Below, one piece after another: positions 1 to 64,000 of a stretch of DNA of 64,000 bases. Below the pieces are notes generated by a model. That model searched no databases. It worked only from the letters and a program-made list of their open reading frames with translations, and was not told the DNA's origin. Position numbers and translations under genes: made by a program. This stretch comes from a virus, in IMG/VR virus record IMGVR_UViG_3300005617_000117, positions 1-64,000 of that record. The stretch is one strand, 5' to 3'. How positions within the stretch are numbered: the first letter of the stretch is position 1; each line of letters opens with the position of its first letter.

Positions 1-110
1 GGTTTATAGATTCTTGAGCCACAATATAGATCCATATCGTTATGGGAGATATACAAGTTTGAGCATGACAAGATGGTAAAACAAAGAAGAACTGCTGCAA
101 TTACTCGCAT
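1..110 (-). CDS. Small lipoprotein, 3' end outside the window
   Basis: Reading leftwards from an ATG at 110, the frame stays open to the window edge (36 residues). It begins with a lipoprotein signal: MRV, a hydrophobic stretch (IAAVLLCFTIL) and a lipobox ending in Cys16 (I-L-S-C). A good Shine-Dalgarno (GGAGAG, just right of the start at 115-120) lies directly against the U-tract of the terminator at 121-151, so the gene starts only a few bases past that hairpin. The mature protein should be anchored to a bacterial membrane. It is the third lipoprotein gene in this leftward cluster. Its function cannot be judged from the fragment; moron-type, exclusion or spanin-like roles are possible. Confidence 0.55.
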   Translation of the reverse strand, partial: MRVIAAVLLCFTILSCSNLYISHNDMDLYCGSRIYK

Positions 111-120
111 AAATCTCTCC

Positions 121-151
121 TTAAAAAAATAAAGCCGCTGTTCGCGGCTTT
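121..151 (-). terminator. Rho-independent terminator, leftward
   Basis: Read on the minus strand: AAAGCCGC, loop GAACA, GCGGCTTT, then ATTTTTTT. This is a perfect 8-bp stem with a strong U-tract. It lies between the possible tiny ORF (121-204) and the partial lipoprotein gene whose ribosome-binding site begins immediately after the U-tract. Confidence 0.85.
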
Positions 152-204
152 GAGTCGTGTTGCTGTCGTCCTGGGGCATTCTTGATTGTCAAATTGGCAG
201 TCAT
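121..204 (-). CDS. Possible 27-residue ORF, or a small RNA instead
   Basis: An ATG at 204 is preceded by TAGGAGAATC, a good Shine-Dalgarno, and opens a 27-codon frame (starts MTANLTIKNAPG). The stop codon lies inside the U-tract of the terminator at 121-151, so half of the ORF is terminator hairpin, which is odd for a real gene. The unit sits between two leftward terminators and is preceded by a TAGTGT motif at 224-229. A transcript from that motif to the terminator would be about 95 bases, so a small non-coding RNA is an equal possibility. A longer frame running to 597 on the same strand overlaps the lipoprotein gene and is not believed. Confidence 0.25.
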   Translation of the reverse strand: MTANLTIKNAPGRQQHDSKPRTAALFF

Positions 205-223
205 GATTCTCCTACGATCGTGA

Positions 224-230
224 ACACTAA
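224..230 (-). promoter_or_regulatory. TTAGTGT motif (leftward)
   Basis: Minus-strand TTTTTAGTGTTCACG, 25 bases before the ATG at 204 and just downstream of the terminator at 253-286. It matches the first seven bases of the recurring TTAGTGTAWTT boundary motif but diverges after that. Confidence 0.3.
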
Positions 231-252
231 AAACTCCTGATATATTAGTACA

Positions 253-286
253 CGAAAAAACCCCACAACTCTTTCGAATTGCGGGG
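253..286 (-). terminator. Rho-independent terminator, leftward
   Basis: Minus strand: CCCCGCAATTC, loop GAAA, GAGTTGTGGGG, then TTTTTTCG. The 11-bp stem includes two G-U pairs. It ends the two-gene lipoprotein unit that starts at 1040. Confidence 0.85.
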
Positions 287-313
287 CTGTTGATTCTTAG
301 ATCGTCATTTTTG

Positions 314-805
314 TTACGTTGCTGGAGGGGCTGGCGGCGTCTTCTTTTCAGGACTTCCGAAGAACATAGTAAGCCATCGCATCTGTGGAGGCAACTTGTG
401 TCCAAGCTTTCTAGCTGCGGCTGCCGACGCCATGAGCACGGTAAGCTTTGTCCAAACGTCACCGTTTGTAGCAAGGTCTTTAGCTCTCGGATCGGGTGAT
501 GTCGTGGCCCGTGCATAAAACGCCGCTGCTTCGGCAGCGGAAATTTCTCCATCGTTATCTGTGTCGGCGGGTCCAACAATCGCTTCGAGTGATGCAACCG
601 TGTTGCGTGCCTCTTCTAGAGCGGCAGCATTAGCTGCAACCTGTCCCTGTAAGTTTTGTACGGTTACAGCCGTATCTGCTAACTTGCTGCCTACGAACCC
701 TATAAGGTCATTGATAGATACTGGGGCGGCGTCTGGATGAGAAGCAGAAATGCAACCCATGCTCATCGTCCCCAAAACAAGTGCTAATAGAATTTTACTG
801 ACCAT
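314..805 (-). CDS. Lipoprotein with an EF-hand calcium-binding loop
   Basis: 163 residues. The N-terminus is a signal peptide with a probable lipobox ending at Cys18 (M-S-M-G-C; Ser at -3 is less usual than Leu). Residues about 45-78 are Ala/Gln/Glu-rich and probably a helical coiled segment. Residues 81-92 (DTDNDGEISAAE) form a canonical EF-hand loop with acidic or hydroxyl residues at positions 1, 3, 5, 7, 9 and 12. The C-terminus is proline-rich (KKTPPAPPAT). It overlaps the upstream lipoprotein gene by 11 bases, so the two are probably translationally coupled. From this I infer a calcium-binding membrane-anchored protein. A spanin-type or superinfection-exclusion role is possible but not shown. 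Confidence 0.7.
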   Translation of the reverse strand: MVSKILLALVLGTMSMGCISASHPDAAPVSINDLIGFVGSKLADTAVTVQNLQGQVAANAAALEEARNTVASLEAIVGPADTDNDGEISAAEAAAFYARATTSPDPRAKDLATNGDVWTKLTVLMASAAAARKLGHKLPPQMRWLTMFFGSPEKKTPPAPPAT

Positions 806-1040
806 GCGACTTCTCCTGTTTCCATTTTAGAATTTCCGTGTACGTTTCGATTAATATCGTCTTCTGCCCCTCTTGTATTTTGTTAATTGCCTGATCTTTT
901 AATATCATATGAAAGCCAAAATTCACATTAGTTTCATAAACTGGGACTTGTAGGCCGATCATAAGCTCTACATTGTCGTAAGTGCCTAGTAGACCACAAC
1001 TTGTGAGCATTAATATTAATGGTAATAGTAACTTTCTCAT
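795..1040 (-). CDS. Small lipoprotein
   Basis: 81 residues with a textbook lipoprotein signal: MRK, a hydrophobic stretch (LLLPLILML) and lipobox L-T-S-C with Cys15. The mature part is about 66 residues with a Lys-rich C-terminus (KWKQEKSHGQ). A Shine-Dalgarno (CTAGGAGAT on the minus strand) precedes the ATG at 1040, and a TAGTGT motif lies 28 bases before it. It is the first gene of a leftward unit ending at the terminator 253-286. I do not recognise the family. Confidence 0.7.
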   Translation of the reverse strand: MRKLLLPLILMLTSCGLLGTYDNVELMIGLQVPVYETNVNFGFHMILKDQAINKIQEGQKTILIETYTEILKWKQEKSHGQ

Positions 1041-1059
1041 ATAAAATCTCCTAGTAAGG

Positions 1060-1070
1060 AGTACACTATC
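1060..1070 (-). promoter_or_regulatory. TAGTGTA motif (leftward)
   Basis: Minus-strand GATAGTGTACTCC with TAGTGT at 1068-1063, 28 bases before the ATG of the lipoprotein gene at 1040. This places the motif on the opposite strand to most copies, consistently oriented with its own downstream gene. Confidence 0.45.
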
Positions 1071-1225
1071 TCAAAATTTTCGAACAATTAAGATTTTTCT
1101 TGAGAAAAAAGGGGGTGTCGAAGGCTCTATAGTAATAGAGTTTTAGACTAACAGAACACGACTAGGCAGCACAGACAACCTAGTAGTCCTTGAAAAGAGA
1201 AGATAAGTACACAGAGGAGATCGTC
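1071..1225. promoter_or_regulatory. Divergent intergenic region with a hairpin
   Basis: The leftward lipoprotein unit and the rightward genes diverge here. Positions 1125-1140 form CTCTAT-AGTA-ATAGAG followed by TTTTA, a 6-bp hairpin that could be an operator palindrome or a weak terminator-like leader hairpin. I find no well-spaced -35/-10 pair: TTGAGA (1100) and TATAGT (1128) are 22 bases apart, which is too far. The rightward promoter is therefore not identified. Confidence 0.3.
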
Positions 1226-1483
1226 GTGGCGATAGTGAGAGAAGATGACGTAGCTGGTCAAACAGTTAAAGTAGAACAGCAAGATAGTTTAATATATGTT
1301 AAGTTAGGGTTCGTGGGGCCGAAGACGTTGGAACAGGTCGAAAATAAGCCCTCGGACGCGATTCCTCTTTTTAAGGGGTTTTTTATTACTGGTAATTACG
1401 CAGACGTTAGGGCAGAGCTTCATAAACTAATAGATCAGGCATGTGATGCTCATGAAGAAGCTAGGAGACAACAAAATGGTTAA
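1226..1483 (+). CDS. Small protein of unknown function
   Basis: 85 residues from GTG at 1226, chosen because AGAGGAG at 1213-1219 is a well-placed Shine-Dalgarno. The frame extends upstream to a TTG at 1190, which lacks one. The protein is acidic and probably beta-rich at its N-terminus (VKVEQQDSLIYVKLGFVG), with a helical C-terminus (AELHKLIDQACDAHEEARRQ). It overlaps the next gene by 8 bases. I see no recognisable domain. Confidence 0.6.
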   Translation: MAIVREDDVAGQTVKVEQQDSLIYVKLGFVGPKTLEQVENKPSDAIPLFKGFFITGNYADVRAELHKLIDQACDAHEEARRQQNG

Positions 1484-1730
1484 GAGTAGCAAGAATAATA
1501 AGCTAGATATCGTTACTAGCACTAATGGCGGACATAATGTTATTCACAATACAGCCACGGGCAAGTCTGAAGTGAAAGTGCCGCAGCCTGAAAAGGTAGA
1601 AGTTGCACCTATTGGAGTTGCTAAGGCAAGTCCCGCATTCCAGAAGGTTGAGCCAAAGGCTTTGGGTTCCAAGGAAGAAGAAGCCAAGGTATTGGCTAAA
1701 AATGTAGAGAAGACTGAGGAAACAAAGTAA
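1476..1730 (+). CDS. Small lysine/glutamate-rich protein
   Basis: 84 residues from ATG 1476, which has AGGAGA at 1463-1468. The upstream in-frame GTG at 1443 has no comparable site. Composition is strongly biased to Lys, Glu, Val and Ala (for example EEEAKVLAKNVEKTEETK at the C-terminus), suggesting a largely disordered, charged protein. It lies immediately before the sigma-like gene. Function unknown. Confidence 0.55.
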   Translation: MVKSSKNNKLDIVTSTNGGHNVIHNTATGKSEVKVPQPEKVEVAPIGVAKASPAFQKVEPKALGSKEEEAKVLAKNVEKTEETK

Positions 1731-2318
1731 GTGCCAACCGCCGTCCCGTTGCACTATACGCAAGTTAGTGGAATTATCGAAGTTCTAGTTTATCAGGAAA
1801 CGAAACGTCTGTCGAGAATGGCTCCCGACAGACCCGATCTTGAACAAGAAGTAAGATTGGCGTGTGTCAAAGCCTGTGAACTATATGATCCAAATCGAAT
1901 TGGGCCCTCCCCTTATCAGTTTCTTAAAACTTGCGTACGTAACCACCTTTATAATTTGAATCGTGGCAAGTACGTCCCAAATAATCCGCCATGCTCCCGC
2001 TGTCCTTTGTGGGATAAAGCCAATAAAGTCTGTATTATTAAGGAGGAAGGCTGTGAAAAGATTAAAATGTATCGTGAGCACATGGCGATGAAGGCCGCCC
2101 TCCACAAGCCAGATAACATAGGTTATGAAGCTCTTGATTCTAGGGCTGGACATAGTACAGACAATGCATTTGAGTTGGACGCAAGTATACGCGATGTTTT
2201 AACTCCTGAATTGATTCCTTATTATGAGCAAATGCTATCTGGACATTCATCGGATATTCCTCCAAAGATTAAGACGCAAATACGTAAAATAGTACGGAAT
2301 CTTTTGAAGGAGGACTAA
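1731..2318 (+). CDS. Sigma-70 region 2-like protein
   Basis: 195 residues starting at GTG 1731 directly after the previous stop. Residues about 28-75 resemble the sigma factor region 2 pattern: DLEQEVRLACVKACELYDP followed by a Phe-Leu-x-Thr-Cys-Val-Arg-Asn helix, as in small phage and ECF-type sigma factors. A Cys cluster follows (CSRCPLWDKANKVC and then C), which could bind zinc. The C-terminal 50 residues (IRDVLTPELIPYYEQML and on) may be a degenerate region 4. I infer a phage transcription factor that redirects host RNA polymerase; direct promoter recognition is not proven. It could read the TAGTGT motifs found through the window. Confidence 0.55.
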   Translation: MPTAVPLHYTQVSGIIEVLVYQETKRLSRMAPDRPDLEQEVRLACVKACELYDPNRIGPSPYQFLKTCVRNHLYNLNRGKYVPNNPPCSRCPLWDKANKVCIIKEEGCEKIKMYREHMAMKAALHKPDNIGYEALDSRAGHSTDNAFELDASIRDVLTPELIPYYEQMLSGHSSDIPPKIKTQIRKIVRNLLKED

Positions 2319-3119
2319 ATGGCTAACCGAGTTATTACAGAGCAAGAACTAGCTACAATCGCTCAATATGCTGAGTTAGGCAAGTCTGACGCCGAGATCG
2401 CAGATATTCTTGGTTGGACGGCGAATATGGCTAATGCTCCACGAGCCGTTGCCAAACAGCGTCGTAAGCTAAACTTAAAGAAGCGTGGCAACAATGAATT
2501 CAATCTCGTTAAAAAAGATGTCAGTCATCTAGCCAAAAATAAACTTCTCGAAGTCATGACTCGTCAAGAGAGATTTGACTTTATAAAGGCACGCATCAAT
2601 ACAAATCCTCGTAATATGATTGTGTTTTCTTCGCTTTCCGTGGAAGAACAAGCAGTCTTCCTTGATGCCTACTATAATATCTTGCAATCCACAGATTCTC
2701 TTACAGAGGCCGAAGAACAGCAACTTTTCCTTGCAATGATCGAATACGTGCTTTCGCTTCGAGCCCTTCAAATGAAGTCCGAAGAAGAGAAGTGCGTTAA
2801 GGAAACTCTACAAGGCGTACACGAAAAAGATAGTCCTCGTTACAAGTTGTCAACAAATCCTAGATATGACGAGGCTTACCAGAACCATGTAGAAAACTAC
2901 GAACGTCTTATGAAGACGCTAAAAATGTCTCGTCAACAGCGTCTTGAAAAAGTGAAGAGCGACCGTCGAACACTAGTTGATGTTGCTTCTGAATTGTCAA
3001 CGCAAAACGCTCAGGCTCAGGCGGCAGATGAAATTGAACGCCTATCTATTGTGAGCGACGAGGAACTAAAGAGACTTTTGGAGAACGGGTATATTTCGGG
3101 GCTTTTTGAGAGCAAATAA
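2319..3119 (+). CDS. Probable terminase small subunit (HTH DNA-binding protein)
   Basis: 266 residues, start at ATG 2319 with GGAGG just upstream. Residues 7-50 look like a helix-turn-helix (ELATIAQYAELGKSDAEIAD, then ILGWT). The middle is all-helical. Near the C-terminus, residues about 195-240 (YERLMKTLKMSRQQRLEKV and on, then a helical DVASEL segment) resemble proteins encoded upstream of large terminases in other big phages. Position three to seven genes before the large terminase fits. The assignment rests on architecture and context; a general HTH regulator is the alternative. Confidence 0.4.
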   Translation: MANRVITEQELATIAQYAELGKSDAEIADILGWTANMANAPRAVAKQRRKLNLKKRGNNEFNLVKKDVSHLAKNKLLEVMTRQERFDFIKARINTNPRNMIVFSSLSVEEQAVFLDAYYNILQSTDSLTEAEEQQLFLAMIEYVLSLRALQMKSEEEKCVKETLQGVHEKDSPRYKLSTNPRYDEAYQNHVENYERLMKTLKMSRQQRLEKVKSDRRTLVDVASELSTQNAQAQAADEIERLSIVSDEELKRLLENGYISGLFESK

Positions 3120-4051
3120 TGAAAATAGCAATGTTGTTCGCCCATTGGCGTCAGTTTGGTGAATCGTGGTCAACTCCACACTCTTGGCAAGACGAATTAA
3201 CTGCTCGTGGACACGAAGTAGTTGTTTATAATTTATACCACAACAATGGTGAATTAAATCGTAAAACGCGAATGCGTTCTTATTCCGACGCTGGACTTAA
3301 TCAGTTACATAATGATGTATGTGCTGGTATCCATTATGATGCTATTTATGTGCTAGATTACGGGCCTTGGCAAAGTTTGCGTCTTTGCAAGCAATATTTC
3401 CAAGACTCGATTCTTATTAAAGAATGCGGAGACGAGCCACAAGCACACCAGCTTCATATGCAAACGGCTCGCCAGTTTGATATTGTTCTGACTCCTGATA
3501 AAAGATGTGCAGCACGCTATCAGTCATTGGGAATCCCTGCAACTTGGCAAACCCACTTCGCTGACACAAAAATCTTTTATCCCCGCCCCGATATTGCGGA
3601 ATCTTGGGATTGCGTTACGACTTGCGGCCCCCGAGGTAATGGACTAACAGAAGAAATTAAGGCGGCCCTCGGAGATCGCTTTAATAACGAGCGTTATTTC
3701 TTTGGAGAAGATCACGCCAAGCGATTGTCTATGGGAAAGATAGTATTTCAGAAGTCTCAGTATGGCGAAATAACCCGGCGAATCTTCGAAGGTATCGCTT
3801 GTGGCAAAATGGTTATCGCTGATAAACTATCCGATGATACAGGTTTATCTTCTCTTTTAGAGGATGGTAAGGATATCGTTTATTACACGAATGCCACCGA
3901 GGCAATTGATGCAATAAATCACTATAGTAATCATCACGAAGAAAGACTAAAGATTGCGGCGAGCGGCTTTGACAAAGTGACCAAGTTACATAGTATTGGT
4001 GCCAGAGTAGATGAATTAATGGGACTCATCAATGACAAGCTCAAAACGTAA
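3119..4051 (+). CDS. Glycosyltransferase, GT-B fold (GT4-like)
   Basis: 310 residues. The N-terminus is a Rossmann-type start (MKIAMLFAHWRQ, then ELTARGHEVVVYNL). The C-terminal half has the conserved nucleotide-sugar binding signature IFEGIACGKMVIAD near residue 222, followed by LLEDGKDIVYY, typical of GT1/GT4-family proteins. It should transfer a sugar from an activated donor; the acceptor is unknown. It overlaps the stop of the upstream gene by one base (TAATG) and overlaps the next glycosyltransferase by 20 bases, forming a small sugar-modification cassette with the genes to 5181. Confidence 0.7.
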   Translation: MKIAMLFAHWRQFGESWSTPHSWQDELTARGHEVVVYNLYHNNGELNRKTRMRSYSDAGLNQLHNDVCAGIHYDAIYVLDYGPWQSLRLCKQYFQDSILIKECGDEPQAHQLHMQTARQFDIVLTPDKRCAARYQSLGIPATWQTHFADTKIFYPRPDIAESWDCVTTCGPRGNGLTEEIKAALGDRFNNERYFFGEDHAKRLSMGKIVFQKSQYGEITRRIFEGIACGKMVIADKLSDDTGLSSLLEDGKDIVYYTNATEAIDAINHYSNHHEERLKIAASGFDKVTKLHSIGARVDELMGLINDKLKT

Positions 4052-4850
4052 TGGTATTGTGTCAGATTTTAGTAAGGCAGAATATAAACCGCACGATCCT
4101 ATGTGTGAGCCGGGATTAGTCTCTATTTTATTCCTATCGTGCAACAAACATAAGCTTGCAGATATTAGTCTTGCGTCCACGCACGCGGCCACGCGGGCAC
4201 ACGCGGGCGAGATAGAATGGTGTTTGCTAGAGCAGGGCACTGGAGAAGATGCCGACGACAACATTAGATTATTTCGGGATTTAAAGGTTGAGCGAAAAGC
4301 CATTATATTGCCAGACACAAACTACGGTATTAACAGTGGTTTCAACTCCCTATGGGCTATTTCCAGGGGAGAATTTTGTATGCACCATGAATCTGATTGG
4401 TTGAATCGACATACCTTTTTTGACTTCTTGCAATTAGCCAAGGAAATTATGGCTGAAAAATCAGAGGTTGGTATCGTTCAACTAAGGGCACCGAGCGATC
4501 CCAATGAGAACTGGGGACGCGGTAAACCGCAGTATAATCCTTGGTCTTGTTCTACCAAAGAGTTAGAAGACGCGAAAGTAAAAGTCTGGCTCGAAAAGAC
4601 AAAGAGCGGTCACGAGTACGGCATTTCGGAATTTGCTAATGGCTGGAATCATAATCCACAATTGGTTCGCAAGAGCTTATTTAGAGAGTGTGGGCCTCTT
4701 CCAGAACCGCCATTAAATTGTGATCTTCGTCATGGTGAAACAGAAATGGCCGAAAGGGTAGCCAATACCGGATGTGCTATTGCTCATATTGGTATTGAAC
4801 TATATTATCATATTGGTGGTGCCGTCAGGAGCTTATATGAACGATCATAA
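4032..4850 (+). CDS. Glycosyltransferase-like protein, GT-A fold (GT2-like)
   Basis: 272 residues. The N-terminal half follows the GT2 pattern: a beta strand (GLVSILFLSCNKH), an acidic loop, then ISRGEFCMHHESDWL near residues 115-130, where Glu-Ser-Asp may play the part of the metal-binding DxD. The C-terminal half contains many aromatic and acidic residues but no motif I can name. It sits between a GT4-like enzyme and a cupin with overlapping ends, so the three are probably co-translated. Confidence 0.55.
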   Translation: MTSSKRNGIVSDFSKAEYKPHDPMCEPGLVSILFLSCNKHKLADISLASTHAATRAHAGEIEWCLLEQGTGEDADDNIRLFRDLKVERKAIILPDTNYGINSGFNSLWAISRGEFCMHHESDWLNRHTFFDFLQLAKEIMAEKSEVGIVQLRAPSDPNENWGRGKPQYNPWSCSTKELEDAKVKVWLEKTKSGHEYGISEFANGWNHNPQLVRKSLFRECGPLPEPPLNCDLRHGETEMAERVANTGCAIAHIGIELYYHIGGAVRSLYERS

Positions 4851-5181
4851 CTTGCACGCTAAAGGTTGGGGCTATGAACTGTGGATTCATAATGATGAAA
4901 AATACTGCGGTAAACTGCTAGTTATCTTTGCTGGTAAGAAGTGTTCATTGCATTATCACAAACTTAAGCACGAGACGTTTTATCTTCAAAGTGGGCGACT
5001 TAGTGTTTATATGAAGTATCCAGATGGTCGTGAAGAACGATTTATTATGGAAAAAGGAATGATTCAGGAAGTGCCTGTGGGAACGATACACCAGATGCAG
5101 GCAATTGAACATGCCGAACTATTTGAGTTTTCAACACAACATTTTGACGACGATTCTCACAGAATTGAAAAGGGGGATTAA
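4837..5181 (+). CDS. Cupin-fold protein (sugar isomerase-like)
   Basis: 114 residues from ATG 4837, which has AGGAG at 4827-4831; a longer frame reaching 4774 starts inside the previous gene and adds an artefactual hydrophobic tail. The sequence shows both cupin motifs: SLHYHKLKHETFYLQSGRLS (metal-binding His, His, Glu) and EVPVGTIHQMQA (second His). This resembles single-cupin domains of mannose-6-phosphate isomerase type II or related sugar-phosphate enzymes. Following two glycosyltransferases, it could prepare or modify a sugar, but the substrate is not evident. Confidence 0.7.
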   Translation: MNDHNLHAKGWGYELWIHNDEKYCGKLLVIFAGKKCSLHYHKLKHETFYLQSGRLSVYMKYPDGREERFIMEKGMIQEVPVGTIHQMQAIEHAELFEFSTQHFDDDSHRIEKGD

Positions 5182-5439
5182 ATGCAATTACAAGTAGGAA
5201 AATACTATATCTGGAAAGGCAAGACTGTCAAACTAGTTTCTAAGTGGGCACAGGGCGTCCATTTTACATATACGTTTGATGATGGTACTAGCGTGAATGG
5301 TGACGCGGCACAAATGGTTGCCTCTGGTGATCTCAAGATTTCTATCGAGGCACCAGAGTCTCCGCCTCTTAAGCCAACCGGTTCTGCGTTAGGCGTTGCA
5401 AAGCCAGCAAAGATGCTTCCTCCAAAATGGAATAGCTAA
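5182..5439 (+). CDS. Small protein with an SH3-like N-terminus
   Basis: 85 residues. The first 50 look like a small beta-barrel (GKYYIWKGKTVKLVSKW, then VHFTYTFDDGTSV). The rest is Pro/Lys-rich and probably disordered. Start ATG 5182 is directly after the cupin stop with AGGGGG upstream. Function unknown. Confidence 0.6.
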   Translation: MQLQVGKYYIWKGKTVKLVSKWAQGVHFTYTFDDGTSVNGDAAQMVASGDLKISIEAPESPPLKPTGSALGVAKPAKMLPPKWNS

Positions 5440-5945
5440 TGGGCAGACCTCCAAATCCTAAGCCTATTTTAATAGTTGATACTCGGGAGCAACATCCTTT
5501 CGACTTCGATGGGGACGATGCTTTTGAGTCTATTGAACACACAAAATTAGACCAGGGCGATTATTCGCTCAAGGGTTTGGAGCACATTGTTTCTATTGAA
5601 CGAAAAGCTAATGTCAATGAAATTTATACTAATTTAAGTTCACAAGAAGCTCGTACTAGATTCTATGCTGAAGCACAAAGACTGGCTGAAAAAGTAAAGT
5701 TTCGATTTATTATTGTCGAACAAGAGTTCGAGGACGCCATGAATCCTTCAAGCTATGCAGTAAATACTATGCATCGCAACAAGTATTCGCCATATATGCC
5801 GCCCGCCTTAGTCATTGGCAATCTTATTACTTTTATGGTCAAATACAATATTCATGTTATGTTTGCTGGTTCTAAAGCCAAGACAATGGCCAAGAAAATT
5901 CTTATTACTATTCATGACATGCATAGAAAAGGCGAACTACAATAA
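5439..5945 (+). CDS. ERCC4-domain (XPF-like) nuclease
   Basis: 168 residues. The ERCC4 nuclease pattern is clear: VDTREQ (residues 13-18), GDYS (40-43) and IERK (53-56). Family members cut branched or structured DNA using these acidic and basic residues. The canonical signature is GD...ERKxxxD; here the last position is Asn60 (ERKANVN), so one metal ligand may be missing or supplied by Glu61. The C-terminal part is helical (MAKKILITIHDM). It overlaps terminase by one base (TAATG), suggesting a role in resolving branched DNA before packaging. Confidence 0.75.
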   Translation: MGRPPNPKPILIVDTREQHPFDFDGDDAFESIEHTKLDQGDYSLKGLEHIVSIERKANVNEIYTNLSSQEARTRFYAEAQRLAEKVKFRFIIVEQEFEDAMNPSSYAVNTMHRNKYSPYMPPALVIGNLITFMVKYNIHVMFAGSKAKTMAKKILITIHDMHRKGELQ

Positions 5946-7924
5946 TGCACTGGGTTAAGCCAATAACAAAAGGTGAGGTGCTCAAAACCTTTGAAGAGTT
6001 TGGACCAATGCACGGCCTAGTCGCAAACGCTAAGCCGTGTCTCGGCTGGTTCGTTTCACAAGTCTTTTGCAATAGACAGGGCAAACCACTAAAATTGCTG
6101 CCGTTCCAGATGGTTATGCTTAACATGCTATGGTACAAGAAGTTCCCAATGATCCTGGCCTGTCGAGGAGCAGGAAAGACGTTCATGTTGGGGCTTTATT
6201 GTTTATTAAGAGCAATGTTGGTGCCCGGTTCTAAGATCGTTATATGTGGTGCCGGTTATCGTCAAGCAAAACTTGTTTTCAAGTATATCCAAGAACTTTA
6301 CGAACAAAGTCCTGTAATTCAGGAATCATTAAAAGGATGGGGCGGACCAAAATATGGTTCTGACGCTGCAACTTTTAAAGTTGGACTCTCTGAAATTACC
6401 GCAATCCCAATTGGCGACGGCGATAAAATCCGAGGTCTTCGTGCGACAGTTCTTATTGCCGACGAGTTTGGTGCGATTCCAGAAGAGACATTCGAGATTG
6501 TTCTTTCGCCGTTCACTTCAGTCCATGCTAATCCAGCCCAAAGAGCGGCAATTGCAAGATTCGTTAAAAGATTGCAAGAATTAAAGGCTCATCCAGCACT
6601 GATAGAATTAGCACAAAATACGCAAGACTTCGGAAACCAAATTGTTATTTCGGGCACCGCCACTTATAAATATAATCACTTCTATAAGCGATTCAAAACC
6701 TACAAGATGTTTATTGATACGCAAGGCAATAAAGAAGAGATTAAAAAGGCGATTGAAGAAAGATCACTTGCTACTGCTGGTAAAATGGCCGCAGTATCAA
6801 CAGACGACGTAACAAGAATGGCAAAGATGTGGGTACATTATGCCGTTATGCAATTGCCATATACAGCATTACCAGAAGGTTTCTTGGATGAAGATACTAT
6901 TAGATCAAATAAGGCATCTTTCTCGTCATATCGATTTATGCAAGAGTATATGGCTCAATTTCCCGATGACTCTGATGGCTTTATTAAGAGGTCATCTATC
7001 GAATCGGCCACGCCGCACGCTCCCAATGAAACGCCGGTCATCATCGAACTATATGGCGATCCAAGGGCCGTATACGTTGCTGGAATCGACCCCGCCCGTT
7101 GGAACGACAATCTAGGCATTGTCATATTGAAATTAAGTTCTAGGGGCAAGGAAGTTGTTTATTGTGACGCCTGGAACAAAAAGGAATATGCCGAATCTGC
7201 TAAACGAATCCGAGAGATTTGTCAGAGATTTAATGTCCAGTATATTGCTATGGATAAAGGCGGAGGTGGTGATGCCATTACGGAATGGCTTTGCAAGAAA
7301 CAGGACGGCATTAAGCCTGATGAATTAATTTGGCCTATTCCAGACCAACTAGAAAAAACTTCTGATCTTGGTGCCCCAGGTAAAAAGATAATTGACCTTG
7401 TTAATTTCGCGGGCAATTGGTCCCCCGAAGCTGCACACGGTCTTGAAGCGGCGATTAATCACCGCAATCTCTTATTCCCTTCCACGGATGGTGCAAGCGA
7501 TACACAAACTATACGTCAGTACCTCCGCTATTATAATTTGCAGAATATTAATGAGGCCGAAAAGCAAAGATTATCTGTAGAATTATGGGGCATGGATGAT
7601 TGGGAAGCACAAGAGGTTGGGGGAGAGCCTGTAGTTGGTATTTTTAATAACATAAACGAATGTATTAATGAGACTTGTGCGATTATGAAGGAAACGACCG
7701 AGGGTGGCACAGAAAGATTTATTCTGCCACGACTGGCCGATCAGCCCGAAGGGCTAGACATGAGACGCCGCGACCGTTTCTCAGCTTTAATGCTTGCTAA
7801 TTATGCGGCCAAGTGTTTTCAGGGTCATGGCAATACTCCACCTAATAACGTAGGTCTATCTACATCTTCTAAACGAAGCCTTACCGGAAGAAAGCATAGA
7901 CGCCGTGGCAGCGTAGCTTTCTAG
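5945..7924 (+). CDS. terL: Terminase large subunit (DNA-packaging ATPase/nuclease)
   Basis: 659 residues, within the usual size range for large terminases. The ATPase domain has Walker A CRGAGKTF near residues 73-80 and Walker B VLIADEF near 169-175, followed by a coupling-type segment (LVISGTATY-like, here QIVISGTATYKYNHF). The C-terminal RNase H-fold nuclease starts with VAGIDPARW near residue 378 (first catalytic Asp), with AMDKGGGGD near 436 and RRRDRFSAL near the end as further acidic sites. It packages DNA into proheads and cuts concatemers. The gene ends in TAG, which is part of the TAGTGTATT motif; almost all other genes here end in TAA. Confidence 0.93.
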   Translation: MHWVKPITKGEVLKTFEEFGPMHGLVANAKPCLGWFVSQVFCNRQGKPLKLLPFQMVMLNMLWYKKFPMILACRGAGKTFMLGLYCLLRAMLVPGSKIVICGAGYRQAKLVFKYIQELYEQSPVIQESLKGWGGPKYGSDAATFKVGLSEITAIPIGDGDKIRGLRATVLIADEFGAIPEETFEIVLSPFTSVHANPAQRAAIARFVKRLQELKAHPALIELAQNTQDFGNQIVISGTATYKYNHFYKRFKTYKMFIDTQGNKEEIKKAIEERSLATAGKMAAVSTDDVTRMAKMWVHYAVMQLPYTALPEGFLDEDTIRSNKASFSSYRFMQEYMAQFPDDSDGFIKRSSIESATPHAPNETPVIIELYGDPRAVYVAGIDPARWNDNLGIVILKLSSRGKEVVYCDAWNKKEYAESAKRIREICQRFNVQYIAMDKGGGGDAITEWLCKKQDGIKPDELIWPIPDQLEKTSDLGAPGKKIIDLVNFAGNWSPEAAHGLEAAINHRNLLFPSTDGASDTQTIRQYLRYYNLQNINEAEKQRLSVELWGMDDWEAQEVGGEPVVGIFNNINECINETCAIMKETTEGGTERFILPRLADQPEGLDMRRRDRFSALMLANYAAKCFQGHGNTPPNNVGLSTSSKRSLTGRKHRRRGSVAF

Positions 7925-7947
7925 TGTATTACCTCTCCTGGGGAGAG
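7921..7947 (+). promoter_or_regulatory. TAGTGTATT motif with a downstream hairpin
   Basis: TAGTGTATTA begins at 7922 and uses the terminase stop codon as its first three bases. A 6-bp hairpin follows at 7933-7947 (CTCTCC, TGG, GGAGAG), which would lie at or near the 5' end of a transcript. The portal start is 60 bases downstream. Confidence 0.5.
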
Positions 7948-7981
7948 TCGATATAATCGCAATTTTATTACGGTGAGGTCA

Positions 7982-10339
7982 ATGGTTAAAAAGACAAGAG
8001 GCGATATTAAGTTAGAAGCCATGCTGAGCCGATCAGCCAGTCCCGACACTATGTCACAGTCTACCGTGCGGGCCAATCAAAACAGGGCCATCGCTTATAC
8101 TGGCGGCAACGGCTTTTTAGGCGACAGCATTGAGCGTCGCTTCGATAATGGCGGCAATGGCACATTAAATAACCCGAGTGCATATGAAAGTGCCTACGGG
8201 ATTTACGGTAGTACCAGCACTGGTCCCTACGGTCGCCCAGGTGGCCTTTATAGTTCTGGTTTTAAATACCTTAAGAGATTTGCTGGTAACGCCAGTTTCA
8301 TTCATCAAATCATTGCATCCTGCGTTCTTTGCTATATCGGCGAAGGAGTAGTTCGTAGAGTTCTCGATCTTTATGCAGACTTCGTTTGCGAGAATTTCAT
8401 TATTCAGCATCCAGATAAGTCTGTTCGTAATTTCTATACCGCATGGGCTAAGAAGACAAAACTGAAGCTTCGACTTCGAACGTTCTTCTTGACGTTGTTC
8501 ACAACGGGTAACGTTTTTATTTATCGTCATTGGGCATCCCTAAAACCAGAGGACATCAAGGCTTTAAAGAGACTTGAGGCCAAGCTTATAGGAGAACAGT
8601 TATACGTCCAAGATAAGGAAGAAGACCGACAGGTGATTGCCGGTAAACCCGAAAAAACAAAGTGGCTCGATAATTTTATTGCTGCTAAAAAAGCCATTGC
8701 CCTACAAGATCCAAATACTCCAGAAATGAAGGATAGTGAACCGGCATCAAATGACGACATGATTCCGTGGGGATATACTGCTCTTAATCCATTGCAGATG
8801 GAATTGAGAGGCAAAAGATTTAAGGGTGAAAGTTATTGGGCCATTGCTCTTGATAAGAGCGAAGTCAGTGAACTTGCCAATCAATTCGGCATGACTGGTA
8901 ACAATAGCGACATTAGTTTTACGCGAATTAATCTGCCGTCTGAATTCAAGTCAAAAATTGCCAAATACCAGGGCACTGGTGTCGGTTATTCTGCCGAGAT
9001 TACTCTAGACTCACAGGATCTCAGCGTTGTACAAGATTACAAATTTGACTGGTTTGACTGGTCAATTCCCTTTGTTTATCCGGCTATTACGCCACTATAT
9101 TTCAAACAGTGTCTCCGAAAGATGGAGGCTCGTGCGTGCGAGAGCGTAATCAATTCTATATTCCTATTTAAGCTTGGAAATCTAGAAAAGGGAATGCCTG
9201 CGGAAGATGAGCATTTCGAACGTCTTGCTGACATGCTCCAGCAACCCGGTCAAGTCCAAAACATTCTTTGGAATGAAGCGATCAGTGCCGAAGTAATCCA
9301 GCCTGATATCAATCAAATTTTCGATGCCAAGAAGCATGTTTCTGCTGACCGAGATATCATGATGGCTCTTGGTATTCCAGAAGTCATGCTCGGTGGAGCG
9401 GGTGGTTCATACACAAACTCGTTCGTTGCTCTACAAACGGTTTTGGAAAGACTTGAATCTGCTCGTGATCTATTTGAAGACTGGATGCTTTCCGAAATGG
9501 CAATCATTGCCAAAGTAATGAAGTTCCGTCGTCTCCCAACTATTAAATGGGATAACAGTAGCTTGCAGGACGAGAGTGCCATTCGCACTTTATATATGAA
9601 CTTATTCGATCGTGGCATTATCTCACGCGATACGCTGTTACGCGAATTCGATACAGACTTCGATACTGAACTTGGCAAGCAAGAAGAGGAGACAGAAGTT
9701 GTGCCTCTTGATTCTGATTCTAATGACAAAGTAATGAAGAAGCGTGGCCCTTATATTAAAGACGCTCCTCCGGCTCCAACATTGTCGGGCGGAGGTGCTG
9801 CACCAAAGACGCCTAATGGTCGTCCCGGTGGATCAAAAGAAGCTTTGCCGCGTGGCAAGCAATCTAAGCCTCGCAGCCCTGTAGGCCAGAGCAAAGCCCT
9901 ATTAGACGACTATGATGATCTCTTGGGCGTTGGTAAAGATATGTTGGATTCTATCGAAAATAGAATAAGTGATAAACTATTAAGAACTAAGGGATTGAAA
10001 TACGTTAAACAGCTAGAGGCTGCTGATCGTGAACGTCTTGAAGGTCTAATACATAATGTATTTAGTCATTTACCCAGTAGTAAGCCAGAGAAATTTGATA
10101 CAGAAGATTATTTGGTACAATTACTAGAGTCAGATGGTAATGCTCGTATTAAAGCAAATGTATTATCAATCTATGCTGATAAGATAGCACGTTATGAAGA
10201 TAAGTTTGGTAAACAGCCATCTAGGGAGCATAGAAGACAGTTTATTATTAGTGCCTGGACTCAGTGTGCCATCAACGAGCGGGCTGCCTCGGTTAATAAT
10301 CAGATTAGTGTATTAAATGAGGGAGACTCTGATGATTAA
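7982..10339 (+). CDS. Portal protein
   Basis: 785 residues from ATG 7982; a GTG at 7973 in the same frame is a second possibility. It directly follows the large terminase. The core (about residues 90-540) has portal-like features: VVRRVLDLYADFVCENF, the hydrophobic run LRTFFLTLFTTGNVFIYRHW and a long helical stem-like section. Residues about 575-640 are a Pro/Gly/Lys linker (RGPYIKDAPPAPTLSGGGAA and on), followed by a helical C-terminal domain. It would form the dodecameric entry ring on the capsid vertex. The last 400 bases use more AT-rich codons than the core, which hints at a later addition. Confidence 0.75.
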   Translation: MVKKTRGDIKLEAMLSRSASPDTMSQSTVRANQNRAIAYTGGNGFLGDSIERRFDNGGNGTLNNPSAYESAYGIYGSTSTGPYGRPGGLYSSGFKYLKRFAGNASFIHQIIASCVLCYIGEGVVRRVLDLYADFVCENFIIQHPDKSVRNFYTAWAKKTKLKLRLRTFFLTLFTTGNVFIYRHWASLKPEDIKALKRLEAKLIGEQLYVQDKEEDRQVIAGKPEKTKWLDNFIAAKKAIALQDPNTPEMKDSEPASNDDMIPWGYTALNPLQMELRGKRFKGESYWAIALDKSEVSELANQFGMTGNNSDISFTRINLPSEFKSKIAKYQGTGVGYSAEITLDSQDLSVVQDYKFDWFDWSIPFVYPAITPLYFKQCLRKMEARACESVINSIFLFKLGNLEKGMPAEDEHFERLADMLQQPGQVQNILWNEAISAEVIQPDINQIFDAKKHVSADRDIMMALGIPEVMLGGAGGSYTNSFVALQTVLERLESARDLFEDWMLSEMAIIAKVMKFRRLPTIKWDNSSLQDESAIRTLYMNLFDRGIISRDTLLREFDTDFDTELGKQEEETEVVPLDSDSNDKVMKKRGPYIKDAPPAPTLSGGGAAPKTPNGRPGGSKEALPRGKQSKPRSPVGQSKALLDDYDDLLGVGKDMLDSIENRISDKLLRTKGLKYVKQLEAADRERLEGLIHNVFSHLPSSKPEKFDTEDYLVQLLESDGNARIKANVLSIYADKIARYEDKFGKQPSREHRRQFIISAWTQCAINERAASVNNQISVLNEGDSDD
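10305..10315 (+). promoter_or_regulatory. TTAGTGTATTA motif inside the 3' end of the portal gene
   Basis: A full match to the boundary motif, TTAGTGTATTA, placed 26 bases before the start codon of the next gene at 10332. The spacing is the same as at 1040, 11892 and 16206. It lies in coding sequence, so chance is not excluded. Confidence 0.35.
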
Positions 10340-11084
10340 ATATGAAAATGGCCAGTATTGTGTTTATTCACATGATGGTTCTAAGAAAATGGGATGTTAT
10401 GCCTCCGAGGGTGAGGCTCAAAAACGATTAAAACAAATCGAATACTTTAAAAACGTAAAGTCAAGCGAGGGAATTAACATGGGAATTGATCGTGAGGCTC
10501 TAGCAAACAAGGCAATCTTAATGGTTGCTGCAAAAATTAATCCAAAGGCCGAAGTTCGTAATCGTGGGAATGTAGTGTTTCCTGCGGCCTCAAAAAAGGT
10601 CAAGGATAAGAAGGATCATTTCCCAATCAACAACGAGAATCAGGCGAGAAACGCTTTAGCTCGTGTTGCTCAGTACAGTTCTGTGCCGCCTTGGTATGAA
10701 GGCTCTCTTGAAGAGCTACAGAAGGCCGTTCAGAGTGCTGTAAAGGGCAAGTACCCAGGGATTGAAGTTAGTAAGTCAAAGGGCGATGTATCAGTCAAGG
10801 CTCCGCCTGACAATCCTACAAAAGTCCCGGGCATTGAGCGACCAAAGCTAGATGGTTCCAATGACGCCGCGAAAGTCTATGCAGTTCTTGCAGAGCTAAC
10901 TCCAGATCAGCACAAGGCGTTTGCGTCTGCTCTAGTCAAACAACTTCAGATGCAACAGAGCCAATTAAGCGAGGCCATTACGTTGGCCGAAAAGCTTTTG
11001 GACGAGGGGATTACCCAGGAAGAATTCGCAGCATTGTCAAACTGGACACAGTATGACGTTCTTGTGCAACTTATGGGTAGCTAA
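10332..11084 (+). CDS. Head-region protein with DUF6582-like domain
   Basis: 250 residues from ATG 10332 (AGGGAGA upstream), overlapping the portal stop. The N-terminus carries the motif YCVYSHDGSKKMGCYASEGE, then AQKRLKQIEYF, a short module I know from the ends of phage portal and prohead-protease proteins. The middle (KKDHFPINNENQARNALARV, then PPWYEGSLEELQKAVQSAV) matches a phage family of unknown function that I recall as DUF6582. The C-terminal part is helical. It is probably a minor head or assembly protein. Confidence 0.55.
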   Translation: MIKYENGQYCVYSHDGSKKMGCYASEGEAQKRLKQIEYFKNVKSSEGINMGIDREALANKAILMVAAKINPKAEVRNRGNVVFPAASKKVKDKKDHFPINNENQARNALARVAQYSSVPPWYEGSLEELQKAVQSAVKGKYPGIEVSKSKGDVSVKAPPDNPTKVPGIERPKLDGSNDAAKVYAVLAELTPDQHKAFASALVKQLQMQQSQLSEAITLAEKLLDEGITQEEFAALSNWTQYDVLVQLMGS

Positions 11085-11093
11085 GGAGGCTTA

Positions 11094-11375
11094 ATGTCTG
11101 CTTTACTTCTAAGCGGTTTTAAGAACAACATCAATATTATCGCCATTCGTGCGAGTGCGAGAACTCAGGTATACACAGATCGTGCCATCGACTTAAATGG
11201 CGACGGTATTAAAGAAGCTATTACTTCTGTGGGCGTACCAACTGGCACTGGTATTAAAGTGCAACAGACTGTCACGGTCAATCAAGGTGCCGCGAGAACA
11301 ATCGTTGAGGGATCGGATGCAGAATCCGTTAATACTCAAGACGGCGACACTTACTACACGTTGAGTAATCACTAA
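11094..11375 (+). CDS. Small head-region protein, unknown
   Basis: 93 residues, with a GGAGG Shine-Dalgarno. It is beta-rich (TQVYTDRAIDLNGDGIKEAI, then GIKVQQTVTVNQG). The segment DLNGDGIKE resembles a single calcium-binding loop of the dockerin/EF type, though it could be a chance turn. Encoded between head genes with an overlapping downstream start, so it is probably a minor structural protein. Confidence 0.55.
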   Translation: MSALLLSGFKNNINIIAIRASARTQVYTDRAIDLNGDGIKEAITSVGVPTGTGIKVQQTVTVNQGAARTIVEGSDAESVNTQDGDTYYTLSNH

Positions 11376-11851
11376 TGGAAACTCGTAAAGAAAAAGAAGA
11401 GAAGGCACTACACGACGTATTTAAAAGTGCGGCTGACCGAATTAAAGAGCCCGGGTTTTATAACAAGGGCACTCGTAGTCCGAGCCAGTTTTGGCCTCGT
11501 ACATCTGATTCCGCCGAGCCCGGTGACGAACATAGCCATATCGTAAAGCCACAAGGAAAAGAATGGACGTATGTGCCTGTGACAGAAGAAGATAAGGCTA
11601 TTTATGATGGCCTTCATATTCATACACAGAGCAATCCTACTGGTATGCACACTCACTTAAAAGGTGGCAAGTCTGGCGGGGCTCACACTCATAGCCCACA
11701 GAATCCTCTCGGTGGCCACACTCATAAAGATATTGATGTCAAGGATCGCACGAATCCCCAGGGATTCTCAATCGATGGACATCACTATCACGACTACAAT
11801 GAGAATAAGCCGGGCGGACAACACACGCATCACCCCGAAAACTTCGCTTAA
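11375..11851 (+). CDS. Histidine-rich protein with HTH(S/K/H) repeats
   Basis: 158 residues. The first 90 are ordinary and charged. From about residue 75 there are repeated His pairs: GLHIHTQ, GMHTHLK, GAHTHSP, GGHTHKD, DGHHYHDY and GQHTHHP, with Pro/Gly-rich spacers of about 12-16 residues. The pattern G-x-H-T-H suggests repeated metal-binding hairpins, possibly of the kind that chelate iron or zinc along the axis of phage spikes. Its place in the head cluster, just before the protease-scaffold gene, is unusual for a spike. Function unknown. Confidence 0.6.
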   Translation: METRKEKEEKALHDVFKSAADRIKEPGFYNKGTRSPSQFWPRTSDSAEPGDEHSHIVKPQGKEWTYVPVTEEDKAIYDGLHIHTQSNPTGMHTHLKGGKSGGAHTHSPQNPLGGHTHKDIDVKDRTNPQGFSIDGHHYHDYNENKPGGQHTHHPENFA

Positions 11852-11861
11852 TAATTCAACT

Positions 11862-11873
11862 TTTAGTTTATTT
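11862..11873 (+). promoter_or_regulatory. Variant boundary motif TTTAGTTTATTT
   Basis: TTTAGTTTATTTTG differs from TTTAGTGTATTTTR by one base. It lies in the 40-base gap before the protease-scaffold gene, with 28 bases from TAG to the ATG at 11892. Confidence 0.3.
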
Positions 11874-11891
11874 TGATGGTTGAGATTTAAT

Positions 11892-13697
11892 ATGAATAAA
11901 CCGTTCAAGACGTATGTAACTGCTAAAGCAGAGTTGGTTGATAAAGGTTCTGACCAATTTAAAGCTATGGCAGCGACAATTCAAGAAAAGTACGGCTTTG
12001 AGCTAAAGGCTCAAATTGACTTACAGTACGTACGCTCTTGTCTTGTTACAAGCGGTATGAACGGGAATGACGATATATTTCTACGCGACGAAATGTGGAA
12101 TGCCCGTCATTCACCAGTAATGAAGCCTGCCAACTGGCAACACAAGGATAAGGACATTATTGGGGTTGTTTATAGTGTTGAAGCCCGGGATCTTGATGGA
12201 AACGTGCTCGATTTAAATCAGGAAGAACCGCCTGATGTACCGTATGAATACTGGACTGAGGCAGTCGTATTTAAGTTAATCCATCGTGATCGTGCCAACG
12301 AGATTGAGGAAAGAGCCGCAAAAGGCACTTTATTCGTCTCAATGGAAGCGTGGTTCGATGATTATGGCTACGGATTCATTAAAGATAATGAACCTACCAA
12401 GATAATCGCCCGCAACGACCAGACATCCTTCCTAGATACTCATTTAAGAGCAAACGGTGGGTCTGGTAAGTATGATAATGTTAAAATCGGTAGGGCTCTA
12501 AAAGGTATTACTTTCGGTGGATACGGATTTGTTGACGTACCTGCTAATAAGCGATCTGTGATAGATAGTGTAATATCCAACATTGAGCCTGCGGTTTCTA
12601 GCGAAACTAACGCCGACTTAGATAAGTTAATACAAAGTTTGTTCAAAGAAGAACAGGAGATTGATATGACAAAGACGGTAGCACAGGACGCGGGTACGGG
12701 TGATTCACCTGTAAATGTAGATCCTAACGCGATTGCAAAGGCTGTTGCCGATGCGATCGAAGCCCGCGAAGCGGCCAAGGCCGCTGCCGATGCCGAAGCA
12801 AAGGCAAAAGCACAGGCCGCAGAATCAGCAAAGACTGCTGCCGCGAATGCCGAAAAGGTCGTAACGCTTGATGGTGCCGTAAAGGCCGCAGAAGGCAAGA
12901 CGACTGCTGCTCTTGAACTTGTCAAGACACGCGATGCGGCTCTAAATGAAGTTGTCAAGGCACTAGCTGGTGCAACGTCAGATACGCCTCCTGAGATTGC
13001 TGCGATTGACGCGGCGAATGCTCAGAATTCAGGCGAAGCAGATTTCCAGGCCAAGATTGCTTGGATCAAGAACTCAGTAGCTAGCAAGGTTGCTCCTGCG
13101 ATGGCAGAACTAACCGATCTTAAGAAGAAGCTATCTGCTGCTGCTGCAACTCTCCGCGAACAAGAAGTTCGTGATCTTCTAAAGGACGTTCTTTCAGAAG
13201 CAGAGGTTGCCACAATGGTAACTGTTGCATCCAAGAAGGATGACGCTGCTTATGCTGAATGGTTCGCAGAGAAAGAACTATTCGTTGAGCGAATCAAGGG
13301 TGCCAAGGCTCCTCCTGCAAAGAAGGATGAAAAGGCTGCCGACAAGAAAGAGGATGTTAAGGAAGATTGCTCAATGGCTGCTGTTATCAACGAACTTGTT
13401 AAGGTTCGTAAGAGTGCGAACGCTGACGTAAACTCTGGCGTTCAGGCTGGCCCTCTAAAGAATCCGCGATTCAAGATTGCCGGTTCTGAGGAATCCGTTG
13501 AGGATGTCCTTGATGGTGCCAAGAAGGAAGAGAAGATCGATCTCACCGCTGCAAAGGGTGGGAACGATGATGAAAAAGAAAATGGTTTCCGCACACTAGC
13601 TGCGGCGATCGTAAACAATGACAAGAAGGCAAATCCACGGCCCGGCAAAGCCAAGGCTGGTTTTGATCCTGTAGACAACGAAAGTAAGGGAGAATAA
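11892..13697 (+). CDS. Prohead protease-scaffold fusion
   Basis: 601 residues from ATG 11892 (a TTG at 11880 is also in frame). Residues about 45-230 look like a prohead maturation protease: GNDDIFLRDEMWNARHSPV, then KPANWQHKDKDIIGVVYSVE with candidate catalytic His, VSMEAWF with candidate Ser, and ITFGGYGFVDVPANKRSVI near the end. I infer the protease class from this pattern. Residues 259-601 are Ala/Lys/Glu-rich and helical (KAVADAIEAREAAKAAADAE and so on), as expected of a scaffold. A strong internal start at 12666 would make the scaffold part alone. The gene sits immediately before the decoration and capsid genes. Confidence 0.65.
   Translation: MNKPFKTYVTAKAELVDKGSDQFKAMAATIQEKYGFELKAQIDLQYVRSCLVTSGMNGNDDIFLRDEMWNARHSPVMKPANWQHKDKDIIGVVYSVEARDLDGNVLDLNQEEPPDVPYEYWTEAVVFKLIHRDRANEIEERAAKGTLFVSMEAWFDDYGYGFIKDNEPTKIIARNDQTSFLDTHLRANGGSGKYDNVKIGRALKGITFGGYGFVDVPANKRSVIDSVISNIEPAVSSETNADLDKLIQSLFKEEQEIDMTKTVAQDAGTGDSPVNVDPNAIAKAVADAIEAREAAKAAADAEAKAKAQAAESAKTAAANAEKVVTLDGAVKAAEGKTTAALELVKTRDAALNEVVKALAGATSDTPPEIAAIDAANAQNSGEADFQAKIAWIKNSVASKVAPAMAELTDLKKKLSAAAATLREQEVRDLLKDVLSEAEVATMVTVASKKDDAAYAEWFAEKELFVERIKGAKAPPAKKDEKAADKKEDVKEDCSMAAVINELVKVRKSANADVNSGVQAGPLKNPRFKIAGSEESVEDVLDGAKKEEKIDLTAAKGGNDDEKENGFRTLAAAIVNNDKKANPRPGKAKAGFDPVDNESKGE
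12566..12576 (+). promoter_or_regulatory. Internal TAGTGTAATAT motif before the nested scaffold start
   Basis: TAGTGTAAT inside the protease-coding part, exactly 100 bases upstream of the internal ATG 12666. It may give a separate scaffold transcript. A second coding-region match at 18314 has no start nearby, so chance occurrence is possible. Confidence 0.25.
12666..13697 (+). CDS. Nested in-frame scaffold protein
   Basis: ATG 12666 is in frame with the protease gene and has a strong Shine-Dalgarno (AGGAG at 12655-12659, 6 bases away). It would yield 343 residues starting MTKTVAQDAG, which begins precisely where the protease domain ends and the Ala/Glu/Lys-rich helical region starts. This mirrors the arrangement of lambda C and Nu3, where a scaffold is translated from an internal start of the protease gene. 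The product would drive capsid assembly and be removed by the protease. The internal site is seen directly; its use is inference. Confidence 0.55.
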   Translation: MTKTVAQDAGTGDSPVNVDPNAIAKAVADAIEAREAAKAAADAEAKAKAQAAESAKTAAANAEKVVTLDGAVKAAEGKTTAALELVKTRDAALNEVVKALAGATSDTPPEIAAIDAANAQNSGEADFQAKIAWIKNSVASKVAPAMAELTDLKKKLSAAAATLREQEVRDLLKDVLSEAEVATMVTVASKKDDAAYAEWFAEKELFVERIKGAKAPPAKKDEKAADKKEDVKEDCSMAAVINELVKVRKSANADVNSGVQAGPLKNPRFKIAGSEESVEDVLDGAKKEEKIDLTAAKGGNDDEKENGFRTLAAAIVNNDKKANPRPGKAKAGFDPVDNESKGE

Positions 13698-13699
13698 CG

Positions 13700-14182
13700 A
13701 TGGGTCTATTACCTGCAAGACAAGTATTTGATACGAACGTTGATCTCACCGTATCCGGTGTAGCTGAACGTGGTGGTATTCTCTCATTCGTTCCGGGCGT
13801 AAACGGCCTTGGTGCGTATGCGAATGCGACTGCGGTTTCAGGGGCTCTAGTGCAGCCTGCTGGTCTGCTTCTAGATGACGTTGAAGCCATCAACAACATG
13901 AATCAGCCTGAATACCGTCAGCGTAACGTAGTTCCACAGGGCTCAGTAGTCGGCATTGCGACCGAAGGTGAGTTCTGGACGGACTTCGTAGAGCAGACGC
14001 TAGCTGGTCAGTCTGTTGGAACTTATGTTCCTGGCGATCCGCTATACATGGCAGACGATGGCAAGCTAAGCCGTAACAACGGAACTCTAGCGAATGCCGC
14101 GACCGCAAAGCGACAGCTTGTCGGCCGTGCATTGAGTGCCCTCGGATCTGACGGCTATCTACACGTAAGAATCGAACTATAA
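13700..14182 (+). CDS. Capsid decoration-like protein (paralogue 1)
   Basis: 160 residues between scaffold and major capsid genes, the usual place for a head decoration protein. Residues 16-30 (VSGVAERGGILSFVP) and the pattern of Gly/Pro turns with VVPQGSVVGIATEGEF and a final RALSALGSDGYLHVRIEL give a beta-rich fold. The same layout, including SERGGILSY, occurs in the gene at 17075, so the two are paralogues. Start ATG 13700 has GGGAGAA upstream. Codon choice is that of the highly expressed capsid gene next door. Confidence 0.6.
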   Translation: MGLLPARQVFDTNVDLTVSGVAERGGILSFVPGVNGLGAYANATAVSGALVQPAGLLLDDVEAINNMNQPEYRQRNVVPQGSVVGIATEGEFWTDFVEQTLAGQSVGTYVPGDPLYMADDGKLSRNNGTLANAATAKRQLVGRALSALGSDGYLHVRIEL

Positions 14183-14209
14183 TACTAGTTCGCTAACAAG
14201 GAGATTAGA

Positions 14210-15241
14210 ATGAAAAAGTATGATCCTGCTGCTGTTGCAGCCCTTAAGCTAACTGCCGCTCCTAATGCGTCAGAACGCGAACAAGCTCAGAAGGCTTTTG
14301 CCGCTGAACTTAACTGGCCTCTACGCCAGGGTGTTTTCGATCGTGACAACACGGGCGAAATTTATGAGCGTCAGGTTCTACAGCCCGGTGCTCAGGCCAA
14401 CTATCCTCTAGACTTCGTACGTCCTGGCGAAGAGGATAACTACATGGCGTTCACCATGCCCAAGCAGGGTAAGGTGCCTGAACGTCACGTTGAAGGCGAC
14501 GAGCTATGGGTTCCTACATTCCGAATTGCCAATTCAATCGATTGGGACATTCGGTATGCGGAAGAGGCTCGTTTCGACGTAATCATGCGAGCGATCCGGG
14601 TCTATGAAGCCGGTTTCGTCCGCAAGATCAACTCCGACGCATGGCGAACGATTCTCGCGGCGGCGGATGGTCGTGGCTTGATTGTCACTGCTAACGGCAG
14701 TGCTCCATTCACTGGCTCAAGCGTAGCTGTAACGGCTGCTGCGGGTCAGTTCACCAAGGAACTAATCAGCCGAATGAAGACGGCGATGGTTCGTGGTGCG
14801 GGTGGCAACGGCAACTCTGGTCGTCTAACTGACGTTTATCTCTCACTCGAAGCGATGGAAGACATCCGTGCGTGGGACGTAGACGAAATCGATGAGTTCA
14901 CTCGTCGTGAAATCTTCGTCAACCGTGAGTACGGACTAGCATCAATCTATGGTGTTATCCTCCACGAAATGACGGAGTTCGGTGAGGGCCAGGAATATGA
15001 AGTATTCCTATCCAGCACGCTTGGCCGTGCCCACCAGACACAGGCTTCTGCTCTATGCAAGGAGTTCTGCGTAGGACTCGATCTATCAACCAACGACTCA
15101 TTCGTAATGCCTATCCGTAAGGAACTAGAAACATACGAAGATCCTACTCTCTATCGTCAACAGAGAGCCGGAATCTACGGCTGGATGGAGCACGGTTTCG
15201 CCGTACTCGACGCTCGTAGAGTGATCCTTGGAGAGTTCTAA
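14210..15241 (+). CDS. Major capsid protein
   Basis: 343 residues, preceded by AAGGAG and followed by a strong terminator. Position after scaffold and decoration genes, size, and codon bias (GGT, CGT, CTA, TTC and GAA dominate) fit a very highly expressed coat protein of HK97 fold. Features include a helical N-terminus (AAALKLTAAPNASEREQAQK), a likely E-loop (YPLDFVRPGEEDNYMAF), and an alpha-beta C-terminal part (GLASIYGVILHEMTEFGEGQ). No cleavage site is obvious to me. Assignment rests on context and composition rather than a diagnostic motif. Confidence 0.75.
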   Translation: MKKYDPAAVAALKLTAAPNASEREQAQKAFAAELNWPLRQGVFDRDNTGEIYERQVLQPGAQANYPLDFVRPGEEDNYMAFTMPKQGKVPERHVEGDELWVPTFRIANSIDWDIRYAEEARFDVIMRAIRVYEAGFVRKINSDAWRTILAAADGRGLIVTANGSAPFTGSSVAVTAAAGQFTKELISRMKTAMVRGAGGNGNSGRLTDVYLSLEAMEDIRAWDVDEIDEFTRREIFVNREYGLASIYGVILHEMTEFGEGQEYEVFLSSTLGRAHQTQASALCKEFCVGLDLSTNDSFVMPIRKELETYEDPTLYRQQRAGIYGWMEHGFAVLDARRVILGEF

Positions 15242-15274
15242 TCTCTGAAAAGTTAGTCTTAGTTTTGTAATCTT

Positions 15275-15308
15275 GGGGGCGGGGCATGATAGCCTCGCCC
15301 CCATTTTG
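15275..15308 (+). terminator. Terminator after the major capsid gene
   Basis: GGGGGCGGGGC, loop ATGATA, GCCTCGCCCCC, then ATTTTG. This is an 11-bp GC-rich stem with one G-U pair. The U-tract is short, so read-through into the two small genes downstream is likely. Confidence 0.8.
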
Positions 15309-15324
15309 CTTCAGGAGTATCAAC

Positions 15325-15519
15325 ATGGAAACAGTAACAACGGGGACAACTGGAACAACACCTCCTCCTCACAAGTTAACGACTACGTTAACCGACCCTG
15401 CGACGGGCGACGTTTATGTGCTCGAAACTATTCAGGGCGAAGGAGAAACTTTGACAGAGTTTATTACTCGTCACAGAGCGGCAGTATCTGCATTACGTAG
15501 AATTTTGAAGGGATCATAA
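15325..15519 (+). CDS. Small protein, tandem paralogue A
   Basis: 64 residues from ATG 15325, chosen for its AGGAG; the frame extends up to an ATG in the terminator loop, which is not credible. The Thr/Pro-rich N-terminus (METVTTGTTGTTPPPH) precedes a basic helix, GETLTEFITRHRAAVSALRR. That helix is closely matched in the next gene (KETLVAWFKRHQAAVTAVNR), so this is a tandem duplication. Function unknown; possibly a minor head component made in large amounts given its place right after the capsid gene. Confidence 0.65.
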   Translation: METVTTGTTGTTPPPHKLTTTLTDPATGDVYVLETIQGEGETLTEFITRHRAAVSALRRILKGS

Positions 15520-15529
15520 GGAGTATATC

Positions 15530-15745
15530 ATGGCTACAGCACCAGGGACACCAAGTCCAACCGACACAGCGGCACCAGCGGCGGCGAGCGGGCAAACACT
15601 CTCAACGAGTTGCCCCGACCCTAAGAATCCGGGATCTCCGTGGGTCATTACGACAACTCGTCTACCTAAAGAGACGTTAGTTGCTTGGTTTAAGAGACAT
15701 CAGGCTGCGGTAACTGCGGTAAATCGTTTCCTTAAAGATGTCTAA
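15530..15745 (+). CDS. Small protein, tandem paralogue B
   Basis: 71 residues, with GGAG 10 bases upstream. The Ala/Thr/Pro-rich N-terminus is followed by a short beta part (GSPWVITTTRLP) and the same C-terminal helix as its neighbour, KETLVAWFKRHQAAVTAVNR. The end overlaps the RNase H gene by 8 bases. Confidence 0.65.
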   Translation: MATAPGTPSPTDTAAPAAASGQTLSTSCPDPKNPGSPWVITTTRLPKETLVAWFKRHQAAVTAVNRFLKDV

Positions 15746-16181
15746 ACTAACTGTATACACCGATGGCTCTTGCCGGTGCGATACCGGCAAGGGCGGTTGG
15801 GGAGCAGTTATTATTTTAGAGGACGGCACAATTCACAAGTTATCGGGTTCAGAACCGCGAACAACAAACAATCGGATGGAACTACTAGCAGCAATTAAAG
15901 CTTTAGAGTTTATTGCCGAAAAATTTGATACTAAAAATAATATTACATTCTATACAGATTCTACTTATCTTTCTCGTGGCATGACTGAATGGACCAAGGG
16001 ATGGAAGAAAAGACAGTGGAAAATGAAGAATGGAAAAGCCATGAAAAATCAGGATTTATGGCTGCAACTTGATACTTTGGCTTGTTGCCAAAAAGCTAAA
16101 TGGAAATGGATTAAGGCACATAACGGGAATAAGTACAACGAAATGGCGGACGGTCTAGCTCAAGAGGCTTCTTTGCCATAG
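15738..16181 (+). CDS. rnhA: Ribonuclease HI
   Basis: 147 residues, close to the normal 150-155 for type I enzymes. All four catalytic acids can be placed: Asp9 (VYTDGS), Glu48 (NNRMELLAA), Asp74 (FYTDST) and Asp138 (NEMADGLA), with the assisting His128 (KAHNG). The basic handle-like segment WTKGWKKRQWKMKNGK is present. It degrades RNA in RNA-DNA hybrids, for example primers or R-loops. The location among virion genes, away from the replication module at 44-54 kb, is unexpected. It ends in TAG, which forms part of the TAGTGTATT motif. Confidence 0.92.
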   Translation: MSKLTVYTDGSCRCDTGKGGWGAVIILEDGTIHKLSGSEPRTTNNRMELLAAIKALEFIAEKFDTKNNITFYTDSTYLSRGMTEWTKGWKKRQWKMKNGKAMKNQDLWLQLDTLACCQKAKWKWIKAHNGNKYNEMADGLAQEASLP

Positions 16182-16189
16182 TGTATTAT
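16178..16189 (+). promoter_or_regulatory. TAGTGTATTATT motif overlapping the RNase H stop
   Basis: TAGTGTATTATTTCCTGGGAG starts at 16179 with the stop codon as its first three bases, 27 bases before ATG 16206. It would give a very short leader carrying the GGGAG ribosome-binding site. Confidence 0.5.
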
Positions 16190-16205
16190 TTCCTGGGAGA
16201 AACGC

Positions 16206-17072
16206 ATGGCCAAAGTATTAACTGTAGGTGGCGACTTAAATCAACTGGATATATTTTTAAGTGCTAATGGCGTTCCTGTTGCTGCCAGCGGTATTTCGTT
16301 TAATGTCTATGACGCCAATAATGTCTTAGCTGTCTCGGGCGTCCCAACTAATCCAGAAACAGGAAAATACCTAGGAAGTGGTGTTGTTCCAGACGGTTTC
16401 GTTCTTGGAAGTTGGCATATTGACTGGCTTATCATTCCTACGGGCTCTGCCCAAATTACGGCCTCCGAGGATTTTGATGTTCAAGCTTTATCAGTCAGTT
16501 TTGGCTTCACGCCACCCGGCTCAATTACTTTTAATATTTATGACGCCGTTCGTATCGATGTCGGTGATCCAGACGCATTAATTTTCAATGACGAATATTT
16601 ACAGCGTGTTCTTATTAAAGCAGTCAGACGCCTCAATCAAGCCTTGGGACTAGCGGTCAAAATGCATGGCCCAACAGGAGTTGAAGGGGAATACGGTGGT
16701 CGCCGAATTCGCGTATATCCATTAACCGTAGACGTTGAGGCCGGTACGATCAGTCCAAATGATGACGAATACGCGGACCTTATTATTCTACAAATGGAAT
16801 ACATTATTAAGACCAGTGAAATATCCGCTCTTAAGCGTTTGAATGCATCCCTGGCATCATCTGTGTTTCAAGGATCTGTTGGTAGTGCTCAAAGTGATGG
16901 CGTATCAGTTACGAATGCGGACGGCGTACAAGTAAGCGTTAGCGTCGGTCGATTCCAGACGAGAGCATCGCTTTATCGATTGGATGTTGAGTTGCTTCGA
17001 GACGAATTGAATGCGGCAATCAAACGATTCTTAGGCAGACTGTCGGGCAACTTCGGAAAGATGATTTATTAA
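16206..17072 (+). CDS. Probable head-tail connector (adaptor-like) with an N-terminal beta domain
   Basis: 288 residues. Residues 1-100 are beta-rich and Ig-like (LDIFLSANGVPVAASGISFN and on). Residues from 105 (TFNIYDAVRIDVGDP, then NDEYLQRVLIKAVRRLNQAL) follow the short all-helical adaptor pattern of phage connector proteins, including a central aspartate-rich strand. The C-terminal helix (RLDVELLRDELNAAIKRFLG) completes it. The place after capsid genes supports a role in joining head and tail. Confidence 0.5.
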   Translation: MAKVLTVGGDLNQLDIFLSANGVPVAASGISFNVYDANNVLAVSGVPTNPETGKYLGSGVVPDGFVLGSWHIDWLIIPTGSAQITASEDFDVQALSVSFGFTPPGSITFNIYDAVRIDVGDPDALIFNDEYLQRVLIKAVRRLNQALGLAVKMHGPTGVEGEYGGRRIRVYPLTVDVEAGTISPNDDEYADLIILQMEYIIKTSEISALKRLNASLASSVFQGSVGSAQSDGVSVTNADGVQVSVSVGRFQTRASLYRLDVELLRDELNAAIKRFLGRLSGNFGKMIY

Positions 17073-17074
17073 AC

Positions 17075-17656
17075 ATGGCCCTTAGACCATTTAGACAAGT
17101 TGAAGACATATATGACTATGACTTGCCCGTTCTAGAGACATCAGAACGAGGAGGCATTCTTTCATATGCTACTGCTTCCGGTCTAACATATTTACAGTAC
17201 GCGAGAGAGCCTAGCGGAGTTGTGCCTTTGGGGCTGCAATTAAACGATGTGGAATGGCTGAATTATCAGTATCAGCCTTATCCTCACGCCCGCGACGTAA
17301 GACTCCCATACGACGTTGTTAAAGTCGCCTTGCAGGGGCTTTTCGAGACTGACTGGCTTTACCTCGTAGGTGATATCTATGCAGGAATGCCAGCTTATGT
17401 GGGCCCTTCTGGCACATTTACAAATCTATCTTCTTTGGGAGGATATAGAGTTGGTAAATTTATGAGTGCTCTCGATCCTGATCCACATAATGTAACTATT
17501 GCTGGCTTAGGCTTTTCACGAAGTTTTCAAGAGCCACAAACCCACAACATTGTTATTGAAAATGACCAACGAGATCGTGTTACCGTCTTCTCGCCCGGGT
17601 ATGCCCGCGTGCGTATAGATCAGGGCACAATTCTAAGATCACAGGTGGGACAATAA
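17075..17656 (+). CDS. Capsid decoration-like protein (paralogue 2)
   Basis: 193 residues. Aligns by eye with the protein at 13700: LETSERGGILSYATASG versus TVSGVAERGGILSFVPG, then PLGLQLNDVEWLNYQYQP versus PAGLLLDDVEAINNMNQP, and VGKFMSALDPD versus VGRALSALGSD. It has about 35 additional residues at the C-terminus. Embedded between connector genes rather than capsid genes, so it may occupy a different site in the virion such as the neck. Start ATG 17075 has only a weak Shine-Dalgarno. Confidence 0.6.
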   Translation: MALRPFRQVEDIYDYDLPVLETSERGGILSYATASGLTYLQYAREPSGVVPLGLQLNDVEWLNYQYQPYPHARDVRLPYDVVKVALQGLFETDWLYLVGDIYAGMPAYVGPSGTFTNLSSLGGYRVGKFMSALDPDPHNVTIAGLGFSRSFQEPQTHNIVIENDQRDRVTVFSPGYARVRIDQGTILRSQVGQ

Positions 17657-18192
17657 TGATTAATGTACCCGCAAATCAAAATCTTACTGCCAGTAGCGGC
17701 ATCGTTAATATGGGCTATTTGGCCGATCTCTATCATTCTATGATGGACGAAATGCTAGATGATATGGGTCGAGAAGTAACAATTCATTTAGAGCCGCAGA
17801 TTGCTTCTGATACTACAACTAATAGCCAGCCCCAAGTAATGCAATTAAATCCATTTTTTGGTCGTACGGTGTCGCCAAGCCCAAGTACAAAAGGGCCCGG
17901 AGTCAAAATCACACAACGAGACACGACTTACAAGGCTCATATTAGAGTCGGCCCTTACGCCGGTCCCAACTTAAGTGGTATGGGCACTTTGAAAGAAAAT
18001 GAGGCAATGATTACGGTCGTCATTGGTGCATTGTCTCATATTAAGGCGTGCCGTTCAATCAGCATTGAAGGCCGTCGTTATAGCGTATTAACAACAAGAC
18101 CGATTGGCCTTATTGACCGTAAATATGTGATGGTGAAAATAGCAGAAATTCAGGAGTCTGATATTAAAGACGATACAGGAACTAATGGTTAA
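17656..18192 (+). CDS. Probable head-closure (stopper) protein
   Basis: 178 residues, overlapping neighbours by one base on each side. A helical start (GYLADLYHSMMDEMLDDMGR) leads into a beta domain ending in RSISIEGRRYSVLTTRPIGL and KYVMVKIAEIQ, a pattern common in small head-tail joining proteins. No diagnostic motif; the assignment is from gene order. Confidence 0.4.
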   Translation: MINVPANQNLTASSGIVNMGYLADLYHSMMDEMLDDMGREVTIHLEPQIASDTTTNSQPQVMQLNPFFGRTVSPSPSTKGPGVKITQRDTTYKAHIRVGPYAGPNLSGMGTLKENEAMITVVIGALSHIKACRSISIEGRRYSVLTTRPIGLIDRKYVMVKIAEIQESDIKDDTGTNG

Positions 18193-19220
18193 TGGGACTA
18201 GAATATAAATTACGCAGCACTCTAAAGCTGAACTACAAACTATTCCTAGACATGTGCTTCTTGCGAGAAGGTGGATTTACTACTGTCGCAAGTGGTCAGC
18301 AATTCTATGACGGTAGTGTAATGAGTTCATTGGTTCCAGACGAAAGTGCTCATGAGCTTTTCACGGGAATGCAAGTGGGTCAGGTTTGGCAATCAGCTTT
18401 CAGACAGTGGGTCTATGAATCTGGAGTGCCAGTTGATGGATCGCTTATTACTGCTCCTCCGCAGGTTGCTTCTGGTGTTTATATTCACGGTGCTTTTAGG
18501 CGGCCTGATGATCCTATATTTGCTCATAAGGTTGACTTTATTAATGGCCGTATTATTTTTGATAGCCCATTGCCATTAAATACCGAAGTTCACGCCGATT
18601 TTACCTACAGACATGTGAGGGTGGGCTTTGAGCATCAATTTAATCAGCAGTTTAATGACGGTTATATTGAGAGCAAATTTACAACTAATCCCGAAACTTC
18701 GATGCAGCTTGTGTACCCCTCGGGTACTAAACAGCCGTTCCCGGCCGTCTTTATTGAGGTTGATGGTAGAGATCATGCGGCCTATGAATTGGGCAATCGC
18801 TCTCTCATTACTCAGGACGAGATTAAATTTCATATTTGGGCCCTAGACGATCTCCAACGCGACAATATTGTGGATATCCTATATTCACAGACTAATAAAA
18901 CCATTCCTTTAATTAACTTTAATATTGCCCCTATTCCATTATCTGGCATATTCAATGAGATTTCGCCCGAGTATATCGCTTACCAAGATTTATTAAGAAA
19001 TAACAGGATCGTGACGACTATTGGCTCCGGCACGCCCCTAAGATATATGTCTTATATCGATAAGACTGTATTGCAAAATGAAGGAGCTACGCAAGAGTAC
19101 GAGAGGGCTCTTGTTACATTCTACGTCAAGACATATCTAAACGCCCCAGTAACCCCACTTGGACATGTTTTTGCCCCGATTAGTGACATTCCGTCCTTGG
19201 GGGACACGGCATTTAGCTAA
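18192..19220 (+). CDS. Neck or tail-completion protein, unknown
   Basis: 342 residues with a mixed beta profile. The part PAVFIEVDGRDHAAYELGNR followed by DEIKFHIWALDDLQRDNIVD suggests a tail-terminator-like or connector fold. It precedes the tail tube gene, where tail completion proteins usually lie. I cannot name a family. Confidence 0.45.
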   Translation: MGLEYKLRSTLKLNYKLFLDMCFLREGGFTTVASGQQFYDGSVMSSLVPDESAHELFTGMQVGQVWQSAFRQWVYESGVPVDGSLITAPPQVASGVYIHGAFRRPDDPIFAHKVDFINGRIIFDSPLPLNTEVHADFTYRHVRVGFEHQFNQQFNDGYIESKFTTNPETSMQLVYPSGTKQPFPAVFIEVDGRDHAAYELGNRSLITQDEIKFHIWALDDLQRDNIVDILYSQTNKTIPLINFNIAPIPLSGIFNEISPEYIAYQDLLRNNRIVTTIGSGTPLRYMSYIDKTVLQNEGATQEYERALVTFYVKTYLNAPVTPLGHVFAPISDIPSLGDTAFS

Positions 19221-19225
19221 TGTTG

Positions 19226-19238
19226 CTTAGTGTATTTA
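19226..19238 (+). promoter_or_regulatory. TTAGTGTATTTAA motif before the tail tube gene
   Basis: TTAGTGTATTTAATGCG begins at 19227, in the 78-base gap before ATG 19299. The leader that follows contains an inverted repeat, TTAGGGAT (19244) with ATCCC-like CTTAATCCC (19262), which could fold at the transcript 5' end. Confidence 0.5.
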
Positions 19239-19298
19239 ATGCGTTAGGGATACTTTAACTTCTTAATCCCTGGCGAATTAAAAGGCAGGAGAAATTAA

Positions 19299-20702
19299 AT
19301 GGTCAATAATCGTGTGTTCTGGCCAATCGAGCAAGTTGCGATCAAGGCAAACTCTATTGCGGCCACAGGGGCTGTCGCTCCCGTAAACTCAAGACGATAC
19401 ATTACTGGAGCCTTAGCTTCAGGTGTTAACGAAGTTGGAAATCAATGGGAAGTACCGCGTGGTTTGCAGTCTGCTGGTATGACAACTACATTCAATCTAG
19501 AACAGGTTTTCCAGATTGGACAGGTTGAAATTTACGAGAACTCTGAACGTCAGCCTGACGTAGAAATGACTCTAAGCAAGGCTATCGACGGTTCAAAGCC
19601 CATCTTCTTCATGGTGACTGACCCAACTCAGGGCAACGACATCGTAGCTCGTACTCAGAGCTTCAAGGTTGACGTTGCGATGGAGATTTATCCCGACTCA
19701 CAGTTCCGTGCAACAGGTCGTCCAATTACGATCGTCACGGCGTCGGGAATGGTTATTTCCAACATTTCGTACACGTTCCCCGTTGACGGCTTCGTAACAG
19801 AAGACATCACGCTTGTTGGTAACGACAAGATTTGGGGTACGCTCATCAACATTTCCGGTCAGACGCTCGGCAATGGTGGTACCGAAGCATTAGTCAACTT
19901 CGGTGACGATCAGAACGGCGGAAATCCAAGTGCTCCAAAGGGCTTACCTTCCGGCGTATTCGGACATGATGGAATCACCTCCCCTCTAGTTGAGGGTGGT
20001 GCCTTCGAACTTGCTGGTGGAACGGACGTAAACGGTGTAATTATCGTTGGCTCTGGTATCCAGCGTCGTGAAGACGTAGACCTACGCCGAAGCGTACTTC
20101 CAAAGGATATTCCTGGCATCAAGCAGTTCGCAAGTTCTGGTATCAATGCCGCATTCGTAAACGGCGGATTCGGTGCCCAAGGACCGGGAACGGCTTCTGC
20201 ATCAACACAGTTAATTGGTGATGCGAATACCGACTTCGTTCAGGAGCACATCCAGACGATTACGGTTTCAGTAGACCTTGGCCGTGATGACATCTTCGAA
20301 CTTGGTTCAAAGCGTCCTTTCGCAAAGGTTGTATCCTTCCCGATCGAAGTAACGGCCTCAGTAGAGGTTATTACTGCTCAGGGCGACCTAGTAGATGCTA
20401 GATCAGACTTGGACATCGGACCAGACAACACTGCTCCGAACCAGACGATGATTATTAGAACTGCTGACGGTCTACAGGTAGACCTTGGTGATGCGATGAG
20501 ACTCCAGGGCGTAGAGGTTGGTGGCGGAGACGCGGGTGGCGACAACATGACTGTAACCTACAACTTCGTAGGCTACAACACGTTCAACGTCAGTCACGAC
20601 TTCTTCCAGCCGAACCACAGAGTCATCATCTTTGAGACTGGCTTGAGCCGATTCAACGTTGGTTCACCACGCTTCAATAGAGCAGGACTAGGAATCTTCT
20701 AA
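19299..20702 (+). CDS. Major tail tube protein (probable)
   Basis: 467 residues with capsid-like codon bias, preceded by AGGAG and followed by a strong terminator, as expected for an abundant tail protein. Beta-rich throughout, with repeated Gly-rich loops. Two similar regions, QVFQIGQVEIYENSERQPDV near residue 68 and TVSVDLGRDDIFELGSKRPF near 325, suggest an internal duplication of a tube domain, so one subunit might contribute two tube-like folds. The alternative of a tail sheath is not supported by any sheath motif I can see. Confidence 0.55.
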   Translation: MVNNRVFWPIEQVAIKANSIAATGAVAPVNSRRYITGALASGVNEVGNQWEVPRGLQSAGMTTTFNLEQVFQIGQVEIYENSERQPDVEMTLSKAIDGSKPIFFMVTDPTQGNDIVARTQSFKVDVAMEIYPDSQFRATGRPITIVTASGMVISNISYTFPVDGFVTEDITLVGNDKIWGTLINISGQTLGNGGTEALVNFGDDQNGGNPSAPKGLPSGVFGHDGITSPLVEGGAFELAGGTDVNGVIIVGSGIQRREDVDLRRSVLPKDIPGIKQFASSGINAAFVNGGFGAQGPGTASASTQLIGDANTDFVQEHIQTITVSVDLGRDDIFELGSKRPFAKVVSFPIEVTASVEVITAQGDLVDARSDLDIGPDNTAPNQTMIIRTADGLQVDLGDAMRLQGVEVGGGDAGGDNMTVTYNFVGYNTFNVSHDFFQPNHRVIIFETGLSRFNVGSPRFNRAGLGIF

Positions 20703-20714
20703 GAGTAATTAAAA

Positions 20715-20749
20715 CCCCCGGGGGAATTTGCCCCCGGGGGATCTTTTTT
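20715..20749 (+). terminator. Terminator after the tail tube gene
   Basis: CCCCCGGGGG, AATTTG, CCCCCGGGGG, then ATCTTTTTTG. Each arm is itself a palindrome. The U-tract ends 10 bases before the next start codon (20760), leaving almost no room for an independent promoter. Confidence 0.9.
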
Positions 20750-20759
20750 GGTGTTAGGT

Positions 20760-21932
20760 ATGGAAACGGTACAGGATATTTTGAATTATATTCTATGGGA
20801 TCGTCGCTTAGTTCTATTGCCAGATGGCAATGCTCTCGTCATACTAAATCCCACTCTAGAGGACAAAAATCGTGCCACTCTAGAAAAGCAAATTGTCATG
20901 CGACAAGCCTCGATTATGGAACTTCCCTCGGAAGATATTATATTTAAAAATGCCCGTGAAGGCGGAGAATGGACCGAAGAAGACGACCTGATTATTAAAG
21001 AGGCGGAAAATCATATCAAATTTCTAGAGTCAGAAAAGGCCCGACATAAGAGTGCGGCCAGAAAATCGGGCCTGGATAAGCAAATAGAAGAGACTAAGAA
21101 CAAGTTAGCTCTTGCTATGGAAAAGAAACAGAATCTCAGTACGTTAAGTGCCGAATACATGGGCAACGAGGCACAGGTCTTTGCTCTTATTAAAGCTACC
21201 GTAAGAAAAATGGACGGTTTACCTTTATTTGATGAAAACAATGGCGTTGCTAAACTCAAAGAGTCCGATGGTGGCTTAATTGCTACGCTTATTAGGGAAG
21301 TTATGACGGAGGGCGTACTGCCGCATTCAGAGATTCGGAAAGCCGCACGATCAATTGAGTGGCGGATGGTATGGACTCTTAATAGAGAGAATCTGGCAGC
21401 CTTATTTGGGACTCTTCCGGCTAACCTATCTTTTAATCAAAGAATGCTTGTTTATTGGAGCCGTGTCTATGATATGGCTTACGAATCTACCGAGAAACCT
21501 GATGACGATATTATTCAGGATGATGAAAAGTTCGACACTTGGCTTAAGAATCGTAACGAAGATAAGACCGACTCCGAAAAACTTAAAAAGACGGGCGGCA
21601 CGGACCACCACGAAAAGGGCGTAATCCTCGACGGTTATTATGTTGATGAGTGTACGTGTGGAGTGGCGGATATTAAGGTTAAGGGGCATGGAGAGCGTCC
21701 TAGACACGCTAACACATGTTTCTATGGCACATACAGGAAGTATACCCGCGAAGAGAAGAATAAGATTGCTGACGGCATATACGCCCGTAACTCCAGACGC
21801 ATTCAGATGCTCCAGACTCAAGAGCAGATGAAGGTCGCGGAGGTCGGTTTAATCGATGAAAAGGATCTTCGTACGAAGAAGTCAAGAATGCTCTTGGGAT
21901 CTAACCAAGAAGTTCACAGGATTAATAGATAA
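20760..21932 (+). CDS. Tail assembly-related protein (chaperone region)
   Basis: 390 residues from ATG 20760; TTG 20748 and GTG 20751 are also in frame and none has a good Shine-Dalgarno. It is highly charged and helical, with a coiled coil at about 90-135 (SAARKSGLDKQIEETKNKLA). Residues about 290-325 hold Cys and His residues (YYVDECTCGVADIKVKGHGE, then HANTCF), a possible zinc site. Genes between the tail tube and tape measure usually encode tail assembly chaperones, which is my inference here. Confidence 0.45.
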   Translation: METVQDILNYILWDRRLVLLPDGNALVILNPTLEDKNRATLEKQIVMRQASIMELPSEDIIFKNAREGGEWTEEDDLIIKEAENHIKFLESEKARHKSAARKSGLDKQIEETKNKLALAMEKKQNLSTLSAEYMGNEAQVFALIKATVRKMDGLPLFDENNGVAKLKESDGGLIATLIREVMTEGVLPHSEIRKAARSIEWRMVWTLNRENLAALFGTLPANLSFNQRMLVYWSRVYDMAYESTEKPDDDIIQDDEKFDTWLKNRNEDKTDSEKLKKTGGTDHHEKGVILDGYYVDECTCGVADIKVKGHGERPRHANTCFYGTYRKYTREEKNKIADGIYARNSRRIQMLQTQEQMKVAEVGLIDEKDLRTKKSRMLLGSNQEVHRINR

Positions 21933-22486
21933 TGCAAAAAACATCAAAAGCTATACTCACCGAAAGTATTGAAAGACGAATGAAGCATGTCATGGTACAG
22001 CTTCTTAAGCAATTCGAGGAAAGATTTCCCGCTCTCAGCGATGACCAATATGGTCGCTTATTTAAGTTCGATATTAAGAACCAATTTAATGACGCTATGC
22101 GGGCGACGCGAGACGAGATCCGTGACTACGATGTAGAATATCGGCCAATGCGTTTTAATCCAGATAATACGCTTAGTGTGACAAAAGCTTTTATCGAGGG
22201 CGTCCAGCACATTTACTTTAATTCTATAGGCCCAGGAATGAAGATTGTTGCGGGGTTTAGTCCAGATAATTGTAGAATATTGGAAGCTATTAGAAGAGAA
22301 TTGGGCACGGGAATTGTTTATTCCTCATTTGATAATAAGACAGTAACATTTTCTGTGAATGGATTAGAGAACTGTATTAATGCAGTTATTCCATTTATGG
22401 ATCTATATAAATTACTTTCTCCGGTACAGTCTGAATATGCTACCTGGAGAAATATCGTGATTGGCGTTTACAATGGAGATAGGTAA
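21932..22486 (+). CDS. Unknown protein between tail tube and tape measure
   Basis: 184 residues, overlapping its neighbours by one base on both sides (TAATG). Helical N-terminus (ESIERRMKHVMVQLLKQFEE) then a mixed domain. No family recognised; probably tail assembly. Confidence 0.5.
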   Translation: MQKTSKAILTESIERRMKHVMVQLLKQFEERFPALSDDQYGRLFKFDIKNQFNDAMRATRDEIRDYDVEYRPMRFNPDNTLSVTKAFIEGVQHIYFNSIGPGMKIVAGFSPDNCRILEAIRRELGTGIVYSSFDNKTVTFSVNGLENCINAVIPFMDLYKLLSPVQSEYATWRNIVIGVYNGDR

Positions 22487-23238
22487 TGGACAAGATTTTT
22501 AAGGCTATTGATCGATATGGTGCTGAAATGGAGTTCGAGATTATCGAACCCACCGACGCTTTGACCCGCGAAGCAGATATGATTTACCGCAAGGCTTATA
22601 GCGAAGCTATGAAGGAAGGTATTCTTACCCGTGAGAAGATGCGAGAGCTATTTGATAAGCACGGCGTCTGGACTAAAGACGATGAAGATGCTTTTAGGGG
22701 CATGGTGGGAGAATTAACTGACCTTAATTTTAAGTTAGAGGACGCATCTAAGAAGAGTGATACTAGTGAGTGTATTAAAATAGCAGGAGAAATGGGTCAA
22801 ATTAGACTTAAAATGCTTAAGTCATTTAATATCCAGCAAACCGCCTATCTACAGTCTTGCGAGGGGTATGCTGAGTTAATGAGACTAGAATCTCTTATGG
22901 CTAGTTGCGTAGTTGTTAAGTCCAATAAACAGCGTTATTGGAAGACGTACAAGGACTACGTAATTGAGCGAGATCAGAACGACAAGTCAAATGTTGCTGT
23001 TAAAGCCTTAGCTTGTCGGAATATGATGTACGAACAGGACCGTGACGAAATTATTAACTCTTATCCAGAACAGCGGTGGTTGAAAGAAAAGCATTCAGAA
23101 ATGGTGGATAAGGCCAAAGAAGAGGCTCATAGAGTGCTGTTAGAACGAGTGAATGCATTAAAGGAAGCAGAAAGTGCCAACAAAGTTCCAAGTGAAACTA
23201 CTACGAACAGTGTCAGCGATCAAGGGGCCGCTAGCTAA
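22486..23238 (+). CDS. Charged helical protein, possible tail assembly chaperone
   Basis: 250 residues, almost entirely helical and charged. It resembles tail assembly chaperones in position and size. It overlaps the next gene by 65 bases in a different frame. The relation is +1 or -2, not the -1 shift known from lambda G/T, and no classical slippery heptamer is visible, so I treat the two as separate genes. Confidence 0.5.
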   Translation: MDKIFKAIDRYGAEMEFEIIEPTDALTREADMIYRKAYSEAMKEGILTREKMRELFDKHGVWTKDDEDAFRGMVGELTDLNFKLEDASKKSDTSECIKIAGEMGQIRLKMLKSFNIQQTAYLQSCEGYAELMRLESLMASCVVVKSNKQRYWKTYKDYVIERDQNDKSNVAVKALACRNMMYEQDRDEIINSYPEQRWLKEKHSEMVDKAKEEAHRVLLERVNALKEAESANKVPSETTTNSVSDQGAAS

Positions 23239-23833
23239 CGCCTTTAGACTTGTATTGCTAGAATTTAATATCTGGCTTGCCAAGGATCTTAAGAGGGCTT
23301 TAATTTACGGTGGACTAGGGATCGAAGGAATTACACAAACTTCTTTTTATCAGTGGTTAACTAGTGAAGACGGTTTAAGCCAACTAGGTATTCCGGCAGA
23401 CGAACCACCAAAGCTATTAGCTGCTTATGATAAGACGTTTCGCGTAGATACGCGAGGTTTTACAACTAAATTTGATTTCGGGAATGTTTACAATCTGTTG
23501 CAGGCGACGCCACATCCGGCAAATGGCACGGGACAGTTAAAGATTAAGTCGTGGATGTCCTGGGTGATAGATGGTAAAGTAGTGCCTAACTATGGTTATG
23601 TACCTCGTAACAAACTGCCAAATAGTAGAAAGTTGAGACAACACATTCGTCTTAATGATCCATTGGGAGGTTTGATGTTAAGAGCAAATAAGTTTGGTTC
23701 CACAGGACATTGGGCGTTGCCAGCCGTAGTAACAACGTATGCCGACCAATGGTTTATTAGCAATCAGGCCAAGATAGAAGCGGCAATGCAAACGAAACTT
23801 GAAGAAATCTTTACTCGTAGGTTAGCAATTTAA
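23174..23833 (+). CDS. Unknown protein directly before the tape measure
   Basis: 219 residues from GTG 23174 with AGGA 8 bases upstream; starts at GTG 23192 or 23207 would shorten it and reduce the 65-base overlap with the previous gene. The N-terminus is basic and hydrophobic (LANAFRLVLLEFNIWLAKDL). The rest has many aromatic and Gly residues and ends in a helical ALPAVVTTYADQWF region like some minor tail proteins. Function unknown. Confidence 0.5.
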   Translation: MPTKFQVKLLRTVSAIKGPLANAFRLVLLEFNIWLAKDLKRALIYGGLGIEGITQTSFYQWLTSEDGLSQLGIPADEPPKLLAAYDKTFRVDTRGFTTKFDFGNVYNLLQATPHPANGTGQLKIKSWMSWVIDGKVVPNYGYVPRNKLPNSRKLRQHIRLNDPLGGLMLRANKFGSTGHWALPAVVTTYADQWFISNQAKIEAAMQTKLEEIFTRRLAI

Positions 23834-26800
23834 TGGGTAGAATTCAACTAGAGGGTATCCTCAAGATAATCGATGTTGATATTAATCCGGCGGTCTTCCA
23901 GAAGATCAGCCGGGCAGTCAGCACTCTACCTTCGTCTTTCCAGCAAACCAGTAAGGCCGTTGGACAAACAACTTCTAATGTCCAGGGGCTTACTTCGAGT
24001 ATCGCCAAAACTAATCAGCAATTAAGTTTGGGCAATGCATTTGCCCAAAAGTTCTTGCAGCGAATGGCTCAGTTCGCCATCTTGCTTCCCATCTTCGCAA
24101 CTCTTAACAAAGCAATTCAGGGTGGCGTTAAGTTTATTAGCGACTTCGAATCAGAACTATTAAACATCGTCAGAATCGATCCTAAGAATGCGGTCGCCAG
24201 AATCCAAGAGATTTCTGATGCTGCCCTAGATATTGGTACTCGATTCGGTGTATCTGCCATCGAAGTTATTAAGAGCGTAAAAGTATTCGTCCAAGCTGGC
24301 GAAACCATTAGTTCCGCTCTAGATAAAGCTAGAGTCGCGGCTATTGCGACACAAGTGAGCACGCTCGATCTTGCACAGGCACAAGAACTACTTATTGGTG
24401 TACAGAAGCAGTTCTCAAATTCTGCTCTTTCAAATATCGAGATTCTAGACAAAGTATCGAAGGCAGAAGACTTGTCTGCTTCAGACGCTCAAGACATGGC
24501 CGACGCTTTCACGGCTGGTGGTAACGCTCTTGCTTTCGCCACTAAGGACTTCGATTATGCCATTTCTTTTATTGCTGGTTTACGCGAACAAACAAGAAAG
24601 ACCGGTAAGGAAATCGGAACATTCGCTAAGACAGTAGTTCCTAGATTATTTGCTAAGGGCGAAAGCCGCAGTGCTCTCGAACAGTTGGGCGTTTCCGTAC
24701 AGGATCAAACCGGCGAACTACGACCATTACAAGACGTTCTAAAAGATACAAAGACGGCGTTTGACGGTTTAACTGAGGCTGAGCAAGTCAATGCCGCGAA
24801 GGCTATCGCCGGAGCTAGACAATTCGAATCATTTTTGGCGACATTAAAGGCTGTCAACAGAACCAGCGAGATTTATACCGCAACAACAAATGCCGGTGGC
24901 ACCGCTGCTAATAAGTTAGCAATTGTTCAAGAAAAACTATCATACCAAGTCGATCAGACGATTGCCGAGTTCCAGAAACTAGCTGTAGAACTTGGTAATG
25001 CAGGACTTCTTGATTTCTTCAAAGATGCCTTAAAGGCCGCTCGTCTATTCGCACAAGGACTAGAAGAAACTGTTAAGGTAGCTAAGGCGTTGGGCGTAGC
25101 CGTTGTTCCATTGTTAGGCGTTGGTGCCTTCAAACTAGGAAAGATAGCGTTCGGTGGTAATAAGGGTGCTGGAGCAATACAAAATCCTATTGGCTCACAA
25201 CAGAGAAACTTTGCTTCGTCGGTGATGCAAACCACTCAAGGAAATGTTTTAAGATCAGGCGTGAGTTCAGGCGATGCCGGTATGCAATTCGCTAAATTCC
25301 AGGCAGCCTCAATTGCTGCCGGTTTAGCACTAAAAGTATTTTCAGAAGTTACTAAGGATGCCACTGGCAAGATGGCACAAGCCAGTGCTGCCGTTGGCGA
25401 TATTCTAGGGGCTGCACAAACTGGATTTCAGGTAGCGGCTCTGCTAGGACCAAAAGCTGGTTTGATGGTTGGAGTCTTCGAATTAGTAATTGACGCTGCT
25501 TCTAAGATTTCAAAAGCTTTAGAAGAAAGAGCAAAAGACATAGAGCAAATTAGAGAAGACACGGCTCATCTTAATGCCTCAAGGGGCCTTGCTTTGGACG
25601 CTGCGGCTGGCGAAGTATTAACCAAGCCTATTCTTGAGGCTATGCAAAAGGCTATTAGTAAGAGCGGCGGAGTTATTAATGACTCCTTCTTTAAGACTAT
25701 CAATACGGCCATTAAGCAAACGGTCGGCAATCAGGATCTTATTAAACAGGCCGGAGTTAGTGCCGACACCAGCAAGGCCGATCTTACTGACGTTTTAGCA
25801 AATCCACAATTTATTAGGAATTTGGCCGCTGCTCATCCAGAGTTTCAGAGATTAAATAATGCTTTGAAAGACGGTATGAGTCTATCTATGCAGCAGACTG
25901 CTCTTTATCGGGATCTTTATGCCGCTGCTGGTGGTGCCACGGCCGCGATCCAGGGATTACTTGATACGCTGAAGGCGGTCAAGGAAAGAGATCAACTTCG
26001 TCAGCAAGAGGCCGCAATCAATGAATTGCTCGGTCAGCGTAATCAATTGCTTCGCACCGATGTTCCTCTGTTTCAGACAGAAGTTGAACAACTACAAGAT
26101 CGTCAAAAGGCTCTCGGTAAATTCCTTGATGTCGCGGGTGCAGCAAAGAAAGATTTCGAAAATCTTGCAAAGACAAATCCAAGCGAACTAGGTTTCGTAG
26201 GACAAGGTGCTCAAGCACAAGGTGCCGCCCAAGACTTCCTAAAGCAGATCGAAACTGCATTTAATAATGCTGGTAAGAATGGTGATTTCAATCTCACAAA
26301 AGTAATTGATGATATCGTCAAGAAAACAACTGTTGACACAACTTTCGGTGCAGAAGATCAGACTCCTATTAGCGAAGCCGAACAAGGCAAAATGACCAAG
26401 GCGGCTATGGAGTTCGTTTCCGTTCTTCAGAAGGGACTTTCTGAGGATATCGAACGAGCTAAAGTTGACTTTGAACTAAGACAGGCTCTTGGTAGACAGG
26501 CTATTGAGCTTGCTAAAGTCCAAAAAGATATACAAGAGGCCACTAAGGGGGCACTCGATAATGCCGAACTAGCTCTTATCAAGTTGGGCGTAGATGCCAA
26601 TCTAACTGGCGAGGATTTAACGAACCTCGGAAATCTAACTACTACGCAATTCAATCAGATCGTCAAAACTGGAACGGGTGCCAATGATTCATTGAAGAAT
26701 CTTATTGAGACATTCGCCGGTAACGGTTTAGCACAGGCACAGCAACAGGCTCGTATCTCTTCTGAGAGTTTTACAAAAGAGTTGGATGTGCTTGATGGTA

Positions 26801-28896
26801 AAATCCAAGAGGTTACTAAGACTATATCTGAAACCAAGGGCGGAACCAATCAGGCCACTGGTAAGACTCGTATACAATTAGAAGAAGAACTTGGACAATT
26901 ACAGGTTCAAAGAATAACTAAGGTCAAAGAGGCCGAAGCCGCTGGTATCCACGACACTCTTGCACTTTTGAAGGCTCAGGCCGAAGCGGAAAAAGAGGCC
27001 GCTCAGAAAGCTAAGGAACTAGCTAAGGCCCTGGATGATTTGGCTGCCGCTCAGTTCGCTTTGAAGAATGGCGTTCATGATGCTATTCGTTCATTCAATG
27101 AATTCAGTGCTTCCAAGCTGAGAGAAGAGTTTGATAAGGATGCTTCTGCTCAGGAAAATCTAAAATCCGCTCAACAGGGCGTGTTACAAGCAACACAAGG
27201 ATTGGACGGAGCCTATAAGGGATTAATATCTTCTATCTTGGCATTTAATGACGCTCTGGCATCTGCCCAGGTAGAATCTGGAATGCTAGGAATTCAGATT
27301 GCTTCGCTTGGCGGAGGTATGACGGGAATTTCCGAGAGAATCACTGCGTTAAATACTGTATTTAGCAATGCGTTCAAAGATGCGAATATTACTTTAAAGG
27401 AAAGAATCGATCTAGAGAAGCAGTTAGCAACCGAGACGTTGACGTTCTTAAAGGACGCTCAGGCACAAATTACTAATGCCGGTCTTGAAGTATTCGGTCA
27501 ATCGCCAGAGCAGAATGCCGCCCTCGGCACAGGTATTCAGGGCTTACAGGCCGTGGCCGATAAACTTGGTGGATCGTTCGATGCATTTACTAAGTTAAAT
27601 CCAGATGAATTCCAAAATATCAGTAAAGAGTTATTATCTTTGCCGACGCAATTCCGTCAGCAAATGCTTGATGCATTAAGAACGCTACCAACTACTACAA
27701 ATATCGGTGGTTTTAGCCCCGAAGAACTACAGACTGCTCTCGGTCAGGTAGGTGCTGGAATCAACGCAGATGTAGGACTTCCGGCGATTGCCGACCTCAT
27801 GTCACAGCAAAAAGAAGAACTAATGAAGTTGCAGGAACTTGCAATCCGCGACGCGGACCTTCAAGTAGCACAGGTTGTGAATGCCCAAGAACAACTTGAT
27901 ACTGCCAAGGCACAATTAGATGCAGCGAATGTAGCTGCCGATAGGGCCTCTGATGAAGTGTTGGCAGTACGTGACGAAGTATTGGCAACGAATGACGCTC
28001 TTACGGCTGCGGCAGATCAGAGAGACAAATTAACTGCTGAGCTATTAAAGACTACGGATGCGGCATCAATTCGTCAGATTGAAGCTCAGGCCCGAGAATT
28101 CGCCAATCAGGTGCCTCTATTCACTGATATCTCAGATAAACTATTGGACGTAGTAACAACAATCGGCGGCCTTCAGAATAGCGTATTCGGTGCTCAGGAA
28201 AGTCTCACAAATACTCAGAATGCTGCTCTTGGCTACATTCCTAACTTTGCAGGGGGCAATCTATCTCCTGGCGAAGCTGCTGGACTAATTCGAGCCGCTT
28301 CACGCGAGAAGCGTATGATGCCTGCGGGTGCCGGTTTGGCGGTAGCTAATACAAGCGAAGCCATTATCCCCATGCATCACAAGGGATTTATTCCTAACTA
28401 TGCGGGTGGAACGGCCAGTGCTATTTCAAGTAGCATTCAGGCTATTAATGGTACAAACGCGGCTGTGGTTGCTGCGATTACAAATTCTATCACTAATTTG
28501 ATTAGTCAACTTAATGTCAATAATAATACTAGTGATATTGATAGACAAACATTAGATAAGCTAGACAGTATTCTCTCAACTTTAGAGGAAATTTCTACAT
28601 CTAATACAGCCATTAGTGATACTGTAAGTGCTGATACTGCGACAACAGGCACTGGTGGTACACAGACTGCAACTGGCACTATCCAGCCGGTTCAGATTAA
28701 TGTCACAACCAACGGTAGACAAGTGGTAACTGTTGCTGGTCTAGATAATCTAGAACCAGCCCTAAGACAAGGTATCCGACAGGCACAGCAAGAGCAGGCT
28801 GACCAAACTTTAGGACCGGTTAATGCGGCTGTCGAAGCAATCTTTAAAGTCTTAAGAGAACGTGGTCTTATTTCTTCATTCGGTCAAGGGCAGTAA
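23833..28896 (+). CDS. Tail tape measure protein
   Basis: 1687 residues, the largest gene in the window, long helical and Ala/Gln/Lys-rich, with a hydrophobic segment at about 73-95 (MAQFAILLPIFATLNKAIQG) as in tape measures that later enter the host membrane. Using the rule of roughly 1.5 Angstrom per residue, the tail would be near 250 nm. Near the C-terminus the motif G-[YF]-I-P-N-[FY]-A-G-G occurs twice, at residues 1467-1475 and 1518-1526. It sets tail length and is carried inside the tube. Confidence 0.9.
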   Translation: MGRIQLEGILKIIDVDINPAVFQKISRAVSTLPSSFQQTSKAVGQTTSNVQGLTSSIAKTNQQLSLGNAFAQKFLQRMAQFAILLPIFATLNKAIQGGVKFISDFESELLNIVRIDPKNAVARIQEISDAALDIGTRFGVSAIEVIKSVKVFVQAGETISSALDKARVAAIATQVSTLDLAQAQELLIGVQKQFSNSALSNIEILDKVSKAEDLSASDAQDMADAFTAGGNALAFATKDFDYAISFIAGLREQTRKTGKEIGTFAKTVVPRLFAKGESRSALEQLGVSVQDQTGELRPLQDVLKDTKTAFDGLTEAEQVNAAKAIAGARQFESFLATLKAVNRTSEIYTATTNAGGTAANKLAIVQEKLSYQVDQTIAEFQKLAVELGNAGLLDFFKDALKAARLFAQGLEETVKVAKALGVAVVPLLGVGAFKLGKIAFGGNKGAGAIQNPIGSQQRNFASSVMQTTQGNVLRSGVSSGDAGMQFAKFQAASIAAGLALKVFSEVTKDATGKMAQASAAVGDILGAAQTGFQVAALLGPKAGLMVGVFELVIDAASKISKALEERAKDIEQIREDTAHLNASRGLALDAAAGEVLTKPILEAMQKAISKSGGVINDSFFKTINTAIKQTVGNQDLIKQAGVSADTSKADLTDVLANPQFIRNLAAAHPEFQRLNNALKDGMSLSMQQTALYRDLYAAAGGATAAIQGLLDTLKAVKERDQLRQQEAAINELLGQRNQLLRTDVPLFQTEVEQLQDRQKALGKFLDVAGAAKKDFENLAKTNPSELGFVGQGAQAQGAAQDFLKQIETAFNNAGKNGDFNLTKVIDDIVKKTTVDTTFGAEDQTPISEAEQGKMTKAAMEFVSVLQKGLSEDIERAKVDFELRQALGRQAIELAKVQKDIQEATKGALDNAELALIKLGVDANLTGEDLTNLGNLTTTQFNQIVKTGTGANDSLKNLIETFAGNGLAQAQQQARISSESFTKELDVLDGKIQEVTKTISETKGGTNQATGKTRIQLEEELGQLQVQRITKVKEAEAAGIHDTLALLKAQAEAEKEAAQKAKELAKALDDLAAAQFALKNGVHDAIRSFNEFSASKLREEFDKDASAQENLKSAQQGVLQATQGLDGAYKGLISSILAFNDALASAQVESGMLGIQIASLGGGMTGISERITALNTVFSNAFKDANITLKERIDLEKQLATETLTFLKDAQAQITNAGLEVFGQSPEQNAALGTGIQGLQAVADKLGGSFDAFTKLNPDEFQNISKELLSLPTQFRQQMLDALRTLPTTTNIGGFSPEELQTALGQVGAGINADVGLPAIADLMSQQKEELMKLQELAIRDADLQVAQVVNAQEQLDTAKAQLDAANVAADRASDEVLAVRDEVLATNDALTAAADQRDKLTAELLKTTDAASIRQIEAQAREFANQVPLFTDISDKLLDVVTTIGGLQNSVFGAQESLTNTQNAALGYIPNFAGGNLSPGEAAGLIRAASREKRMMPAGAGLAVANTSEAIIPMHHKGFIPNYAGGTASAISSSIQAINGTNAAVVAAITNSITNLISQLNVNNNTSDIDRQTLDKLDSILSTLEEISTSNTAISDTVSADTATTGTGGTQTATGTIQPVQINVTTNGRQVVTVAGLDNLEPALRQGIRQAQQEQADQTLGPVNAAVEAIFKVLRERGLISSFGQGQ

Positions 28897-28900
28897 TTAA

Positions 28901-30397
28901 ATGAATAAGTCAGTCGTCCCTAACGAGCCTATTCCGACAGTCGTAGTTAGCTACGACGGTATAGATATTACGCCCGCTCCTATTTTAACTTGGAATACCG
29001 AAACTACGTTCGCAGACGACGGTACTCGCCAAAGCACACGCACGCGAATTACGCTAGATAGCTCTATTCTTATTTTACCGTCTGGCTCTTACGAGCAGAT
29101 GTATCAGAAACAGCAAGACCTAAGAAGCGTATTTTCTACTGACTATAAAGACTTCGTTATTCGTGCCGGTGCAGCTAATAGAACTTTAGCAAGTGGTACA
29201 GTCATTGCTTCTGGTCTTCGTCCTAAAGTAAATTCAGTTAATATTGAGCCGGATGTTCATGTTACTAGATTCGATTATACTGTAGAACTTGAAGATACGT
29301 CTAGCGTTTCGGGCGTTAGCGGCTCGGTCCAAAGCTTCTCTAATCAATGGAGTTTCAAGGAGAATTCTTCTAGCTGCACGCTTGATGTAACACATACGAT
29401 TAGTGCCGAAGGCTTAAGTAGTGAGCCAGATGCATTGCAACAGGCGATGACGAGAGTAAAGGCAAATCTTGGTATTGACAAGCTGCCAATCGACTTGCCG
29501 TATTTCACGCAACCAAACGCTTCTGGCGGTTTCGGATTTATCCATCCATCCAATCCATCTGGCGGACCAATATTTGAGATTGCGGTTTCCCGCGAAGAGT
29601 CTGCCGACGTAGTTAATGGCACATACTCAGTAACAGAAGTCTTTACGATTGTTTCTGGTGTACCATTCTATTTCACAGAAAGATCCTCATCATTCTCAGA
29701 AAATGAGGACGGAATAGCAACGGTCAGCCTTCAGGGTAAAGTGCAAGGACTAGGTAGAACCTTAAGTATAGGCTATCCAGACGGTGGAGTTGGATTCGAG
29801 AGGGCACTTTCTGGATTCGTTAATTATGTTAGACCACAGTGGCCTTGGGATGCCTCCGGTATTTATGTAAAATACAAGACTCATCCAAGCGGCTTGAATC
29901 TTAATAATCCAACCAATATTTCAATCACTGAGAATAAGTGCCAGGGCACAATCGACTTCAATGTTACGTTCTCAGATGATCGTAAACTTAATCTACCAAG
30001 CGGTATTGCCGCCCTAACTTCGAGCGTAACAAGAACTGATGGTGTTCGTGTTTATGCTTCGCACCCAATTCCGTTCCGAAGACTCGGACCATTACTACAG
30101 GATATCCGTACAACTACGGAAGGCAATGTTGGGATTACTTGCCAAGCTATTGCCGAATATAGTGGTGATCCAAAGGCAGACACTAATAGGGCTATTGCCG
30201 CAGTTCAAGATGAATTAAACAGACTAAGAAGAATTCACGCTAACTCTGCCAACTTTATTACCCTTCGGGTGGCGAGCTTGGAACAACAGACGGGCGATGT
30301 TGACTTGACAGTACAGGCTACGGTTAATTACATCTTTACAGTAGACCTCGTAGATGTCATTTCTCCAACAGCAGACATTACATTAAGGGCAATTTAA
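28901..30397 (+). CDS. Tail tip protein (distal-tail-like)
   Basis: 498 residues, the first gene after the tape measure, where distal tail proteins are usually encoded. Beta-rich with paired domains: residues about 1-135 (VVSYDGIDITPAPILTW) and about 150-490, which contains TVSLQGKVQGLGRT and helix NRAIAAVQDELNRLRRIHAN. The role is inferred from gene order. Confidence 0.5.
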   Translation: MNKSVVPNEPIPTVVVSYDGIDITPAPILTWNTETTFADDGTRQSTRTRITLDSSILILPSGSYEQMYQKQQDLRSVFSTDYKDFVIRAGAANRTLASGTVIASGLRPKVNSVNIEPDVHVTRFDYTVELEDTSSVSGVSGSVQSFSNQWSFKENSSSCTLDVTHTISAEGLSSEPDALQQAMTRVKANLGIDKLPIDLPYFTQPNASGGFGFIHPSNPSGGPIFEIAVSREESADVVNGTYSVTEVFTIVSGVPFYFTERSSSFSENEDGIATVSLQGKVQGLGRTLSIGYPDGGVGFERALSGFVNYVRPQWPWDASGIYVKYKTHPSGLNLNNPTNISITENKCQGTIDFNVTFSDDRKLNLPSGIAALTSSVTRTDGVRVYASHPIPFRRLGPLLQDIRTTTEGNVGITCQAIAEYSGDPKADTNRAIAAVQDELNRLRRIHANSANFITLRVASLEQQTGDVDLTVQATVNYIFTVDLVDVISPTADITLRAI

Positions 30398-30954
30398 TGA
30401 TTACTTTTCCAACAATTGAATGGTTAAATCACAGTACGACCATAGATCCTTCTGGCCACAGACATCAGAAGAATCCTACGTTCGGCTATTTAAAAAATGT
30501 GAATACACAAGTCGGTGGTGAACTTGATTTCGGCTCTGTGAATGTCGCCGTTTCTGGTCAGGTCAGCGACACGATGCTAGTTTTCCCACGAGCATCCACA
30601 TTAGGAAATGCCTCCGGGATTTTCAATCTTAGAACGTTTCTTGTTTCTTTGTCGGCCTGGGGTGCTGGCAGCTATCGTTTTCTTGAAAGAAAAACCATCC
30701 ACTTTAATAACGGCCTACACTTGACCCAGGCCGATACGGACACCCCAACAGTCGTACCTTCTACTCCTAATTTTAAAGGCACTCTTGCTCCTAACTATAC
30801 TGATGGACAGCCACACCTGTCTGGAGTATTGGATCAGGATGTCGGACAATATATGTATCTAGCTGTGTTTGTCGATACTAATGTTCCTCCTGGTACATAT
30901 GGAGGTGCTGGTCTAGGATCATTTAGATATCGACTGTTGTACGATTTCTCTTAA
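30397..30954 (+). CDS. Tail-associated protein, paralogue 1
   Basis: 185 residues, beta-rich. The C-terminal half (PTVVPSTPNFKG, then LSGVLDQDVGQYMYLAVFVD and FRYRLLYDFS) aligns with the protein at 31145 (PSVVPTTPNLFR, DGEQDADVSQFMYMNLIVP, LRIGIVYDYS). Both probably form small accessory domains of the tail tip. Function unknown. Confidence 0.6.
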   Translation: MITFPTIEWLNHSTTIDPSGHRHQKNPTFGYLKNVNTQVGGELDFGSVNVAVSGQVSDTMLVFPRASTLGNASGIFNLRTFLVSLSAWGAGSYRFLERKTIHFNNGLHLTQADTDTPTVVPSTPNFKGTLAPNYTDGQPHLSGVLDQDVGQYMYLAVFVDTNVPPGTYGGAGLGSFRYRLLYDFS

Positions 30955-30964
30955 GGAGAGTAGT

Positions 30965-31144
30965 ATGGAAGTATCGCAAGAAATTATTTTAGAAAGCGAA
31001 ACGAATTTACCTCTAGAATTACCAAAATGGATAAAGAGAATTAAAATCGGCGAACGAATCTTTCTTTTTAAGTGGACATTTGTTGGGTGGAAGCCATTAA
31101 AGCCCGACGAAGAAGAAGATATCAGAATTAGATACGGAGTATAA
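30965..31144 (+). CDS. 59-residue protein between two tail paralogues
   Basis: ATG 30965 is preceded by AAGGAGAG and opens 59 codons to TAA at 31142-31144, ending 1 base before the next ATG. It starts MEVSQEIILESETNLPLELP and continues with a basic, aromatic middle (KRIKIGERIFLFKWTFVGW) and an acidic C-terminus. Tight packing and a good ribosome-binding site support a real gene. Function unknown. Confidence 0.65.
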   Translation: MEVSQEIILESETNLPLELPKWIKRIKIGERIFLFKWTFVGWKPLKPDEEEDIRIRYGV

Positions 31145-31750
31145 ATGACCCTCCCTGGACCGCCAATCATAGAGATTTTTGAATATGACACTACGGAGAC
31201 AAGTAGTCCTGTAGGGAATCGTCATATTGAGGGCGGTGCTTTCGCCTTCGTTCAAAGGGTTGCTTTGGGGGCAAAAACATATACCCCAGGATCTTCGGGG
31301 ACATTAGTTTTCAGGGACATTAAATTTAATGCCGGAGTGCCCGTATCCCACATTAACTCTACAGTATCAGCCCTAACGCTCAGAATGGCCACCAGCGGGG
31401 CTAGATTATCTGATATGAAGGTGTTCTTGAGCCAAGGTTCTGCTTTAAGTGGCTCCAGGGACGTTGGCCTAGACCCTGCTATTATCCAATATGCCGCCAG
31501 TGGCATTTGGCAACCTAATCCTATCTGGACATCTGGAATAACCGGCCGCCTACCTTCGGTAGTGCCCACAACCCCTAATTTATTTAGACAGGACGGCGAT
31601 AATCGTATTGACGGGGAACAGGATGCAGATGTGTCCCAGTTTATGTATATGAATTTAATTGTACCATTTGGCTATCCTATGGGGTCTTATGGCATTACCG
31701 GTTCTGGACTTCTAAGGATAGGGATTGTATATGACTATAGTTTTGATTAG
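31145..31750 (+). CDS. Tail-associated protein, paralogue 2
   Basis: 201 residues, related in its C-terminal half to the protein at 30397. The N-terminal half is less alike. It ends in TAG inside the TTAGTGTATTTT motif. Probably a tail-tip accessory protein. Confidence 0.6.
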   Translation: MTLPGPPIIEIFEYDTTETSSPVGNRHIEGGAFAFVQRVALGAKTYTPGSSGTLVFRDIKFNAGVPVSHINSTVSALTLRMATSGARLSDMKVFLSQGSALSGSRDVGLDPAIIQYAASGIWQPNPIWTSGITGRLPSVVPTTPNLFRQDGDNRIDGEQDADVSQFMYMNLIVPFGYPMGSYGITGSGLLRIGIVYDYSFD

Positions 31751-31759
31751 TGTATTTTA
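31746..31759 (+). promoter_or_regulatory. TTAGTGTATTTTAA motif overlapping a stop codon
   Basis: TTAGTGTATTTTAACTCC begins at 31747; TAG is the stop of the preceding gene. It is the only gene-free stretch before the isolated small gene at 31814. A short inverted repeat (TGGATG, GT, CATCCA near 31776-31789) lies in the leader. Confidence 0.5.
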
Positions 31760-31813
31760 ACTCCTGACCGCACATGGATGGTCATCCAATAAAAAGAAAT
31801 AGGGAGATTTTCA

Positions 31814-31999
31814 ATGGCAACGAAGAACTTTACAAGCTCTGCAAACCGTGCAAACGTGATTTTCTGGAGCTATTCAACGAAGATTGCGAACTTCACCGAC
31901 CGAAAGACGACTTCCCGTGCTCTACACGCAGAAGGTACGTCTCTCAATAACCTTGGTGTCGGCGTAACTGTAACGAATCCATTCACTATCCTAGCGTAA
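31814..31999 (+). CDS. Isolated 61-residue protein in its own transcription unit
   Basis: 61 residues starting MATKNFTSSANRANVIFWSY, with GGGAG 9 bases upstream. Codon choice (TTC, GAC, CGT, AAC, CTA) is that of the capsid and tail tube genes, indicating strong expression. The motif at 31747 and the terminator at 32035 isolate it as a single-gene unit. Basic and mostly polar with no signal peptide. Likely an abundant small virion protein, perhaps a tail or fibre accessory; no family recognised. Confidence 0.7.
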   Translation: MATKNFTSSANRANVIFWSYSTKIANFTDRKTTSRALHAEGTSLNNLGVGVTVTNPFTILA

Positions 32000-32014
32000 T
32001 TAGCTAACGATATA

Positions 32015-32068
32015 CGTCAACTAATTGACGACCCGGCCCATACTCTATCCTGAGTGTGGGCCTTTTTT
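32015..32068 (+). terminator. Double hairpin terminator
   Basis: A first hairpin CGTCAA, CTAA, TTGACG (32015-32030) is followed by GGCCCATACTC, TATCCT, GAGTGTGGGCC (32035-32062) and TTTTTT (32063-32068). The second is a strong Rho-independent terminator with an 11-bp stem including one G-U pair. A TTAGTGTAATT motif starts two bases later. Confidence 0.9.
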
Positions 32069-32081
32069 ATTAGTGTAATTC
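32069..32081 (+). promoter_or_regulatory. TTAGTGTAATTC motif right after a terminator
   Basis: TTAGTGTAATTCTAG begins at 32070, two bases past the U-tract at 32063-32068, and 60 bases before ATG 32131. Because the terminator closes the upstream unit, this site is the clearest candidate for a true promoter. Confidence 0.55.
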
Positions 32082-32130
32082 TAGTTCGGGCGTGGCTATT
32101 TGCCTAGCCTCGGGTGATAGGGACAGTATA

Positions 32131-32598
32131 ATGGCTAGTTACATCTTCGAACACGAAGGGAATCGTGGGCTATTAAAGCTCACGACCCACAGCGGACATG
32201 GCATTTTAATTGAATGCCACAAAGCCGATCACGAAATGTTTAAAATTGGTGGCACTGCCGCCGATTCTGTCCTTATTTTTCCAGGCATCGTCCAGTCTAT
32301 TGCCGATAAAGTGGCAACCATCCAAAGTCTTGAAAATGATGCCATGATCTTCAATGGCAGACTATATGATGAGACATTAAAAATCGGTGACGTAGCTTTT
32401 GCCATTGAATTCTATGATATTCATATGGAAGGTAAACCGCCATCATGGTTAATTGCTCCATCGCCTATCGAACAGTCTCGCATTCTATTTATTAATATTG
32501 ATTGTGTAGATGGTGGTCATTCAGTATGTAGACGTTATCGTGTCAGCCCATTTACCGGCGAATGCCGTATGATGGAGTTCAATAATGGCACTGAATAA
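32131..32598 (+). CDS. Small tail-fibre-region protein, unknown
   Basis: 155 residues from ATG 32131 with AGGGA 7 bases upstream; a TTG/GTG-type extension to 32092 is less likely because it would overlap the promoter-like region. Beta-rich with several Cys and His (IECHKADHEMFKIGG, NIDCVDGGHSVC). It overlaps the large adhesin by 14 bases. Function unknown; perhaps a chaperone or cap for the fibre. Confidence 0.6.
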   Translation: MASYIFEHEGNRGLLKLTTHSGHGILIECHKADHEMFKIGGTAADSVLIFPGIVQSIADKVATIQSLENDAMIFNGRLYDETLKIGDVAFAIEFYDIHMEGKPPSWLIAPSPIEQSRILFINIDCVDGGHSVCRRYRVSPFTGECRMMEFNNGTE

Positions 32599-35500
32599 CG
32601 AGGGCAATCTTGTAATTCTGAGTCCATTTAATGAACCTAGCGGTGCTGCGTTCTTTAAGAATTATGCCCCCGCTTATTTCAATAATCGTGGCAGTGGTCT
32701 AAGCTACGATTGGCACGTTCATATTACCGGCGGTGATACAAACGAACCTCAATCATGTTGGCCGGGCACAGACGGCATATTTATGCCCGAATCTGGCACA
32801 ACTCATTTTGGTTATCGAGTGCAAGGAACCGCAGAAACTAATGCGGCGGCCAATAATACCGCAGCAGAAAAAGTTCTTATTATCGGTCCTGGCGGCTGGA
32901 ACTCAAGAAGTCTTCTTTCTATTCCGCCGATTTCTCAAAGCGGCTTTACTATCGGTTATTGGATTAGTCCGCAGTCTGATGGTTTTATTAAACATGCCAC
33001 GACAGAGATCATGGCCAAGAGACATGCCGTTATTCAAAAAGGTGCTACAAACGAAGCCCTTTATCTTGGCGTGTCTGGAGCAAGACAGCAAGCCGCTCAA
33101 TTCACGCAAGACGTTTTCGCTTCAGGTTTAAGAGCGTTCGCGGTTGTCATTAATTCGACTGCGGCCAATGATCGTAGACTAGATATTCCTATTGAGTCTG
33201 GTGCTTATACGCACATCACATTTACTTACAAGCACTTTGGTACTGCCAACGAAATCACACTCTATAAGAACGGCGTTTCTGGTGCGGCGATTATTACGCC
33301 AACACAACTAGTGAGTTCTAATGCCCAGTGGGCAGATCGTCCATTAACAATTGGTGGATGCATTGACACTAACGCGGTAGGCACAGATAGATATGACGAA
33401 GCGGCTGGATGGGGCCACCTCATTTCTGGTGTTTATGCTTACGATCGTATTTTGAGTGCGGCCGAAATCGCCCAAATCCACAATCAGGGCGGACTACAAG
33501 TAGATAGTGCCTTAACTTATCCGGCATATAAAGCAGTTACTATTTCTGATCCTAGCATAGTAACTTATGCACCATTTATTAGTCCCGGTTTTATTGACGC
33601 TAGCCGTCATCACTTAAATCTATTTGCCAACCAAGACGAAGGTGCGATCGGTAACTACATTATTTGTCCTGGCCCATTCAATCATGCTATGGCATTTAAT
33701 GATACTACAAACTCTATCGACTTGGCAATTGGAACGCCGAGCGGAACTCTAATAGAATTATTGTATGGCGGAAACGGCAGCTTTACGATTGCTGGCTGGT
33801 TCTTCCAAGATAATGCGGCTGGCGTAACATCAACAACGTTCGACAATACAACGCTTTTCTCATTTGGATCAGTTGGGCCTACGGGAGAATTCGGTCCAGC
33901 TAGACAAACCGGCGGTTTCCAAGTATCTGCATCTGGTGCGGCCAACAGCGTTCGTATGTCCGCCCGCCTATATGATGGCGGCCTTGTTACTGTTGCAAAT
34001 ACAACTGTTCTTTACCACAATGACGGTGACCACTTCCTTTCGATGGCTCACCACGCGGCTCTCGTATACGACGAACAGACAAAAGGTATTGCATTTTACG
34101 TAGACGGCCTATTAAGTCAGAGCGGCACAATGCCGAACTCAATGTTGCCACAAATGCAACGGCTTGCGGGCAGCGGATATCCACTAGTTTTCTTAGGTGG
34201 AGTAATTAACGAAGCGGTTGATACTTATAGCAACGTTGGTGGTGATGACTGTGCCGTATGCGATATATTTATTGCGAACAGACCGCTACTACCCTCAGAA
34301 ATTAAGTTTATTGCCGAGAGCGGTGTAGATGTTACTCCAACCTACTATTCAGTGCATGATCCTAGGTTACGTGGCTATTGGGATTGCACGGGATCTGGAA
34401 CAAACGATCTATTAATCCGCGATACTTCTATGATTTTCTCCAGCGGTGGTATTCCTGGCCATCTTGTCCAGTGTGCCGCAGATCCTATGTGGGATAATAT
34501 AGAAGCCAGCGTTGATAAGGGGCAATTAGGTAGAACAGATAGATTTAGTTTAGCAAGAGATCCAATCAGAGGCATTACCTCGGGTGCGTGGGCGGTCATG
34601 GGTGCGAGCGATGGTATTCCTCATACCGCCTCTGTTACAGGCGAATGGAGCCGTACGTCTTCAACGGATTTCTGTCAACGTTTCCGAATGTGTTCTGATG
34701 AACGAGATATTCGTGCTCCAACGTTTATTAATGAATATATTATTGGATTTAATGTTACACCAAGCGGTTCATTGCCCACTAACTACTTCGGACAAGCTGG
34801 CCGCGAAACTAACTCGATGCTGACGCATTTTGGCGAAGTAAGTGCTACAGACTCATTCTTCTCTTATTTGACTCTACATTCTGATCCTGCTTCTGGCGTA
34901 ATCATCGTATTTGAAAGTGCAGATGGCACATCCTTAATGACTCCGCTAGTTTCTGGATCGTTAATAAATGGCATCCAGTCTAGAGTAATGTTCCATGCCA
35001 AGCCACTTCTTCCATTTAATAGTGATACATTAACTCCGATTGAGTGCTGCTTATACATTAATGGAAATCCAGTAACAAGAAATGTGTTTGCAAGTAATGC
35101 GGCGGTCGGTCCAGCGGCCCGACTATACGATCTCGACGCCAATGGTGCTGCCGACAACTGGACTATGCAAATTGGTGGACGCGGCTTAAATGACACATTC
35201 AGTTCGCAAGTAACTAGCCAAGACGGACTAGGCCAAATCTATATGAATGGCATTTTCTGCATGGTTGGAACATTCAGCAGAAACGACATTTTAAGATTGG
35301 CCGCATCTGGTATTAACTCCAGCAAGACAATAAGTAATTTCTCAAATAGTATTCCTAGTGCCCCATTAACAATCCAAGATCCAAATCTAGAGGGCTACTG
35401 GAGATTTAGTGGTCCTGATGCTGGATCTGGCATTACCGACCTAAGTTCTAAGAACAATAACTTAACAGCTATCGCTCGGTCTGTTGGTTCACAGTCTGCA

Positions 35501-37258
35501 TTCACACTTCGTTATATACCAATGGGATTCGTAAATGCCCCTACGCCTAGACAGGCCAGCGGTATTACATATAACGGCACTGCTCTATCGGCAGCAAATC
35601 CGCCGCCGTTCGCAGTTTCAGGTGCTCAATTCCAGATTCCACAAAGCGGATTTTCAGTTGGCTTTTGGATCGCACCAAGAGAAGCGACGGCCGCCTCAGA
35701 TGCAGTTGTTGTATTATCATACGGTATCGTGCCAAGCAGTGCGACAAGTGCCGTCTTCTCGGATTCTTCATGGGCCATTGGTTTTGATGATGATAGTAAC
35801 TTATGCATGTGGCTATCGCAAGATGGCAAGATGAAGTTGACGAATGCGGCGACCCCCGCAAGTTCTCAGACAAAATGTGCTATTTTAAGAACGCCAGTGT
35901 CAGATCCGGGATCTGATATTGAAATATTTAGACGAGGTTATTTCAATCCTGGTCATATAGACAGTCTTGAGCATGTAATATTTACATTTAATCATTCGCC
36001 AAATGGTGGTGTAAGTGGTATAGCTAAAGGCTATTTGAATGGCGAGAAGGTTGCCGAAATGGCCGTGCCTGCCAGCGGCTTCCATCAGCCTATGGTGCCG
36101 GAATCTCGCTTTATCAGTTTTATGATTCCACAAACTGGTACTTGGGCATTCGGTACGGCCCGTGGTGCTCAGCTTAGCGTATTGACCGATGTATTTTACA
36201 TGTCTCGTCCAATTACAGATGAAGAAGCACGATATGTTGCTCTAAATGGTATTGGCCCTCCATCAGTTACGGAAGCGTCAGGAGCAATAGGAGGTTATGT
36301 AGTAGGATTAGCTGGTGCAGATGGCACGATTGGTGCCTATATGACCGGCTTCGATACCGGCTCTGGATTGATTGGCGGATATATTAATGGTGCTAACGAA
36401 AGTTCTGGTGCCATTGGCGGATATCTACCAGCCCTAAGTCTACCATCTGGTTATGTGGGTGCCTATATCTCTGCGACCATTGGGGCGTCAGGAGCAATCG
36501 GCGGATATATTTCCAGCAAAGACATGGCTTCTGGAGTCATCGGAAGCTGGATGCGTGGAGCCATCCGAAACGTTCATTATTTTGACGCGGCCTTCTCTGT
36601 TGAATTCTTCTCATTCTCAGATTTCGACGCGAAGTTCCGAGTTAATCAAACAAACACAAGCGATTTCGATGCTCAAATCGTAGTGTTCCAGAGTGAACAG
36701 CCCCCAGGAGTGGACATTATTATTCCGAATGCAACATTATTCGGCACTTCAATTCCTTGGGACCAATACTTTATTGGCAGTGGTCGAGCCGTACAAGGCA
36801 AGAGCATTGTCCAAGCCAAGTTTACTTTCGGTGACTTTAATGCACCGGTTCTAGTAAGCCAGAGTGGAAATGATTTATACCCCGTATCACATACGTTCTC
36901 TCAGAGCGGAGTATATATCGTAAGATTCTCAGTGATTGATTCTAATGGTCAGCATAATTCAGCTACAAGAATCATTAACTTAGCGTCTGGAGTTTCTCCA
37001 GTTAATATTGCATTATCAGGTATCCCGGGAGAAGGATTTGCTCCATTAAGCGTACAGTTTAGTCAGACGGTAATATCACAGCCAAATAATGTGGCAATTG
37101 TGGCACAACTACTTAGCTTTGATGATGGACAAGAGAGTATTAATATTAATCCTTTGCACGTATATACAGAAGTAGGAGTTTATAGACCGGTTTGGGTTGT
37201 CAGGGATTCTAGAGGATGCATTTGGGGCGACAGTTTGGTGGCAGGAGTGGATAACTAA
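32585..37258 (+). CDS. Large tail fibre/adhesin with LamG-like and PKD-like domains
   Basis: 1557 residues. Four concanavalin/LamG-type modules can be traced by a shared core motif: FTIGYWISPQSDG (near 119), FTIAGWFFQD (399), IIGFNVTPSG (716) and FSVGFWIAPRE (1021), each with the partner strand YTHITFTYKH or similar and a following YKNG or LNGE turn. Residues 1232-1329 are seven copies of a 14-residue SG-x-IGGY repeat. Two PKD-like domains follow near 1412-1460 and 1482-1549 (SGVYIVRFSVIDSNGQ; VGVYRPVWVVRDSRG). This is a typical carbohydrate-binding adhesin layout and probably binds the host surface. Confidence 0.8.
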   Translation: MALNNEGNLVILSPFNEPSGAAFFKNYAPAYFNNRGSGLSYDWHVHITGGDTNEPQSCWPGTDGIFMPESGTTHFGYRVQGTAETNAAANNTAAEKVLIIGPGGWNSRSLLSIPPISQSGFTIGYWISPQSDGFIKHATTEIMAKRHAVIQKGATNEALYLGVSGARQQAAQFTQDVFASGLRAFAVVINSTAANDRRLDIPIESGAYTHITFTYKHFGTANEITLYKNGVSGAAIITPTQLVSSNAQWADRPLTIGGCIDTNAVGTDRYDEAAGWGHLISGVYAYDRILSAAEIAQIHNQGGLQVDSALTYPAYKAVTISDPSIVTYAPFISPGFIDASRHHLNLFANQDEGAIGNYIICPGPFNHAMAFNDTTNSIDLAIGTPSGTLIELLYGGNGSFTIAGWFFQDNAAGVTSTTFDNTTLFSFGSVGPTGEFGPARQTGGFQVSASGAANSVRMSARLYDGGLVTVANTTVLYHNDGDHFLSMAHHAALVYDEQTKGIAFYVDGLLSQSGTMPNSMLPQMQRLAGSGYPLVFLGGVINEAVDTYSNVGGDDCAVCDIFIANRPLLPSEIKFIAESGVDVTPTYYSVHDPRLRGYWDCTGSGTNDLLIRDTSMIFSSGGIPGHLVQCAADPMWDNIEASVDKGQLGRTDRFSLARDPIRGITSGAWAVMGASDGIPHTASVTGEWSRTSSTDFCQRFRMCSDERDIRAPTFINEYIIGFNVTPSGSLPTNYFGQAGRETNSMLTHFGEVSATDSFFSYLTLHSDPASGVIIVFESADGTSLMTPLVSGSLINGIQSRVMFHAKPLLPFNSDTLTPIECCLYINGNPVTRNVFASNAAVGPAARLYDLDANGAADNWTMQIGGRGLNDTFSSQVTSQDGLGQIYMNGIFCMVGTFSRNDILRLAASGINSSKTISNFSNSIPSAPLTIQDPNLEGYWRFSGPDAGSGITDLSSKNNNLTAIARSVGSQSAFTLRYIPMGFVNAPTPRQASGITYNGTALSAANPPPFAVSGAQFQIPQSGFSVGFWIAPREATAASDAVVVLSYGIVPSSATSAVFSDSSWAIGFDDDSNLCMWLSQDGKMKLTNAATPASSQTKCAILRTPVSDPGSDIEIFRRGYFNPGHIDSLEHVIFTFNHSPNGGVSGIAKGYLNGEKVAEMAVPASGFHQPMVPESRFISFMIPQTGTWAFGTARGAQLSVLTDVFYMSRPITDEEARYVALNGIGPPSVTEASGAIGGYVVGLAGADGTIGAYMTGFDTGSGLIGGYINGANESSGAIGGYLPALSLPSGYVGAYISATIGASGAIGGYISSKDMASGVIGSWMRGAIRNVHYFDAAFSVEFFSFSDFDAKFRVNQTNTSDFDAQIVVFQSEQPPGVDIIIPNATLFGTSIPWDQYFIGSGRAVQGKSIVQAKFTFGDFNAPVLVSQSGNDLYPVSHTFSQSGVYIVRFSVIDSNGQHNSATRIINLASGVSPVNIALSGIPGEGFAPLSVQFSQTVISQPNNVAIVAQLLSFDDGQESININPLHVYTEVGVYRPVWVVRDSRGCIWGDSLVAGVDN
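36278..36571 (+). repeat. Seven-fold 14-residue repeat in the adhesin
   Basis: 294 bases encode seven units averaging 14 residues with the core S-G-[ALYV]-[IV]-G-[GA]-Y, for example SGAIGGYVVG, SGLIGGYING, SGAIGGYLPA, SGYVGAYISA and SGAIGGYISS. The units vary enough at DNA level to be an old array, and the codons are mixed. Each unit probably folds as one strand of a beta-solenoid linking the LamG and PKD parts. Confidence 0.8.
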
Positions 37259-40200
37259 TGGGCGAATTAATTTCAGTCAGTGGATCAAGTCTACCATTCA
37301 ATGCAATTGCATGGCCGTCTGGCTTATTTGCATCGGGCACGCCCGGCTATAATCTAACGGCATTTCTTGCTTCATTAAATGCTAACTTCGGATTTAACTT
37401 AACGCCGCACACGTTTCAGATGGAATGGGTGCCCGCTGGCGATGCCTCCTCATTCCACGGAGCATCAGGCCAATTGCCGCCAATCGGAAGCAACTTTGAA
37501 CTTTATGTGGGAGACTTTTTCCTACGGGGTTATGTTACTCACTCAGATTACGTGACTAGTAAAGATGGGACGATGATTAATCTCAATGTAGAAGATTATC
37601 GAAGAGTCCTACAAAAAGTTAAGATACATACAGAAGACTTGGGCGAAAACGTCCCATCGGGAGTTGTTTCTGTAGCAAGAGCATTCCGTAAAGTCAATGG
37701 GCTTTATAATCTTGATGGTACTGCGTCTGATCCTTTAACACTAGAGTATCAGAGAATTCTTGATATTGGGGCGACTTATACTCAGATTCTTTCTGCAATC
37801 GATTATACATATAACGAGGGCAAGTCTTCATTGCCAGTTTCAGAACTGCCTACAAAAGCTAAACTTCAGGCGAATCTTGGACCCGACCTAGACAATCTGC
37901 GTTGGCAATTTAACTTAACAACTATTGACGAAATGATGAGCCGTATCCTAGCGGACTCTGGATTTGATTGGTATTGGAACATGAGTTCTGCCCAATTAAA
38001 TCTCGTGAATAAAAAGAATATCTTTGATGTTACTGAAAACAGAATTCTTGATTACGTGTCCACATTCGGCAGTGCAAGCGGTCTTAATGAAACCGTCCAA
38101 TTAGGATTCGGACAGGACGTAGTTTCTGATCCAACAAGATTCCGACTAATGGGCGGACATCAGCAAGGCGTAATTAACTCGCAACTATTAAGTCCAATCG
38201 ACGGTCTAGATACTTCTGCTCTTGATAATCACATTGTATTCAAGAAGGCGTGGGATCAATTAACGATTGGTTTCTATGATGCTGATGGTTTCTATCGCAC
38301 CTATATTCCTCACGAACGCGAACTCCAGCTTTCGATGGCGGGTATTGAACAATGGTCATACTTTAAGAAATTCCAGAGTGATAGTAGTGGTGATTATCCT
38401 CCTGGGTTTGAATTACCAGCGGACGCGGGATCTATCGCGGCCCAGGACGGAACATTCCAAAGCCGCCTCAATCCGTTAATGCCTCTCGCGGGCGAGGCCA
38501 CGAGTGCGGGGCAGTCTGGTATTCGTATCATTTCTAACAGACGAGATCAGGAACACAACTGGACTCTTGATTTCTTTAACAGGGTAAGAAACCACGCCTC
38601 TAGACATTATGGACGCACTTACATTGCTTCTGGAGTTATGTTTAATAATGCCTCCGGGATGTTCCGTCCAATCGATGCCGCATGGGCAAATATCGAAAAC
38701 CAAATTAATGGAACAACGCTATCTCCGTCTGGCTCGACAAGCGGCCTCTTCGTAGAAAATTATGAAATTAACAGACAGCTAGGGCCAGTCAGTCCATTTA
38801 TCACAGACGACTTCCGAGTTGCTGCCCATTGCGTCCTACCGGCTGACACCGTTTATGGTCCGTTAGGTGACGACGTTCCGGCTTCCTTTGCGAACTGGAC
38901 TGAGGATGCTCCACCATTTAATCCATCTGGCGATGGACGACACTACATCCCTGTGCAAATTTCTATGGTTGGTCAGAGAGTTATTGACCCACGAAGCAAT
39001 GATCTCTTCTCATTCGAATCTTATCCAGAAGGCACTTTGTTATGTCAGTTGCCAATTAATGCTGGACCACGTACGGGACTGATAAATGACGGAATAATTA
39101 GAAGTCTAGAAACTTTAATTTCTACACGAGACAAGTTGGGTGGCTCAGGCTTACAGGATATAGTAGATCCTTCAATTGTTCTAAATGTATATTCAGAGTT
39201 GAGCGGTGTTGTCGTGCCCGTAGAGGCGAGAACTCGATATGGACAAATCTATCCAACCACTTGGGTTTCAGGTATTTTGAATCCTCGTACACATGAAGAA
39301 GTGCAGTTAGACGATCAGTTCGTGCCCTGGGCATTCTCTCCACAGGGAACTAAAAATTCGCTTGATATTATGACTGACCGTGCAATGGCAAGAGTAATTG
39401 GCAAGGTTGTTCGCAGTGACACTTCTAGATTTGCTGATTTTACTCAAGTTGGATTACCATTGCTTTCATTTGACTCATTTGCGAATCAGCAAGTAGATGC
39501 TAATGGTTTATACGGATCAATCGTCCACGGAGTCAATGAATTAAATCTTGGTTTCTCTATTGACGGTTTCCAGACTCGCTATAAGGTACAGTCTTATTAT
39601 CCAAAATTTGGCAAGGAAGCTCCTCTTGGAGAAAGAGTCCGTGCCATTCTAAATGGTATTATTAATCCTATCGACTTTACATTCTTAAAGTTAGGCAATC
39701 AGGTTCCTCCTCCGCCGCCAAGTCCTTTGATTGATGCCGGAGCCAGAGATATTCCTTTCTTTGCCACACGAGAAGAAAGAGCGGTTCGAGTTAGAATTTC
39801 CGAAGTCAATGACATCTTCACGCTTGCAAGCGTAGGATTACCACTCCAAGAAAGATATCGAGGTGTTGATGCTCACGGTTATAAGAAGCCATATGCCAAC
39901 TCATTCTCGTCTGACTTAGATCAAAAACGTGGAGCTATCTGCATTGACGGCTTCTTAAACGTCGATGATTCTGCGATTTATCATACTGATGCATTCGAAT
40001 TGCCCGGCGGAACTACTATTCTCAGATACTTTACTGGAGGCCGCCCATTCGGCAATAGCACGATCGTTACTGTTGAACAGGTGAGCGTAGACGTTCCCGG
40101 AACATATGATGTTACAATCTTTGAAAATAATGACGCCGACAGAGCAATCTTGGCTGTTCCAGTTCTTAATGGCTCAGTTAATATTGGCGATAGAACTACG

Positions 40201-40545
40201 CTTTCCGCAAGAGGCGACGCATCTGTTACTGTTGGGCCAAACGTTGGCGGCCTGTATATTAATGGAACTTCGCTTGGTGCAGGCGTAGTACCAGTAGAAA
40301 TCGTTTCTGTTACTAACGAGGGTACGATTGCTGCTACGGCAGTATGTCAAATCCTTAATTCTAATGGTATTGCAGCCGAAAATGGGGCCCAAACCAGTGG
40401 CGTTATTCCTTTGCCTTACAGACAATTTGCCACTTCTGGCGACCGAGGATTCTTGGCGACTACCACGGTTCCAGATGCCGTAAGCGGTAGCGGTGTCAGC
40501 GTTAGTTTCGTTGAAATAGTCAAGCCAGCCTTCGTTCGGTACTAA
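37258..40545 (+). CDS. Tail hub-like / tail tip protein
   Basis: 1095 residues, overlapping the adhesin by one base. The first 250 residues resemble the hub barrels of tail tips: FELYVGDFFLRGYVTHSDYV then MINLNVEDYRRVLQKVKIHT, a pattern seen in gp27/late control D-type proteins. The middle has Gly/Ser-rich turns; the C-terminus (about 780-1095) contains several beta-sandwich-like segments. Probably builds the tail tip that carries the fibres. The domain similarity is by pattern, not a proven homology. Confidence 0.5.
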   Translation: MGELISVSGSSLPFNAIAWPSGLFASGTPGYNLTAFLASLNANFGFNLTPHTFQMEWVPAGDASSFHGASGQLPPIGSNFELYVGDFFLRGYVTHSDYVTSKDGTMINLNVEDYRRVLQKVKIHTEDLGENVPSGVVSVARAFRKVNGLYNLDGTASDPLTLEYQRILDIGATYTQILSAIDYTYNEGKSSLPVSELPTKAKLQANLGPDLDNLRWQFNLTTIDEMMSRILADSGFDWYWNMSSAQLNLVNKKNIFDVTENRILDYVSTFGSASGLNETVQLGFGQDVVSDPTRFRLMGGHQQGVINSQLLSPIDGLDTSALDNHIVFKKAWDQLTIGFYDADGFYRTYIPHERELQLSMAGIEQWSYFKKFQSDSSGDYPPGFELPADAGSIAAQDGTFQSRLNPLMPLAGEATSAGQSGIRIISNRRDQEHNWTLDFFNRVRNHASRHYGRTYIASGVMFNNASGMFRPIDAAWANIENQINGTTLSPSGSTSGLFVENYEINRQLGPVSPFITDDFRVAAHCVLPADTVYGPLGDDVPASFANWTEDAPPFNPSGDGRHYIPVQISMVGQRVIDPRSNDLFSFESYPEGTLLCQLPINAGPRTGLINDGIIRSLETLISTRDKLGGSGLQDIVDPSIVLNVYSELSGVVVPVEARTRYGQIYPTTWVSGILNPRTHEEVQLDDQFVPWAFSPQGTKNSLDIMTDRAMARVIGKVVRSDTSRFADFTQVGLPLLSFDSFANQQVDANGLYGSIVHGVNELNLGFSIDGFQTRYKVQSYYPKFGKEAPLGERVRAILNGIINPIDFTFLKLGNQVPPPPPSPLIDAGARDIPFFATREERAVRVRISEVNDIFTLASVGLPLQERYRGVDAHGYKKPYANSFSSDLDQKRGAICIDGFLNVDDSAIYHTDAFELPGGTTILRYFTGGRPFGNSTIVTVEQVSVDVPGTYDVTIFENNDADRAILAVPVLNGSVNIGDRTTLSARGDASVTVGPNVGGLYINGTSLGAGVVPVEIVSVTNEGTIAATAVCQILNSNGIAAENGAQTSGVIPLPYRQFATSGDRGFLATTTVPDAVSGSGVSVSFVEIVKPAFVRY

Positions 40546-40548
40546 TTC

Positions 40549-42465
40549 ATGGTTGTAGCTTCTGGAACCATCCCATATCAGTATGAGGGAATCTATCCCT
40601 TTAGAGTGCCCGATAGTCGATCTGTCGGTTTTTCTGGTATTCTATACGAACAAACAATGACCGTCCATACAGCAGAATTATTTAGATTCTTTGGATCTGA
40701 TGACGATCCGTTCGTGTTCCAGAAGTATTTTAATATTAATGCTGCCACAGAATTATTTACGCCTCGACCTGATGGTGCCAATCTTGACGGTCGTGTGAAT
40801 GGTTTGCCCGCTGGATCATTCTTCATGAACTATATTGAAGACATGCGGCAGAGCTTCTCGCTTATGTTCTCGTTTAGCAACGTCGATTTAGCCGGGAATA
40901 TTTTAGCCTTTAAAAAGGACTGGCTTCTTTGGGTCGGAAGCATTAGCGGCACTCAAGGAGATTTTACAAGATCCTTAGAAACAATTAATTCTGGTCCAAT
41001 TCTTAGTATGGATTTTGACGACGTTGGGGCTAGTGGCGTTCTTACCGATATTGACTTAAGAGAAGTGTCTTACCAGCCGTATTCAAGATGGGGCAAAACT
41101 CTATCTGTAACTTATAACATTGCCTCGGTTAGACTCGGACCTATTTTCCCAGGCTTTATGTCTACCGCAGGACTGTTCGTTAATTTAAACTCCAGAGAAC
41201 AAGCACTTAGCTTCACGACTGGCGGGACAACTAGAACGTCGGCAGATTGGACCGCTGGACAAATGATATTAGATGGAGACATGTTCTTCTCTGATACAGA
41301 TTTTGCCCTGGCCGCAGGAACGGCAACTCGTCAAACACTAGAAGGTGATATTTCTCATAACGCCTATCCGGTACTTTCACTTCCTGGCCGTGTATTTAGA
41401 AATCACTTAAATGGCACGGTAGATCCGCGTGCTCGGGCGATCGTAGATCCCATTCCGTTAGCCATTGGTGGATATGGTATTGGAGCAATCAATAGTTTAT
41501 CTGCTCATCCTAAATTAGTTGTACCATCGGGCACTTTAAGTTTTAGTCCACAATTATCCTATAACGGCACTCATCTTGGTAGCGGATTTTATGTGTTTGA
41601 TAATAGTTTCTGGATTGACCAAGACGAAATCCTTAATCCTTCCGGCCTAAGACTACTAAATCCTTTGGCCCCACCGTCATTCGTTTGGTTTAGAATTGCA
41701 GATCAAGCTAATGCATTTGACGATCTCGGCGGCAACCACGCCTGGAGCACGCAGAACATGGTTGGTCTGATGGATAACGGCACAAACTATGTTAAAATGT
41801 CCACCATGCTTGCGACAGCAGATGCCGACAGAAAGATGGGATTCTTCTCATATGATAAATCTACTCTAGACCTTGTTTCAGTAGATCAACCGGTTCAAGA
41901 CTGGACAGTATTTACTGCAACTATCTCTGTCCCTGGAGTTTTAGCTCATGCCTCGTGGGATGGTACTTACTACTACGCCTATACCCAAAGCGGATCTGGT
42001 CCTGCTAGAAATATCTTCTTATTTGATAGCGGATTTATCCTGGCAGACTCTAAGTTTTATGGGGCACACACATTAACTTGGATTCAGGGCAATATATTTA
42101 CTGGCGGCGTTTTCGGAGCCGTTGGAGATACGGTCTATGAACTATTAATAGATCCTGATCCTGGCAATGACATTGTTACTGATACTGGCATTGCTTATAC
42201 TGTGGATGTTAGCGTTGCAGCGTGGCCAGCCAGTCATTCAAGCGTAGTAACTAAAATCTATCCGCCGAAACAAATTACTGGATCTCCTTATTTTACAGAC
42301 GGTACATGGATGATGGCTATTAATGGATCTAATGTAGTAGTTATGTTTAGAGGTGAATTATCTGGATCATCTATTGTACCACAGGAAGGGTTTGTTGTCA
42401 GTGCATTGGGTGCGGCGGTCACGGCAAGAGCCGGTTATGAGTTCGTATATGGCAACTTTACTTAG
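40549..42465 (+). CDS. Tail tip-associated protein, unknown
   Basis: 638 residues, beta-rich, with many aromatic and Gly/Ser residues as in receptor-contact proteins. The region about 380-560 has repeated short strands that look like a beta-propeller (FYVFDNSFWIDQDEI; KMGFFSYDKSTLDLVSVDQP; SWDGTYYYAYTQSG). I do not recognise a family. It ends in TAG inside the CTTAGTGTAATTT motif. Confidence 0.5.
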   Translation: MVVASGTIPYQYEGIYPFRVPDSRSVGFSGILYEQTMTVHTAELFRFFGSDDDPFVFQKYFNINAATELFTPRPDGANLDGRVNGLPAGSFFMNYIEDMRQSFSLMFSFSNVDLAGNILAFKKDWLLWVGSISGTQGDFTRSLETINSGPILSMDFDDVGASGVLTDIDLREVSYQPYSRWGKTLSVTYNIASVRLGPIFPGFMSTAGLFVNLNSREQALSFTTGGTTRTSADWTAGQMILDGDMFFSDTDFALAAGTATRQTLEGDISHNAYPVLSLPGRVFRNHLNGTVDPRARAIVDPIPLAIGGYGIGAINSLSAHPKLVVPSGTLSFSPQLSYNGTHLGSGFYVFDNSFWIDQDEILNPSGLRLLNPLAPPSFVWFRIADQANAFDDLGGNHAWSTQNMVGLMDNGTNYVKMSTMLATADADRKMGFFSYDKSTLDLVSVDQPVQDWTVFTATISVPGVLAHASWDGTYYYAYTQSGSGPARNIFLFDSGFILADSKFYGAHTLTWIQGNIFTGGVFGAVGDTVYELLIDPDPGNDIVTDTGIAYTVDVSVAAWPASHSSVVTKIYPPKQITGSPYFTDGTWMMAINGSNVVVMFRGELSGSSIVPQEGFVVSALGAAVTARAGYEFVYGNFT

Positions 42466-42474
42466 TGTAATTTA
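42461..42474 (+). promoter_or_regulatory. TTAGTGTAATTTA motif overlapping a stop codon
   Basis: TTAGTGTAATTTAATTA begins at 42462; TAG at 42463-42465 is the stop codon. It is followed by a structured region and a terminator rather than directly by a gene. Confidence 0.5.
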
Positions 42475-42482
42475 ATTATACC

Positions 42483-42544
42483 CGGATGCCAGACGGTATC
42501 TCGTGGGACTTGCCCCGAAGGGCCACAGGCGTTCGGACTTACCG
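42483..42544 (+). ncRNA. Structured leader RNA or small RNA
   Basis: Between the motif at 42462 and the terminator at 42545 there is a GC-rich 62-base region with clear pairing. Hairpin A is GATGCC, AGAC, GGTATC (42485-42500). A second stem-loop is GCCC, CGAA, GGGC (42512-42523), capped below by GTG/CAC. An alternative long-range pairing joins CGGTA (42494-42498) to TACCG (42540-42544), directly against the terminator stem. The direct repeat GGACTT[GA]CC occurs at 42506 and 42535. It could be a small RNA of about 110 bases or a switch that controls the gene at 42597. Confidence 0.4.
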
Positions 42545-42580
42545 ATAGCTAAGGTTTAAAAAGCCTTGGCTATTTTTATT
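42545..42580 (+). terminator. Terminator upstream of the gene at 42597
   Basis: ATAGCTAAGG, loop TTTAAAAAG, CCTTGGCTAT, then TTTTTATT. It is a 10-bp stem with one G-U pair. It stands 16 bases before the next start codon, so a transcript from the motif at 42462 must pass through it to reach the gene. Confidence 0.8.
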
Positions 42581-42596
42581 TGATGGGAGATTTTTC

Positions 42597-43253
42597 ATGG
42601 TAAGCGGAATTAGATTCGCAGGATGTTCTGGAGCGATGGGTGGACAGCCTAGCAATAGAGCGTTCCCCAACGGTCTAGAAGTATTTAATATGCAGCCTGG
42701 GGATACGTCTGCACCTCTACGTGTAGGCTTCTTCGGTGCTGGAGGGGCTCCTAACGCCTCAGTAATCGTTGGCGAATACCAAGACCGCACCCACAGAACT
42801 AATCATAACGGGGCCGATTTAGGCGTCTTTATTAATAATAAATTCTCATCTTCTACGGTAGCAATTGTTTCTGGCGTTACGTTCCCCAACTTAATCGATA
42901 TGCCAGCAAGTTCCGGTACTCTGATGTGCCGGTTTACAGAGCCAAGTGCTCAGCAAGTACAAACTCAGAACGCCACGTTCCGGGCGGTTTCATTTAACTC
43001 TAACTCAGGCGTTCCGAACATCGATGCTATTCCTGCTAACGTAACCGTACAGGCTTTCGAGCTAAAGAATACGGTTGGTGGTGCTGGCAACTCTTCATGG
43101 ACTAATATTACCAGCGGAAGCAATGCCCTTGCACTTAATGCACAGGCTGCGACCGCAACGGTTCATGACTTTATAGTTGCCGTTTCTGCTTCTCCGACCG
43201 CTACGGGAACTAATCGAGACTTCGGCTTCGCCGTAAGATTAGAATACTTCTAA
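42597..43253 (+). CDS. Abundant structural-type protein, unknown
   Basis: 218 residues, with GGGAG 9 bases upstream. Small-residue-rich and beta-predicted (FFGAGGAPNASVIVGEYQDR; TVAIVSGVTFPNLIDMPASS). Codon choice is that of the capsid group (TTC, AAC, GAC), which suggests high expression. No family recognised; a virion surface or fibre-head protein is the best guess. The leader and terminator in front of it suggest special control. Confidence 0.6.
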   Translation: MVSGIRFAGCSGAMGGQPSNRAFPNGLEVFNMQPGDTSAPLRVGFFGAGGAPNASVIVGEYQDRTHRTNHNGADLGVFINNKFSSSTVAIVSGVTFPNLIDMPASSGTLMCRFTEPSAQQVQTQNATFRAVSFNSNSGVPNIDAIPANVTVQAFELKNTVGGAGNSSWTNITSGSNALALNAQAATATVHDFIVAVSASPTATGTNRDFGFAVRLEYF

Positions 43254-43313
43254 GATTTTTCCGTAACTTTTCTCAGAAAAACCGGCATATTACCTAGCGT
43301 TCAAGGAGGTATT

Positions 43314-43790
43314 ATGACGAATCTCGCTTTCAGAGCAGACAGTCCAGGCGTTGGACCGAATAGATGGATCGCAAGCTTAAGTGACGGATCTACAGTCTTC
43401 GAAGATCGATTACCTAATATACCGTCGTCATGGATTAGGCTGCAAGAGTACGTACGAGAATCTGGTCTACAAATTACTCGTTTGCGGTCCCAGGCAAATG
43501 GCGTCATGGTCCAACTCCCTCCTTTTAAGGATGAGAATGGTCTTCAGCAGTTGGATGGCTATTGGCATAGTAAACGTCAGACAGCTTTCTTGCATCCAGA
43601 CATTATGCAAGAGACTTCCCACGGCATTGGATTTATCAGGGGAGATACTCTGTCCATTAGTTGGATTAAAGAAAACGGATCGATAGAAGAAGAGCAAAGA
43701 CCGTATAATAGACAAAAAGACCTAGCGGGAATTTTAAATGTCAAAATATCAGTCGATCACAACTCCAACGATTCAGCACGACGAATTTAA
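43314..43790 (+). CDS. Unknown protein at the start of the replication module
   Basis: 158 residues, with an AAGGAGG Shine-Dalgarno, the strongest in this area. The gap before it (43254-43313) holds no motif or hairpin that I can see. Charged, mixed alpha/beta. No family recognised. Its 3' end overlaps the next gene by 53 bases in another frame. Confidence 0.55.
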   Translation: MTNLAFRADSPGVGPNRWIASLSDGSTVFEDRLPNIPSSWIRLQEYVRESGLQITRLRSQANGVMVQLPPFKDENGLQQLDGYWHSKRQTAFLHPDIMQETSHGIGFIRGDTLSISWIKENGSIEEEQRPYNRQKDLAGILNVKISVDHNSNDSARRI

Positions 43791-44208
43791 TATTGTCACG
43801 GAACTTATTTTCTTAAATAATTATGGGAATGTTGGTGAATATCCGTGGCGAGGTCAATATAGAGACTTCTGGTCTAAGACGCTAGCAATAATTCGCAAGT
43901 TGCACAAAGTCCACGGTCTATCGGTCGATCAACTAGCGTTCTATATATTTAAGTGCAGCCCCAAAGAGCTTTCTCAGCAAGAATTTGCTAAAGCCGCCGT
44001 AGTTGCTAAAAAACTATTCCTTAAATTTAATCTTGACGAATTAGTTAATCGGTACAGAGAAAAATTCAAACCGATTGAAATGACGGGGCTAGAAGCGGCA
44101 CCATATAGTGACCGTACTATCACAGAACCTAAACGAAAAACACTTATTGAATTATTAAAGGAATTGGAAAATGGCCAAGGAGCAAACTCTATTCACGAAG
44201 GAAGTTGA
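43738..44208 (+). CDS. Helical protein, unknown
   Basis: 156 residues from ATG 43738. Helical with conserved-looking aromatic patches (YPWRGQYRDFWSKTLAIIRK). It overlaps the RecA-like gene by 38 bases. The overlaps on both sides are long for this genome, so the first start could be slightly later, but no better site is visible. Function unknown; maybe a recombination mediator given its position. Confidence 0.5.
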   Translation: MSKYQSITTPTIQHDEFNIVTELIFLNNYGNVGEYPWRGQYRDFWSKTLAIIRKLHKVHGLSVDQLAFYIFKCSPKELSQQEFAKAAVVAKKLFLKFNLDELVNRYREKFKPIEMTGLEAAPYSDRTITEPKRKTLIELLKELENGQGANSIHEGS

Positions 44209-45250
44209 AAGCGTAGATGGTGCAAAAATTATTAATGCATCAGACATTGAGAATCCAGAACTAAATGCCACAGGATCGTTCAGTCTAGACTTTGACTTGG
44301 TTGTGCCAATTCCCGATGGAAGAATCGTAGAAATCTATGGTGGCGAAGGTGCGGGAAAGTCCAGTCTCGCCCTTGAAATTATTGGGCAGGGCCTTAAGAA
44401 AGGCAAGAAAGCTCTATATGTAAATATGGAGCGAAGTCTTAATAGAAGCCTGCTCGAAACCATTCGAAGCATCAAGCCGTTTATTAATAAGCCGGATTCT
44501 CCACTTTCGATTATGTGGGCTCCAAATGGAGAAACCGCACTAGAACTATGTCGCAAATGGTGCGTGACTAATCCAAACTCTGTGCTCGTATTGGATTCTA
44601 TCGATGCGTGCGTGCCCGCAGCCGTGCTCACGGGCGAGATCGGCGATAGTCATATGGGTAATCACGCTAAATTAATGTCGCAGGCAATCAGAACGCTTAT
44701 CACAGCCATTGAAGATAATCATGTGGCATTCGTCTGTATTAATCAGCTTCGCAGCAAGATGAGTCCTTATGGTAATCCCAACGAGACTAGCGGCGGCAAT
44801 GCCATGAAGTATTACGCTAGTCAGCGAATTGAAGTATTGAAGCCGGGTAAAGCCGAAATGATCGTAACTACTGATGGAAACGTTCTTGGTTTCAATATGC
44901 GATACAAGGTCATTAAGAATAAGTGTGCCCCGCAAGGACAGGACGGCGTAGTACCTATTCTATATTTTAATGGCATCTACCGAGAACTAGAAATCATTAA
45001 TATGATGGCCAAGTTCGGCCTGTTACAAATGGGAGGAAAGGGCGGAGCACAAGTACAACTCCCGACGCTTGACAAGGATGGCAAGGAAACCGGAGAGCAC
45101 ATTATGTGCAGCAAGTTTAATGCTGCCCGTCGTCTTTTTACGATAGACCCAATTCTCTGTGCCCATCTGGAAAAGAAGCTAAGAGCATTCCTCATTCAAA
45201 GCACATCAACAAAGAATGTAATAGAAACAGATGAAATTTCAGAGTCTTAA
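44171..45250 (+). CDS. RecA/UvsX-like recombinase
   Basis: 359 residues. Walker A GGEGAGKSS at residues 57-65; Walker B-like VLVLDSIDACVP near 140; and the RecA loop region INQLRSKMSPYGNPNETSGG near 195, followed by NAMKYYASQRIEV. This matches bacterial RecA and phage UvsX proteins, which pair homologous DNA strands and support replication restart. The last 60 residues are divergent from RecA. It leads a block of replication genes with short overlaps. Confidence 0.9.
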   Translation: MAKEQTLFTKEVESVDGAKIINASDIENPELNATGSFSLDFDLVVPIPDGRIVEIYGGEGAGKSSLALEIIGQGLKKGKKALYVNMERSLNRSLLETIRSIKPFINKPDSPLSIMWAPNGETALELCRKWCVTNPNSVLVLDSIDACVPAAVLTGEIGDSHMGNHAKLMSQAIRTLITAIEDNHVAFVCINQLRSKMSPYGNPNETSGGNAMKYYASQRIEVLKPGKAEMIVTTDGNVLGFNMRYKVIKNKCAPQGQDGVVPILYFNGIYRELEIINMMAKFGLLQMGGKGGAQVQLPTLDKDGKETGEHIMCSKFNAARRLFTIDPILCAHLEKKLRAFLIQSTSTKNVIETDEISES

Positions 45251-45647
45251 TGGTCAGGAAGTTCATTGCGAAGTCTCGCAGAGCAAATATCCTACCCGCA
45301 CTAAAGACCAGTGCAAGTCAGATGGCCAATTTAATCTCGGCCAGCAATTAAAATTACTTTACAAGGGCGTGCCGATTCTTGAGGAATTCCCAATTCCAGG
45401 GACCAAGCTTTCTCTTGATTTCTTTATTCCTAGTTTTAAAGCAGCCTTCGAGTTTCAAGGCTCACAGCACGATTCTTTTAACAAGTTCTTTCATGCAGAT
45501 AAAAAAGACTTTGTTAAACAGACGAAAAGAGATCAAGATAAGAAGGAGTGGTGCAAGCTGAACGCCATTAAATTAATTGAGATACGAAAGCCAGACCTTA
45601 CGTTTGATGAGCTAAAGGCGGCTATTTTGGAGATTGTGAATGGCTAA
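45231..45647 (+). CDS. PD-(D/E)xK nuclease, Vsr/DUF559-like
   Basis: 138 residues. Active-site pattern: Glu51/Glu52, Asp63 (LSLDFFIP), then Glu74-x-Gln76 (FEFQGSQH) with His80, typical of Vsr-like and related small nucleases. The helical end LNAIKLIEIRKPDLTFDELK follows the usual topology. It sits between recombinase and helicase, overlapping both, so it may cut branched recombination intermediates. Substrate not determinable. Confidence 0.7.
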   Translation: MKFQSLNGQEVHCEVSQSKYPTRTKDQCKSDGQFNLGQQLKLLYKGVPILEEFPIPGTKLSLDFFIPSFKAAFEFQGSQHDSFNKFFHADKKDFVKQTKRDQDKKEWCKLNAIKLIEIRKPDLTFDELKAAILEIVNG

Positions 45648-47136
45648 TATTGCCGCAGAAAAACTACTGCTGGCGTCTTTTATCAGACATCCAGATACAT
45701 TCTTTGCTTTTCAGAATTATGTAACTGAAAACGATTTCATGAGTGTGGCCCACAAGTTTGTTTTCCAGGCCATGCAAAAGCTTTATCTAGATAAGTCAAT
45801 TGATCGTATTAGCAAGATGAAGATTATCGCCGAAGCTAAAAATCTCGGCTGTGAGAACTTCATGTCCATGACCAAAGACGGAAAGCTTCTTGATGAGATT
45901 TTCGCCGAAGCACCGTCAGTCGAAGAAACTGCCAACCACTTTCAGGTTGTTAAAAAGGAAACGATTAAAAGAGCCTATCTCACAGTTAATGATGAGGTTC
46001 GCGGATACATTAATACGACTCTAGATCCTGCGATGACAATGGTGGACACGGTTGAACAAAAGTTAATCAACGTTAGCCAGCAACTAAATCATGATGACGC
46101 CCAAATTATCAATCTAGGTAAAGATGCCGAGGGTGTTATTGCGGACCTAGCCAATAATCCTGGCCATCTTGGATGGGACTTGGCATTCCCAGTGTGGCAA
46201 AATAAGATTGGTCAGATTAGAAATGGCTCGATCACATTCGTAGTTGGTACAGCCAAATCAGGCAAAAGTCAGTTTGGAATGCGTAATGCGTTGCACGTTG
46301 CCCACAAATTTAGAGCACCCGTTCTTCTTATTGACACAGAACTAAAAAAGAAAGACCAGATTGTTAGGTTGGTCGGTATGATGGCAGGAGTACCATACGA
46401 AATACTTGAGACGGGCTTCTGGAAATTGGACGACGATAAATGGGCTGGCATGAATCTAAAACCCGAACTAATTACGGCCCTCAAAGTTTATCGCCAGCGA
46501 ATGAACGACCCGATTCTTTGGTCCAAAGCACGCGAACTTCCCTTTTCTTATTTAGAGGCTAGCGGCATGGGCGTGGAAGAGGTTATTCCAAAGATTCGTA
46601 GATGGGTCATGACGACAGCAAAGCCAGACAAAATGGCTAAATTCCCACAATGTTTAATTGTATACGACTATATCAAGCTAGCAACATTCGATGAATTAAA
46701 GGGTGGCAAATTGCAAGAGTGGCAGCTTCACGGGCTTAATATGGCCGCTATGCACGATTTCGTGAACAAATGGAACGTGCCCATGATTGCTCTTGGCCAA
46801 ACCAATAACACAATTGGATACGATATTAAGATGGTGGCCGGAGCCAAGCGAATTATCGATAACGTTAGTTCGGTGACATTGCTGCATCGCAAAGACACAG
46901 ATCAAAAGTCAATGGATGGCAATGGCAACTACTTCTTAATGCCACTAGTAACACGATACGGTGCAGGACTTGAAAGAGGCCATATTAATATCGCGTTCAA
47001 TCCAGAAATTGGAGAATTTACAGAACTTGGTTTAAGTCAAATCGATTACCGAGAAGAGCAGAAGAAACGACTAGAAGAATGGAAGCAGGAAAAGAAGAAT
47101 AATAATAAGAAGTCAAAAGATGACTACGATGATTAA
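45640..47136 (+). CDS. dnaB: Replicative DNA helicase, DnaB type
   Basis: 498 residues, close to bacterial DnaB (about 470). N-terminal helical domain (AAEKLLLASFIRHPDTFFAF) and a RecA-type core with Walker A VVGTAKSGKS near residues 200-209, Walker B-like LIVYDYIKLA near 345, and ALGQTNNT near 385. Unwinds DNA at the fork as a hexameric ring. Followed directly by the primase gene, an order seen in many phages. Confidence 0.88.
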   Translation: MANIAAEKLLLASFIRHPDTFFAFQNYVTENDFMSVAHKFVFQAMQKLYLDKSIDRISKMKIIAEAKNLGCENFMSMTKDGKLLDEIFAEAPSVEETANHFQVVKKETIKRAYLTVNDEVRGYINTTLDPAMTMVDTVEQKLINVSQQLNHDDAQIINLGKDAEGVIADLANNPGHLGWDLAFPVWQNKIGQIRNGSITFVVGTAKSGKSQFGMRNALHVAHKFRAPVLLIDTELKKKDQIVRLVGMMAGVPYEILETGFWKLDDDKWAGMNLKPELITALKVYRQRMNDPILWSKARELPFSYLEASGMGVEEVIPKIRRWVMTTAKPDKMAKFPQCLIVYDYIKLATFDELKGGKLQEWQLHGLNMAAMHDFVNKWNVPMIALGQTNNTIGYDIKMVAGAKRIIDNVSSVTLLHRKDTDQKSMDGNGNYFLMPLVTRYGAGLERGHINIAFNPEIGEFTELGLSQIDYREEQKKRLEEWKQEKKNNNKKSKDDYDD

Positions 47137-48148
47137 ACTCGATCGTACCAAGCTTAAAGATCATGCCAACGCCAACATTAATCGCATCCTTGATATTTTA
47201 GGAATAACGTATCGTCGGAGCGGCGATCTTATTCAGGCGTCGTGCCCATGCAAACAACATCCGGGGGATGGCGATAATCCAACTGCATTTTCTTGGCGAG
47301 ATAGCGTAGGACATTGGGTTTGCTGGACACATCATTGCGAACAAGAATTGGGGGCAGACGTTTTTGGTCTTATTCGCAGCGTTGTCGGCTGTGGCTTTAA
47401 CGATTCGCTTGATTGGGTTGCAACCTTTTTAAGCAATCACAAAATCAATATTGATGAACAGCCAAAAACGAAATATAAGAATAGTGGCCCATCTTTAAGA
47501 ATCCATGAGCCATTGAACGAATCTCTTATTCGATATCTTCAACCGAATTACGACTATCTACTTGGTCGCGGATATAAACTAGAAACTCTCAAAAAGTTCG
47601 AGATTGGATTTTGGAATCGATTGGGCACATTCATGCATAATCGTCAAATCTTTCCGATTAGAGATATTCGCGGCAGCCTTGTGGGATTTTCTGGTCGCAC
47701 CATTTATCCAGAAGCAGATTGGGGCAAGTATCAGATTAAAGCAAAATGGGTGCATGGACGCTATTATGATAGATGGCCGAAACTGGACGAATTAAAAACT
47801 GGCTCGCTTCTATTTAATCTTGATAAGGCAAAAGATCATATCGGTCTTCAAAAGACCCTCATACTTGTTGAGGGGCCATTAGACGGCTTAAGATTAGACG
47901 AGGCCGGTTTCTATAATTGGGTAGCTTTATTAGGATGTAACTTCGGAGCCTCCCATAGATCACTACTAGTTTCTTTAGGGATTAATAATCTAGTCATGGC
48001 TCTTGATATAGATAAAGCGGGAACTAACGCAACATCTAAAATCGAGAGATCATTGTCGGAATTTTTCCATATTCATAAGCCAGTAATGCAAAATGATCCT
48101 GGCAAAACTTCTATAGAGGATCTAAAGAAAATCTTTAATGCTTATTAA
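47120..48148 (+). CDS. dnaG: DNA primase, DnaG type
   Basis: 342 residues. Zinc-binding N-terminus with Cys42, Cys44, His47, Cys68 and Cys73 (SCPCKQHPG, then WVCWTHHC), more irregular than the standard CHC2 finger. TOPRIM domain with LILVEGPLDGLRL near residue 248 and VMALDIDKAG near 292. No DnaB-binding C-terminal domain of the bacterial size is present, so it is a shortened form. Makes RNA primers for the polymerase. Start could also be ATG 47129. Confidence 0.88.
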   Translation: MTTMIKLDRTKLKDHANANINRILDILGITYRRSGDLIQASCPCKQHPGDGDNPTAFSWRDSVGHWVCWTHHCEQELGADVFGLIRSVVGCGFNDSLDWVATFLSNHKINIDEQPKTKYKNSGPSLRIHEPLNESLIRYLQPNYDYLLGRGYKLETLKKFEIGFWNRLGTFMHNRQIFPIRDIRGSLVGFSGRTIYPEADWGKYQIKAKWVHGRYYDRWPKLDELKTGSLLFNLDKAKDHIGLQKTLILVEGPLDGLRLDEAGFYNWVALLGCNFGASHRSLLVSLGINNLVMALDIDKAGTNATSKIERSLSEFFHIHKPVMQNDPGKTSIEDLKKIFNAY

Positions 48149-49079
48149 AAATGCTAGTGCCTCTCGAATAGAAACGTTCAATACCTGTCTTTTCAAGTAT
48201 TGGCTTACTTATCACGAGAAAGCAAAATTAAAATCTAATTGGGGAGCGACGCACGGCAGTCTACTTCATGACATTTTAGAGAAGTTTGCTAATGGCACAG
48301 ACAAAGATTGGATGGATCGTCTATACAAGGGGTATGGCGGAGTATTAATTACCGAAGACAAGTTTGGTGCCAAGATCACTATGGAGTCTCCATTAGCTTG
48401 GGCTAAACCAGATGATTATGCCAATGTCCAACCAGAATGTGATGGATGCAAATACGCCAAAGATGGCCAGTGCTCTATCAGTTTGCAGAAGTTAGATGCC
48501 TTAAAAGGTTGTCCAAAGGATCTCTTCGATAATAGTATAAGAATCTTAGAGGACGTATTCCGTCGATATGACCCTCTATATTCTAATGCAGAAATGTTGG
48601 TTGGTACAGAATATAAGATAGAGTTTATGATTCCCGAGACGGAAACTCCACTCATTTGCATATTAGACCTCGTTATAAACCGAGGTAATGGTGTCTTAGA
48701 GGTCATCGATTATAAGTTTGGCAAACACACCAAAGACTTTGATGAGCTAAGCACGGATGTACAAGCAAGAATATGTTCCTACGCTGCCCGCAAAGAATTT
48801 ATAGAAGACATAAATAAAAAGGGGCATAAGTTCACGAATGTATTCTTGACTTTTGATTATTTCTCGAAGGCACCATCGACTGTTGCCTTTACTGCGATTC
48901 AGGACAGTGCCACAGAAAAGTCTCTTATTCTTACTGTGAAGAAAATTAAGAATACGGACGAAGTAACCAGAGTATGTGGCAGCAAAGACCCGAGCACTCA
49001 ATGGAAGTGTAAAGCCATGTGCGATCCAGTTGTTTGTAACAAACTATGGAAGGGAAACTTTAAGCTTGAATCTAATTGA
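48138..49079 (+). CDS. RecB/Cas4-family PD-(D/E)xK nuclease
   Basis: 313 residues. Starts with the typical SASRIETFNTCLFKYWLTY motif, then THGSLLHDILEKF, and the nuclease core NGVLEVIDYKFGKH (Asp, Glu/Asp, Lys). Cys residues in ECDGCKYAKDGQC and the C-terminal CKAMCDPVVCNK suggest an iron-sulfur cluster of the AddB/Cas4 type. Likely a DNA end-processing exonuclease in recombination. It is not near a CRISPR array. Confidence 0.8.
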   Translation: MLIKNASASRIETFNTCLFKYWLTYHEKAKLKSNWGATHGSLLHDILEKFANGTDKDWMDRLYKGYGGVLITEDKFGAKITMESPLAWAKPDDYANVQPECDGCKYAKDGQCSISLQKLDALKGCPKDLFDNSIRILEDVFRRYDPLYSNAEMLVGTEYKIEFMIPETETPLICILDLVINRGNGVLEVIDYKFGKHTKDFDELSTDVQARICSYAARKEFIEDINKKGHKFTNVFLTFDYFSKAPSTVAFTAIQDSATEKSLILTVKKIKNTDEVTRVCGSKDPSTQWKCKAMCDPVVCNKLWKGNFKLESN

Positions 49080-49632
49080 ACACGGCATTAGTCTTAAAAA
49101 ACGCCGAATATTCCTTTCGGGGGAATTGGAAGCTGATAATGCGGATACTGTGATGCGAGCACTGATCCGTATGGCAGACATTAGTGCCGACCCAATCGAT
49201 CTTATAGTGAATTCTCCAGGCGGAGAACTATACGACGCTTTCGCTATTTATGACATAATGAAGACGGTTCCGAACATTATTAGAACTCTTGCGATTGGTC
49301 AATGTCAATCGGCTGTCCCACTTCTAGTGGCGGCGGGCAGCCCCGGCTTCAGATATAGTTTTCCCAATTGCCATTTTATGGTGCATGACATTTGGATTGA
49401 AGGGGCACCGGATGCAACGGTAGAAGCTGCCGCAAAAGAGTTACGTCATACTAAACAGCTAAGAACAAAGTATTTAGAATTAATGACCGCGAATACCAAG
49501 ATTGGTATGGTAGAGTGGAAGAAAATCTGTAGAAAGCCCGGGGACATGTTCTTTGGGCCGAACGAGGCATTGAAGTACGGCATTATTGACAACATAGCAA
49601 CGAAGGACGTATGGAATGGCATTAAAACTTAA
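49066..49632 (+). CDS. ClpP-like serine protease
   Basis: 188 residues from TTG 49066 (GGAAGGGA 10 bases upstream); a longer frame to 48976 overlaps the nuclease gene by 104 bases and is unlikely. The ClpP fold is clear: RRIFLSGELE, VNSPGGELYDAFAIYDIM, TLAIGQCQSAVPLLVAAGSP with Ser82 where ClpP has its nucleophile, and FMVHDIW with His107. The third catalytic position, normally Asp before the FLSAPEA-like segment, reads Arg156 in my alignment (Glu150 is nearby). So the enzyme may use a dyad or be inactive. It sits in the replication block, apart from the head protease. Confidence 0.75.
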   Translation: MNLIEHGISLKKRRIFLSGELEADNADTVMRALIRMADISADPIDLIVNSPGGELYDAFAIYDIMKTVPNIIRTLAIGQCQSAVPLLVAAGSPGFRYSFPNCHFMVHDIWIEGAPDATVEAAAKELRHTKQLRTKYLELMTANTKIGMVEWKKICRKPGDMFFGPNEALKYGIIDNIATKDVWNGIKT

Positions 49633-50239
49633 GATATTCGCTTGCGATAACGATCACAAGATTCTTTCGAGCAGTAAGAACGAAAGCCGTTTCGACAAGG
49701 GCAAAATAGTCTGTGGCACTTGTGGTAAACGCATGTCCGCATTTAAGTCTGCATCTTGGAGTGCTTCTAAGCATTTTCTTTGCGAGCACGGCCACGTTAT
49801 TACGATCACTCCATTTAATAACGGCAATTGCAACCTCTCGTGGGGAGGCAGACAGGGCGAATATACAAATGTTGACAAGACGCCAGAAGAATTTACAGCC
49901 CTTTTGAATGAGAAAAAAGTATTGTGTCCGGTCGGATCTTGCGGATCTAATCTTACATCTTTAGAGGGGAATCATCTAGAAGTTCCCAAGCTATTAGTTG
50001 CCAAGACTAGAACAAGGGTTGGCGACCTATGGGATAGACAAGGATGCCCACGCCCGGTCGCGGGGAGCTACGATAAGAATTATAATTTCCGTGAATCTGA
50101 ATTTACTCAGCGGAATAAAGAGCGAGTTAAGAAGTTAAAAACAAAGCGAAATACCAAGCCTGTTGGAGAAATAATAACGAAGGCCACAGAGAAAAACTAC
50201 AAGAGCGGCGAAAAAGCTCCAACAAAAGAAGACCTATGA
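49616..50239 (+). CDS. Zinc-ribbon-like protein, unknown
   Basis: 207 residues. Contains C-x2-C (VCGTCGKRM) and a second Cys/His set (LCEHGHVI, and further VLCPVGSCGSN), consistent with two treble-clef or ribbon sites. The C-terminal 60 residues are very basic (RNKERVKKLKTKRNTK), suggesting nucleic acid binding. It overlaps the polymerase start by 4 bases. Function unknown; perhaps a polymerase partner. Confidence 0.6.
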   Translation: MALKLKIFACDNDHKILSSSKNESRFDKGKIVCGTCGKRMSAFKSASWSASKHFLCEHGHVITITPFNNGNCNLSWGGRQGEYTNVDKTPEEFTALLNEKKVLCPVGSCGSNLTSLEGNHLEVPKLLVAKTRTRVGDLWDRQGCPRPVAGSYDKNYNFRESEFTQRNKERVKKLKTKRNTKPVGEIITKATEKNYKSGEKAPTKEDL

Positions 50240-53200
50240 AATCATTTACACACTTACATCTACATTCTAGAGCGTCTTTCTTGGACGCATCTTGCTCACC
50301 AGAAGCCATTGCCAAGGCGGCAAAAGACGCCGGGATGGCTTCTATTGCTATTACTGACCACAATAACCTATTCAATGCAATTCCTTTTTACAAGGCTTGT
50401 CAGAAGCAAGGAATAAAGCCTATTCTTGGTATTGAATTAAACGTCGTTGAAGATTGTGCCGAGAGTATCCAGCTAAAGACCAAAGATGTATATCATGTAG
50501 TTTTGCTGGCAGAAAATAACGTTGGCTGGAATAATATCATTAAGATGGTAAATCTTGCTAACGACGAGAAGCATTTTTATTATTCACCACGCATTGATTT
50601 TAAGATTCTAGAAAGTCATAAAGACGGCGTTATTCTACTGACATCTTGTCATAGTGGTATTCTGGCAAAAAATATCGTCTTTAATGACGATGGAGAAGTA
50701 AGCAATACATTCAAGGCAGAAGCAATCACAAGAAAGCTTCTTAGTATTTTTGACAGAGATCACTTCTATATTGAAGTACAAGACCTCAAGGAATCAAAAT
50801 ATCTAAAGATTAACGAGGCACTTCGTAAAGTTGGTATGAAATACGGTATTAAAACCGTCGCCACGAATGATGTTCATTACGTTGAATCTAAAGATGCCGA
50901 AGCCCATAAAGCCCTGCGTAAGATGGCAGAGTTTCAGTACAATAGAATGAGCGGCAGTTCTTTTGAGACGGACGAATATTATCTCAAAACGCGAACGGAA
51001 ATGGATGGCCTTACGTTCTCAGAAGAAGAGAAAGACTTAACCAATGATATTGCCAATAGATGCAATGTCACAATTAACTTTGCCGAAAAAAGGCTACCAT
51101 CTTACGGCTTCTTACCAGAAGGTAAGACTGCCATGCAAACTTTACGAGAGACAGTTAAAACAGCTACACACGATTGGGCTCCAGATTATCAGGCAAGGCT
51201 CGAAAGAGAGCTTAAGGACATTGAGACGCTCGGCTTTGCCGATTATTTCTTAATTGTTGCCGACGTAGTGAATTGGGCGAAAACTCAAAATATGCTTGTT
51301 GGTCCTGGACGTGGCTCGGCTGGCGGCAGTCTTGTAAGTTATGCACTAGGCGTTACGAATATTAATCCTATGAAATATGGGCTCATTTGGGAGCGATTCC
51401 TTAACGTTGGTCGCAAGAGTCTACCAGATATTGATACAGACTTCCCTCGTTCTCAGCGGGCCGCAGTGATCGATTATATTAAAGCTAGATTCGGTCACGA
51501 AAAGGTAACACAGTTGGCAACCTTCAATAAATTGGCTGCCCGTGCCGTACTTAAAGAAGTCTTTAAGATTTATGGTATGCCGTTCGATGAGGCCAACATT
51601 ATTACATCGCTTTTGCCTCTTAAAAATGACGAGCACTCACAGATTACGCTCGATGAAGCGATTACAATGGTGCCAGAATTAAAAGCATATGAGGACAAGT
51701 ACAAGGCTTGGTTTTCCGTTGCAAGGGCTCTAGAGGGCTGCTACAAGTCCCTTGGCACGCACGCCGCCGCCGTCGTAATCTCCAACAAGAACTTCTCTGA
51801 GGGCGAATATCCGCTATGCCGCTCCTCGGACGATAAGTCATTAATTTTCGCCTGGGACATGCAGGCCGTAGATGATCTTGGTCTACTTAAGTTGGACGTA
51901 CTAGGCTTATCCACCCTTGATATTATTCAGGATACTTTGGATATTGCAAACAAACGTCACAATCTAAATATAACTCTTGATACCATTCCCCTCGATGATG
52001 AAAAGACGTTTACTCTCTTGGCCGAAGGCAAGACGGTTGGAGTATTCCAGCTAGAAAAGCAACTAGGTAGAACTTGGAGCAAGCAACTTGCACCAAAATC
52101 AATCGAAGAGATTTCGGACTTAGTTTCGCTCATTCGCCCTGGGCCGATGGAATCAAAGATGCATGAAATGTATAGGGACGTAAAGGCTGGCGAACGAATG
52201 CCAGATTACGTGCATCATTCCCTAAAACCAATTTTGGACCCGACTTACGGTGCTCTACTTTATCAGGAACAGGTAATTGAGATTTGTAAAGTCTTAGCCG
52301 GTATGTCTCTGATCGACGCCGACTTAGTAAGAAAGGCGATGGGTAAAAAGAAGCCCGAAGAAATGCGTAAGTGGCAGAAGACGTTCGTAGATGGCTGTGT
52401 AAAGAATAGCATTCCAGAGGATGCCGCCGAACAGATTTGGTCTTATATCGACAAATTCTCTGGATACGGCTTTAACAAGTCGCACGGAATCGGCTATGCC
52501 CTACTGGCTTATTACACGGCTTATTTAAAGGCCAACTACACGGTTGAATTTGTTTGTGCCAACCTTAAGAATAGCGAAGGGGCCCAAGACACTCTTGAAG
52601 ACATTAATCAATTCGTTCACGACAGCAAGCTCTTTAACATTGAGATAACGCCGCCTCGTATCGAGCAGGGCAATTCGGATTTCGAGATTACTAGTGATAA
52701 TAAGATTGCCTTTGGTCTATCCTTCTTAAAGGGGGCTGGCGAAAAAGGCATTGATAATGCCCGTCGAGCTTATGCAGCTATGCCTAAATCCGACATTCAC
52801 AATTTCATATTTCAGGCTTACGAGACAAGCGTGAATCGCAGAGTCATGGAATCTCTTATTTATAGCGGGGCTCTTGATTCGTTTGGCATGTCTAGAAGTC
52901 AAGCCTACGCTCACTTCAATCTATATGAATCCCTAACCCCCGCTGAAAGAAAGATTATTACAGACCATCCAGAATATGCGTGGGTCAATGTTGTGAAGGC
53001 CCTGGCGGATGATGTGCGTTCAGTTGCCATGAAAGAACAGTGGCAAGTTAAAATTCCCAACGTTAGACGCCGAGCGACATTACGCGAACTACTAAAAGAG
53101 TATGATGCGAGCGACACATTCGACGGCTTCGTATCTAAGATTGGTTGGGAAAAGACGTATCTTGGTATTGCTCTCAGCGGAGACGAAACAAGTTTATTTG

Positions 53201-53490
53201 TGTCCAAGAATAAATGCAGCGATATCATAAACTTTGGTGGAGAGGATATGCCCATCGAAGTTATTGTGAGAATTGAGAATATTAAAAAGGTATTAACAAA
53301 GACAAAGCAAGAAGAAATGGCGTTCTTAACAGTTACAGATAATACAGCTAAATTAGATAACTTTGTTGTGTTCCCGCGAGCCTGGAACTATATTAAGAAT
53401 GCCATATTAATTGGTAATATTGCTAGAATTAAAGGCAAAATAGATAAGCGGGGATCTGTTCTAGTGGATAGGTTGGAGCGTGTAAGATGA
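50236..53490 (+). CDS. dnaE: DNA polymerase III alpha-type (C-family) polymerase
   Basis: 1084 residues, somewhat shorter than E. coli DnaE (1160). The N-terminal PHP domain keeps its metal-binding residues (His8 and His10 in HLHLHS; Asp41/His42 in ITDHNN; Glu67 in GIELN; then SCHSG and TNDVHYV), so it may have its own 3'-5' exonuclease activity, unlike E. coli. The catalytic core has GPGRGSAGGSLVSYALG (near 356-372) and PDIDTDF (near 397-403). Helix-hairpin-helix and OB-like parts follow. It copies the phage genome together with the neighbouring helicase and primase. Confidence 0.93.
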   Translation: MKSFTHLHLHSRASFLDASCSPEAIAKAAKDAGMASIAITDHNNLFNAIPFYKACQKQGIKPILGIELNVVEDCAESIQLKTKDVYHVVLLAENNVGWNNIIKMVNLANDEKHFYYSPRIDFKILESHKDGVILLTSCHSGILAKNIVFNDDGEVSNTFKAEAITRKLLSIFDRDHFYIEVQDLKESKYLKINEALRKVGMKYGIKTVATNDVHYVESKDAEAHKALRKMAEFQYNRMSGSSFETDEYYLKTRTEMDGLTFSEEEKDLTNDIANRCNVTINFAEKRLPSYGFLPEGKTAMQTLRETVKTATHDWAPDYQARLERELKDIETLGFADYFLIVADVVNWAKTQNMLVGPGRGSAGGSLVSYALGVTNINPMKYGLIWERFLNVGRKSLPDIDTDFPRSQRAAVIDYIKARFGHEKVTQLATFNKLAARAVLKEVFKIYGMPFDEANIITSLLPLKNDEHSQITLDEAITMVPELKAYEDKYKAWFSVARALEGCYKSLGTHAAAVVISNKNFSEGEYPLCRSSDDKSLIFAWDMQAVDDLGLLKLDVLGLSTLDIIQDTLDIANKRHNLNITLDTIPLDDEKTFTLLAEGKTVGVFQLEKQLGRTWSKQLAPKSIEEISDLVSLIRPGPMESKMHEMYRDVKAGERMPDYVHHSLKPILDPTYGALLYQEQVIEICKVLAGMSLIDADLVRKAMGKKKPEEMRKWQKTFVDGCVKNSIPEDAAEQIWSYIDKFSGYGFNKSHGIGYALLAYYTAYLKANYTVEFVCANLKNSEGAQDTLEDINQFVHDSKLFNIEITPPRIEQGNSDFEITSDNKIAFGLSFLKGAGEKGIDNARRAYAAMPKSDIHNFIFQAYETSVNRRVMESLIYSGALDSFGMSRSQAYAHFNLYESLTPAERKIITDHPEYAWVNVVKALADDVRSVAMKEQWQVKIPNVRRRATLRELLKEYDASDTFDGFVSKIGWEKTYLGIALSGDETSLFVSKNKCSDIINFGGEDMPIEVIVRIENIKKVLTKTKQEEMAFLTVTDNTAKLDNFVVFPRAWNYIKNAILIGNIARIKGKIDKRGSVLVDRLERVR

Positions 53491-53726
53491 CACAATACGA
53501 ATATAAAATTGTCGAACTCGAATTACCAGAGGATCTAAGTGCTGCTGTTGCACACGCCTTCCTGGGCAATCCGTTAAATCCACAACAGCGTCAGAGTTTG
53601 AATACGTTTGTAGAAAAGAAATTAAACGAATTAGGTAAAAATGGCTGGCTACTGCATAATAGTGGATTAGCTACTATACCAACTTTACTGGTTTACAAAA
53701 CCAAAGGAGCAAGAAATGTCAGATAA
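53487..53726 (+). CDS. DUF4177-like small protein
   Basis: 79 residues. The pattern YEYKIVELELPED followed by VEKKLNELGKNGWLLH is typical of DUF4177-type small alpha/beta proteins of unknown role. Start ATG 53487 overlaps the polymerase stop (ATGA), and the end overlaps the SSB gene by 11 bases. Confidence 0.55.
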   Translation: MTQYEYKIVELELPEDLSAAVAHAFLGNPLNPQQRQSLNTFVEKKLNELGKNGWLLHNSGLATIPTLLVYKTKGARNVR

Positions 53727-54129
53727 GATTGTACAAACCCTAACAGGTCGTATTTTTAAGGAGCCAACTACTACAGAGAAGGCTATTCGTGTAGAAGTTG
53801 TTTCTAATCTATATGACCGTCAGCAGGACGGCTCTGCCGGATCTCACCCACTTTACACGACCATTATCCTAACTGGTGGTCTTATGAAGCTATGGGCCGG
53901 TCGCATGGGAGAACTCGTCAAGGGTGCTCGCGTAAGCGTCACGGGCGATTGGAACTTCTCACTCTTCCAGAAGCGAGACAATACGCCGGGATTCTCGGGC
54001 TCACTTTTCCCGCTTATCTTTGAAGTCAATCCTCCACGTTCACAGTCAACGGGAACCACGGAAGCGGCCCCCGCTGCTGCTGCCGCTGCTACGACTCAGG
54101 GTCCGAAGGAAGATGACCTACCTTTCTAA
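53716..54129 (+). CDS. ssb: Single-stranded DNA-binding protein
   Basis: 137 residues. An OB-fold-like N-terminus (QTLTGRIFKEP, then VEVVSNLYD and ARVSVTGDWNFSLF) is followed by an Ala/Thr-rich linker and the acidic tail KEDDLPF, the classic SSB tip (DDIPF in E. coli) that recruits partner proteins. It protects single-stranded DNA at the fork. It overlaps the next gene by 17 bases. Confidence 0.82.
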   Translation: MSDKIVQTLTGRIFKEPTTTEKAIRVEVVSNLYDRQQDGSAGSHPLYTTIILTGGLMKLWAGRMGELVKGARVSVTGDWNFSLFQKRDNTPGFSGSLFPLIFEVNPPRSQSTGTTEAAPAAAAAATTQGPKEDDLPF

Positions 54130-54529
54130 TCTGATTCAGAACATAGCCAAAGATATTTGCCGCTGTAATCACTGTTCCGGTCTATTTGACGACCTCTGCC
54201 AAATAGGTGCATTGACAGCAGATAAACTAGCACATAAATCTAGTCCGTATATTGCGATATCGGTTCGGCGTGCCATGTTAAAAGCGGTCCCTCAGAGACA
54301 GCCGGAGTCTCTTGGGGACCGTGATTATGCAGATACTCGCGGGATAGATTTAAGTCCCGAATTTTACATTAATGATTTAATAGCATCTGACCAAGAACGA
54401 AGTATTTTCATACAGCATTATTTATACAATGTTTCCGTCGATAAGATCGCGGAAGCCACCAAAATGTCTGTCAGTGCTATCTATAGAATACTATCTCGTT
54501 TAAGGAAGGATCTTGTTAATGCCATCTAA
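54113..54529 (+). CDS. Second sigma-like protein (region 2 and region 4 helices)
   Basis: 138 residues from ATG 54113, chosen because upstream starts lie inside SSB. The N-terminal half (LFDDLCQIGALTADKLAHKS, then ISVRRAMLKAVPQRQP) is like a reduced region 2. The C-terminal FIQHYLYNVSVDKIAEATKM then SVSAIYRILSRLRKDL is an HTH of region 4 type. Two Cys residues at the start (CRCNHC) may bind a metal. Together with the gene at 1731 the phage would have two sigma-like regulators. Function is inferred. Confidence 0.55.
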   Translation: MTYLSNLIQNIAKDICRCNHCSGLFDDLCQIGALTADKLAHKSSPYIAISVRRAMLKAVPQRQPESLGDRDYADTRGIDLSPEFYINDLIASDQERSIFIQHYLYNVSVDKIAEATKMSVSAIYRILSRLRKDLVNAI

Positions 54530-56324
54530 GACTAGAATTCTATTCGTCGGTGAAGCCTCCTGTCTATCTACCGGATTCTCGACATACTATAGAGAATTAC
54601 TACCTCGTCTGGTCGCTACAGGAAAATACGAGATTGCAGAGTTGGGCAGTTATATTCGTCCCGACGATCCATTAGCAATTAACTTCGTTGCTGGTCGTTG
54701 GAAATTCTATGGCGTCATGCCCACTAACGATCAAGAAAATCACATCTACAGTCAGCCCTCTAGCAATCCCCGCGACAAAGGACAGAACATTAATCAGTTC
54801 GGGGCATGGAAATTTGACGCAGCCGTAGCGGATTTCAAGCCAGATATCGTTATCGATATTCGTGACAATTGGATGCTTACGTGGCAATTACGTTCTCCAT
54901 TTAGAAAATGGATGAAATTGGTTTGGATGCCTACGGTTGACGCCGAACCACAGCACGAAGATTGGATTGCTGACTACGAACAGGCCGATATCATTCTTTC
55001 ATACTCAGATTATGGCATTAACACGTTGATGCGTCAGAGCCAGAAAATGAAAGTATTTCCCCGTCCAATGCGGCCGGGTGTAGATATTGAAGGCTTCAAG
55101 CCAGAGGATCGAGAGATTATTCGAGCCAAGTATGGCATTAAGTCGGACATTCCTGTGATTGGCACAGTGATGCGAAATCAGTCTCGAAAGCTATATCCCG
55201 ATCTACTAGACGCATTTTCACGTATGAAGAAGAAGTACGCGGGAGAATCGGTAGTAGATAAATCAGTTCTTCTCTTGCATTCTTGCTGGCCAGACAATGC
55301 CTTTAGTTACGATTACCCTCGCCATATCATGAGACTCCAGGGATATCCTTGGATGCAAAATCATTTCAAGGGCATTAAAAACTCTATCCTACAGACATTC
55401 ATGTGCCATGACGATGCGTGTAGAAAGAATCATATTGGTTATGCAATGGCAATTCACGGCCGACCAATTCAGCAAAATGTTGTGCCGATGCCATGTCCGC
55501 ACTGCGGCAAGAATAGTGCCACTTGCCCAACCACGGGCAAAGGTTTTAACCGCGAAGCCCTTTCAGAAGTTTATAACTTAATGGATCTGTATGTGCAGTG
55601 TTCGATTTGCGAGGGTGACGGAATGCCAATTCAAGAAGCTAAGGCTTGTGGCGTTCCGACTCTTGTAATGGATTACACGGCAATGCGTGAAAAGGGACGA
55701 TTCCCGCAAGAATATATGCATTTCGCAAAGCACAAAATTACGCCCGAAACTTATGGGGTTCATAAGGGCGGCGAAGTTATTAAGGTCCAGCGTTATTATT
55801 ACGAACCAGAAACTTCTTGCATGAGGGCTTTACCCGACATTGATGATATGGCTACAAAGATGCGAGACATTTTGACGGATAAAGAAAGACACGCCAAGAT
55901 GAAATTAGAAGCCCGTCAGTGCGTTGAAGAAGTATATGACTGGAATAAGCTATCGAAGCAATGGGAGTTCTTACTTGATAGTATCAAGCCCAAGGATCGT
56001 ACGAATACTTGGGATAGTCCAATCGTTGTCCATGAGAAAGTAAAGCCGCCAACACCGCCCGACAATTTAAGTGACGAAGCATATGTAGAATGGCTATATC
56101 TCAACATCATGAAATATTCAGCAGTTGATACGGTCGGTGCTCAAATGTGGATGCATCACCTTAAGAGTGGCGTCACTCGTCAGCAACTTCTAGATCAGTT
56201 CGTTAAGCTTTCGTCTGACCAAGAAGGCGAAGATAATTCGCGTCAGAAGATTAGAGAACAAATTGCAATTGCCAAGGGCGAGACAGTAAAAACCTCCGAC
56301 AAGCCAGCGATGGAGTTCGTATAA
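54519..56324 (+). CDS. Large glycosyltransferase (GT4-like) with a zinc-binding insertion
   Basis: 601 residues from ATG 54519 (AAGGAAGGA 8 bases upstream; TTG 54513 also possible). The N-terminus is ILFVGEASCLSTGFSTYYRE, typical of GT-B enzymes, and the donor-site part is CEGDGMPIQEAKACGVPTLV near residue 365. Between them (about 300-345) lies an insertion with MCHDDACRKNH and PCPHCGKNSATC, which looks like a zinc site not usual in GT4. A helical 100-residue tail follows. First of the glycosyltransferase island. Confidence 0.7.
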   Translation: MPSKTRILFVGEASCLSTGFSTYYRELLPRLVATGKYEIAELGSYIRPDDPLAINFVAGRWKFYGVMPTNDQENHIYSQPSSNPRDKGQNINQFGAWKFDAAVADFKPDIVIDIRDNWMLTWQLRSPFRKWMKLVWMPTVDAEPQHEDWIADYEQADIILSYSDYGINTLMRQSQKMKVFPRPMRPGVDIEGFKPEDREIIRAKYGIKSDIPVIGTVMRNQSRKLYPDLLDAFSRMKKKYAGESVVDKSVLLLHSCWPDNAFSYDYPRHIMRLQGYPWMQNHFKGIKNSILQTFMCHDDACRKNHIGYAMAIHGRPIQQNVVPMPCPHCGKNSATCPTTGKGFNREALSEVYNLMDLYVQCSICEGDGMPIQEAKACGVPTLVMDYTAMREKGRFPQEYMHFAKHKITPETYGVHKGGEVIKVQRYYYEPETSCMRALPDIDDMATKMRDILTDKERHAKMKLEARQCVEEVYDWNKLSKQWEFLLDSIKPKDRTNTWDSPIVVHEKVKPPTPPDNLSDEAYVEWLYLNIMKYSAVDTVGAQMWMHHLKSGVTRQQLLDQFVKLSSDQEGEDNSRQKIREQIAIAKGETVKTSDKPAMEFV

Positions 56325-57580
56325 TGAAGATTTGCTTTACTGGTCCTCTATTAGACTTTTCTGGCTTTGCCACGGCCTCACGAAACTTTTTGCAAGCCAT
56401 TGTATTGGCCTCAAAAGAAGCAAACGCAGAAGTTGTTGCTCGTGCTCTACGCTACGATATGCCAGACCCAGGAGCAGAATATAAACCAGATGCTTGGCTG
56501 CTAGACGCTTTAAAGGGGTCGTTGCAAGATGTAGACTTTTTAATTCAGGCGACTACATGTAATATTGAGGCGGTCCCGAAGCCTGGGATTCTAAATGCCC
56601 TTTATACTTTCTTTGAACTTGATAGAATTCCTCCAGCCTGGGCGGCAAAAGCAAACGAATTTGATCTTTTGATTGTGCCATGCCAATATAATGCCCACAT
56701 GCTTATGCGATGTGGCGTTACAAAACCAATTTTTATTATTCAACCGCCCACTGACATTAGTAGATATGACACATTCTTAAAGCCGGTAGCAGATCCTATG
56801 TTGCCCGATTTGGCCAACAAAACAGTCTTCTATAATATTTGTCAACTTTCTGGCAAGAAAGGTATTGACGCTCTTCTAAGAGCATACTACGCGGCGTTTG
56901 CAGATATGCCCGACGATGTTGTGCTAATCCTTAAAACATATATTAATATGGGCAATCGCCATAATGATTTAAATATGGTGAAGGATTTTATCAAACGAGT
57001 AAAGACCGCATGTCGCATTCCTTTAGAAAAATTACCGCCAGTGCTTCCAATAACGCAAATCATGAGCGACGATCAAATTCGCGGCATACATGCGAAATGT
57101 CACGCCTACGTAAATTCTTCACGAGCAGAAGGCTTTTGTCTACCGGCGTTTGACGCACTAGGCTTCGGCAAAACGCTGATTACTAATGCGTTCGGTGGAA
57201 TGGCAGAATACGCTAATGACAAGACGGCCCTAGTTTATGGCGGCTGTATATCAAACGTCTACGACGTTCCGCACGGCGACCAATTCTTGTATACTGGTCT
57301 AGCACGATGGTTTGAACCTTCCACCGCCCATATGTCCGATTTGATGAGATCATTTCATATGCTCCGTAAAGGTGCAGAAGCCAACCAACTGAATGACGAA
57401 AATAAAACTGCTTGGAATGGTATCTTAGAGAGGCAACGTAATGGTGTCGAACTAACACAGAAGTATTGTTTGCGGAAGAACGGGCCCGCTATTTTAGGAC
57501 TTCTATTACAAGGCTATGCTTCTTGGAAACAGTTTGGTAAATTAGTAATGCCGAAGCAGGAGAATCAGCCCAATGAATAA
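56324..57580 (+). CDS. Glycosyltransferase, GT-B fold (GT4-like)
   Basis: 418 residues. ICFTGPLLDFSGFATASRNF at the start and SSRAEGFCLPAFDALGFGKT near residue 265 mark a GT4-type enzyme (E-x7-E pattern with the nucleotide-sugar site). Overlaps the previous stop by one base (TAATG) and the next start by 8 bases, so the three enzymes form one cassette. Acceptor unknown. Confidence 0.75.
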   Translation: MKICFTGPLLDFSGFATASRNFLQAIVLASKEANAEVVARALRYDMPDPGAEYKPDAWLLDALKGSLQDVDFLIQATTCNIEAVPKPGILNALYTFFELDRIPPAWAAKANEFDLLIVPCQYNAHMLMRCGVTKPIFIIQPPTDISRYDTFLKPVADPMLPDLANKTVFYNICQLSGKKGIDALLRAYYAAFADMPDDVVLILKTYINMGNRHNDLNMVKDFIKRVKTACRIPLEKLPPVLPITQIMSDDQIRGIHAKCHAYVNSSRAEGFCLPAFDALGFGKTLITNAFGGMAEYANDKTALVYGGCISNVYDVPHGDQFLYTGLARWFEPSTAHMSDLMRSFHMLRKGAEANQLNDENKTAWNGILERQRNGVELTQKYCLRKNGPAILGLLLQGYASWKQFGKLVMPKQENQPNE

Positions 57581-58607
57581 TATTATGTATGTGGCACAGA
57601 TGTCAAGCATAACGCAACGTATCAATAATCCTATAAAGCTAGTACAGTGCATTCAGATGCATAACGAGGCGGAATTCGCCCCAATCGTTCTAAAATCCAT
57701 CTACGACGAGGTTGACCAGATTATTGTTATTGAGGGGGCGGTTGCCAATCGTCCCAACTCTACGCCAGATGGGCACTCCATAGATAATACCTGGGAGATC
57801 ATCCAAGATTTTAAAGTCAATCATGATCCTAAAAAGAAAATTCTGGCCGTCAGGATAAAGAAGCCCTGGAAGAATCTAGAAGAACTAAAGCAGACATTTA
57901 TCGAACTTACTGTAGATGGCGACTGGCTAATAATTAACGACGCCGATGAAATTTATCGCCCCGAAGATATCCGCCGGGTACGGCAGGCAATTGAGCTACA
58001 TCCGCACGCTTGCGAGATTGTTCCCACCTTTCTCCACTTTTACAGGGACTTTAAGCACGTATATGCTCCGGCCCCCGAATGGCAACCGCAGCATCAGAGA
58101 ATTTTTAAGCGAATCAATGGGATGAAATATAACAGTCACCCAATTGTTACACTGCCCGATGGACATTGCAGCTACTTCTCATCACATATGCAGCATCGTC
58201 GCTATCTGATCGATAAGTTCTTTATCTTCCATTATGGCTATGCTCGATCCAATATGGATAAGATCATGACCGAGAAACAGGAATACTACAAGAAGGAGCT
58301 AGCTAATCACGCCAGGGCCGATGTCAAGTTTGACGCAAAGGTAAAAGAATGGGTCGGTCGTCTTGAGCCAGATGCCAACATTCTATCGTTCCCACTAGAC
58401 CAGCATCCGGCTGTCGTACGGGAACACCCTATGTTCCACTTTGAGGATGCAGTTTTTGCCAAGAAGCAATTCAAGCCCTGGACAGAAGATCGTCTATATT
58501 CACAGGTTTTGAACAATCAACCTTATGGCAATATTTGGCTATGCATGAATGGCATGGCCGCTCCAGCAATGTCACTTTTCCATAATCAGATTAGTTTATT
58601 ATCTTAG
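57573..58607 (+). CDS. Glycosyltransferase, GT-A fold (GT2-like)
   Basis: 344 residues. IKLVQCIQMHNEAEFAPIVL then GDWLIINDADEIYRPEDI; DADE serves as the metal-binding DxD near residue 125. His-rich middle region (HMQHRRYLIDKFFIFHYGYA). Shine-Dalgarno AGGAG 10 bases upstream. It ends in TAG, but the following bases (CGGG) do not match the TAGTGT motif, although a variant motif sits just inside its 3' end (58591). Confidence 0.7.
   Translation: MNNIMYVAQMSSITQRINNPIKLVQCIQMHNEAEFAPIVLKSIYDEVDQIIVIEGAVANRPNSTPDGHSIDNTWEIIQDFKVNHDPKKKILAVRIKKPWKNLEELKQTFIELTVDGDWLIINDADEIYRPEDIRRVRQAIELHPHACEIVPTFLHFYRDFKHVYAPAPEWQPQHQRIFKRINGMKYNSHPIVTLPDGHCSYFSSHMQHRRYLIDKFFIFHYGYARSNMDKIMTEKQEYYKKELANHARADVKFDAKVKEWVGRLEPDANILSFPLDQHPAVVREHPMFHFEDAVFAKKQFKPWTEDRLYSQVLNNQPYGNIWLCMNGMAAPAMSLFHNQISLLS
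58591..58600 (+). promoter_or_regulatory. Variant motif TTAGTTTATT in the end of a glycosyltransferase gene
   Basis: Same 10-base variant as at 11863. It lies 36 bases before ATG 58636, inside coding sequence (Ile-Ser-Leu-Leu), so it may be chance. Confidence 0.2.
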
Positions 58608-58635
58608 CGGGATTTTAAACTAATGGAGAAGGAAG

Positions 58636-60024
58636 ATGTTTTGCACGAAGCTGGCACCAAAATTTACTGTAGAAATTGATACCGATCATGGTTGGATCAT
58701 CTTTGCAGATTCAGACAATGGATTCAAGTCTGTCTATAATATAGACAAAATTGCCAAGCAAGCCGAAGACGGCGTTTGGGTCCAGCCTCATTGCGGTCAC
58801 ACCGTTAGCAATGGAACAGGGCTATTACCAATTACGTACGCCCTAGGATTTGAAAACAGTCTTGCCAGATTAACAGGACCGGCCACCGCCCTCCAAGGAA
58901 GCGATTGGCACCAAGCACGTTCTAGTCATACAACTGGCGACGCAGATAGATTCTTTATTTCTGTTGGTGGCGAAAGATGTCAACGAGGCTTTCTAGATGG
59001 GCTTGCGTCACTTAAGTCCAGAGCGAAAGATCAAGAAAATAGACCAGTTGCGTGGTGGCCCTTTACATTTAAATATGATAACGGATATTACGGCGTTTTG
59101 AATAACGGCGTAGATATCTGGAAATACGACGGTATGATGTTAAATGGTATCGAAGATCCAGCTAATGGTTGGGATATCTTTGATGCCGCCCACCTCGAAT
59201 CAGCCTGTCTATTTTATGGGGCAGCCATCGGTGATCGCCAGTGCCTAGCAAACTTCTTTATGCTTGCCGCGTGGGTCTATTCAACTTTCCCTGGGGGCGG
59301 ACCAAAAGCTGGTAGTGTTCAAAAGGGCTGGCACGGAAGCAATCAGGAACGAGCCAGAGGATGGCGTTACTGGTTTGATGCCCGAGCAATTATGTTAGGT
59401 TTTGATACCGCTGATGCAGCCGTTATTGATATCTTCTTTGCAGGACAGGCTCCTAAGAAACACGCGACAGCGATCCTTAAGGACGCTCTAGATAATCCGC
59501 AGCCGCTTGGTGGCGATCACGCCGACGAACGAACGATGGTTGACTTTAAAGATGGAAGCGGCGAAATCAAAGGTTTCTATCCGTGGGCAAACGGTATCAT
59601 GGTCGGCGGTTGGGGATATATGCGTCGAACGGGCATTATTAACGATCCATTAAAAACTCAGATGGATACGTGGATGTCAGATCGTGCGGCAGAAGTTATT
59701 AAAAGAGCCGTTAGTAATCTTGGCACATCTTATGCGGCATCCAGTACAAGTACGTTTGTTCAGGCGGATGTAGATAAAGCCAACTCCTTAGAAAAGGATA
59801 AAGGGCACTTCTACGAACTCGTTGACTTTGGCGGTGGTGTCGGCGTTATTCGAGACAGACCAAGAAAGGCCGATTCTGAAGTTTTGGCCGGAGGTCTTTC
59901 CTTATTGTATAGCTATGGCAATCCAATTGTACAGACGTTATTAAACGTATGCGATAAAATTGGATCAGTCGATTATGATAAAAGAGCTAAATATCTGGAC
60001 ATCGCTTACGGGCAGATTTTCTAA
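58636..60024 (+). CDS. Orphan 462-residue protein, unknown
   Basis: 462 residues, with GGAGAAGGA before the ATG and a strong terminator after it. Rich in Trp, Gly and His (QPHCGHTVSNGTGLL; PVAWWPFTFKYDNGYYGVLN; GGGPKAGSVQKGWHGSNQER). The Trp/Gly-rich sequence with scattered acidic residues would suit a sugar-active enzyme with an (alpha/alpha)-barrel or similar fold, but I recognise no family and do not assign an activity. Its place inside the glycosyltransferase island suggests a link to glycan chemistry or to a virion-exposed glycan. Confidence 0.6.
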   Translation: MFCTKLAPKFTVEIDTDHGWIIFADSDNGFKSVYNIDKIAKQAEDGVWVQPHCGHTVSNGTGLLPITYALGFENSLARLTGPATALQGSDWHQARSSHTTGDADRFFISVGGERCQRGFLDGLASLKSRAKDQENRPVAWWPFTFKYDNGYYGVLNNGVDIWKYDGMMLNGIEDPANGWDIFDAAHLESACLFYGAAIGDRQCLANFFMLAAWVYSTFPGGGPKAGSVQKGWHGSNQERARGWRYWFDARAIMLGFDTADAAVIDIFFAGQAPKKHATAILKDALDNPQPLGGDHADERTMVDFKDGSGEIKGFYPWANGIMVGGWGYMRRTGIINDPLKTQMDTWMSDRAAEVIKRAVSNLGTSYAASSTSTFVQADVDKANSLEKDKGHFYELVDFGGGVGVIRDRPRKADSEVLAGGLSLLYSYGNPIVQTLLNVCDKIGSVDYDKRAKYLDIAYGQIF

Positions 60025-60052
60025 GTAATCTTTCGGGACTTTGACATAATAT

Positions 60053-60088
60053 AGACGCAGGAAACGAACGCCTGCGTCTCTTTTATTT
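60053..60088 (+). terminator. Terminator after the orphan protein
   Basis: AGACGCAGG, loop AAACGAACG, CCTGCGTCT, then CTTTTATTT. A perfect 9-bp stem. The next gene starts 15 bases later, and TTTGACATAATATAG (60039-60053) just upstream is AT-rich but has no proper -35/-10 spacing. Confidence 0.85.
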
Positions 60089-60102
60089 CAAGGTCTTATT
60101 TA

Positions 60103-60954
60103 ATGATCTCATATCTCATTTCGTCATATGATAGTGGACAATACCTAGACAGACACCTCAGAAATCTTCTAGAGGAACAGTCTGACCAAAATTTAGAAGT
60201 AGTTATTGTCGTCCCCAATTCTCCCGGTATAGATGCAGAAGTTGCTAAGAAGTGGGCTCTTAAAGATACACGAGTTAACTTTATTGATTGGCCCGGCCGC
60301 GAACCTTATGGCTCTTCTTGGTTAAGAGCATGGCAAGAAGCCAAGGGAGATTTCGTATGTAATTCTAATGCGGACGATTTTCATCACCCTAAGTTTAATG
60401 AAACGTTCACAAAGATTACCGATCAATTTAAAGACACGTACCATTGCTTTAGTAAAGAGCCTGCCTTCTGGTATGCAGGAATTGTAGTAGTTTCAGAGGA
60501 AACTGGTCAGGTTATCGGGGCCGGAAGACGCCAACCGTTTAACCACGAACGATTCTCTTATGAATGCGATGGCGGCCCACAAGTCTGTTGGCGAAACGAC
60601 CTACTCTTTACCCAAAAACTAAATTGGGAATTAATGTGGGCACGCTCAGCCGAACATACTTCGGCCTTCGATTACTGGCTCTGGCTTTACTTTATGTCTC
60701 TTGGTTTTAGAGGACAAGTAATTGATGAATGTCTAACGTATTATACACAACGTAAACTCTCTATTGAGAACCGCAATAAAGGACAGAATACTTACGAGGC
60801 TCTTGCGTCGATTGCCGAATTCTTCCCCAATAATTTTAATCCTGGCGGACATCTACATAAACACCATCCCGAATTTGCAGACTTTAATAAATTACCACCC
60901 AAGGACGCATGGGTACAAGCAAGAAATGAGGGGCGTGCATGGGACGCAAAGTAA
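60103..60954 (+). CDS. Glycosyltransferase, GT-A fold (GT2)
   Basis: 283 residues with a classic GT2 opening: MISYLISSYDSGQYLDRHLR, then LEVVIVVPNSPG and GDFVCNSNADDFHHPKF, where Asn-Ala-Asp-Asp gives the DxD-like metal site near residue 90. Second half contains EHTSAFDYWLWLYFMSLGFR, an acceptor-side motif. Shine-Dalgarno weak (AAGG), so translation may be coupled to read-through. Donor and acceptor unknown. Confidence 0.8.
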   Translation: MISYLISSYDSGQYLDRHLRNLLEEQSDQNLEVVIVVPNSPGIDAEVAKKWALKDTRVNFIDWPGREPYGSSWLRAWQEAKGDFVCNSNADDFHHPKFNETFTKITDQFKDTYHCFSKEPAFWYAGIVVVSEETGQVIGAGRRQPFNHERFSYECDGGPQVCWRNDLLFTQKLNWELMWARSAEHTSAFDYWLWLYFMSLGFRGQVIDECLTYYTQRKLSIENRNKGQNTYEALASIAEFFPNNFNPGGHLHKHHPEFADFNKLPPKDAWVQARNEGRAWDAK

Positions 60955-62069
60955 GAGTTGTTCATCTTCTCAAAGACCTTGGATTAGGTGGTACACAAAA
61001 GACGGCAGAACTTCTAGTTAGAGAACTGGTACAGAAGTATAATAACGAATATGAAACGTTTGTACTTTACGATGCTGGTCACGAATTAACTAGATATTTA
61101 AATTTCGAGGCGGCAGTCGGTGGGCCCGAGCATATGGTGCCCTACAGATTTACTTCACAGGCTATTGAAGTATTGCAATCACTTAGACCAGATATCACGC
61201 ACGTTTATCGTGCGGGTACGCCCGAATGGCCCATCCCTGGCAAAGACATCAAGCAAACTATTTTCGTAGAAACTAATGTTTTCGGCTTTGTCGATCCCAA
61301 TCCAGAAGTTCACAAATCTCTCTTTATGAGTAAATGGTTAATGGATTGCAGTAGAAAACAGCACGGCGATGCAATTTTTGATACTGTCGGTCGTAGTGGT
61401 AGATTTGACTTTCTTAATAATCCGGTTGATCTACCAGCAACCCAAGATACATTCCTAGACATCAGACCAGACAAAGATACGATTGTTCTTGGTCGTGTCG
61501 GCCGTCCTGATGACGGGATCTACGATGATATCAATGTTAAGGCCGCTATGGTTCTAGTTAGTAAAGGCTACAAGATTCTATTTTTAACGCTAGCGGCCCC
61601 TCCAAGAATGATGGATGATCTGGAGAAATATGATGTTCCGCACATCAATATAGCTCCAACGGTATCTCCGACTGTTCTTAGTGCTTTTTATAATTCTATT
61701 GATATTCTCGCACACGCACGAGCGGATGGAGAAACGTTCGGAAGCAATATAGCGGAAGCGATGATGCACGGTAAGCCTGTAGTAACACATATTGCAGTGC
61801 CTAGCCATCCTAGAATGGGTGTATTTCAGGCACAAACCGAACTTGTTCAGGACGATGTTACTGGATATGTAGTACGACATGAGATTGCGGCTTATGCTGA
61901 TGCACTAGAGCAATTAATTAATATTGGTCCACTACGAAAGAAGTTAGGGATTGCAGGCAAGGAATGGGCCGAAAAGAACTGTAGCACAGAAGTTTGCGGA
62001 GCTAAGCTGCACAAAACTTATCAGGATCTAATTTACAAGTATGGCCACTTGATTCGGTCTAGGAGCTAA
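60939..62069 (+). CDS. Glycosyltransferase, GT-B fold (GT4), paralogue of the gene at 63481
   Basis: 376 residues. VRVVHLLKDLGLGGTQKTAE (G-G-T loop of GT4), IFVETNVFGFVD, and donor-site HARADGETFGSNIAEAMMHG near residue 250. It shares WVETNIFGF-type and EWP motifs with the next GT4 gene at 63481, showing duplication. Overlaps the preceding gene by 16 bases. Confidence 0.82.
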   Translation: MGRKVRVVHLLKDLGLGGTQKTAELLVRELVQKYNNEYETFVLYDAGHELTRYLNFEAAVGGPEHMVPYRFTSQAIEVLQSLRPDITHVYRAGTPEWPIPGKDIKQTIFVETNVFGFVDPNPEVHKSLFMSKWLMDCSRKQHGDAIFDTVGRSGRFDFLNNPVDLPATQDTFLDIRPDKDTIVLGRVGRPDDGIYDDINVKAAMVLVSKGYKILFLTLAAPPRMMDDLEKYDVPHINIAPTVSPTVLSAFYNSIDILAHARADGETFGSNIAEAMMHGKPVVTHIAVPSHPRMGVFQAQTELVQDDVTGYVVRHEIAAYADALEQLINIGPLRKKLGIAGKEWAEKNCSTEVCGAKLHKTYQDLIYKYGHLIRSRS

Positions 62070-62071
62070 TG

Positions 62072-63151
62072 ATGATTTTTGAGAGTCTTTCGTTTGATGA
62101 CGTAAACTTAATTCCCAAGTACAATGACAAGAGTAGAAAACAAGTTTCTATTGCGATGGATTTTGCAGGATTTGTTTTTGCTCATCCATTTATTTCTTCT
62201 AATATGGATACCATTACGGGGCCAAAGATGGCCGCTGCAATGCATGAAACAGGTGGTTTCGGTATTCTCCATAGATTTTGTACTATTGAAGAAAATCTTC
62301 AAATGTTTAAAGATGCTGGCTGTGTATGGCAAGGATCGTGTGACTATAAGAGTCATGGCGTTGGAGTTTCTATAGGCATTAAAGACGAAGAAATCGAACG
62401 AGCCGCCGCCCTGTACGAAGCGGGTGCCCGTATTATTTGTGTTGACATTGCACATGGTCATTCCAAGCAAATGGGGCAAATGCTCAAAAAACTCAGAGAT
62501 AATTTTCCAGGCATTACATTGATTGCCGGTAATGTCGCCACATATGCTGGAGCAGACTATCTTATTAGTTGTGGTGCTCACGCCGTTAAAGTAGGCATCG
62601 GTCCCGGCGGAGCGTGTTCTACACGCATGAAGACTGGTTGTGGAGTGCCACAATTAACTGCAATCATGGAGGCTTCTAAGGCTAATGGAATTATTATTGC
62701 CGATGGTGGCGTAAAGACTCCTGGCGATGCAGTTAAAGCTTTAGCTGCCGGGGCACACTTTGTCATGCTCGGCTCATTCTTCGCCGGTTGTAGCGAGACG
62801 CCCGGCGAAGTTGTCGAATATCCTAGTGCTAATTCCGACTTGCTTTATGGTAAACCAATTAATCACATTATTCGACGCAAGCGTTTCCGTGGCATGGCTT
62901 CACGCGAAGCCCAAGAAGATTTTATGGGCAAGATGGATGATTGGAAGACGGCCGAAGGCGTCTCCATCGAAGTACCTTACACTGGTCCAGTAGCCGATAA
63001 GGTTGCTGATTTATGTGGCGGTCTTCGCTCAGGCATGACATATTGCGGGGCCGCTTCAATAGACGAGCTACACCGTAGAGCAGATTTTACAAAGATTTCA
63101 CATTCAGGTTATATGGAGGGTACACCCCATGCGTCCACTAGATTGGCTTAA
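62072..63151 (+). CDS. IMP dehydrogenase/GMP reductase family enzyme (GMP reductase-like)
   Basis: 359 residues from ATG 62072 (AGGAG 6 bases upstream). Opens [17 protein letters not shown], contains [13 protein letters not shown] and the catalytic loop [20 protein letters not shown] with Cys182, then [11 protein letters not shown] and [12 protein letters not shown]. There is no CBS insertion, and the length matches GMP reductase (about 350) better than IMP dehydrogenase (about 490). It would convert GMP to IMP or the reverse, altering purine pools or feeding a modified nucleotide. Mixed features leave the direction open. Confidence 0.82.
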
Positions 63152-63500
63152 AAATTTAACATGGATTAGAGCAATTCGTCTTTACCCAACTGCTAAACAA
63201 AATTACGCTTGTTTATTAGATGCATATATTAACCTTGTATCAAAGGTCAAAGAATTAACTATTCAACTTGAAGCAAAGAATGCTATGCGATCTGTTGCCG
63301 ATATTCTTGCTCCAAAGGAACAAGAACGAAGTCAACCATATAAAACGTCCCACGAAGGCGTGAGAATGAGCACTTTAACGTGGCACGAAGAGAGACTTTT
63401 GAGAATCGAATTGCAGGCTTATAAGGATAAGCTAGCAAAGGCCAGCGATCAGATTGACTCACTCAAGGACGAGGTACGACATGCCAACAGGGCCGATTAA
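63129..63500 (+). CDS. Coiled-coil protein, unknown
   Basis: 123 residues with GGAGG upstream and a 23-base overlap with the previous gene. The N-terminus is basic ([20 protein letters not shown]); residues about 30-50 and 85-120 are heptad-like (SKVKELTIQLEAKN; ELQAYKDKLAKASDQIDSLK). Function unknown. Confidence 0.55.
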   Translation: MRPLDWLKNLTWIRAIRLYPTAKQNYACLLDAYINLVSKVKELTIQLEAKNAMRSVADILAPKEQERSQPYKTSHEGVRMSTLTWHEERLLRIELQAYKDKLAKASDQIDSLKDEVRHANRAD

Positions 63501-64000
63501 GGTTGTCCACCATTCAAAAACAATAGGATATTCCGGCACAGATAGAACCGCACAACTCATGTGCAAGTATCTGGCCAAAGATCCTAGATTTGAGCCGTTC
63601 TTGGTTTATAGAACGGATGGTGATAATTCTCGGCTAGAAATTATGCGTAGTATTCTAGGCGATAGTCATGTTATTCCATACGAATGGGTTCCGGGGAAGA
63701 AAGGTCGTCAGGCTCCATATCTTCCAGAACATGATAATTTATACGAAGTCATTGAAAAGATTAATCCTGATATCATGCACGTTCATAGGTCTGGCTATCA
63801 GGAATGGCCTTTGCGATATGTCGCTCCAAAAGCAACATGGGTAGAAACGAATATCTTTGGATTCGGAGACAAATCAAACGATATTGACCAGCATATCTAT
63901 ATCTCGGATTTCATTCGGAACACGGCAATTAAGTGTGGGAATCCACATGGTCCAACCCTATACAATCCTATTGAATCGCCAGTGCCGCATAGCGAATTGC
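63481..64000 (+). CDS. Glycosyltransferase, GT4-like, 3' end outside the window
   Basis: Open frame from ATG 63481 to the window end (173 codons). Starts IKVVHHSKTIGYSGTDRTAQ, the G-x-G-T loop of GT4 enzymes, and contains MHVHRSGYQEWPLRYVAPKA then WVETNIFGFGDKSND. It is clearly paralogous to the gene at 60939 (HVYRAGTPEWP; FVETNVFGF). Only the N-terminal acceptor domain is visible. Confidence 0.75.
   Translation, partial: MPTGPIKVVHHSKTIGYSGTDRTAQLMCKYLAKDPRFEPFLVYRTDGDNSRLEIMRSILGDSHVIPYEWVPGKKGRQAPYLPEHDNLYEVIEKINPDIMHVHRSGYQEWPLRYVAPKATWVETNIFGFGDKSNDIDQHIYISDFIRNTAIKCGNPHGPTLYNPIESPVPHSEL

What the first reader, a model, noticed from the sequence alone, without database searches (positions are those of the whole stretch)
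12555..13697. In-frame nested scaffold gene inside the prohead protease gene
ATG 12666 lies in frame, with AGGAG at 12655-12659, exactly at the junction between the protease-like part and the Ala/Glu/Lys-rich part. It would give a 343-residue scaffold, as in lambda C/Nu3. A TAGTGTAAT motif 100 bases upstream could add a separate transcript.
Basis: partly seen in the sequence, partly recalled or inferred. Interest (0 to 1): 0.7.

Follow-up and report, generated by a model that had tools for sequence, protein, structure and literature searches.

The report
Nested scaffold start inside protease gene
In a large group of uncultured tailed phages, one gene appears to make two proteins, a whole head protease fused to a scaffold and, from a second start codon in the same frame, the scaffold alone; the principle is known from lambda, Mu and herpesviruses, but here it sits on a protease family that the searched databases do not recognise by sequence.

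Summary
ATG 12666 is in frame, AGGAG 12655-12659 lies 6 nt upstream, and the gene (ATG 11892) and the nested frame give 601 and 343 residues. The proposed refutation test, conservation of the site, was run and the site passed. In 18 of 18 close homologous loci the ATG and its Shine-Dalgarno (SD) site are kept inside a linker that otherwise varies. A comparable in-frame ATG or GTG with an SD lies just after the protease domain in all 66 testable non-redundant relatives. Where the residue is Val it is always GTG (13 of 13; GTG is 22% of Val codons there). Synonymous codons are most conserved exactly at the SD. The internal site is much stronger than the gene's own first start, which fits little protease and much scaffold. 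The N-terminal part folds like herpesvirus assemblin and prohead proteases, with no Pfam, informative PHROG or PDB sequence match. The C-terminal part is long helices. Neighbours are portal, cement and major head protein genes. The TAGTGTAAT motif belongs to a real strand-specific, promoter-like family, but its copy here is shared only with the nearest relative. New member of a known kind. Translation from 12666 is inferred, not shown.

The parts
11892..13697 (+). Full-length protease-scaffold fusion gene, 601 aa, weak SD at its first start
   Evidence: SD duplex -3.9 in window, mean -1.8 in 18 loci
11892..12575 (+). Protease domain as modelled (residues 1-228; confident from about residue 41); invariant residues include H84, S150, M151, E152
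   Evidence: AlphaFold2 pLDDT 90.3 on 65 sequences; alignment A2; Foldseek to herpesvirus proteases and prohead proteases
12566..12574 (+). TAGTGTAAT, promoter-like motif copy inside the gene (possible second transcript)
   Evidence: 9 TAGTGTAWT in window, 1.01 expected, all on + strand; same place only in L001
12576..12665 (+). Variable linker between protease domain and scaffold
   Evidence: alignment; low model confidence at residues 217-278
12655..12659 (+). Internal Shine-Dalgarno AGGAG, 6 nt before ATG
   Evidence: synonymous constraint
12666..13697 (+). Nested in-frame scaffold gene, 343 aa
12723..12968 (+). Long helix of the scaffold part (protein residues 278-359)
   Evidence: AlphaFold2 secondary structure
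13032..13181 (+). Second long helix (protein residues 381-430)
   Evidence: AlphaFold2 secondary structure
7973..10339 (+). Portal protein gene (context)
   Evidence: PHROG 2739 E 5.9e-19; found in 77 of 78 relatives' loci
13700..14182 (+). Probable capsid cement protein gene (context)
   Evidence: Pfam PF22758 E 1.4e-4, below curated cut-off
14210..15241 (+). Major head protein gene (context); no room for a long N-terminal scaffold domain
   Evidence: PHROG 2522 E 5.3e-6, residues 19-242; 23% identity to phage G major head protein

Best explanation
One gene makes two head-assembly proteins from the same frame. Ribosomes starting at ATG 11892, which has a weak SD, make a small amount of a 601-residue protein with a serine-protease domain of the assemblin/prohead-protease fold followed by the scaffold. 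Ribosomes starting at ATG 12666, which has a stronger SD, make a larger amount of the 343-residue scaffold alone. The shared helical C-terminal part co-assembles in the procapsid, so the fusion carries the protease inside; after assembly the protease cuts scaffold and allows it to leave before DNA packaging. Shown here: the site, its conservation, the selection on its codons, the fold of the protease domain and the gene neighbourhood. Inferred: initiation at 12666 in cells, the ratio of the two products, the scaffold function and the cleavage.
For: (1) ATG kept at the homologous place in 18/18 close loci, all with an SD, although the linker around it varies in length and sequence. (2) SD duplex mean -8.8 at the internal start, -1.8 at the first start, -3.1 at other in-frame ATGs, of which 11% reach -6 against 18/18. 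(3) 66/66 testable non-redundant relatives have an in-frame ATG or GTG with an SD-like site soon after the PAN motif that ends the protease domain; mean score -10.5 against -6.4 after synonymous shuffling. (4) In clade B the position is ATG 8 times or GTG 13 times, never another Val codon, with GTG 22% of Val codons. (5) Window against L001: the longest run of identical codons in the gene (13; next longest 7) ends at the internal start. Clade B: the strongest synonymous conservation of 392 windows is 6-7 codons before the start, and the other strong peak is at the gene's 3' end, presumably the next gene's SD. (6) Every relative whose gene is complete in its contig keeps protease and scaffold fused in one frame. 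(7) Position between portal and cement/major head genes; long helices; protease fold.
Against: No expression data. For the window alone the SD is not exceptional (synonymous-shuffle P = 0.4), because a Glu-rich linker easily gives GGAG; the case rests on conservation. Relatives are not independent, so the counts overstate significance. In L034 the scan's best-scoring start was a different GTG, although the conserved ATG with its SD is also present. Foldseek matches to solved structures are weak (best E 5e-3, TM-score below 0.4). Scaffold function rests on position and helical content, not on a sequence match.
Confidence: 0.9

Rival explanations
1. The short form arises only by proteolysis: the protease cuts itself off at a release site in the linker, as herpesvirus assemblin does, and the conserved Met marks the cut site, not a start.
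For: Herpesvirus pUL26 has both a release site and a nested product (PMC4498786); the linker is a natural cut site.
Against: A cut site would not require ATG/GTG only at the position, an SD at start-codon distance, or synonymous constraint. Cutting may occur in addition.
Confidence: 0.05
2. The SD-like sequence is a pause site that slows ribosomes between the two domains to help folding; there is no initiation.
For: It lies between two domains in a linker.
Against: A pause site needs no start codon 4-9 nt downstream; ATG/GTG are kept in all relatives examined.
Confidence: 0.03
3. Chance: a Met and a GGAG in a Glu-rich linker.
For: For the window alone synonymous shuffles reach the score 40% of the time.
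Against: 18/18 at the homologous site, 66/66 in the wider set, start-codon-only use and synonymous constraint.
Confidence: 0.02
4. A refinement more than a rival: the scaffold is made mainly from a separate transcript started at the TAGTGTAAT motif at 12566, with the internal SD serving that transcript.
For: TAGTGTAWT is over-represented and wholly on the coding strand (9 against 1.01 expected; TTAGTGTA 45 against 0 by strand in 17 relatives) and sits upstream of portal in most relatives; the 12566 copy is unchanged in L001.
Against: No copy at this place in any other close relative, while the SD is universal; two copies inside coding genes in the window could be partly chance; the base before the motif is A here, not the usual T.
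Confidence: 0.25

Closest known systems
Phage lambda C/Nu3
   Same: Protease gene with the scaffold encoded in frame at its 3' part (PMC8508860, citing Shaw and Murialdo 1980)
   Different: Lambda C is an S49 (ClpP/SppA-like) peptidase (own knowledge); here no S49 match and an assemblin-type fold
Phage Mu I/Z and Mu-like phages (PaMx73 gene 27, KS10 genes 28/29)
   Same: Scaffold start in frame within the protease gene with an SD; PaMx73 proposed to use Val177; the KS10 paper says this is so in many other phages
   Different: The protease here has no informative sequence match to known families; these are large phages with a different head module, and transposition was not examined
Herpesvirus UL26/UL26.5
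   Same: Assemblin-fold protease at the N-terminus and scaffold at the C-terminus, with a nested in-frame gene for scaffold alone (PMC4498786); the 50 PDB hits listed are all herpesvirus proteases
   Different: Cytomegalovirus uses separate 3'-coterminal transcripts (reference title); here a bacterial-type SD serves an internal start; similarity is at fold level only and weak (TM below 0.4)
Phage P2 gpO
   Same: Protease and scaffold in one gene (PMC8508860)
   Different: No nested internal start known to me for P2 O (own knowledge, not tested)

Membership tests
In-frame nested protease/scaffold genes (lambda C/Nu3, Mu I/Z, UL26/UL26.5 type) | Protease domain N-terminal, scaffold C-terminal, in one open frame | tested here: met
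   (scaffold identity by position and helices only)
In-frame nested protease/scaffold genes (lambda C/Nu3, Mu I/Z, UL26/UL26.5 type) | Internal start codon with its own ribosome-binding site, conserved in relatives | tested here: met
In-frame nested protease/scaffold genes (lambda C/Nu3, Mu I/Z, UL26/UL26.5 type) | Short product made in infected cells | not testable with these tools
   needs proteomics or ribosome profiling
In-frame nested protease/scaffold genes (lambda C/Nu3, Mu I/Z, UL26/UL26.5 type) | Located in the head module next to portal and major head protein | tested here: met
Assemblin / prohead protease fold superfamily | Fold | tested here: met
   Foldseek: viral library E down to 1.2e-11 with several prohead proteases; the 50 PDB hits listed are all herpesvirus proteases but E at best 5e-3
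Assemblin / prohead protease fold superfamily | Catalytic Ser and His | tested here: inconclusive
   H84 and S150 invariant in 65 sequences, but residue-level structural superposition was not available
Peptidase S49 (lambda C type) | Sequence match to S49 profile | tested here: not met
   no Pfam hit for the window protein or for any of 65 members

The most novel reading that the evidence does not exclude
A large, uncultured phage clade carries the herpesvirus UL26/UL26.5 plan in full: an assemblin-fold protease fused to a scaffold, a nested scaffold-only product and, in the window's own lineage, a promoter of its own for the nested gene. This would point to an old shared plan between herpesviruses and these phages, not one like the lambda-type proteases.
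Probability: 0.2. Interest if true: 0.6.

Novelty: new member of a known kind. Interest (0 to 1): 0.42.

Why it matters
It shows that in-frame nesting of the scaffold in the protease gene holds across a wide set of large uncultured phages whose protease has no informative Pfam, PHROG or PDB sequence match and no match among 50,697 phage records. Gene callers would likely miss the second protein in all of them. The pairing of a herpesvirus-like protease fold with a nested scaffold makes the comparison with UL26/UL26.5 testable in a bacterial system.

Tried and rejected
INPHARED tblastn with the full protein and with the protease part gave nothing, even at E 0.1 for the latter. The first AlphaFold2 run on the full protein with 15 sequences was poor (pLDDT 56) and was supplemented by a domain run. 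The synonymous scan of the close set gave no clear signal at the start because the linker cannot be aligned there; clade B and the window-L001 pair were used instead. No Rfam match in 11000-14500. RNA folding around the internal start is unremarkable (z -1.4). Weak sequence hits of the C-terminal part to tail needle, troponin and similar proteins are coiled-coil noise. The PHROG hits of a few members are to families of unknown function, or in one case annotated DNA methyltransferase, and were not used.

Full report
The finding describes a second start inside the gene between portal and major head protein. The sequence is as described: AGGAG at 12655-12659, six bases, ATG at 12666; 343 residues to the stop at 13697; in frame with a 601-residue gene that starts at ATG 11892. 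The window is part of a 102,814-base virus record. Neither half of the protein matches Pfam or PHROGs, and tblastn against 50,697 phage records finds nothing.

Relatives exist among uncultured viral contigs. A first scan gave 17 loci with 37-75% identity in the best segment, many on contigs of 150-180 kb. In the alignment the linker between the two parts varies in length and sequence, but a Met stays in it. In all 18 loci (window included) the codon is ATG, and all have a GGAG- or GAGG-type SD 4-9 bases upstream. The duplex energy with the 16S tail averages -8.8 kcal/mol at this site, -1.8 at the gene's own first ATG, and about -3 at other in-frame ATGs or any codon. In the window the internal site (-7.4) is close to those of the cement (-8.4) and major head (-8.5) genes, while the first start of the protease gene is weak (-3.9). 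This fits a low amount of protease and a high amount of scaffold; the amounts themselves are inferred.

A profile scan gave 79 loci from viral contigs, including those of the first scan, and one contig binned with a Hydrogenophaga genome. All whose gene is complete in the contig keep the two parts in one frame. At a 90% identity limit 67 remained, 66 of them testable. Each has an in-frame ATG (53) or GTG (13) with an SD-like site about 24-50 codons after the PAN motif that ends the protease domain (for L034 the scan's best score was another GTG, and the conserved ATG was used). Shuffling synonymous codons weakens the mean score from -10.5 to -6.4, but for single genes, the window included, shuffles often reach the observed value, because the linkers are rich in Glu and Gly. 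The conservation, not the single site, carries the case.

Three tests separate a start site from a conserved peptide. In clade B the residue is Val or Met, and where it is Val the codon is always GTG (13 of 13), although GTG is 22% of Val codons in those genes; the two Gly codons of the SD are GGR GGT nearly throughout. In the same clade the strongest excess of codon identity among 392 windows of the gene is 6-7 codons before the start, and the next separate peak is at the end of the gene, where the SD of the next gene is expected, so the method has a built-in control. Between window and L001, 55% of codons for shared residues are identical, yet 13 in a row are identical just before the internal start, the longest run in the gene; the next is 7. 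Shuffles reach a run of 13 anywhere in 6% of cases. These sequences are related, so the counts are not probabilities.

The protease part was modelled on 65 sequences with pLDDT 90. Foldseek against viral models finds prohead proteases (best E about 1e-11, named prohead proteases from about 1e-7), and against solved structures the 50 listed are all herpesvirus proteases, though with E no better than 5e-3 and low TM-scores. H84 and S150 are invariant and are the likely catalytic pair (inferred). The C-terminal part is modelled mainly as long helices. The neighbours are terminase, portal, a probable cement protein and a major head protein remotely like that of phage G. The major head protein matches its profile from residue 19, so it seems to have no HK97-type delta domain; a separate scaffold is then needed, and this is the only long helical candidate seen in the head module (inference).

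TAGTGTAWT occurs 9 times in the window against 1.01 expected, always on the + strand, mostly just before genes. In 17 close relatives TTAGTGTA occurs 45 times on the + strand and never on the - strand, usually about 50 bases before portal and 25-50 before the gene that follows the head genes. It is a good candidate for a phage-specific late promoter. The copy at 12566 is kept at the same place in L001 only. A separate scaffold transcript is thus possible in this lineage but not general.

The arrangement is known: lambda C and P2 O as single genes for protease and scaffold, Mu and Mu-like phages with an internal in-frame start, KS10, whose authors say the same holds in many other phages, and herpesvirus UL26/UL26.5. 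By fold the herpesvirus pair is the nearer parallel; by mechanism (an internal SD) the phage cases are. It is filed as a new member of a known kind, in a protease family new to the searched databases and a large uncultured group.

Noticed in passing
window 7922, 10306, 12566, 16179, 18314, 19228, 31748, 32071, 42463 (+ strand): TAGTGTAWT occurs 9 times against 1.01 expected, all on the + strand and mostly just upstream of genes; TTAGTGTA is 45 to 0 by strand in 17 relatives. Candidate phage-specific late promoter; no clear strand bias in more distant relatives (13 to 8).
   Followed up: partly
window 15738-16181: A gene that reads like ribonuclease HI sits between the major head protein gene and the next structural gene; in several relatives the spacing shows the two neighbours to be adjacent, so it looks like an insertion.
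   Followed up: no
window 11375-11851: A small His-rich protein with repeated His-x-His stretches just upstream of the protease gene, found in 16 of 78 loci, mostly the close set.
   Followed up: no
L098: A close relative lies on a 158-kb contig binned with a Hydrogenophaga genome; this may hint at the host or be a binning error.
   Followed up: no
alignment of the C-terminus, window 13662-13673: The scaffold ends in or near a conserved FDP(V/I)-like motif in most relatives, possibly the contact with the major head protein.
   Followed up: no
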